Assembly (NCBI GenBank): GCA_900545755.1
Contig: URAG01000026.1
Location: forward strand, 1 to 29,811
Length of the DNA: 29,811 nt
From: an uncultured Cloacibacillus sp.
Lineage (GTDB): Bacteria; Synergistota; Synergistia; Synergistales; Synergistaceae
Direction of reading: 5' to 3'
The notes beneath the pieces are model-generated. The model made no database searches. It was not told the origin of the DNA and was given only the letters and a program-made list of their open reading frames with translations. The position numbers and the translations under genes are program-made. Positions 1 through 29,811 of this stretch are shown here, piece by piece; position 1 is the first letter of the stretch; the number at the start of each line of letters is the position of its first letter.

Positions 1-6
1 TACCGA

Positions 7-12
7 TATAAT
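7..12 (+). promoter_or_regulatory. -10 box of the tRNA-Val promoter
   Basis: A perfect TATAAT lies 16 bases before the first base of the tRNA, the expected spacing for a stable-RNA promoter with a short leader. The -35 box would fall before the window, so only half of the promoter is visible. Confidence 0.55.
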
Positions 13-28
13 ATCTAACTGTTGCAGC

Positions 29-103
29 GGGCGATTAACTCAGCGGTAGAGTGTCACCTTCACACGGTGGAAGTCGTTGGTTCGAACCCAATATCGCCCA
101 CCA
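29..103 (+). tRNA. tRNA-Val, anticodon CAC
   Basis: The acceptor stem pairs GGGCGAT (29-35) with ATCGCCC (93-99), followed by discriminator A and an encoded CCA. The T arm carries the standard GGTTCGAACCC, and the D arm is recognisable. The anticodon loop TTCACAC, closed by TCACC/GGTGG, gives anticodon CAC, which reads valine GTG codons. The phage genes start immediately downstream, so the 3' end of this tRNA is the likely integration site, as is common for tyrosine-integrase elements. The host gene stays intact because the element lies beyond the CCA. The second copy of the attachment core is not in the window. Confidence 0.95.
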
Positions 104-113
104 TTGATATCAC

Positions 114-145
114 AGGACTTTCGGGGTTTTCCGAAAGTCCTTTTT
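114..145 (+). terminator. Rho-independent terminator after tRNA-Val
   Basis: AGGACTTTCGG (114-124) pairs perfectly over 11 bp with CCGAAAGTCCT (131-141), with a GGTTTT loop and a following T run. It ends tRNA transcription. On the minus strand it lies just past the last lysis gene, but there it lacks a T run. Confidence 0.85.
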
Positions 146-150
146 CTTTC

Positions 151-170
151 TCGTCTACCGTTCGTCTACC
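151..170. repeat. Tandem 9-bp repeat near the attachment end
   Basis: TCGTCTACC occurs twice (151-159 and 162-170), 11 bp apart, about one helical turn, between the tRNA terminator and the first phage gene. Same-phase short repeats next to an attachment core are typical of integrase or excisionase arm sites. This role is inferred from position only. Confidence 0.35.
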
Positions 171-190
171 ACAGCACACTCGAAAACAGC

Positions 191-637
191 CTAAAACCTC
201 ACCACCGAATAAGTAATCCCGAAGCCGCAGACTGCCTCCTCGCGGAACGGGTCGTACCCTCCGAAGAAGCCTACGGCCCACGGCGAAGCGAGGCGCTCGT
301 TGCGCTTCGTGAGCTTTGCAGCTTCGTTCTGCCACGCCTTGCGCTCTTCCGTGACGGCAGTCTCAAGCGTTTCAAGCTCTCCGACTATCTGCTCAAGGCT
401 TGCGTTCTGCACTGCAAGGTACTCCCGCAGCGCGGCCAGCTCCGCAGCCTGAGTCTCTATCAGCTCCACAGTGTCGCGACCGTCGCGGACGGGTACGACG
501 TATGCCGGCGCGGTCAGCTCATAGCCCTTCTGTTTGAGTTCGACTTTCCCTGTATCGCCCCAAGATGCCGTTCCAACGATCAGCGATACTATCGTCAGCA
601 TCGTCAGCAACGTCACGCACAACGTCATCCTTCGCAC
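191..637 (-). CDS. Exported coiled-coil protein of the lysis cassette, candidate outer spanin-like partner
   Basis: 148 residues starting at GTG, with GGAGG nine bases upstream. Residues 1-25 are a short basic stretch plus a hydrophobic segment ending near TAS, like a signal peptide or signal anchor. Residues about 55-115 are charged and heptad-like (coiled coil). The last 30 residues are rich in glycine and aromatics and end in phenylalanine. The start lies inside the preceding gene, with 119 bases overlapping in another frame, as seen for Rz/Rz1 spanin pairs. Unlike Rz1, no lipobox cysteine follows the signal segment, so it would not be a classic outer-membrane lipoprotein. Position at the end of the lysis genes and topology suggest a spanin-type role in disrupting the envelope. 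Function is inferred, not shown by sequence similarity I can name. Confidence 0.5.
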   Translation of the reverse strand: MRRMTLCVTLLTMLTIVSLIVGTASWGDTGKVELKQKGYELTAPAYVVPVRDGRDTVELIETQAAELAALREYLAVQNASLEQIVGELETLETAVTEERKAWQNEAAKLTKRNERLASPWAVGFFGGYDPFREEAVCGFGITYSVVRF

Positions 638-866
638 TCTTCACCACCTCCGGCAGTCTGTCCCGCTCTTTCTGAGCTTCTACTATCGTCTCGCTTATCT
701 TCCGCGACGCTTCTTCGGTCTTCACCGCCTCCATGACGGTCACGCCGACCTCTCCGGCGTTTCTCTCGTTGAGCCACACCGCAGTAAGAGCGCCGGCGGC
801 GAAGACAAGCAGCGCAACGACAAGCCACAGCCACTTATGCTCCTCGAATACGTCTTTAATGCTCAT
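519..866 (-). CDS. Single-span coiled-coil protein, candidate inner spanin (Rz-like)
   Basis: 115 residues from an ATG. One membrane segment at residues 12-31 is followed by a charged, helical, heptad-like stretch (about 40-100), the N-in/C-out layout of Rz-type inner spanins. It overlaps the upstream holin-like gene by 11 bases, and the next gene starts inside it in a different frame. Together with that gene it would bridge the envelope in the last lysis step. Spanins diverge too far for family assignment by eye, so the call rests on topology, order and overlap. Confidence 0.55.
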   Translation of the reverse strand: MSIKDVFEEHKWLWLVVALLVFAAGALTAVWLNERNAGEVGVTVMEAVKTEEASRKISETIVEAQKERDRLPEVVKSAKDDVVRDVADDADDSIADRWNGILGRYRESRTQTEGL

Positions 867-1104
867 CGCGCGAACCTCGTGGACGCTTCACGGCCTCATA
901 GCCCGACTTGCCCGCAGCGGCCGCAAAAACCACTCCGCCGAAGTAGATACCCAGCTCCATGGCGTTCGGCGGGACATCGCGACCAAGCGCCCACGAGCCG
1001 ACAAAGACAAGCATAATAGCCGCCCACGTGAGAATGGCGAGCGGCTTAGTCCACGGCAGAGAGTTCAGGAAGCCGAACAGCCTGCTAATCTTTCCGTCCT
1101 TCAT
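856..1104 (-). CDS. Small two-span membrane protein, holin-like
   Basis: 82 residues. Predicted membrane segments lie at about 21-40 and 50-66, joined by a short polar turn, with a strongly basic and acidic tail. Small size, two helices and a charged C terminus fit class II holins or holin accessory proteins. It overlaps its upstream neighbour by 20 bases and its downstream neighbour by 11, so the cassette is translationally packed. It may act as a second holin, an antiholin or an accessory factor; the sequence does not decide this. Confidence 0.55.
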   Translation of the reverse strand: MKDGKISRLFGFLNSLPWTKPLAILTWAAIMLVFVGSWALGRDVPPNAMELGIYFGGVVFAAAAGKSGYEAVKRPRGSRDEH

Positions 1105-1429
1105 CGTCTATCACCCTCCCCATTTCAAGCCTCTGATCCACTATCCTGTCTATCCATCGCCCACCCTTATGCACCGAGACGGCCACCATCGCAGCTATGC
1201 CGAACTCGCCCAAGCCTATCTCGTAGCCTATGCAGGTTATGACGAAGGCGAGGAACATATCCGACACCAGGCCGACAATCAGCTTCGTCAGCTTAAAGCG
1301 CTCCCTGCCGAGATGCTTCTGGAGGAAGTCGACGAAGCTTGTAACAAGCCCGACGAGAAGGAACGGGAACAAAAGCGTGAAGACTTTGCGGCAGCTGTCG
1401 AAAAAGTCGTTTATCTCCTGCTGGCTCAT
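1085..1429 (-). CDS. Phage holin, LydA/superfamily III type
   Basis: 114 residues with three hydrophobic segments (about 17-37, 47-70, 73-87) and a highly charged C-terminal tail. It lies directly downstream of the peptidase gene with a 4-base gap. The layout and the motif GxxGxxxAVxVHKGGRWID near the C-terminal end resemble LydA-type phage holins, which form membrane lesions that release or activate the muralytic enzymes at the end of infection. The family call is moderately sure. Being the pore-forming member follows from its position among the two lytic enzymes and the spanin-like genes. Confidence 0.65.
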   Translation of the reverse strand: MSQQEINDFFDSCRKVFTLLFPFLLVGLVTSFVDFLQKHLGRERFKLTKLIVGLVSDMFLAFVITCIGYEIGLGEFGIAAMVAVSVHKGGRWIDRIVDQRLEMGRVIDDEGRKD

Positions 1430-1433
1430 CTTC

Positions 1434-1829
1434 CTACTTTCTCTTCGTCCTGTAGTCCCATCTGGCCCTGCGTCCGCGCACGTCGACGTGTATGCCCCAG
1501 TCGTATATACCTATGCCGCCGTTCGCAAATTCGGGTATCTCCTCAGCGAACTTCTTGAGCTCTTCAGGCGTAAGGCTCTCGCACCATATATCGGCAGCAA
1601 GTCCCTTCAAGTGCATGCTGTTCTTCGTCCCTCCCTGCTTTGCGTTCCACCACGGGCACCTATATCCGGAATTGACGAATATAGCCTCGCCTATGAGGTC
1701 GCGCAGCTTCTGCAAAGCGTCTATAAGCTCCTGTCTTATGCCGTAGTGCGGACAGTCGAAGCGGCCGCACTTGCAGGCGAACTCTAAGACTTTGAAATTC
1801 TTCGTACCGTGCGCGAGCGTTTCAGTCAT
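1434..1829 (-). CDS. Peptidoglycan peptidase, M15 family (endolysin)
   Basis: 131 residues, a single catalytic domain with no membrane segment. The zinc-binding motif SMHLKGLAAD (H73, D80) and the later GIHVDV (H114) are the M15 D-Ala-D-Ala carboxypeptidase / L,D-endopeptidase ligands, and the preceding SGYRCPWWNA matches the family's first conserved block. A cysteine cluster at residues 19-26 (CKCGRFDC) is common in the N-terminal part of phage M15_3 proteins. It would cleave the peptide part of the wall once the holin opens the membrane. It overlaps the transglycosylase gene by 8 bases. Confidence 0.88.
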   Translation of the reverse strand: MTETLAHGTKNFKVLEFACKCGRFDCPHYGIRQELIDALQKLRDLIGEAIFVNSGYRCPWWNAKQGGTKNSMHLKGLAADIWCESLTPEELKKFAEEIPEFANGGIGIYDWGIHVDVRGRRARWDYRTKRK

Positions 1830-2385
1830 GCTTCTCTATCTCCTTCAGCCATTCGCTGTATCTCTTCCACAGCGAGCAGACGTTCTTCGCGTAGGAGGAA
1901 GAGCTCCCCGCGCCGTTGTACTTTCCGGCTACGGCGCGCACCACGGCGCCGTCTATCTCCTTCCTCTTACCCATGATGAGTCTTGCCGCCGTGTTGTGCC
2001 TTGAAAGCTCTTTTCTGAGAAGCACGCCGAGGTGCGCAGCGCCGAAACGGACGTTCTGCGCCGGGTCGCACACGACAGCTATTATGTCGCCGTCGCGCTG
2101 TTCCTTGCTCATATACCCCCATGCGAGCGGAAGCATCAGCTGCATAAGGCCGTAGCTTGAGGCGACGCATGGAACGGCTATATCCGCTTCGTTGGAAATC
2201 TCTTCGCACCTCGCTTTATATTTCTTTTCATACTCCGGCTCGTAACGCACGGCGTCCTTATCGCCGCCCGACTCCTGCTCTATGACGGCAAGAATAAGGG
2301 CCGCCGGACATTCAGTCTGACGGCCCCAGTATTCCGCGAGTTTGCGCCACTGCGCGACGCTCTCCTTAGGCTTCCAGTCGTTCAA
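1822..2385 (-). CDS. Soluble lytic transglycosylase-like protein (SLT domain)
   Basis: 187 residues. VIEQESGG (catalytic Glu at residue 38), SYGLMQLM (78-84) and a late YNGAG form the SLT/goose-lysozyme-like signature ES..GLMQ..YN, so it should cut the glycan strands. The start is a TTG at 2385, chosen because AGGAGGAG lies six to seven bases upstream and no ATG is near. It has no signal peptide, so it needs the holin or acts from within virions. It is the first gene of the lysis run and is divergent from the phd-doc operon, with which it shares a 74-base spacer. Confidence 0.82.
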   Translation of the reverse strand: MNDWKPKESVAQWRKLAEYWGRQTECPAALILAVIEQESGGDKDAVRYEPEYEKKYKARCEEISNEADIAVPCVASSYGLMQLMLPLAWGYMSKEQRDGDIIAVVCDPAQNVRFGAAHLGVLLRKELSRHNTAARLIMGKRKEIDGAVVRAVAGKYNGAGSSSSYAKNVCSLWKRYSEWLKEIEKHD

Positions 2386-2396
2386 TGCGGACTCCT

Positions 2397-2435
2397 CCTA
2401 TATATAGGTTGTATTTCTCCTATTTACGTTATAAT
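2397..2435 (+). promoter_or_regulatory. phd-doc promoter with palindromic operator candidate
   Basis: A perfect 12-bp palindrome CCTATATATAGG (2397-2408) abuts a -35-like TTGTAT (2409-2414). A perfect TATAAT follows at 2430-2435, with a short 15-bp spacer. Phd-family antitoxins repress their own operon by binding palindromes at the promoter, so this palindrome is a reasonable operator. The palindrome also overlaps the ribosome site region of the divergent transglycosylase gene. Confidence 0.6.
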
Positions 2436-2459
2436 GTGTCTTGAAAGGATGTGGGCAAT

Positions 2460-2702
2460 ATGATGGTCAACACGGACAACCTTATTTCAATCACGGAAGC
2501 GAATCAGAATTTCTCGAAAGTTGCGAGAATGGTCGAAGAAAAAGGCGCGGCCGTAATCCTCAAGAACAACGTGCCGCGCTACATAGTCATAGAATTCAGC
2601 CGCGCCGAGCAGATGCAGGAAGCCGCCGACGAGGACGTAATGAGCGTCTCAAAGCGCCTCATAGAAAAGAACCGCGAAGCGTATAAGGTCCTCGCTCAGT
2701 GA
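2460..2702 (+). CDS. phd: Antitoxin, Phd/YefM family
   Basis: 80 residues from ATG 2460, chosen because AAAGGA (2444-2449) is correctly spaced for it; an in-frame GTG at 2451 is too close to that site. The N terminus (VNTDNLISITEANQNFSKVA) is the Phd/YefM DNA-binding fold, with the conserved ITEANQNFS block and the following LKNNVPRYIVIEF strand. The C-terminal 30 residues are charged and should bind and neutralise Doc. The stop overlaps the doc start (GTGA), giving translational coupling. It represses its own promoter in known systems. Confidence 0.92.
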   Translation: MMVNTDNLISITEANQNFSKVARMVEEKGAAVILKNNVPRYIVIEFSRAEQMQEAADEDVMSVSKRLIEKNREAYKVLAQ

Positions 2703-3076
2703 AAATTTTAAGCAAGCGCCAGATCATAGCGCTGCACGGCAATCTTATAGCCGAAACCGGCGGGCAGCCCGGGCTGCGCGACGAGGGTCTTCTTGAATCC
2801 GCCGTCGCCGCCCCTTTCGCCTCCTTCGGTACGGAAGAACTGTACCAGACGCTCAGGCAGAAGGCGGCCAGGCTCGGATACGGCCTGGTGCAAAACCACG
2901 CCTTCGTGGACGGCAACAAACGCATAGCGGCGCACGCGACGCTGACCTTCCTCGCACTCAACGGCGTCGAGCTGGAATACACTCAAGAGAAACTATCCGA
3001 CATATTCCTGAAACTGGCGTCAGGCGAAGCGAAATACGAAGACCTGCTCGCGTGGATCATAGAGCATGACGCATAG
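2699..3076 (+). CDS. doc: Toxin Doc, Fic-fold kinase (death on curing)
   Basis: 125 residues from GTG 2699, overlapping the antitoxin stop by four bases. The Fic/Doc signature HAFVDGNKR is at residues 67-75, with catalytic H67, acidic D71 and the lysine of the GNKR form that distinguishes Doc from Fic AMPylators. Doc phosphorylates EF-Tu and stops translation when the labile antitoxin is lost, so in phage P1 it stabilises the prophage. Length is as expected and the motif is complete, so the toxin looks active. It is oriented against the surrounding late genes, with its own promoter and terminator. Confidence 0.92.
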   Translation: MKILSKRQIIALHGNLIAETGGQPGLRDEGLLESAVAAPFASFGTEELYQTLRQKAARLGYGLVQNHAFVDGNKRIAAHATLTFLALNGVELEYTQEKLSDIFLKLASGEAKYEDLLAWIIEHDA

Positions 3077-3084
3077 ACAAGCGG

Positions 3085-3118
3085 AAGAGCCCGGCGCAGT
3101 ACCGGGCTCTTTGTGTTT
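3085..3118 (+). terminator. Terminator of the phd-doc operon
   Basis: AAGAGCCCGG (3085-3094) pairs perfectly with CCGGGCTCTT (3102-3111), loop CGCAGTA, followed by a T-rich run. It lies nine bases after the doc stop. On the minus strand no T run follows, so leftward late transcripts may pass through. Confidence 0.85.
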
Positions 3119-3135
3119 CATCATCTCGTTTTAGG

Positions 3136-3246
3136 TCAAAGGACTTCGTCGCCGCAGGGTTCTCCTGTATCCCATTCTTCAAAAACATATTCCTCTTCGC
3201 ACTCAACGATACGCTCCTTAAGGTTCTTATGCTTGCTTGCGTCCAT
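3136..3246 (-). CDS. Small acidic phage protein, 36 residues
   Basis: ATG at 3246 is preceded by AGAGGTGAG six bases upstream and the frame ends in TGA at 3136. The product begins MDASKHKNLKERIVECEEEY and continues acidic, with a Glu-rich middle and two cysteines. It follows the fibre gene by 24 bases on the same strand, with its own ribosome site. I do not recognise a family. Small proteins encoded next to tail-fibre genes are often fibre or lysis accessories. The good ribosome site and lack of a competing frame support it; it is too short for compositional proof. Confidence 0.5.
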   Translation of the reverse strand: MDASKHKNLKERIVECEEEYVFEEWDTGEPCGDEVL

Positions 3247-3270
3247 CGTCGCTCACCTCTCGCCGCCATT

Positions 3271-3945
3271 CTACGCCGTCTCCGTCACCTCCGTCCACTG
3301 CCAGAGTCCCGGAGTGTCCGGCGTCCAGACGCAGGCGGGCATCGTGAGGTTGGCGAGGTACAGCTTGCCGTTGTAGCTGTAATACGAGCCTTCTTTTACA
3401 TCCATGCCGTAGACGAAGGGTATCGGGTCGTCCTGTGTGCCGGACGGCTCCTCGCCCGTTTCGGGGTCTGTCGAGAGCGACCTGTAGACTGCGAGCATCC
3501 CCTCGGCGCTCGGCGGCTGGTGTTCCTGCGCCGTTACGCCGCCGGATGCTACTACTTCGTAGACTACGCCTTCATGGGCTATGCGGCTGCCTTCCGCGTA
3601 TGTCTCGCCAGCAGTCCATACGGGGAAGTATTCGGCTTTTGCGAGCAGCGAAAACTCTGAGGCTGTGAATGTCGCAGTTTGGGCAAAGCTCATGCGCATT
3701 TTAGCGGTTACGATTGATTCGGCTTCTGTTTTCGCCGCCGCTAGTTCCGCTTCCGCTATTTCCTCCGGCGTTGGCTCGTAAGGCTCGGGCGGGTATTCGA
3801 GCGTAACTTCGTCGGGGTGCGCTTCGGCGTAGGCGTTTATCTCAGCCCACTCTTCGGCGAACTCGCCTTCGTTGGGGACGTGGTAGGGATAGCCGTTTTT
3901 TTCGATTATATAGCTGCCGTCTATCGTGCGTTTGGTTATAGTCAT
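3271..3945 (-). CDS. Tail-fibre-associated protein with carbohydrate-binding-like module
   Basis: 224 residues. Residues about 1-80 are acidic and end in a proline/glutamate-rich helix (PPEPYEPTPEEIAEAELAAA). Residues about 105-165 contain the pattern PVWTAGETYAEGSRIAHEG followed by VVYEV and HQPPSA, the W..G..Y..G..V...G..Y...H....P layout of small chitin/carbohydrate-binding type 5/12 modules seen in phage fibre proteins. The C-terminal part ends with a second aromatic, glycine-rich strand region. The gene is last of three fibre genes, with AGGAGC about ten bases before the ATG. Likely a receptor-binding or fibre-tip protein, or a chaperone for one. Confidence 0.55.
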   Translation of the reverse strand: MTITKRTIDGSYIIEKNGYPYHVPNEGEFAEEWAEINAYAEAHPDEVTLEYPPEPYEPTPEEIAEAELAAAKTEAESIVTAKMRMSFAQTATFTASEFSLLAKAEYFPVWTAGETYAEGSRIAHEGVVYEVVASGGVTAQEHQPPSAEGMLAVYRSLSTDPETGEEPSGTQDDPIPFVYGMDVKEGSYYSYNGKLYLANLTMPACVWTPDTPGLWQWTEVTETA

Positions 3946-3957
3946 GGTTATATGCTC

Positions 3958-4575
3958 CTATTGTATGCGCCAGCAAAAGCCATTTGAAGTCACATTGCCT
4001 ACTATTGAACCGCCTGCGGCTACACCGGCACGGTGAATAGTTCCCGCCGTTGTGCCGCCTCCTCCTATCCATAAAACATAAGCCCATGTACCACCGGAAG
4101 GAACTGTAGGCTTTGATGAGGAATCTAATTTCATCCAATAACTGCTCGTCGGTTTCAGCGGCCCGGTATATACCCCGCTCGGCCCTTGTGGCCCCGTCGC
4201 CCCCGTCGCGCCTCTCGGTATTGTGAAGTTAAGTTTTGCAGCGGTCGCCGTGCCTACGTTGGTGACTACGGCGTTCGTCCCTGCGGCCCCGGTCGTAACG
4301 GTGCCTATTGTTATCGTAGCCGCCGTTCCCGCCGCTCCTGTCGGCCCCGTCGGCCCTGCGGCTCCCTGCGGGCCTGTGTCTCCTTTTTCAGCAAGAAGCG
4401 CCCAGTATGTGCCGTTCGAGAGCGCCGTGCCTGCGGGCGCTCCACTTGTGTTTATGCAGAGGTACGAGCTTCCCCCGTTGGTTACGAGGTCGAAGAAGTC
4501 GTATTTGACGCTGTTGCTCCACGCGCCGCGTGGGTAAAAACGACCTCTTCCCGCCTCTATTTTTACTGTCGCCAT
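3958..4575 (-). CDS. Short collagen-like tail fibre protein
   Basis: 205 residues, AGGAGG ribosome site. Residues 1-65 form a head module (VKIEAGRGRFYPRGAW, then YLCIN and YWALL). Residues 65-85 are Gly-X-Y triplets (KGDTGPQGAAGPTGPTGA), next comes a TITIGTVTTG module ending LNFTIPRG, a second Gly-X-Y block, and a distal domain of about 75 residues. Head and ITIGTVTTG modules also occur in the next gene upstream, so the two fibres are built from shared parts. Collagen repeats form trimeric stalks; the unique C terminus (YWMKLDSSSKPTVPSGGTWA region) should be the receptor-binding tip. Confidence 0.75.
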   Translation of the reverse strand: MATVKIEAGRGRFYPRGAWSNSVKYDFFDLVTNGGSSYLCINTSGAPAGTALSNGTYWALLAEKGDTGPQGAAGPTGPTGAAGTAATITIGTVTTGAAGTNAVVTNVGTATAAKLNFTIPRGATGATGPQGPSGVYTGPLKPTSSYWMKLDSSSKPTVPSGGTWAYVLWIGGGGTTAGTIHRAGVAAGGSIVGNVTSNGFCWRIQ

Positions 4576-4588
4576 TTTATCTACCTCC

Positions 4589-6256
4589 TTAGCTTTCTAT
4601 CGTGAATATCAGGTTGCCTTTGGCGTCTATTTCAACGTCTGTCACGCTCGCGCCCTGCGGCCCGGCGGCTCCGGTTTCGCCTTTATCTCCTTTGGGTATT
4701 CCGAAGGCGAAGGAGAATACTTTCGCTGTGTTGCCTCCGCTCGCGCTTACGCTTACTGTGGCGTTGGAGCCTGCGGCGAGAGTTGACGCTGTTGCGGTAG
4801 GCGTTCCGAAGCCTGCTGCGGCTCCCGTCGGGCCTTGCGGCCCCTGTTCGCCCTGTATTCCCTGCGGCCCCTGTTCGCCTTGCGGCCCCTGCGCTCCTGT
4901 CGCGCCTGTGTCTCCTTTCGGCCCCTGCGGGCCTGTGGCTCCGGTGTCTCCTTTCGGCCCCTGCGGCCCCTGTATCGTGCCGTGGTCTATCCATTCCGTG
5001 CCGCTCCATATATAGATGTTGTATGGCGCTGTGGAGCCTACGGCGTAGGCTGCTCCGAGGTCGGGCGAGGGTACGCCGCTTTGGAGCGCTTCGAGCGTTT
5101 CGTAGTAGCCGAGTATCGCAAAGCCGTTGCCCGGGTCTCCTTTTTCTCCTTTGGGTATGGTGAAGTTGAGTACGGCGGCGTTCTGCGTCCCTGCGTTGGT
5201 CACTGCGGCCTGCGAGCCTTCTTCTCCCGTCGTCACTGTGCCGATCTGCACCGTGGCGGCTTCTCCGGGTATTCCCTGAGTCCCCTGGATTCCCTGCGGG
5301 CCTTGTACGCCCTGGAGTCCCTGCGGCCCCTGTTCGCCTCTGTCGCCTTTCGCCCCGAAGAGCGTCCATATATCGCTTTCTTCGGGAGTCGCGCCTATGG
5401 TTTCTTCCGCGCCGATGTGGAGCCACCATTGGCCTTCGTATCTGACGCAGTCGTAGAACTTGTATTCTGCGGATTCGTCGTATTCTTCAAGTTTGAATAC
5501 TATGCGCCCGCGCCCGACGTTTATCTTCGGGGCTTCGTTCAGGTAGACGATTACGTTTCCCTCTTCGTCGAATTTGATGTCGTCCCCGTCGGGGTCTCCG
5601 TAGTAGTCGGCTACGAGGTTGCCTTCTTCGTCTATTCGGAAGCGTCCGAATGAGAAGGGAATGTAGTCCTGCGCGTGTCTGCGGGCTTCTTCGGCGTATG
5701 CTTCGGCTTTGCCTATAGCCTCGTCCAGTTCGGCCAGCGCCGCGTCTATCTGCGCCTTGTTCCCGGCGGAAAGATTCTCCGCGACGGCCTTCGCCTCGTC
5801 CCTCGCCGCCTTAGCCTCATCCACGGCGTCGAGCAGCGTCTGATATGCGACGCCGGAGTCCGTCTGGTCCACTGGGCCGACGACGGCGCGCGAAAGCGTC
5901 TCGCACACCTGCTGGATCATCATCACAAGTAGGTCGAAGTTCCGCTCAATATCCTCCGCGAAAAATTCCCCCTGGTTCAGCAGATCCAGCAGCTGAAGCA
6001 CCGGCACGACGCGCATGATGACTATCTGGTCCCCATCTGGCAGCGGCGCTTCCCCGGTCCCGTCCGGCGGATAGGTCACAGTATGCTCAGCCTCGTTCAG
6101 CACATACCCCCTTTCCAGCATCACCGGGTCCTCCTCCCCGTGCTTCACCCACACCTGAAGATGCGCGGCGTCGTAAAGCAGAAACGTATACGGCCACACC
6201 CTCGTCACGCCGTTGCCGGCATAGACGTGCTTGTTCACGTCGCTCGCCACAGTCAC
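4589..6256 (-). CDS. Main tail fibre, T7 gp17-like N-terminal domain with collagen repeats
   Basis: 555 residues from GTG, with AAGGAG suitably placed. Residues 1-130 have the T7-type fibre attachment domain ([19 protein letters not shown], then [11 protein letters not shown] and the ...[13 protein letters not shown] helix), which docks the fibre on the short tail. Residues about 130-195 are Ala/Glu-rich and coiled-coil-like. Residues about 255-330 resemble the head module of the downstream fibre. Three collagen blocks (about 310-345, 380-395, 435-490) alternate with [14 protein letters not shown] modules. The C terminus is short. It is separated from the giant gene by a terminator. Adhesion to the host surface is the expected role. 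Confidence 0.85.
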
Positions 6257-6286
6257 GCGACCATCTCCTTTCCTCCTTGAGATATG

Positions 6287-6316
6287 AAAAAGCGCCCCGA
6301 TGGGCGGAGCGCTTGG
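6287..6316 (-). terminator. Terminator between the giant gene and the fibre genes
   Basis: On the minus strand AAGCGC..CCC pairs with GGGGCGCTT around a small loop (one asymmetric bulge) and is followed by TTTTT (plus-strand A run 6287-6291). It lies in the 87-base gap after the 2282-residue protein gene and before the main fibre gene, so it may lower fibre and lysis expression relative to virion genes. Confidence 0.7.
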
Positions 6317-6343
6317 TTCGCTATTATTTTTTGTTTCTTGTTT

Positions 6344-9300
6344 CTATATAATCAAAGGGGCGGCATATCGTTTTATTTTCTTGCGCTGTCCTATTATCGT
6401 TTGAAGCGCACGAAGAAAATTACCGTCGCCAGCTTCCTTGGCGGCAAGATATAATCTCTTTGCGCCAACTACCGGAAACGGCGCCGTTATAAGAGACACA
6501 CCTTCGACGGCATTCCATATCCCGCGTTCAAATTTAGTCATGCCGGTATATTTACTTACTTCGTCCGAGTCTTCGGATGTAACATCCTCGTATCCCTTCA
6601 ATATTTTTGAAAGAGGCGCGACAAACGCGGAATAAGTCGTTCCGTTGTATCCCTGGCCTGAGAAAGATTCCCAGAAGGACATCAACTCTTTGCCTACGAG
6701 CGGAATAGATTCCACCGTCTGCTTAGTAAAAGCTGACAGCACCCACGCAGTCCAGCTTTCGTCGTTGTCGTCGTCAGGCATGCCGTCCACTATCGCCTTC
6801 ATAGCCACAGCGCATACCAGACATGCGGTAATGTTCCACAACGCCTCAGGATGGTCGCCTCGCTTTACAGCCTGCGCCATATCATAGGCAGTCATTCCGA
6901 GCAAGGGAGCTGCATCTGACGTGAATATCATCATGAGCCTAGCAAGGCCGCTCTGCCGCCATATCATCGGCGCGTCCTTAAGCATGGGCGTCTGCTGCGT
7001 GAGCAGCACCGCGCGCTGAGCCGCCCTTATAGCCTGCTCGCGCGGCAACTTTTTCTTGATATTCGAGTCAAACGTGGCTTTCCAGCCTATGGCTGCGACC
7101 GCTCTGTCCATGTACGATATGGGCGCGATGAGAGTCTCCATAGTTTTTCTATAGGCGTATTTAACGCCACCGGCAGCAGTCGGATCGTACTTATCTATGC
7201 TGAAGAAAGCATTCGGCAGACGATCCCGCATCTGTGGGTCCATGTCGTATATATCCTCCAGGAACTGCTTAGGATGGCTCACGTAGTCGGCAACCGCGCA
7301 CGCCAGTTCAGCGTGGCCTGCCGTAACTAAAAACCGCGGTATCGACGTCGTCTGTTTCATTACGGTTCCCAGATTGGCCGCAAGGTACGTGTACGCCATG
7401 TTTCCACCAAGAAAATGAGAGAGTTTGTCGAACACGTTTTTGCCCTGAGTCAGCCTGTCGCTGTTCACAAGATTGATATATTCCTGTACAGCCCGCCAAG
7501 TCCCTGTTCCGAACTTCTCTCGAATGAGTTTAGGAAGATTGTATGAACGGCCACTTAAGTCTTCAAAGTTCTCTGTGAACACGGAATGAAGATCCGGGCC
7601 GATCTGCGCGAAAGCCGCCGTGTGCTCCATGGCGTCGACCTGAGTATTCCAGATGGACAGTAGACCTAGTTGTATCGGGGCCTGGCGGTTGCGCCCTATT
7701 TCCTTGCCAGGTATAACGCGGGGATTTAAAAATCCTCTTTCCAGACCAGCTTTTCTTGCCCCCGCCTGTTCGGCGATGCCCCTCGCGTAGGCCGCTTCGT
7801 CCGCGTTTTCAAGCCCATGGTTCGACGTGTACTCCAACCGGTGCATCGGCGTGTAGTTCTCCTCCTTGAGCATGCCCTGGTTGAAATTGGCTATAAAGAT
7901 GTCGTTCATACGCTCGTAGTTCGCGTCGTACTCCTGGACGACATAGTCGGCAAGCTCCTTTTCTTTAGGTGTCAAAGCCTTGATGCACTCGCCTATATGC
8001 GCAAGCGCCGCCTCCGGCGCCGGAACGTCGTTCCCAGGCGCGTCAAATGCTTTAGCGTTCTCTATAAACCACTCGTCGGGGATAAGGTGCCGCATATTGC
8101 CGTATATAAGCGCCTGAGACGATTTATCGTTCTGCATCGCGGTATAGATAGACATCAGGCCATCGATGCTGTACTTATGCCCTCCTATGATACGTATTTT
8201 GCTCAAGTCATGCAGCGTTATCCCGAGCGATTTCATTTTCTTGTTCATGGCGTCGTGGCGTTCATGGATATGCCTCAGCTTTGCATCATACGCTGCGTTC
8301 ACCTCATCGACGCAGTGCTTCGAGAAGGCGCTGTTGAATTTTCCCTCGCCGTGTCCTATCCAGTCGAACAGGCGTATCGCGCCGAGCGTGTTAGCGTAGG
8401 TCCAATCCTTCACTTTTTCCGCCCGTCCTAGGATACCGTCGTACTGTTTCGAAAGGTCTTCCGCGCCTGAGACAGGTCCTTTTTTTATCTTGCTCTCAGT
8501 CTTTGCAAGGTCTTCGGCGCATTCAGTCCTTATCTTATTCCGCCTTTCGACAATGCCGGCGCGCCATACTTCATATTCTCTGCGGCCGCGAGCGTGTATC
8601 TCGTTTATCTCTTTTGCAAGAGCCGCAATCTCGGAGAGCTTCGCGTCAGAAAGACGAAGGTCGTTCAGCGTCATGCCGGCCGCTTCAAGCTTTTCTATCA
8701 GCCTTACGAACGGAGCATCCTTCGGGTTAATGTCTCTATAATCCAGGCCAAGGTCCTGTTTTATGGCGTCCATAAGAGACGCAGCCATCTTCATCCTTTC
8801 CGTAGGATATACTGCGGCGAATTTAGATTTGCGCCGCCTCCGTCCGGGCCGTTTTTTGTCCAGCTCCGTATCGTTGAGATTGACTATCTGACGGCTTTCT
8901 TTCAGCTTCGCAAGCATTTCCTGCTGTACCGACCATATCACCTTTTCGTCGTTGACGTCCCGGTTGATGCCGTTAAGCAGCTCGTCTATGTCGTTGAGCA
9001 AAGTCTTCCGCTTCTCAAGACGTTCGAACATAGCCTCACGTTTGCTTTTTGTTTTGTAATCGAAGCCAGGACGCTGGAATTTTGCACCGCGTTCTCCTTC
9101 GCTTCTTCCTCTATCGTAGCCAAGCGCTTCGCCTAGCCGGAATTTATTGCGTGATTCACGAGTATTGCTCTTCTCAAGTTCAGAAATACGCTCTTGAAGC
9201 ACATCGATTTCTTGAAGAAGGTCAGCAATCGTCGCGTTAGCTGAGTACGACTCATCCATTTCCTGCGGCGTAGCAAGCAAACGGTCGAAAACGTCCTGGA

Positions 9301-12300
9301 CTTCAGGCGTGATTACTTCTCCGGCGAATTTCGCATTAGAATAAATCTCCAACAGCCACATGCGCATTTTCTTGAAGATAGACCGAAGCGGATTCGACGG
9401 CGCTTCTCCCGTCATAACATAGGTCTCCATGGCGCGGGCCCATTTCTCATGCGCTGCCGTCAGTCTCGCACGCTGCGAGTCGTCGAGGCTGTTCAGATCT
9501 GAGAGGTCCATGTCTGAAACGCCGAGATAGTCAAGGACAGTTTTCAAGTCGCCGCTTATTTCTGTATCCACTTCGGCCTTATAACCGTAGCGAATGAGGT
9601 CGTCCAGGATAAGATGCCCCATTTCATGGATGAAAGTACTCCTGTCGGCCGTGCGGAAAAGCGTCACAAGCGCTTCGCCGGTATTACGGTTGAACGTAAT
9701 TCCTCCGCGCTTGCCTTTGGCAGCGGATTGATAGAACCGGTTCAGCTCCTCGTTCACCTTCTCATACTTCTGCGCCAGCCGCGCAAAACCATTGGAGGCC
9801 GCTTCGCCGGAGACGGCTTCCTCAGCTTTGACATTCTCCGCGTTTTCTGATACGTTAGATGTGCCTCCTGCATGCTGTTCTGACTTCTCGCTACCATCAG
9901 AAGAGGAACGGAAGTTACCAGGAGGCATTTTTTCTGCCTTCAGCAGTTCAAACGACACAAGCTCGACTGAATACAGTTTGTTATCCTGCCCTCGTATCTC
10001 GCGAACCGTAATATAAGCAATAGCAGCGTCTCGGCTGTCAGGTACTACGACCGGCGCGCCGAAGCGTTTTATCTCAACGACGTCGGCGCGTCGTTTTTCA
10101 TCTGGATGTGAGAAAAGCAGCTCCGAGTTCTTATACAGTTTGAGAATATTCGCGGCGGCTGTAATATGGTCCCGAAGAGTAAAACCGTTCGCTAAAGATT
10201 TATCGGACGCCTTTCCTGAAAGCATCTTCTTTATCCCGTTAGCCGCCAGCGAAACCGCAATTTTGTCGCTCTCGTTCTCGACGCCCTTCTCGGCTTTCTT
10301 TATCTGTTCACGGAGATAAGCCTTCGCCGCGTCGAACGAATTGAACACCTTATCCGGCATCGCCTTTTTCGTATCTTCGCTCATCTCGGAAACAGGGAGA
10401 TAGTCCTCGCCTGCAAAATCCTTGACGCCCGAAAGCATTTCTCTTATAGTGATCGGAGAAAGGCCCGGCAGATCGGCGAGCCCGTTATCGGGTGCCGCTG
10501 AGAGCCGGGCACCGCCCGGCAGATCGGTGAACCTGTTTTCAGGCGACGCTGATAGCCGGGCGTTTTTATCTTCTATTATCACGTCGTATAATTCGACAGT
10601 CCTGTGGTCTAGCTCTATGTCTCCATTTTTATTCTCTTCGGCAACCAGACGTATAACCTTATACGTTTCTCCGTCTACAGTAATCGGAACATACAGTCTA
10701 TGATAAAAAGCGACCTTGTTTTTCCGGTTTGCGCTCTGCCGCCTGCTTCTGGGCCATGACGGGTCAACCTCGATTATCTTTTCGTTTTTCATGCTTTCGA
10801 TAAGCACGGAAGCAGAAACTATATCCGACAGATTATCAAACGCGACCTTGCGCAGTGCGGGAACGTTCTTCGTAACATCTGACGGTGCGCTGGAATGTGA
10901 TAAATGTTCCGCGTGCTTTCTAAGTATCTCGACAACGGCTTTATTGTCCGCTGAGGTTATCTTCAGCGGCGTCATTTCACGTATCTTGTTTTTTAGCTCT
11001 TGAACGCCCGGATAATGCGTGCCGTCATACGACTTAGACAAATCGACGACGCTGACATGCGCATCAGGGTCTACATCAGCGTTCACCGGCTGATAATACG
11101 AACCGTCAGCGTCAGTATCTTTGCGTTGTACACGGAGCCTGTGCAGCTCCTTAGGGCTCATGTCAAGGCGTTTCCCAAGCGTGTACAGATAACGGCTGTA
11201 TAGGTCTGCGTTTGCAATGCTTGCCTCGTCGTCCATACCCGCCTCGCGAAGTTCCGAAGTTATTTCGCGGCGTACCTCTACGGCTTCCTTAGCATAGCCG
11301 TTGTTCTGTTCGAGCGGGTCCTGAAGCTTCCTGTTAAGGCGTTCCGCAGCTTCCCTCTTTGTAACGCCTCTCGCTCCTTCGCGGACGTCCATTTCTACTG
11401 ACTTTGCAAATTCAGGATGTTCCTCCGCTGTTTTTTCGAAATTCTCGCGCTTCACAGCCACTTCGCCGAGCTCGCTTATGACGCTGTCTTCCGTTATTCC
11501 GAGAGACGCCGCGACGGCGTCGGCGACGTCCGGATTCGACTGGAAGAAGGTGTCGACGGCGTCCTGTCCGAGAAAGACCATGCTCTCTTCGGCGACTGGA
11601 ACAGTACCGTCAACAGAACCTGACACGGCATCGTCTGCTGTGGTATTCGATTCTGCCGTCTTTTCCGGCGCGGATAACTTTTCCGCCGCAGCTGTCCTTA
11701 TGCCTTCTGCGGAATTCCGGTAACGCACGACACGCTTTGCGCCAACTGCCGTAGAATATGCGGAGCCGGGAGTCATCATAAGCGTGATGGAAGGCAGAGC
11801 GTCCAGCCCTGCGCTGGCTATACTTTCAAGCGCCTCTCCGAGCGTCATGTGCTTGTATTCAGGAAGCGTAGCCATCTTTATAGGCTCTCCGATAATGATA
11901 GAGGCGGCTTCCTGCATCATTTCTTCTACATCCTCGTCCCATACGCGCGCGGCGAAGTTCATTGCTCCTGTTTTCAGAGCGCCGGAGACAGTCGGATTCT
12001 TTACAGCTTGTTTTGCCATAAAGGCAGCCGTAAGCTTTTCCAGCTTAGAGGCTACGGCTGGATGAACTGCAAGCCCTTTTACAGCGCGTTTTCCGTAACG
12101 GAGCAGGTAGTCCATGATCATATCGCCGCCTATTTTTTCTCCAAACGAAGAAAGGACGCCGGAAAACATATTGCGCTCTATCCCGGCCGAGACTGCGCCG
12201 TAAAGGAACGACGCCGGCAGAGCCGCATACTGCGGCACACCGTCTTTTACCAGGCTCTCGTTGAATTCAGCCGATTCGCGCAGAAACATACGCGACAACA

Positions 12301-13192
12301 TCGATGAATCGTAGGCTATCCTCGCAGCTGCAAGCGCCGTCGCTCCTACCGCGACAGTCCCTGTAACCACTCCTGCGGGGACAAGAGCCGGCGCGGCCAT
12401 CGCGCCGATGGCAAGGCCGGCTCCGGCCGCCCAAAGGTCGCGTTTGTCCACCCACGAGGCGACGCTTCCCGCAGCGTCGAAAAACGCTTGTTTCAACCCT
12501 TGGTTGTAGGCAGGAGGCGAGAGTTCCGCTATCTCCTTGTCTATCTCCTCTATGCGTTTTGCGACGCCGTCAGACGGATGAAAAAGGTTGTCGTAATATA
12601 GAGCGCCGCGTTCGTCGCGCAGTTTGGATATTTTTATGCCGTTTTCTATATTTTGCGCGATGCTCATGCGCTCTTTTACAAGACCGCTGGACTTAGCCAT
12701 ACGGTAGAATTCTTCATCCGCGAAAAAAGCTTCCGGATTCACGCCGACGGCTTCGGCCTCGCGCGTGCGCAGATACACCTCTTTAGGTTCGAGCCCCGTC
12801 ACTTTGGATATGGCCTCTATGCGGTTCAGCTGCATATAACGCCTGCGTCCTGATTCAGATTCAGCGGTGCGGCCGAAAAACGAATTAACCTCTGAAGGTT
12901 CCTTCCTCAAGAGCATTTCGCCCTCATACTGCGCCAGACGTTTAAATATGGCGTCGTCGGAATAGCCTCTGACGCGCGCCTCAGTTATCGCATTCTTCTT
13001 ACTCGGATAAGCCAGAAAAAGATAATCGTCGTCAGCGCGTATCTCTTTGCGTTCAGGGGTATATGTCGGGTCCTGCGCGAGACGGAAAGAATCATCGTCA
13101 AAATCCCTTGCAATAACGGGGCCGTCATGCCGCGAAGGATATATAGTCGCTTCCGAACCGTCCTGCGCCGGACTTAGAAGCTCTTCCGTCAT
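6344..13192 (-). CDS. Giant polyvalent-type internal virion/ejection protein with zinc metallopeptidase motif
   Basis: 2282 residues, intact, AGGAGGTG before the ATG. Seen along it: a charged N terminus, a glycine/alanine-rich hydrophobic segment (about 255-300), further small-residue stretches to about 480, two copies of a domain like the large-polyvalent-protein domain LPD3 (about 711-877 and 970-1086), separated by a 17-residue tandem repeat, then a zincin motif HEMGH at 1189-1193 followed by the EKWARAMETYVMTGEAPS region typical of polyvalent-protein peptidases, a coiled coil (about 1317-1345), a Lys/Arg-rich helical middle, and a C-terminal region with a hydrophobic stretch near 2115-2137. 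Polyvalent proteins travel with phage DNA into the cell. Its place matches the giant ejection-type proteins of T7- and BPP-1-like podoviruses (T7 gp16). Roles in ejection and in taming the host are inferred. Confidence 0.8.
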   Translation of the reverse strand: MTEELLSPAQDGSEATIYPSRHDGPVIARDFDDDSFRLAQDPTYTPERKEIRADDDYLFLAYPSKKNAITEARVRGYSDDAIFKRLAQYEGEMLLRKEPSEVNSFFGRTAESESGRRRYMQLNRIEAISKVTGLEPKEVYLRTREAEAVGVNPEAFFADEEFYRMAKSSGLVKERMSIAQNIENGIKISKLRDERGALYYDNLFHPSDGVAKRIEEIDKEIAELSPPAYNQGLKQAFFDAAGSVASWVDKRDLWAAGAGLAIGAMAAPALVPAGVVTGTVAVGATALAAARIAYDSSMLSRMFLRESAEFNESLVKDGVPQYAALPASFLYGAVSAGIERNMFSGVLSSFGEKIGGDMIMDYLLRYGKRAVKGLAVHPAVASKLEKLTAAFMAKQAVKNPTVSGALKTGAMNFAARVWDEDVEEMMQEAASIIIGEPIKMATLPEYKHMTLGEALESIASAGLDALPSITLMMTPGSAYSTAVGAKRVVRYRNSAEGIRTAAAEKLSAPEKTAESNTTADDAVSGSVDGTVPVAEESMVFLGQDAVDTFFQSNPDVADAVAASLGITEDSVISELGEVAVKRENFEKTAEEHPEFAKSVEMDVREGARGVTKREAAERLNRKLQDPLEQNNGYAKEAVEVRREITSELREAGMDDEASIANADLYSRYLYTLGKRLDMSPKELHRLRVQRKDTDADGSYYQPVNADVDPDAHVSVVDLSKSYDGTHYPGVQELKNKIREMTPLKITSADNKAVVEILRKHAEHLSHSSAPSDVTKNVPALRKVAFDNLSDIVSASVLIESMKNEKIIEVDPSWPRSRRQSANRKNKVAFYHRLYVPITVDGETYKVIRLVAEENKNGDIELDHRTVELYDVIIEDKNARLSASPENRFTDLPGGARLSAAPDNGLADLPGLSPITIREMLSGVKDFAGEDYLPVSEMSEDTKKAMPDKVFNSFDAAKAYLREQIKKAEKGVENESDKIAVSLAANGIKKMLSGKASDKSLANGFTLRDHITAAANILKLYKNSELLFSHPDEKRRADVVEIKRFGAPVVVPDSRDAAIAYITVREIRGQDNKLYSVELVSFELLKAEKMPPGNFRSSSDGSEKSEQHAGGTSNVSENAENVKAEEAVSGEAASNGFARLAQKYEKVNEELNRFYQSAAKGKRGGITFNRNTGEALVTLFRTADRSTFIHEMGHLILDDLIRYGYKAEVDTEISGDLKTVLDYLGVSDMDLSDLNSLDDSQRARLTAAHEKWARAMETYVMTGEAPSNPLRSIFKKMRMWLLEIYSNAKFAGEVITPEVQDVFDRLLATPQEMDESYSANATIADLLQEIDVLQERISELEKSNTRESRNKFRLGEALGYDRGRSEGERGAKFQRPGFDYKTKSKREAMFERLEKRKTLLNDIDELLNGINRDVNDEKVIWSVQQEMLAKLKESRQIVNLNDTELDKKRPGRRRRKSKFAAVYPTERMKMAASLMDAIKQDLGLDYRDINPKDAPFVRLIEKLEAAGMTLNDLRLSDAKLSEIAALAKEINEIHARGRREYEVWRAGIVERRNKIRTECAEDLAKTESKIKKGPVSGAEDLSKQYDGILGRAEKVKDWTYANTLGAIRLFDWIGHGEGKFNSAFSKHCVDEVNAAYDAKLRHIHERHDAMNKKMKSLGITLHDLSKIRIIGGHKYSIDGLMSIYTAMQNDKSSQALIYGNMRHLIPDEWFIENAKAFDAPGNDVPAPEAALAHIGECIKALTPKEKELADYVVQEYDANYERMNDIFIANFNQGMLKEENYTPMHRLEYTSNHGLENADEAAYARGIAEQAGARKAGLERGFLNPRVIPGKEIGRNRQAPIQLGLLSIWNTQVDAMEHTAAFAQIGPDLHSVFTENFEDLSGRSYNLPKLIREKFGTGTWRAVQEYINLVNSDRLTQGKNVFDKLSHFLGGNMAYTYLAANLGTVMKQTTSIPRFLVTAGHAELACAVADYVSHPKQFLEDIYDMDPQMRDRLPNAFFSIDKYDPTAAGGVKYAYRKTMETLIAPISYMDRAVAAIGWKATFDSNIKKKLPREQAIRAAQRAVLLTQQTPMLKDAPMIWRQSGLARLMMIFTSDAAPLLGMTAYDMAQAVKRGDHPEALWNITACLVCAVAMKAIVDGMPDDDNDESWTAWVLSAFTKQTVESIPLVGKELMSFWESFSGQGYNGTTYSAFVAPLSKILKGYEDVTSEDSDEVSKYTGMTKFERGIWNAVEGVSLITAPFPVVGAKRLYLAAKEAGDGNFLRALQTIIGQRKKIKRYAAPLII
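10463..10564 (-). repeat. 51-bp tandem duplication inside the giant gene
   Basis: Units 10463-10513 and 10514-10564 both begin GCCCGGCAGATCGG and both carry AGCCGGGC near the end. They encode ARLSASPENRFTDLPGG and ARLSAAPDNGLADLPGL, 17 residues each, in frame. The two units have diverged at synonymous and replacement sites, so the duplication is not recent. It makes a proline/leucine-rich linker just after the first LPD3-like domain. Confidence 0.85.
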
Positions 13193-13203
13193 ACAAACAC
13201 CTC

Positions 13204-15075
13204 CTATTCCAGCTCTGAGTTCAGTTCGAGGATGTCGTCGAGAATATCCTCCACAGTCTCAGTCATGTCCTCTTCCGTTACGCCGCCTTTGGCCGGCGTA
13301 TCCTGCGGCTGCCACGGGCGCGGCGGCAGATCGCGCTTTACCTCTCTGAATTCAATAGCGTCGACGGCCTTTTTTAAGGTCCCCAGCTCGCTATCGCTGT
13401 TCCATAAAACTCCAATGTCTATATATGGAACGCCGGCGCTGTGCTGTTCCTCTATCGCTCTCAGCATCGCGCGCCGCGCCGCCTCGTCGACCTGTCTCTG
13501 GAAGTCTTCCGCTGCGGGGTCGACTTTGCGGCTTTCCTCACGGAAATAAAAGACGGCTGTGTTTCTGTTGGGATTCTGCGTGCCACCGAAAAGACTGCCG
13601 CCGCGGTTTTTCAGGAAGAAATCTATGTTCTTCTCTTTCATTTTCAGGTAGTCTTTATTCCCAGCGCTTAAATTCTTGCTGTATTCAATAATTTTGTTGG
13701 CCTCGTCGTTAGAGAGATATCCCATAGCGACCGCTTTTTTGAGCTCGCCGTCGGGAAGCCCTCTGAGCTTAGCCTCGCCAAACTGCGCGAAATAGAGATC
13801 ATGCTGTTCTTCGCTGATGCCCAGCCTTTCGCGTACCAGCCGCTCCTGCTCGTCCTGAGGGAGGCTCGTAAATTCCGGATTGAAATATGCCAGCTGACGC
13901 ACAGCTTCTGCCCTTGTAACCGGAGTGCGTGTAAGGGAAATTCCCGGCTTAGGGGCGAATACGCCGGTCCCGTGTACGCGGTCGTTGTCGACCTGAAGGC
14001 TGAGCGTCCACGCCTCTTTCTGCGCTCCATAGTCTTTGAATCTCTCTCCATAAGAAGCTATAAGCCGCTCGACTTCGTTGTGAGAGCCTCCGCCGTATAG
14101 GACCTTTTGAATCTCCAATTCAGCAGATTCCAACTCGGCAAGATGAGCCTTCTTGGTTTCTGAATACAACGAACTGACATAGCTACGATATACGTCTTCG
14201 TCTTTTCCTTCGTGTGTTTTTCGTACTTCGGCGAGAGCGTCGGAAAGGCCGTCTATGCCGTACTTGGACATAAGCCTTTCCGCCTCGTCCTGCGCCTTCA
14301 CCGGCAGCGCCGCCCGGCTTACAGCCTGACGAAGCTTCTCGTAACTCACGCCGTCGAAAGCCTTCTTAAACCGTTCCAGCATGGCCTCTGCGCGCAGCGG
14401 GTCGGTGTTCACGAGCGAATCCAAGCCGTAGCCTATAAGACGCCGCATAACGTCCATCTCGTTTTTGTCGTTCGTCTCTTTCCCCTGGTCACCGTTTATC
14501 GTCAGGTTCACCTGACGCGCCGACGAAATGGCGGCGTCCACAGCCTCCGGAGAATCGAAGCCTGCGGCGAGGGTTACGGCCTCGTTCTTCAGCCGTTCTT
14601 CCGCCTGTTCGGCGTTCCACTTGCGCACCTCCGAGGCCTCCTGGCGCGAAAGCGCGAACGTCGCGGCGCGTGCGTGAGGGATAACCGCCTCGCGGAACAT
14701 CATGCGCTGACGTTCGTTCTCAAGCTCTCCCGCCATCGTCTCGGCCTGGTTCTCATAAACATCGAGCGACCTGTCGTAAAGCCCCTTCGCGTTCGCGCCC
14801 GTCGTGAACATAAGCCCCTTCTGCGGGTCGAACCTCGTCTCCTGATCCCACTTGAGATAACGCGAGACGGCCTCGTTCACCTTCGCCTTGTCCCAGTCCT
14901 CCTGGCGGCGTTTCGCAACGGCCTCCAACTGCGCCGCCGCCTTCTTCGCCGCGTCTGCGAAAACCTCGCCGGAACGGTCGGCGACTCCGAAAGCCCCCTG
15001 CGGGGCCGACGTGCTGCGACGTATCCGCTCCACAGGCTCCTTAGCCACGACTCGCCTCATACGTTCAACCTGCAC
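13204..15075 (-). CDS. Internal virion protein, T7 gp15-like position
   Basis: 623 residues, mostly helical and charged, with no membrane segment. The GTG start at 15075 is preceded by GGGGGTG. Long Ala/Glu/Arg-rich helices run throughout (for example AKKAAAQLEAVAKRRQEDWD near residue 45). A feature resembling repeated helical pairs fits T7 gp15 and the corresponding BPP-1-type core proteins, which form the internal core and are ejected to build a DNA conduit. I see no enzymatic motif. It lies between the gp14-like gene and the giant gene, the same order as in T7-like virion modules. The call depends on order and composition rather than a signature. Confidence 0.6.
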   Translation of the reverse strand: MQVERMRRVVAKEPVERIRRSTSAPQGAFGVADRSGEVFADAAKKAAAQLEAVAKRRQEDWDKAKVNEAVSRYLKWDQETRFDPQKGLMFTTGANAKGLYDRSLDVYENQAETMAGELENERQRMMFREAVIPHARAATFALSRQEASEVRKWNAEQAEERLKNEAVTLAAGFDSPEAVDAAISSARQVNLTINGDQGKETNDKNEMDVMRRLIGYGLDSLVNTDPLRAEAMLERFKKAFDGVSYEKLRQAVSRAALPVKAQDEAERLMSKYGIDGLSDALAEVRKTHEGKDEDVYRSYVSSLYSETKKAHLAELESAELEIQKVLYGGGSHNEVERLIASYGERFKDYGAQKEAWTLSLQVDNDRVHGTGVFAPKPGISLTRTPVTRAEAVRQLAYFNPEFTSLPQDEQERLVRERLGISEEQHDLYFAQFGEAKLRGLPDGELKKAVAMGYLSNDEANKIIEYSKNLSAGNKDYLKMKEKNIDFFLKNRGGSLFGGTQNPNRNTAVFYFREESRKVDPAAEDFQRQVDEAARRAMLRAIEEQHSAGVPYIDIGVLWNSDSELGTLKKAVDAIEFREVKRDLPPRPWQPQDTPAKGGVTEEDMTETVEDILDDILELNSELE

Positions 15076-15081
15076 GGCGCA

Positions 15082-15693
15082 TCACCCCCAATATCCGCTG
15101 TCGAACAATCCAGTCCCGCCTGAAAGCGAGCCGGAAAATTTCTTCCTCGCGCCCTTGCTTCCGCCCGTCAGATAATCCCACTTGCCGGCCACCAAAGAAG
15201 CGCCGCCGAGCAGGGAGCCCCACAGAGCCGCCTTGCCGGCGTTCGTAGTCGCGCGAGCCGCGTTCTCGCCGCCTATGCGCGCAGCCTGAGCGTTCCATGA
15301 AGACTGCTGCGCCTCCGCTATACGTCCGCCCCTCGCCCTCATCGCGTTAAAGCGGATATTCGAAGTATCCAGCTCCTCGATATGCGCAGTCTCGCGCAAC
15401 AGGTCCATAGACGAACCGGCTCCGGCGTCCACTCCGGAAGCGCCCGCCGCCGCGCGCTGCGCGCCGCGTATCTGTGCCGCTTTATTCCGAAGCTGGCGCT
15501 CCTCCTCGGCCGCGCGCGCCGTAACGTCGTCCGCCTCGACACGCGCGCGCTGCGCGTTGAACTCGTGCTGTCGCGCCGCATACTCCGCCTGCTGGCGCTG
15601 GACCTCAGCCTGCTGCCTCGCGGCGTTAGCCTGAGCTATGCCGCCTAAGACCGTAGAGCCTACGGAAAGGGCCGTCGCCGCAACCATACCCAT
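15082..15693 (-). CDS. Internal virion protein, T7 gp14-like
   Basis: 203 residues. An N-terminal small-residue hydrophobic segment (residues 3-22, VAATALSVGSTVLGGIAQAN) is followed by a long Gln/Arg/Ala-rich coiled coil (25-85). A second glycine/alanine hydrophobic stretch lies near 155-170. Podovirus gp14-type core proteins share this layout and embed in the outer membrane during DNA ejection. The start has AGGAGG eight bases upstream, overlapping the end of the gp13-like gene region; the following gene begins within eight bases of its stop. Confidence 0.7.
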   Translation of the reverse strand: MGMVAATALSVGSTVLGGIAQANAARQQAEVQRQQAEYAARQHEFNAQRARVEADDVTARAAEEERQLRNKAAQIRGAQRAAAGASGVDAGAGSSMDLLRETAHIEELDTSNIRFNAMRARGGRIAEAQQSSWNAQAARIGGENAARATTNAGKAALWGSLLGGASLVAGKWDYLTGGSKGARKKFSGSLSGGTGLFDSGYWG

Positions 15694-16161
15694 CTAAACC
15701 GCCTCCTTCGAATGGGAAAAAGGAATAAAATCCATGCCGTAAACGCCGTAAGGCTGCGGCTTCCCGAGCGTAAAGCCCATGAACCTCAGCCACGCAATAC
15801 TCTTTTCGTGCCTCGCGTCCACCCTGCTGCGCATATAGGGATAACGGGCGAAAAGACGCGCAGCCACAGAGCGCGAGCCTTTAAGAAAAGCGACGGGGAA
15901 ATGCGAGACCTCCGGCGTCGAAAAAGCCCACGGCGTCACCCACTTCCAGTCCTCGCGCGAAAGCCCGAAGACGAAGACGCAACGTCCTTCGTACACGACG
16001 CTCCAGCATCGGAAACTCATCAGGAAACAATAATGCAGCGCCGCCTCCGGCCCCGTTCCTACGGCGGCCATAATCTCGGCCCTGTCCGGGAACGAAATAT
16101 TCCGCGCGACCTCAAGGCAGTCAGCGAGGCTCCCGGCGCGGACGTAAGGCCTACCGTCCAC
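15694..16161 (-). CDS. T7 gp13-like internal virion protein (DUF2833, GNAT-like fold)
   Basis: 155 residues from GTG 16161, which overlaps the tail-nozzle gene stop by 11 bases. The C-terminal signature WLRFMGFTLGKPQPYG followed by MDFIPF is the distal GNAT-like motif of the gp13/DUF2833 family, and the middle WKWVTPWAF then VSHFPVAFLKGSR fits the same family. T7 gp13 is needed to assemble the internal core and is not thought to be an active acetyltransferase. Its place immediately before the gp14- and gp15-like genes supports the assignment. Confidence 0.75.
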   Translation of the reverse strand: MDGRPYVRAGSLADCLEVARNISFPDRAEIMAAVGTGPEAALHYCFLMSFRCWSVVYEGRCVFVFGLSREDWKWVTPWAFSTPEVSHFPVAFLKGSRSVAARLFARYPYMRSRVDARHEKSIAWLRFMGFTLGKPQPYGVYGMDFIPFSHSKEAV

Positions 16162-18718
16162 TTGCGACGGCCACCTTCGGCAGCAGCGAGATGACTGTGC
16201 AAGGCAGAGGCTCGTCGGCGATCACGCGCACCCTGCCGGAAGAATAGCCGGCGTTCAGCCCGAGCGTCATAATCCCCGTCGTGAGAGAAATAGGCGTGTC
16301 GTATGGCTCAGTGCTGCGCTCCTTGAACTCCACAGCCTCAAACGGCACCGGGTCCCCTTCGGCGGCCCCTATCTTCATTCCCCTGCTCTTCTCTACGCGC
16401 ACAGACACGGAAATAAGCCGCGCGCTGCGCCCCTGCTGCGTCCCGTCCTGGCGCGGAAGCGTAAGGTCAAGCGTCTCAAGCTCCGCGCTGTAAGGTAATC
16501 CCACATGTACGACCGAAGCCGGGTGTTTCAGCGTAATCTTCCCGTTTTCGACCGTAAGCCCCTTTATCACATTGCCGTCCGCGAGCACGGCGACGCTTCT
16601 TCCTTCGAGATGCGAAAGTCCCGTAACCTCGGACTGCGGCGTTTCAAAGCGCTTCGTCACCCCGCAGTCCACGAAAAAGCACTCTTCCGGGCTGCTTACG
16701 CGCCTCTCGGCCATCTGCTCTATAAAACGCTTATAGCCGTCCCCGGACTTCCTCCGCACGGCGAGCCACACCTCGTCGCGCTCCGCCGAAGAGAGGCAGC
16801 AGACGGACTCCGCCTCGCCGTCCGTCTCCATGCGGCTCCACGCTATAACGTCGTGCTCGCGCAGATAAGTCAGCGCAAGCAGAGAGCCGTCGTCGAGCGC
16901 GGCCCAGACGATAGAATCCGGGTCCTGCTGGTAATCCATCGCGGCTACCGTCCTGTCCTTGAAAAGATGCGTCGCGAGCACAGTAAGGTCGTTGCCGCTG
17001 TAACTGTCGGACTCAAATGCATAGCCGAGGTCGCGTATAATCTTCCCCTGCTTCTGCACGAAAAGCACCATATTGCCGATGACGACCGGCGTCACCATGC
17101 TCGCGCCCCTGTAGCCCTGCACGTTCGCCTCAAGCGACGACGGCGTGATCGCGCTCTTCGTCCCGCCCGCCGAAATAGTCCACTCCGCCCCAGCCGTAAG
17201 CACGACGAGCGAAGAAAGCGGCACGAAGGCGCGCACAGGAGAGACCTTGCGCGAGACGAGCGAAGCCGTAACGGCGTCGTCGTCCTGCAAAACGAGATGC
17301 CGCTCGAAGTTGTAATAATCGCCCGTCACGCTCATCCACACATTCTGAGGCTCCGAAGCGTTCCCTCCGAAACAGAGCCTGTCCTGATTGAACCCCACTG
17401 CGCAGGGCCAACCGCGAAAGTCGCTCCACGCGCCCTCCGACCAGTTCCGCGTCGCCCGCGTCGAAGCGGCGTCCTTCTCGAAAGCACCCTGCGCGACGGT
17501 CGAAGAAGTCACAGAGCCGATGCGTATGCAGCACTCGTAATCCGCCGCCTCCGCCGTCAGCTCGAAATATCCGCGGTCCGAGTCCGTATTGCCTTCGGGA
17601 AGAAACGTCGTAAAAGAATCCGCAGCCAGCCGGAACCTCGTAGGATCCTCGACCGTGCCGGACTCGTCGTAATTCTTGCAGCTAGTCTTAGTATCTCCGG
17701 AAGAAAACGTGTAAACATCCGTCCAGCGCGCTTCGTCCTCGTCGTAACGCTGTAGCCTGACCGTACCGCCCCAGAAGCCCGAAGAAAGGACGTGCCAGCC
17801 CTCGTAGGCCGTCACCTCGACGCCCCATCCTGTTGACGAAGGCATAAGCACCTCGCACTCTATGTCGCCGGCTCTCCATTCAGGCGATGGGGAGAATACT
17901 ACAACGTCGCCATTGATAGATGTAACTGTTGAGATACTGCTCCCAAAACGCACTTGACGTCCAACGATAAATTGTCCTCGCTGCGTATCCGTTTGGCACA
18001 CGAAGCGACGAGTAAATACACCGCCGCCAATGCCAGTAGTGTCCTGCGTGCCGAAAATCGTCGTATCTGTCCATATACCATTAGACTCCCCTGTCGCCTT
18101 CGCGGTCACCTCGTCCACATGGTGAAACACAGAAAACAGCGCCCCGGCGTGCCCCGCGTTGAAAAGAGCGGCCGAAGCCGTGAGCGTTACATTTCCCGAC
18201 ATAGAAGAGAGCGCTATCGTCGTATCGGACGAGTTCATCGTGCGGAACGGCCCGCCCTTGAATGCGAACTTCTCAAGAGTCCAGTCCGTATCGGAATACC
18301 TTGCCAGCTCCATAGGCGGATGATTCGGATGCACGATGAAAAGCACGTCCGCAGACTGAGCGAACGAAAGCGCCCGGAGCTCCCCTTCGAGATATGGCGT
18401 CTCAAGCTCGTAAGCCGCGCCGTCCTTCATAAGCTGCGCACCGCTCTTATAAAAGCGCACGTATCCGTCGCCGAACTCAAGCAGATAAGCGTCTGCGTCC
18501 GAATACTCGAAAGGCACGAGCCGCACGGCCTTGTCCGCATACTTCGCCTCAGCTACGAAGCGCATACCCGCGCGGTTAGAAACTCCGCCGTGCGGATGAA
18601 CGGTGAAATTCTTCAGCGTCCGCAGCCCTACAGCGTACTTCGCCAAATCTTCGCGCCCATAGAGCGACGGGGCCAGCTCGCCCGCTGCGAAACTCACTTG
18701 AGAAGGGAAATACGCCAT
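16151..18718 (-). CDS. Tail nozzle / tubular protein B-like protein
   Basis: 855 residues, beta-rich. It opens with FPSQVSFAAGELAPSLYGRED, LRTLKNFTVHPHGGVSNRAG, MRFVAEAK, the characteristic start of podovirus tail nozzle/stabilisation proteins (the counterparts of T7 gp12), in which RAGxxFVAE is highly conserved. Multiple strand-rich repeats and a region WSEGAWSDFRGWPCAVGFNQDRLCFGG, GNASEPQNVWMS (residues about 425-465) are also typical. It should form the lower part of the short tail tube. It starts six bases after the tubular A-like gene stop. Confidence 0.8.
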   Translation of the reverse strand: MAYFPSQVSFAAGELAPSLYGREDLAKYAVGLRTLKNFTVHPHGGVSNRAGMRFVAEAKYADKAVRLVPFEYSDADAYLLEFGDGYVRFYKSGAQLMKDGAAYELETPYLEGELRALSFAQSADVLFIVHPNHPPMELARYSDTDWTLEKFAFKGGPFRTMNSSDTTIALSSMSGNVTLTASAALFNAGHAGALFSVFHHVDEVTAKATGESNGIWTDTTIFGTQDTTGIGGGVFTRRFVCQTDTQRGQFIVGRQVRFGSSISTVTSINGDVVVFSPSPEWRAGDIECEVLMPSSTGWGVEVTAYEGWHVLSSGFWGGTVRLQRYDEDEARWTDVYTFSSGDTKTSCKNYDESGTVEDPTRFRLAADSFTTFLPEGNTDSDRGYFELTAEAADYECCIRIGSVTSSTVAQGAFEKDAASTRATRNWSEGAWSDFRGWPCAVGFNQDRLCFGGNASEPQNVWMSVTGDYYNFERHLVLQDDDAVTASLVSRKVSPVRAFVPLSSLVVLTAGAEWTISAGGTKSAITPSSLEANVQGYRGASMVTPVVIGNMVLFVQKQGKIIRDLGYAFESDSYSGNDLTVLATHLFKDRTVAAMDYQQDPDSIVWAALDDGSLLALTYLREHDVIAWSRMETDGEAESVCCLSSAERDEVWLAVRRKSGDGYKRFIEQMAERRVSSPEECFFVDCGVTKRFETPQSEVTGLSHLEGRSVAVLADGNVIKGLTVENGKITLKHPASVVHVGLPYSAELETLDLTLPRQDGTQQGRSARLISVSVRVEKSRGMKIGAAEGDPVPFEAVEFKERSTEPYDTPISLTTGIMTLGLNAGYSSGRVRVIADEPLPCTVISLLPKVAVASGR

Positions 18719-18723
18719 CTAAA

Positions 18724-19341
18724 TCACCTTATATCCAGATAATCGCAGGGCGAGACGCGCAGCCTCGCCCGCCCCTCGTTCGCGTCGGCGGCGCAGGCAT
18801 CGCCATAAGCCACGAGGAACTGCTTCGTGATCTCGTCGCGCATATTCATAGAAACGTCTGCAACGGCCCAGCAGGCCATGCGCGCGAGATTCCAGCATAA
18901 AGCCTCTTCAAAAAGCGGCGGGAACAGCGTCGGGTCCGAGACCATGACGGTGTACTGCGCCGTAGTGGCGGGGAAATCCGAGCAAATAACGCGGCTCCCG
19001 CCGTGCATACCGATGCGGAAATCTCCGCTCCATCTGCGGCGCGGCAGATCGTCCGCGCGGAAAAGCCGCAGCACCTTCGCGCAGTTGTTCGGATACTGAT
19101 AAGCATAAGCCGCGCCGGGGACGGAACCGACTATATCGGCCAAATCCGTCATCCCGCGGCAGAAATTCCAGTCGTTGCGCTGAAACAGGGAAGTCAGCGC
19201 CGCGTCGTAATAGCGTTTCATAACGTTCGCTTCGGCGGTCGCCTCCATAAGCGAGTTTATCGTCCGCCCCACGCCCATAAAGCCGAGAGCCTTGTTGCCG
19301 ATCGAAACCTGGCTGCTCTTCGTCCATGCGCCGTTTTCCAT
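18724..19341 (-). CDS. Head-to-tail adaptor, tubular protein A-like
   Basis: 205 residues with ATG at 19341, chosen because AGGAGG is nine bases upstream and the family begins here; the frame stays open further upstream through a terminator, so a longer start is unlikely. The opening SIGNKALGFMGVGRTINSLMEATAEANV, with KRYYDAALTSLFQRNDWNFC, is the helical signature of T7 gp11-type adaptor/gatekeeper proteins (DxxLxxxDWNFA). It connects portal and nozzle. It is separated from the cement gene by a strong terminator, unlike most genes in this operon. Confidence 0.8.
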   Translation of the reverse strand: MENGAWTKSSQVSIGNKALGFMGVGRTINSLMEATAEANVMKRYYDAALTSLFQRNDWNFCRGMTDLADIVGSVPGAAYAYQYPNNCAKVLRLFRADDLPRRRWSGDFRIGMHGGSRVICSDFPATTAQYTVMVSDPTLFPPLFEEALCWNLARMACWAVADVSMNMRDEITKQFLVAYGDACAADANEGRARLRVSPCDYLDIR

Positions 19342-19360
19342 CACCTTCGCCTCCTCGCAT

Positions 19361-19397
19361 AAAAAACGGACGAAGGCGCAGAAGCACCTCCGTCCGT
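19361..19397 (-). terminator. Intrinsic terminator before the tail-tube gene
   Basis: On the minus strand CGGACGGAGG pairs with CCTTCGTCCG (one mismatch) around a ten-base loop and is followed by TTTTTT (plus-strand A361-366). It ends only ten bases before the AGGAGG of the adaptor gene, so it should limit readthrough from capsid genes into tail genes, or act as an attenuator. Confidence 0.8.
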
Positions 19398-19421
19398 GCA
19401 GCCGCATACAGCGCCGGCGCG

Positions 19422-19802
19422 CTACATATTCACATCCGGCGTAAGATAGCCCTCCATCGTGCCGCCCGTAAACGAGCCCGTAACCTCGTACTTGAGCCTC
19501 AGATACTTGTCGCAGCCGAGCGGCATGCGTACCTTCACATGCTCCGTATCCTCAGTAAGCGCGGCAAGCTCTATCGCTCCGGACGTGAAAAGATCCACAG
19601 GCGAAGAGAACGCCTCGTCCGAAGCCGTCTGGAGCTTAACAACGACGCTAGTCCCGCCGGCTCCGGCCTCTATGCCGCGCACGACGAGCCAGAGGCCGAC
19701 GTAGGCGTCTCCCTTGAAGTCCGTCTCTATAACGTCGCTCGCGCCTGTCCCGCCGGAAAGGTCATAGGCAGGAAAAATACACTTAACGTCACGAATACTC
19801 AC
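19422..19802 (-). CDS. Capsid cement/decoration-like protein (Bbp16-like)
   Basis: 126 residues from GTG, with GGGAGGGA ahead. Sequence is strand-rich (DAYVGLWLVVRGIEAGAGGT; VVVKLQTASDEAF; KVRMPLGCDKYLRLKYEVTG) with no helices of note. It directly follows the coat gene, as the jellyroll cement protein does in Bordetella phage BPP-1, whose cement protein is of similar size. The pattern of a small all-beta protein ending in LRLKYEVTGSFTGGT is common for this family. It should sit on the capsid surface and stabilise it. Assignment rests on order, length and beta pattern. Confidence 0.65.
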   Translation of the reverse strand: MSIRDVKCIFPAYDLSGGTGASDVIETDFKGDAYVGLWLVVRGIEAGAGGTSVVVKLQTASDEAFSSPVDLFTSGAIELAALTEDTEHVKVRMPLGCDKYLRLKYEVTGSFTGGTMEGYLTPDVNM

Positions 19803-19815
19803 AGCAATCCCTCCC

Positions 19816-20814
19816 TTACGCGAAAGAAATCTGCGCTTCCGAAGTGCTTATCGCGTCGCACCTGCGCACCGGTATCTCGTCGAAGGCGAGCACGCGCCTG
19901 CCGGCTACGGTGTCCCATGTCAGATTCACGTTGTTCTTTTCGAGAATCTGGTTGCGGAGCGCCGTGCGCACCTCGCGCGTGCAGTAGAACGCCGGCTTGC
20001 AGAGGCCGAGCTTCGGGATGATCTCGGAGGCCTCGATCATCAGCCGCATGAGGTTCGCCGGGCTCTCGCCAGCGAGTGAATCCAGGTCTATGTTCGCGAT
20101 GCGCACGATATAGCGCCAGTCGCGGACGCATAGCCCCATGCGCCACGTGTAATGGCCCTTATAGGCCATATAGCGGCCGCCCTCCGCGTCGTGCGCCTCC
20201 TTGCGGCCGAGGTCCTCGTGCTGAAGCCCCGCCTGCGTCCCCTTCGGGAATATGCCGTGGACGGTGTCGTTGCCCCAGCCGACAAGATAGACGCTAGAGC
20301 GCCTCGTCCCGGCGTCGCCGGTCTTGCCGCCGTTTAAGATGTTCTCGCCGCTCTCGGCGGATTTCAGCGCGAAACGCGGCGCTATGCCGAGGAACTTGTC
20401 CGGCGTCTTGCGCAGGTCTCCGTAAAAGACGGTCTCCGCCATCTCCTGGTTCATCGCATCGATGAAAGGTCTGTCCTCCGAAAGACGGAAGGCAGAGACG
20501 TCAGCCGCGAGTTCGACGAGCGCCTCGTCGATCTCGGAGAAGGCTTCGAGCCTTCCGCATACGTCCGTGTGCTTCACGGTCGTCGACTTCGACGGCTGCA
20601 CGCCCTTGTTTATCTGCCTCCACGCAACCTTCGGCAGCCCGGTGCGCATCGTCGTCTCGTGGCCGGTCGGGAGATTGCCCTCGACGAAAGGCATATCCTC
20701 AAGGATGTCGTTCGTCTTGTTCATCATCTCGACTATGGCTGGAATGCGCCCGTTCGGGTCCTTCCTAGTCGCCCAGTCAATAAGCGTAAGAAAATCGCTC
20801 TTAATCGTAGCCAT
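19816..20814 (-). CDS. Major capsid protein, BPP-1 (Bbp17)-like
   Basis: 332 residues, AGGAGG ribosome site. It starts MATIKSDFLTLIDWATRKDPNGR, then RTGLPKVAWRQINKGVQPSKST, both typical of the podovirus coat family exemplified by BPP-1. Length matches the known 331-residue BPP-1 coat. In that phage the HK97 fold is present with a changed topology and a cement protein encoded next to it, as here. The family is distinct from P22 gp5 and T7 gp10. Expected to be the most highly expressed gene of the operon; it follows the scaffold by 12 bases. Confidence 0.85.
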   Translation of the reverse strand: MATIKSDFLTLIDWATRKDPNGRIPAIVEMMNKTNDILEDMPFVEGNLPTGHETTMRTGLPKVAWRQINKGVQPSKSTTVKHTDVCGRLEAFSEIDEALVELAADVSAFRLSEDRPFIDAMNQEMAETVFYGDLRKTPDKFLGIAPRFALKSAESGENILNGGKTGDAGTRRSSVYLVGWGNDTVHGIFPKGTQAGLQHEDLGRKEAHDAEGGRYMAYKGHYTWRMGLCVRDWRYIVRIANIDLDSLAGESPANLMRLMIEASEIIPKLGLCKPAFYCTREVRTALRNQILEKNNVNLTWDTVAGRRVLAFDEIPVRRCDAISTSEAQISFA

Positions 20815-20826
20815 TAAAAAACCTCC

Positions 20827-21564
20827 TTATTTCTCTTCGGCCGCGCCGCCATAAAGCAGCGACGCCGTATCCTTCGCCTGAGGCGTTTTATTCCCCACAT
20901 AAGAATCCTCGGAAATTGCGAGGCCGACCTTGTGGAAGAACCTCACGACCGCGGGGTGATATTCGAGGCCGCTCTCCTGAAGTATCTGGACCAGCTCGCC
21001 GTCTCCGAACCTGTTAAGCGCCTTGAGGCCGACGCCGAGATTCTGCTTGAGGCTCTTCCCTCCGACCTCGGGATCCTCGGCGAGCTTCTTCTTCCACTCC
21101 TCGACCAGCTCGCCGTTGCGCTCGTGAAAGCCGTCTATCTCCTTCCGCACCTTCTGCGTGACGAGGTCTGCAAGCACCTGCGCGTCCTCGTTCGTGACCT
21201 TGTACTTCTGAAGCAGAGGCGTCGCCGCGTCCACCATTTCGGTATCGAGGGTAAAGCCGTCCGGGACGTGAAGCTCGTAAGGTTTCGGCTCTACGTTGCC
21301 GCCGTCATCGCTGCCATCTCCTTTCTTGTCGTCTCCTTCGCCGCCGTCTCCAGCCTTCGCGTCGCCGACAGTCGTAAGGCCGGGAATATCCGCATCGCCT
21401 TTGTCGGACGGCTGCGGCTCTCCTGCCGGCGGCGTGTCCTGCGCGCCGCTTACGGCGTTTCCATCGTCCGCACCCGTAAGACCTGCGCCTATGTCCTGCG
21501 CCTGTGTTCCGTCTCCGCCTGTCTGCCGGTCGAGACCGTCGTCCACAGATATGTTTTCACTCAT
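20827..21564 (-). CDS. Capsid scaffolding protein
   Basis: 245 residues. Residues 1-95 are Asp/Gly-rich and low-complexity (GDADIPGLTTVGDAKAGDGG), followed by YELHVPDGFTLDTEMVDAAT and TNEDAQVLADLVTQK, helical and characteristic of phage scaffold proteins encoded just before the coat gene. Residues 140-215 carry charged helices; the short C-terminal tail is the usual coat-binding end. It is acidic overall, with no protease motif visible. It guides coat assembly and leaves the procapsid. Confidence 0.8.
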   Translation of the reverse strand: MSENISVDDGLDRQTGGDGTQAQDIGAGLTGADDGNAVSGAQDTPPAGEPQPSDKGDADIPGLTTVGDAKAGDGGEGDDKKGDGSDDGGNVEPKPYELHVPDGFTLDTEMVDAATPLLQKYKVTNEDAQVLADLVTQKVRKEIDGFHERNGELVEEWKKKLAEDPEVGGKSLKQNLGVGLKALNRFGDGELVQILQESGLEYHPAVVRFFHKVGLAISEDSYVGNKTPQAKDTASLLYGGAAEEK

Positions 21565-21585
21565 ATATGACCGCTCCTTTCGCGT

Positions 21586-21857
21586 TTAGTAATAGCTCGT
21601 CACGAAAATATCCGGGTTCTCCGTACACTCGCCGTAGACGGATATTTCCGTGACGTTAAGATCCTTGTCTTTGGCATTAAAAATGCCTCCGCTTTTGCGG
21701 AAGCACTTCCGGGGTCGTCTGCCCTCACTATGACCGATTCTCTTTTGTCCCATGGAGAATTCTCCTTGTCTCCCGTCAGGCTCTCTTTCGGAGGCATGAG
21801 GACGACACGAAACAATTTTGGAAGAGGCGGATTCTCGTTTGGATAAAGTTTGTTCAA
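21586..21857 (-). CDS. Small phage head-region protein with apparent frameshift
   Basis: The gene starts at TTG 21857, where AAAGGAG lies about nine bases upstream; a GTG at 21867 in the other frame has no room for a ribosome site. The first frame gives MNKLYPNENPPLPKLFRVVL ... VIVRADDPGSASAKAEAF. The sense then continues in the -1 frame from about 21679: NAKDKDLNVTEISVYGECTE ... TSYY, ending at 21586. The junction is a T5 run; one more T would restore a single 90-residue protein. The first frame alone would end at 21600 with basic, unlike residues. No family recognised. Frameshift mutation, sequencing error or recoding are all possible. Confidence 0.5.
21679..21704 (-). terminator. Terminator-like hairpin inside the frameshifted small gene
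   Basis: On the minus strand GCTTCCGC-AAAA-GCGGAGGC (one G-T pair) is followed by ATTTTT. A second, overlapping stem GGCATT-TTT-AATGCC covers the T run. Both lie at the frameshift point, inside a coding stretch, between the Bbp19-like gene and the scaffold gene. Confidence 0.5.
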
Positions 21858-21873
21858 TCGTTTTCACTCCTTT

Positions 21874-22185
21874 TTAGAAAATATCCTCCCTTTGTCCCCT
21901 GCGCGCTTTATCAGCGGCGCATTCGGACGCGTAGACGCCGGCGCATTTGCAGCAGGCTTCGGGGCCGCAGTGACGCGCTATTACGCTCTTGATCCATATC
22001 CCGACGGAGCGCCGCCCTTCGTTCGCGCATGTCGCGTAGATGTTGCCCACGTCGAGCGAGGGCTCGTCCACGCCGCAGCGCGAAAGCACGAGGCCGAGGA
22101 AGAAACAGCCCTCCCGCGTAGCGAGCAGCGCCTTGACGGCCTTCTCCGTAAGTTTCGCGGCTTCGTTCCCGTCGCGTTCCTCCAT
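21874..22185 (-). CDS. Bbp19-like small head protein, cysteine-rich
   Basis: 103 residues; its ATG overlaps the portal stop (TAATG). The segment FFLGLVLSRCGVDEPSLDVGN ... ANEGRRSVGIWIKSVI matches the pattern of Bbp19-like phage proteins (FLxxLLxxCGVxxxSF...AYNEGRRxVGLxLL). The C-terminal third has a cluster HCGPEACCKCAGVYASEC with six cysteines, which could bind metal and is not part of the pattern I know. The job is unknown; the gene regularly lies between portal and scaffold in BPP-1-like phages. Confidence 0.6.
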   Translation of the reverse strand: MEERDGNEAAKLTEKAVKALLATREGCFFLGLVLSRCGVDEPSLDVGNIYATCANEGRRSVGIWIKSVIARHCGPEACCKCAGVYASECAADKARRGQREDIF

Positions 22186-23873
22186 TAGAAACCGCCTCCG
22201 ACCATTTCAAGCAGAGAGCCGCCGCCCGTCTCCGTCTCGCTCATGAGCTTCGCGCCCTGCGCCGCCTGTTCTAGGCTCTGCACGGACTGCTGCATCTCCT
22301 GCATCTGCCTCGCCTGTTCTTCCTGCGCGGCCCGCGACTCGCGTATCGCTTCGACTTCTTCGTGCGAACGAAGCACGTCGGCGGGTATTGAGAGCAGGTC
22401 CGCGTAGCGCCTGACGGCCGCGTCCATGTTTATAACGTCGATGAGCGACGGGTCTGAGCCCATAAGGCCGCCCGTGAAGGATATGAACTGTTCGAGCGGC
22501 GCGCGTCCGCTCATTTTCTGCGCCTGCGCGAATATGGAGGTGTACTCTATCTTGAGCGATTCGCCCTCTATATCCTCGGGCGGTTCCGGCAGAAGTCCCG
22601 CGGCGCGGCAGTAGTGGACGCAGGCCTCTATCGACGGGCTGTGCTGTTCCTTTGAGAGCCGTTCGAGCACGGGGCCGAGAACGGAAAGCTTTTCTTCGTG
22701 AAGCTCGGCTATCTCGCGCGCAGTCTTGTCCCTGTCCTGCGCGTTCGAGACCATCATGAAGAGGTCTACGAAGTAGCTCTCGCGTATCGCCTGGCGCGCG
22801 TCGTTTATGCCGGCGAGCAGCGCGTTCATATCCGGCTTGATGTCGAGCGCCGGGACGACCGGCCTGCCTCCGGAGCTTCCGTTCATGGAGACGAATACTA
22901 TCTCGCCTGGAGACAGATCCGTTATGTCGTTCTGGTAAGCCGTGTCGGCCAGCATTGGCGGGTCGACGAGCTTCTTGACGGCGTTCAGGTAGTCGCGCTT
23001 CATGAGCTGAAGCGTTTTGTTGTCCTCGATGCACTCGTCGCCGGGACCGTATCCGTATATGTCGGAGCTGCAAAAGTCCCAGCGCGGGGCGAATACGGGA
23101 AAGCGCTCGAATCCTGAAAGCCGCAGGAACTTGTCCTGTTCTCCCGCCTCCTCCCAGTAGGCCGAGAGGAACGGGAAGCCGAAGGCCCCGAGCGAGTCTT
23201 TTACGTAGTCGTCGTTCGGCTCTATCGCGTGTACGACGGTGAACCACCTGTCGGGATTGTTCCTGAGCGCCTCTTTCACCGATATCGAAACGTTCTCAGC
23301 GCCGAACTCCGAGGCTATCTGCGCGGCGGTCATCTGGATGTCCTCGTAGAAGACGTCGACACGCCCGCGCGTGCCGGATGTGCCGAGGTAATACTCGCCT
23401 CCCGTGAAGGTGTGGCAGCGTATCACGTCGTCGTAGTCGGGAAGCATTATCATCGCGGACGTCCCGATGGTCCCGATTTCCTCATAGCTCGCATGCGTGC
23501 AGGTGTAGTAGTTGCTCCCGGCGAGCACCTCGTAAACGATGTCCTCGACTTCGTTGCACCACTGGCGCATGGGCTTGTAGTCGTACATGTCCGGGTTGCC
23601 GGGAAGCAGCGTAAACCACTTCTGCGACGGCGACGTGAGGCCGCTCTGCATTCCCGCCGCGAGGATACGCACGGCCTTTTTCGCGGTAGAGTCGAAGAGC
23701 TTCGTCTTTTCCTTGCCGTTTGGCTTTTCGTTCCGCAGCCTTCCGCGCCTCGGGTAGATGTAGTTGTACAGTTCGTCCCAATCCGAAGCGACTTTCTGCC
23801 GTTCGAGCTTGAGCGCCCCTTTGCGCCTGCCGAGCTTCTGTCTCAGCTCGATGAGATTGCGGCCCATCTTCAC
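22185..23873 (-). CDS. Portal protein, podovirus head-tail connector type
   Basis: 562 residues. It opens with a basic helix and VASDWDELYNYIYPRRGRLR, then AVRILAAGMQSGLTSPSQKW, the signatures of T7/BPP-1-type head-tail connector proteins. Next come ECIEDNKTLQLMKRDYLNAV, PPMLADT and the AREIAELHEEK region of the portal crown and clip. The C-terminal 60 residues are Gln/Glu-rich. GTG 23873 overlaps the stop of the previous gene (GTGA); ATG 23867 is an alternative. It forms the dodecameric ring through which TerL packages DNA. Confidence 0.9.
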   Translation of the reverse strand: MKMGRNLIELRQKLGRRKGALKLERQKVASDWDELYNYIYPRRGRLRNEKPNGKEKTKLFDSTAKKAVRILAAGMQSGLTSPSQKWFTLLPGNPDMYDYKPMRQWCNEVEDIVYEVLAGSNYYTCTHASYEEIGTIGTSAMIMLPDYDDVIRCHTFTGGEYYLGTSGTRGRVDVFYEDIQMTAAQIASEFGAENVSISVKEALRNNPDRWFTVVHAIEPNDDYVKDSLGAFGFPFLSAYWEEAGEQDKFLRLSGFERFPVFAPRWDFCSSDIYGYGPGDECIEDNKTLQLMKRDYLNAVKKLVDPPMLADTAYQNDITDLSPGEIVFVSMNGSSGGRPVVPALDIKPDMNALLAGINDARQAIRESYFVDLFMMVSNAQDRDKTAREIAELHEEKLSVLGPVLERLSKEQHSPSIEACVHYCRAAGLLPEPPEDIEGESLKIEYTSIFAQAQKMSGRAPLEQFISFTGGLMGSDPSLIDVINMDAAVRRYADLLSIPADVLRSHEEVEAIRESRAAQEEQARQMQEMQQSVQSLEQAAQGAKLMSETETGGGSLLEMVGGGF

Positions 23874-24112
23874 TCACCGAGCTTCTGCTTCTTGCCCGAA
23901 GCTGTGGACGCAACGGCCGCAGAAGCGGAAGAACCGCCGCTGCGCATAGTGCTCGCGTAGCCTCTGCGTTTCCGTTCCTTCTCGTAGATGCGGCTGACGG
24001 CCGCCTCCCCGTCCGAGACCTCCGCCCTGCTCACGCTGGTAGCCTCCGGAGCGAGCGAAGGCGTCGGCGGAAGTGCCGCCTGCTTGCTTCCGCCTCCGAA
24101 AAGTCCTCCCAT
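23870..24112 (-). CDS. Small phage head-region protein
   Basis: 80 residues from ATG 24112, eight bases after AGGAGG; ATG 24118 and GTG 24121 are too close to that site. Starts MGGLFGGGSKQAALPPTP, then an acidic middle and a basic stretch KERKRRGYASTMRSGG, ending in Ser/Ala-rich sequence. Low complexity, probably disordered. Genes of this size and composition (Gly start, RRGxxST motif) are frequent between terminase and portal in podoviruses. Function unknown. It ends overlapping the portal start. Confidence 0.65.
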   Translation of the reverse strand: MGGLFGGGSKQAALPPTPSLAPEATSVSRAEVSDGEAAVSRIYEKERKRRGYASTMRSGGSSASAAVASTASGKKQKLGE

Positions 24113-24124
24113 GTGCATCACCTC

Positions 24125-25601
24125 CTAAAATGGATCTTTTGAACGCGAAGCCCGCCGGCGGATTCTCCTCGACGAATCTGACGGCGGCGCGACCGGCGCG
24201 GCGAACGTCAGAGCCAGGGCGTCTCCGTCGTCCGGAGAAAGAAGGCCGCGTTCTTTCATATCTTTTTTGCTTTCGAGCTGCATGAGCCCTTTCTGGTTAT
24301 AAAAAAACTCAGGGCCGATTAGGTCCTCGAATATGTCCTGAGCCTCGCGTCCGTCTTTCGGTAGCGCGCCTCCGTTTTCGAGCCAGTTCTTGACCGAGTT
24401 CCACATCTCTATCCGCCTGTTTAGAAATACGCGGCTGTCCGAAGCCTTTTCCTGGAAGAAAACTCCGAAGACGTTCCTGTGCCCCCCATGAAGAAAGGTT
24501 GTCGTACACTGCTGCGCCGACGTTGCCCATGTCGATGAAGCAGGCGTCCGGCTTATGCTCTTCGAGCAGCTTTCCGAGCGTCACGGAGAACTGCATGGTG
24601 TTTATCCGTTGCGTCTTATAAATGCGCTTAGCGCAAAGCCCCTGCCGCATCCAGACAGAGCACGAGTCTCCGCCTTCGCGCGCTATGTCGACGCCAAATA
24701 TCTTAGGAACGCCGTCGAGCACGTCTTCTTTGTAAATTCTCGATTGCGCCGCTTCGACCAGAGCAGAAGAAATGAGCTGTCCCGCCGCCTGGTCAGGAAA
24801 TTCGCCGCGGACCCTGACGCGGAAAAAGTCGGAATCCTCGCCGTACTGTTCTTCCCATTCGCTGAGCAGCTCCTTGTTCGTAATGTCGACCGTGCGGGAA
24901 TCCACCTTGAAGGTTTTCCACGCTCCTCGGTATTTGCGGAAACACTCGCGAAAACGCCCCGTGTTGCGCGTCGGGTTGCCGAAGGCGAGCCAGATAATTT
25001 CCGTCTCCGCATCAGTGAGAGCCCCTTCCGTGACTTCCCATATTTTGTCGTCAATGGCGGAGGCCTCGTCCATTATCACAAGGATGCGCTTGCGCCTGTT
25101 GTGCAGCCCGGCAAACGCTTCCGTGTTGGATACGCTCCACGTAACGCCGTCGCAGCGCCACGTAGCCTCAAAACCTTTCTGAGCCGAGAACCACATGCGC
25201 AGCCCTTCGCACGAGAACCAGTCCCGGACTATGGACCTCTGCCACCATGTGCTTATCTCCGGAAAGGTCTTTGTCTTGAGCTGAGGGAAAGTGTTCGCTG
25301 TGACGACTACTCGCGTGTTCGGGAACGTGGCGAGCCCCCAGTTCACATACCACGCGACGATGGCTGATTTTCCGATGCCGTGTCCCGACGACACTGCGAC
25401 GCGGATGGGGCTGTACGGCTCTTCCCGCAGCCTGCGGCCGACATATTCCAGATGCTCGCGCTGCCATTGCTGAGGGCCTGACATTCCGGACAGCGGCCCG
25501 TCCGGCTCGTTCCATTTATATGCGTAGAGCACCCAGCGGAGAGGATCATGCGCCATGCGCCCCATGTCGGCGGCCAGGACGCGCGCTTCTGCCTGCGTCA
25601 T
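24125..25601 (-). pseudogene. terL: Terminase large subunit, frameshifted
   Basis: The ATPase half is in one frame from ATG 25601: Walker A GHGIGKS (residues 73-79), Walker B LVIMDE (174-179), FGNPTRNTGRF coupling region. The nuclease half starts in that frame (GVDIAREGGDS, D305; FIDMGNVGAA, D357) but at residue 373 a run of six G shifts it. The correct continuation is in the next frame (WGHRNVFGVFFQEKASDSR, then MWNSVKNWLENGG and SPDDGDALALTFA, the last nuclease acid). The first frame ends at 24309 in a basic tail of other composition; the second ends at 24125. Without correction no complete nuclease would be made, and packaging would fail. Could be a sequencing error in the homopolymer. Confidence 0.9.
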
Positions 25602-26206
25602 TACGCGCCTCCGAGGCCGCTGCGGCTGCGCGCCGCGTTGATGTCGTCGACAAGGTTGATATTCACGGCCGTGTCAGCTTCCTTGAATCCTGCAATCTCC
25701 GCCAGCAGCTTGATAGCGGCTATACGGTCGTGCAGCTCTATTTCAGGGCCATATTTTCCTTGCCTGACTGACTTCAAAGCTCCGGCCTCTGCATCGGTCA
25801 GCGCTTCCGTCGGCGTGACGACCAAATCACCGAAATCGAGAAGCGTCTGCCCTCCGTGCCGCGCCGCAAGTTCGTCGAGAATTTCCTGCCTCTTAGGATT
25901 CTTCCTGTCCGGTGAAAGATTCACGAAATCCGTCAGCCGCGAAGTCGCTATCCCGACAAGCTCCTCTATGCACGTATCCCTCAGCATATCGCGGTCCCAC
26001 CCGCTCGCCGCGAGACGTTCTTTTTTCAGTTCAGCGATGCGCGCACGAATCTTGACGTTCCTTGACAATCTAGACGCATGCTCGCCCGCCGACTTTCTAT
26101 TCTCGGAATAACCGGCCCTGATGGCCGCCTCCGTTCCGTTGCCGCGGCACTCAAAAACATAAGCCTGACAGAATCTCTCCTGCCTGTCGTTCAGTTCGAC
26201 GGCCAC
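25601..26206 (-). CDS. terS: Terminase small subunit (Terminase_2 type)
   Basis: 201 residues from GTG 26206, eight bases after GGAGG; in-frame ATGs further upstream lie in or before the ribosome site. The signature LNDRQERFCQAYV, GNGTEAAIRAGYSENRKSAGEHASRLSRN matches Terminase_2 DNA-binding proteins (LTxKQxxFCxEYLxxxNATQAAIRAGYS...ASRLLxN). The C-terminal half has a charged helix and ends in a short GLGGA tail. It recognises the pac/cos DNA and loads TerL. The stop overlaps the terL start (TAATG). First gene of the structural operon. Confidence 0.92.
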   Translation of the reverse strand: MAVELNDRQERFCQAYVFECRGNGTEAAIRAGYSENRKSAGEHASRLSRNVKIRARIAELKKERLAASGWDRDMLRDTCIEELVGIATSRLTDFVNLSPDRKNPKRQEILDELAARHGGQTLLDFGDLVVTPTEALTDAEAGALKSVRQGKYGPEIELHDRIAAIKLLAEIAGFKEADTAVNINLVDDINAARSRSGLGGA

Positions 26207-26230
26207 ATTTACCACCTCCATACACAAATG

Positions 26231-26259
26231 AGATTATTTGATATACAATATAGATACAA
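26231..26259 (-). promoter_or_regulatory. Candidate promoter of the late structural operon
   Basis: On the minus strand TTGTAT (26259-26254) and TAATCT (26236-26231) are separated by exactly 17 bp, in an AT-rich gap between divergent dinJ and terS. Transcription would start about 18 bases before the terS start. TTTGATAT and ATACAAA in the same stretch form an imperfect inverted repeat that could be the DinJ operator, so toxin-antitoxin control and late transcription may overlap here. Confidence 0.45.
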
Positions 26260-26291
26260 AAAAAATAGGACATACAAAGGAGTGAAACACA

Positions 26292-26573
26292 ATGCCCAAA
26301 ACAGAAATGCTCCACGTAAGAGTAGAACCCGAAATAAAACAGATGGCTGACCAGACCTTCCGCAGCCTCGGCCTCACCACAGCCGACGCGATAAACGTAT
26401 TCCTGCGCAAAGCCATAGACGCCGGAGGCTTCCCCTTCGCAGTCCGCCGCCGGCTCAGCAAAGAAACGCTTGACGCTATGGAAGAGGGTTGGCGCTTAGC
26501 CCGCGACCCAAACGCCAAACGTTATCATTCTATGGAAGAAATAATTGCGGGGCTGGAATCTGATGACGAATAA
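26292..26573 (+). CDS. dinJ: Antitoxin, RelB/DinJ family
   Basis: 93 residues, AAAGGAG nine bases before the ATG. HVRVEPEIKQMADQTFRSLG, LTTADAINVFLRKAI is the ribbon-helix-helix DNA-binding domain of RelB/DinJ, and the C-terminal half (LSKETLDAMEEGWRLARDPN, then HSMEEIIAGLE) is the usual toxin-binding helix. It overlaps the toxin gene by 11 bases. DinJ neutralises YafQ and represses the operon. On the plus strand, opposite to terS, between the late regulator and terminase. Confidence 0.93.
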   Translation: MPKTEMLHVRVEPEIKQMADQTFRSLGLTTADAINVFLRKAIDAGGFPFAVRRRLSKETLDAMEEGWRLARDPNAKRYHSMEEIIAGLESDDE

Positions 26574-26850
26574 ATACGACGTTGTATGGACAAAGCAATT
26601 CAAAAAAGACTATAAGGCCGCCAAACGTCAAAGAAAAGACATCACGCTTTTGCTCGACGTCATTGAAATGCTCGCCAACGATGTACCTTTGCCGCCTCGA
26701 CATGAAGACCACGCGCTGGCCGGCAACTGGAAAGGCTATCGTGAATGCCACGTCTCGCCCGACTGGCTTCTGGTCTACATAAAAGAGGCGGATGTCTTAG
26801 TCCTTACTCTCTACCGCGCCGGAAGCCACGCAGAAATCTTCGGCAAATAA
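26563..26850 (+). CDS. yafQ: Toxin YafQ, mRNA endonuclease of RelE fold
   Basis: 95 residues from ATG 26563, within the end of dinJ. All YafQ active-site residues can be placed: H50, H63, D67, W68 and H89 (in HEDHALAGNWKGYRECHVSP, DWLLVYI and LYRAGSHAEIF). This is a ribosome-dependent mRNA interferase that cuts at specific codons when the antitoxin is depleted. Length is normal for the family, so it looks active. A hairpin follows the stop, but its T run is on the opposite strand. Confidence 0.93.
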   Translation: MTNKYDVVWTKQFKKDYKAAKRQRKDITLLLDVIEMLANDVPLPPRHEDHALAGNWKGYRECHVSPDWLLVYIKEADVLVLTLYRAGSHAEIFGK

Positions 26851-26862
26851 ATCAGCCCCGAC

Positions 26863-26897
26863 AAAAAAGCCGCCTTCCTCAAAAGAGGAAAAGCGGC
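26863..26897 (-). terminator. Terminator downstream of the regulator gene (leftward)
   Basis: GCCGC (869-873 in the last three digits) pairs with GCGGC (893-897) and TTCCTC with GAGGAA around AAAA. On the minus strand it is followed by TTTTTT. It blocks leftward transcription from the regulator before it reaches the toxin operon or terS, so the structural operon needs its own promoter. It may also partly serve yafQ. Confidence 0.75.
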
Positions 26898-27090
26898 CCT
26901 GTATTCTCGTCCGCCGCCCCTGCCGGGCGGTTCGTTTCCTTACGGCTTTCGCCAGTATAAAAATTATAGCAAAAAAACGTGAGAAAAAATTCTCAACAAT
27001 TCAGACACAATTTGACCTTTAACTCTTTGACCAATACGCGCGGAGAGACACTAGAAGAATGACGCAAGCTTGATTATGGGCGGCGGAAGT

Positions 27091-27537
27091 TCATTTCAGC
27101 GCGCCCATCCGCCAGTCCTCAAGCAGCGGCTGAACGTCGAGGACGGGGCGGTAAAGCCGGTTCAGGGCGCGCGAGATATGCCGGTAGACCGTGCTGTTGC
27201 TGAACATAAGTTCCGCCGCAACGTCCGGCACCTCCATCTTCCGCCAGTAACGCAGCGCCAGCACGCGCCGCTCGTCGGCGGAAAGCGCGCAGTAAGGCTC
27301 GTATATCCCGAACACCAGCGCCGAAAGGCTCCGCATCACGGGGTCGTCGTAGCGGTCGAGATACCTGTCCCCAGCGCATGACGCGCCGCCGCCGTCAACG
27401 CGCTCGTCATAAATACAGCCCCCGGCTAGCGCCCTCGCGTCCAGCATGAGTTTGTAACCGTCATAATCCCGCTTGATAGCCGGGAAATCCATCACCGCCC
27501 CCTCGGCGATCCTGTGCCTGTACGACGCCACCGTCAT
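27091..27537 (-). CDS. Sigma-like phage late transcription regulator (ArpU/RinA-type)
   Basis: 148 residues from ATG 27537; GTG 27531 is better spaced from AAGGAGG, so the product may begin two residues later. The C-terminal half has YCALSADERRVLALRYWRKM then PDVAAELMFSNSTVYRHISRALNRL, a sigma-70 region-4-like helix-turn-helix with a recognition helix STVYRHISRALNRL. Such proteins activate late gene transcription in temperate phages and are encoded just upstream of the terminase genes, as here. The N terminus (DFPAIKRDYDGYKLMLDARA) is family-like but less distinctive. Confidence 0.75.
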   Translation of the reverse strand: MTVASYRHRIAEGAVMDFPAIKRDYDGYKLMLDARALAGGCIYDERVDGGGASCAGDRYLDRYDDPVMRSLSALVFGIYEPYCALSADERRVLALRYWRKMEVPDVAAELMFSNSTVYRHISRALNRLYRPVLDVQPLLEDWRMGALK

Positions 27538-27568
27538 TCCTCCTTCTCCGTTCTCGTGTTTAACCCTT

Positions 27569-27666
27569 GCGCGTTTTGCGCGGCGCGACGGCGTTCCCCG
27601 TTCGCGTAAGCGGACATTTCAGACGGCCTTAAAGAGCGCCTAGTGCCGCGCGCGTTTTGCGCGGCG
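27569..27666. repeat. 17-bp direct repeat
   Basis: GCGCGTTTTGCGCGGCG occurs perfectly at 27569-27585 and 27650-27666, 81 bp apart. Each copy is itself a near-palindrome (GCGC..GCGC). It flanks the left edge of the iteron array and is different from the iteron motif, so it may be a second site, for the late regulator or the initiator. Confidence 0.8.
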
Positions 27667-27709
27667 AGCGCTTGCGGGCGCTTTTCGTAACGCCCGCGAA
27701 AACGCTCGC
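27664..27709. repeat. Nested perfect inverted repeat made of four iterons
   Basis: GCGAGCG (27664-27670) pairs with CGCTCGC (27703-27709), and GCGGGCG (27674-27680) with CGCCCGC (27691-27697), around a loop CTTTTCGTAA. The 46-bp element is the most stable fold in the non-coding region and is built from the same motif as the surrounding iterons. Confidence 0.75.
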
Positions 27710-27971
27710 ATGCGAAAAATCCAGTCTGTAGCCTTATTTATATATACATTGCGAGCACTGCGAGCACTTTAGAACTCATAAATTAGAAAATCATATTAAG
27801 ATAAAATTTCCTTAATTTACCCTGAAAAAAGCGCCGAAACGCCCGCAGAGGGTACACTAATCCCGTCATACCAACGGTTTTTCTTTCGCGAGCGCTTCCG
27901 CGAGCACTTTTGAAACGCTCGCGCCCCGTGCCCGAAAGCCTTGATATGACTGTATTCTTAAATGCGGGCGT

Positions 27972-29735
27972 TTAACGGTAGAGATATGAAACGCTCGCGG
28001 CCTGCTTCAGCTTCTTCGGAGGCACGCGCCAAAGACGGGCGTTCTCGTGGCCAGACTTTTTACTCGTCGTCCCCGTCAGCTTGCGCAGCACCCTCGCCGC
28101 CTTCATGGCGTCGCCGGGGCGCGGTATGCCTATGAATCCGGCTTCGATAAGCGCCTCCGTCGCTGTCATCTCGCACCAGAACTCGCGCGCTATCTCCCAG
28201 TCCAGCCCCTGCGTCAGCAGCTCCTCGACGGGGTTCGGGGCCTCGAACTGCCAGTTCTGGCGCGCAAGCTCCTCTTCCTCCTCTTTTGTGAGCCACCACT
28301 GCCCGAGCGGGTCTTCCGTGCCGCGCATGTAGTAGTCCTCGTAGATTTCGGCCCATATCTGCTGCATGTCGCGGCGGTCGACCATGTCCATGCGCTCGAC
28401 CGGGATGCACCACCATCTTGAGTTCCCCGTATCGTCTATGAGGATCTCGCGCTGGTTCACCGTAGCGCCGAAGACCGTGCGCCGCTGGAACTCGCTCATG
28501 CGCCGCCCCCACGGCATTCGCAGCACGTCCGTGCTGCGCGTGAGGAAGTTTTTCAAGGCCGACATGTCGGAACGTTTGAAAGTCCCCGCCCGCTCGCCCA
28601 GTTCCGTGATCCAGAAGGATATGGCGCGTTACAGGCTGTCCTTGTCGTTCGGGTCGAGCCCTATGCCCTCGTTGAAAAACTCGTCGCGCCCCGCGAGATT
28701 GCGGAACCACGTCGTCTTCCCTATTCCCTGGCCACCGATGAGGACGAGCACGCCCCTGTAGTGGAAGCCCCGCGGATGGAAGGCCGCCGCCGCGGCGGAG
28801 ACGAGCCACTTACGCATAAGCAGTTCCTTGAAACCGCGCGGGAAACCCTTCTCCTCGACGACGGAGTCGTAGACGTTCCCGATGCGGTGCATCCCGTCCC
28901 ACGGCTCTGAAAGTATCCACTCCCGCACCGGGTTGACGGCGTTCCTCGCAGCCATTTCGGAAAGGAACGGGTCTACGTTGCTCGAAGGAAAACCCCACTG
29001 CGCGCAGAGCGAAAGAATACGCCCCAGCGTCGCGTTCTTCACGTCGTCGCCGCAGTAGGCGCGCCCCGGCACGTCGATGATGCCCTCTTTCTTTATCTCG
29101 TCATATTTTACGCTGATTCCCGCGTAAGCGAGCAGCGCCTCAAGATTTGCGATAGTGCCCTTAGGACGCCCCGTCGTCTCGCTGATATGCACGAACTGCG
29201 GATAAGCGTGCCGCTCCTTATATTCCGAACGCGCCTTGAAACGTTCCAGCTTGCCAAGCATCGCCGCGCGCGTCTTTTTAAGGCCGTGCTTCGCGGCGTA
29301 GTCGTTCCAGTCGGACAGCTTCTCGCCCTCGTCGAAGTCAGGATAGACGAAAGGGACGCCCGTCTCGTCGAATATTTTAAGCGCGGCCGCGCCCCCGGTG
29401 TTCCCCATGCGCTTATAACGGTCGTTGTCGGCTGCGATGACGAATTCAACGGAAGGCCATAGCTCGCGGACGTTCTGTATAACGGGGCGCAGGTTGCCGG
29501 CGTCGGCCGCCGCTATCACGTCGTCCCCCGTCGCTTCCGCTATGGAACAGCCGGTGGCCCAGCCTTCGCACACCCAGCAGCGCGGAGAAATCTGCGCCGG
29601 CAGGCCGCGTTTTTCCCCTGCGGCTTCCTCCTTTCCACCCCCTAGAATAAGCTCACGCGACGCCGACGGAGAGCCCCCTTCGCCGTAAGGCGAAGCCGAA
29701 AAACTTCCACAGGGCTCTCCTAGCGCCCTATGAAG
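27972..29735 (-). pseudogene. Toprim/VirE-type phage primase-helicase, interrupted and truncated
   Basis: One frame can be followed from 29735 to 27972, broken by a single in-frame TAA at 28631-28629. Upstream part: a Toprim block CEGWATGCSIAEATG, FVIAADND, then FDEGEKLSDWND; next a VirE-type AAA+ helicase with Walker A GGQGIGKTT (28711-28736) and EGIGLDPNDKDS. Downstream of the stop the same frame continues RAISFWITELGERAG, then RMPWGRRMSEFQRRTVFGATV, NQREILIDDTGNSRWWCIPV, core of the same domain. The intact family has SVKQAVSFW at this point. The 5' end is lost to the IS at 29736; GTG 29573 is only an internal restart. Likely the P4-alpha-like replication initiator, now non-functional as one chain. 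Confidence 0.85.
29668..29720. repeat. Nested palindromic repeat within the primase frame
   Basis: Outer arms GGAGAGCCC (29668-29676) and GGGCTCTCC (29712-29720) enclose a perfect inner hairpin CTTCGCC-GTAA-GGCGAAG (678-695 in the last three digits). Read in the primase frame it gives a low-complexity Ser/Gly/Pro segment (CGSFSASPYGEGGSPSAS). It looks like a REP- or MITE-like palindrome inserted into the gene, not part of a Toprim domain. Confidence 0.55.
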
Positions 29736-29811
29736 TGATCTGAGCCCTAAAATTTAGACAAATAAAGAAGCCCTCCAGTACAGTAACGTATAAAATAGTA
29801 CAAGGAGGGCT
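29736..29811 (+). mobile_element. Left end of an IS3-family (IS150 group) insertion sequence
   Basis: The 25 bases from 29736 begin TGATCTGAGCCC and end AATTTAGACA, matching in length and layout the IS150-group terminal inverted repeat (TG..CTG..CCC...GACA). After it come -10-like TATAAAAT (29789-29796) and AAGGAGGG (29802-29809), as expected just before orfA. The transposase, the other end and the target duplication are outside the window. The inserted end cuts the primase frame after codon 29733-29735. Confidence 0.75.
29769..29811 (+). promoter_or_regulatory. Hairpin sequestering the IS ribosome-binding site
   Basis: AGCCCTCC (29769-29776) is perfectly complementary to GGAGGGCT (29804-29811), with GTAC/GTAC extending the stem inward. 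The right arm contains the ribosome site. Transcripts from outside would fold and hide it; transcripts from the internal TATAAAAT would start near 29803 and lack the left arm. IS10 and IS50 use this logic to avoid activation by outside promoters. Confidence 0.65.

What the first reader, a model, noticed from the sequence alone, without database searches (positions are those of the whole stretch)
27664..27998. Twelve-copy GCGRGCRYTT iteron array beside a P4-alpha-like primase: candidate phage origin
Seen: twelve copies of one 10-bp motif (two with one mismatch) in both orientations, four of them folded into a nested palindrome, and an AT-rich core (27732-27829) without genes. Known: the satellite phage P4 replicates from iteron regions (ori and crr) bound by its Toprim/helicase alpha protein. 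Inference: this is the origin recognised by the gene next door, now orphaned by that gene's damage.
Basis: partly seen in the sequence, partly recalled or inferred. Interest (0 to 1): 0.75.

Follow-up and report, generated by a model that had tools for sequence, protein, structure and literature searches.

The report
Phage replication origin with matching initiator
The repeated DNA motif is very probably the start point for copying a phage genome, lying just behind the (here broken) gene for the protein that should recognise it, and in dozens of related phage sequences the repeat's spelling changes in step with a few amino acids of that protein.

Summary
In detail: 12 copies of GCGRGCRYTT (10 exact, 2 with one mismatch) at 27664-27998 around a 72% AT stretch; shuffles of the region give at most 5. 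The array directly follows the 3' end of a VapE/Toprim primase-helicase gene in a podovirus-like prophage; here that gene carries an in-frame TAA and lacks its start. Intact relatives keep the layout. Candidatus Caccocola (L009) has the motif at the same 12 places; a relative with a 94% identical primase (L001) reads GGAC at 11 of them. More distant relatives often carry arrays of other short motifs there: 43 of 89 loci against 25 of 1272 control windows. The closest solved structure is PriRep1. The layout (iteron sets flanking an AT-rich core, immediately 3' of the initiator gene) is the published SaPI/PICI origin layout, so the architecture is known; finding it in phages with structural genes is less expected. 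The new part is covariation: two residues of the predicted C-terminal wing rank first of 392 columns in predicting iteron bases (best: 0 of 36 against 23 of 26), and the better one held on 20 further loci. None of ten named phages with related primases reaches the array threshold there. Binding and origin activity were not tested.

The parts
27664..27709 (.). iteron group 1: four copies (+27664, +27674, -27688 with 1 mismatch, -27700), inverted nest
   Evidence: motif present in L009 at all four places (one with a mismatch), in L001 at three of four
27751..27769 (+). tandem iteron pair (27751 with 1 mismatch, 27760; 9-bp step) at the edge of the AT-rich core, as in P4 ori and several relatives
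27770..27836 (.). AT-rich core (73% AT), presumed melting site
   Evidence: AT-rich stretch in the same place in L001, L009, L011, L012 by reading
27837..27998 (.). iteron group 2: six copies (-27837, +27888, +27900, -27913, +27964, -27989); the last overlaps the primase 3' end
27863..27876 (+). second conserved element (CAGTCATAYCAANG type), one of an inverted pair; role unknown
   Evidence: the motif search was seeded with the window's own copy, so it leans towards finding it
27939..27952 (-). second conserved element, other copy of the inverted pair
27972..28628 (-). 3' piece of the primase-helicase gene: VapE helicase C-part and C-terminal winged helix with wing GHENAR
28629..28631 (-). 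in-frame TAA that splits the gene in this record
28632..29753 (-). 5' piece: Toprim_3 and VapE N-part; DNA similarity to L001 and L009 ends at 29608 and the gene's first part is not in the window
27091..27537 (-). sigma-70 region 4-like regulator, next gene beyond the array; a like gene follows the array in L001 and L009
27567..27650 (.). 80-90 bp present here but gapped in L001 and L009 in the alignment, bounded by 17-bp direct repeats (27569-27585, 27650-27666)

Best explanation
The array is the replication origin of a podovirus-like prophage of a Synergistota-type host. Copies of the primase-helicase encoded next door bind the iterons with a C-terminal winged-helix domain, assemble on both sides of the AT-rich core, melt it, and load as the replicative helicase, with the Toprim part priming. 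Shown: the array, its position, its conservation, the rewriting of its copies in a relative, the covariation with wing residues, the predicted winged helix, the structural match to PriRep1. Inferred: binding, melting, loading, origin activity, the host. In this record the initiator gene is broken, so the origin is probably idle unless a related initiator acts in trans.
Confidence: 0.87

Rival explanations
1. The repeats are operators of a transcription regulator (for example the sigma-r4-like neighbour or a phage repressor), not an origin.
For: The array lies between two genes and beside a regulator gene; a second conserved inverted element is present.
Against: Motif sequence goes with the primase's wing residues; whether it also goes with the regulator was not tested. 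The AT-rich stretch and tandem pair match P4 ori.
Confidence: 0.06
2. A centromere-like or incompatibility array (parS type) used for partition or copy control, perhaps bound by the same protein.
For: Its position right 3' of the gene is that of P4 crr, which is annotated apart from ori.
Against: P4 crr is annotated as a cis required region for replication; the AT-rich core and tandem pair fit an origin. Partition genes were not looked for beyond the family scans made.
Confidence: 0.05
3. A chance or host-genome repeat cluster (REP-like) without phage function.
For: A 17-bp direct repeat lies next to it.
Against: Conserved in position in intact relatives with concerted sequence change; odds ratio about 47 against control windows.
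Confidence: 0.01

Closest known systems
SaPI / PICI pri-rep-ori replicon (PriRep1, PDB 7pds, a SaPI protein by recall; PMC6092414, PMC7581432)
   Different: The element is a phage with portal, head, terminase and tail genes, not a satellite; different iteron sequence; a Toprim primase is fused at the N-terminus, whereas the SaPIbov1 and SaPI5 primases are of the AEP kind (PMC7581432, passage). [quoted passage not shown]
Satellite phage P4 ori and crr with alpha protein
   Same: Iterons directly 3' of the initiator gene (crr), short iteron of similar shape (CTGTTCACC), tandem pair abutting an AT-rich stretch in ori; alpha also joins primase, helicase and C-terminal DNA-binding domain (recalled; 1ka8 covers residues 671-770).
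   Different: Closest solved helicases differ (against 58); P4 splits ori and crr by about 4.5 kb; iteron sequence differs.
Geminivirus Rep and iterons (PMC12548392, abstract in the listing; the rest recalled)
   Different: Unrelated rolling-circle initiator, unrelated viruses; only the evolutionary principle is shared.
SCCmec Cch2 helicase and its putative origin (PMC7581432, passages)
   Same: C-terminal domain binds short repeats directly downstream of the helicase gene.
   Different: Primase_Cterm/D5-type helicase, three 5-nt iterons, separate polymerase-type primase.

Membership tests
PICI/SaPI-type pri-rep-ori replicon | initiator of the VapE/PriRep1 helicase kind with C-terminal DNA-binding domain | tested here: met
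   DNA binding itself not tested
PICI/SaPI-type pri-rep-ori replicon | origin immediately 3' of the initiator gene | tested here: met
   position of the array only:
PICI/SaPI-type pri-rep-ori replicon | iteron sets on both sides of an AT-rich region | tested here: met
PICI/SaPI-type pri-rep-ori replicon | element is a satellite without a full set of its own structural genes | tested here: not met
   terminase, portal, major head, tail genes in the window; terminase, portal, head in L001
PICI/SaPI-type pri-rep-ori replicon | initiator binds the iterons and drives replication | not testable with these tools
   needs binding and plasmid assays
P4 alpha / ori-crr system | alpha-type helicase | tested here: not met
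   A2 profile finds 7pds; P4 alpha finds 1ka8 and 7ola
P4 alpha / ori-crr system | type 1 iteron (C/T)TGTTCACC | tested here: not met
P4 alpha / ori-crr system | iterons directly 3' of the initiator gene | tested here: met
Iteron plasmid (RepA/TrfA/Rep_3 type) | Rep_3/RepA-type initiator encoded next to the iterons | tested here: not met
   neighbours are VapE primase pieces and a sigma-r4-like protein

The most novel reading that the evidence does not exclude
A PICI-type origin module is widespread in tailed phages with their own structural genes, and its initiators read their iterons through a simple, readable code in the wing of the C-terminal domain: at one wing position K goes with CCC and R with CA-type cores, at a second R goes with GTC, and in the Synergistota-type branch N, R and G at one position go with GA, GG and TG. 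Origins could then be predicted, and compatibility between phages and satellites guessed, from protein sequence alone.
Probability: 0.6. Interest if true: 0.75.

Novelty: new variant of a known kind. Interest (0 to 1): 0.62.

Why it matters
If the covariation reflects direct contacts, it gives a protein-DNA recognition code for a family of self-loading replicative helicases, testable at once with natural alleles. It also shows the SaPI/PICI origin layout in a phage with structural genes, against a 2018 statement that no other known bacterial replicon shares it (PMC6092414, passage), which bears on how satellites and phages came by their replication modules. And it suggests how close phages can differ in nearly every copy of an origin repeat: the copies and the initiator's wing change together.

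Tried and rejected
GC skew across the window shows no switch at the array. DNA similarity of the array region to 50,697 phage records: none. The C-terminal domain folded alone gave only weak, mostly generic winged-helix matches; P4's 1ka8 was not among the 50 rows shown by either. Named phages with related primases: 10 fetched of the 40 listed of 624 records matched. With the fixed detector none of the 10 reaches 5 copies of a 7-mer in the tested 460 bp. Alexa comes closest: 4 copies of a 7-mer there, and 11 copies of AGTGCA between +279 and +529, the first of them inside a small annotated gene; this fits the wing rule. phiWae15 also has 4, inside an annotated gene. Bas97, FoX1, Mano, ECO1230-10, PPpW-3, Arya, Mica and ep3 have 2 or 3.

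In a marine subfamily (L030-L041 and kin) both K and R at the apparent wing position go with TACCCTG, so the K/R rule does not extend there. Within the tested group two real exceptions stand (L007, L188); a third (L132) looks like a detector error, since CCC-type copies are visible in its sequence. Among the 26 held-out loci L197 and L233, outside the group, have K without CCC. The CCC feature was chosen after I had looked at the first loci; the column scan and the held-out test were made to guard against that. The rules were written down after the new loci had been fetched but before their arrays and wings were computed. Its classes were assigned by me from the motifs. The independent-pairs test for the second wing column is not significant (median p 0.06), and for the Synergistota rule there are only 3 pairs, all concordant.

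Rows dropped: 20 of 109 loci (duplicates, short flanks, matches that are not a primase C-terminus; named there). Training: 134 distinct loci, 83 with 4 or more copies, 58 in the subgroup, 42 after removing those 85% or more alike. Held-out: 78 distinct new loci, 41 with 4 or more copies, 39 long enough to align, of which 9 near training and 4 near-duplicates were dropped. Of 17 Synergistota places, four run off the fragment, L107 has only 90 bp downstream (4 copies), L101 has 3 copies, L104 and L108 (not a primase C-terminus) 3 and 2, and the distant L102 and L105 have 7 and 9. Limits: exact 7-mers undercount degenerate arrays; the alignment scans of viral contigs kept the best 80 matches each.

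Full report
What is there. In 2000 dinucleotide shuffles of the surrounding 487 bp the most one-mismatch matches was 5 against 14 observed, and the most exact matches 2 against 10. The copies fall in two groups, 27664-27709 plus a tandem pair at 27751-27769 on one side and 27837-27998 on the other, around a core of 73% AT.

Surroundings. The window holds much of a podovirus-like prophage: terminase small and large subunits, head-tail connector (Head-tail_con, 7e-139), protease, major head protein, tail proteins, internal virion protein and an endolysin-like protein. The connector is nearest to those of phages such as phiV10 at 35-40% identity (best 20 of 227 records shown). The array lies between a sigma-70 region 4-like regulator (27091-27537) and the 3' end of a primase-helicase gene on the minus strand: a piece with Toprim_3 and the first part of a VapE domain, an in-frame TAA at 28629-28631, and a piece with the rest of the VapE domain. 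DNA similarity to the intact relatives ends at 29608 and the first part of the gene is not in the window. I describe these breaks only.

Close relatives. Two contigs carry an intact 755-aa version: L009, from Candidatus Caccocola faecipullorum (Synergistota), and L001, a 127-kb viral contig with terminase, connector and head genes of the same families. L009 has the motif at each of the 12 window sites, 9 exact and 3 with one mismatch. In L001, whose primase is 94% identical to L009's, 11 of the 12 sites read GGAC where the window reads GAGC or GGGC; the twelfth is not recognisable in register. A concerted change of nearly every copy in a diverged array, while blocks between the copies stay alike, is what one expects if one protein reads all copies and its preference has shifted.

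Wider relatives. Searching 185 Synergistota genomes found primase relatives in 14; the 7 full-length loci with downstream sequence (one of them L009 again, one nearly L001) all have 7 to 12 copies of a 7-mer directly 3' of the gene; L101, a distant and damaged copy, has only 3. A viral-contig scan with an alignment of the family gave 80 loci. With a fixed detector (most frequent 7-mer, both strands, from 40 bp before to 460 bp after the stop codon), 43 of 89 distinct loci had 5 or more copies against 25 of 1272 control windows of the same loci, odds ratio 47. The motif differs between lineages: TGTCCGC, TGCTCGC, TGTTCGC, TGTCAGC, TACCCT, TGCACT, GGTCAC and others, in those I read often with a tandem pair 8-10 bp apart beside an AT-rich stretch. 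The result against generality is plain: 46 of 89 do not reach 5 copies (in later sets, with a stretch 40 bp shorter, 73 of 134 and 46 of 78), and none of 10 named phages does within that stretch, though Alexa has 11 copies of AGTGCA between +279 and +529.

Covariation. In the largest subgroup, 42 non-redundant training loci, I scanned 392 alignment columns for association with whether the iteron holds CCC. The best column by far was one wing residue (R: 0 of 21 with CCC; others: 18 of 21; p 7.5e-9; next column p 1e-3). On loci fetched later, less than 85% identical in this domain to the training set, the same column gave 0 of 19 against 5 of 7 over all 26, and 0 of 15 against 5 of 5 within the subgroup (p 3e-4 and 6e-5). 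Pooled within the subgroup: 0 of 36 against 23 of 26, p 4e-14. On a tree built without this domain, the residue changes 13 times and the motif 12 times, and independent pairs go 7 to 0 in the predicted direction with 2 showing no difference (p 0.016). A second wing column, five residues on in L063, ranks first for iterons with GTC (R: 29 of 32; others: 3 of 30; p 8e-11), though its independent-pairs test is not significant. In the Synergistota-type branch with a longer wing, residue N, R or G goes with GA, GG or TG in the iteron in 13 of 13 distinct loci with an array, with 5 changes of each on the tree (L056 has such a wing but no array). The window (GHENAR, GCGRGC) fits the N class. The pairing of R with G and N with A is the classical chemistry of such contacts (recalled), but contact itself is inferred. 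A marine subfamily does not follow the K/R rule.

What is known. SaPI Rep proteins use their C-terminal domain to recognise iterons directly downstream of the gene (PMC7581432, passages read). E. coli PICI origins always show two iteron sets flanking an AT-rich region, immediately 3' of the initiator gene, and a plasmid test of one is described in a legend (PMC6092414, passages read). P4's crr also follows alpha directly, with (C/T)TGTTCACC-type repeats. So the layout and the presumed mechanism are known. A recalled precedent, the origin 3' of the primase gene of Streptococcus thermophilus phage Sfi21, was searched for (listing only, none opened) and remains unchecked.

Verdict. The finding is real and its main inference is very probably right: this is the phage's replication origin, recognised by its own primase-helicase, of the SaPI/PICI layout rather than a P4 relative proper, and idle or dependent on help in this record because the gene is broken. 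What lifts it above an ordinary origin is the covariation of iteron and wing, which is statistically strong in one subgroup, held on further loci, and can be tested with natural proteins.

Noticed in passing
window 27863-27876 (+) and 27939-27952 (-): A second conserved inverted element (CAGTCATAYCAANG type) lies among the iterons and similar stretches recur beside arrays of other iteron types in several Synergistota loci (seeded search); it may be a site for a host or phage factor common to them.
   Followed up: partly
window 27567-27666: 80-90 bp between array and regulator are gapped in L001 and L009 and bounded by 17-bp direct repeats; they hold one L001-type motif (GCGGACATTT, 27610) and a single GCCGTCTGAA (11 of 100 shuffles have one). 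By eye a similar stretch follows the array in L097.
   Followed up: partly
window 29690-29811: Small palindromic stretches and an AGCCCTCC...GGAGGGCT inverted repeat at the window's end, where the primase gene's first part should lie; possibly a mobile or assembly-breaking repeat (by eye).
   Followed up: no
window 26545-26850 (+): RelE-like toxin gene (PHROG 7251, E 2e-32) on the opposite strand to the phage genes; L009 has a reading frame that looks RelB-like by eye (6320-6622).
   Followed up: no
window 29-103: tRNA-Val gene at the window's left end, a possible integration site; no integrase was found among the 19 window reading frames scanned.
   Followed up: no
window 6344-13192 (-): A 2282-aa reading frame in the virion gene region, of the size of a large internal virion or tail protein; not searched.
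   Followed up: no
L012 around 13550-13700: A second, different repeat array (ACTCGCAA type, 10 copies of a 7-mer) about 6 kb downstream of the primase array.
   Followed up: no
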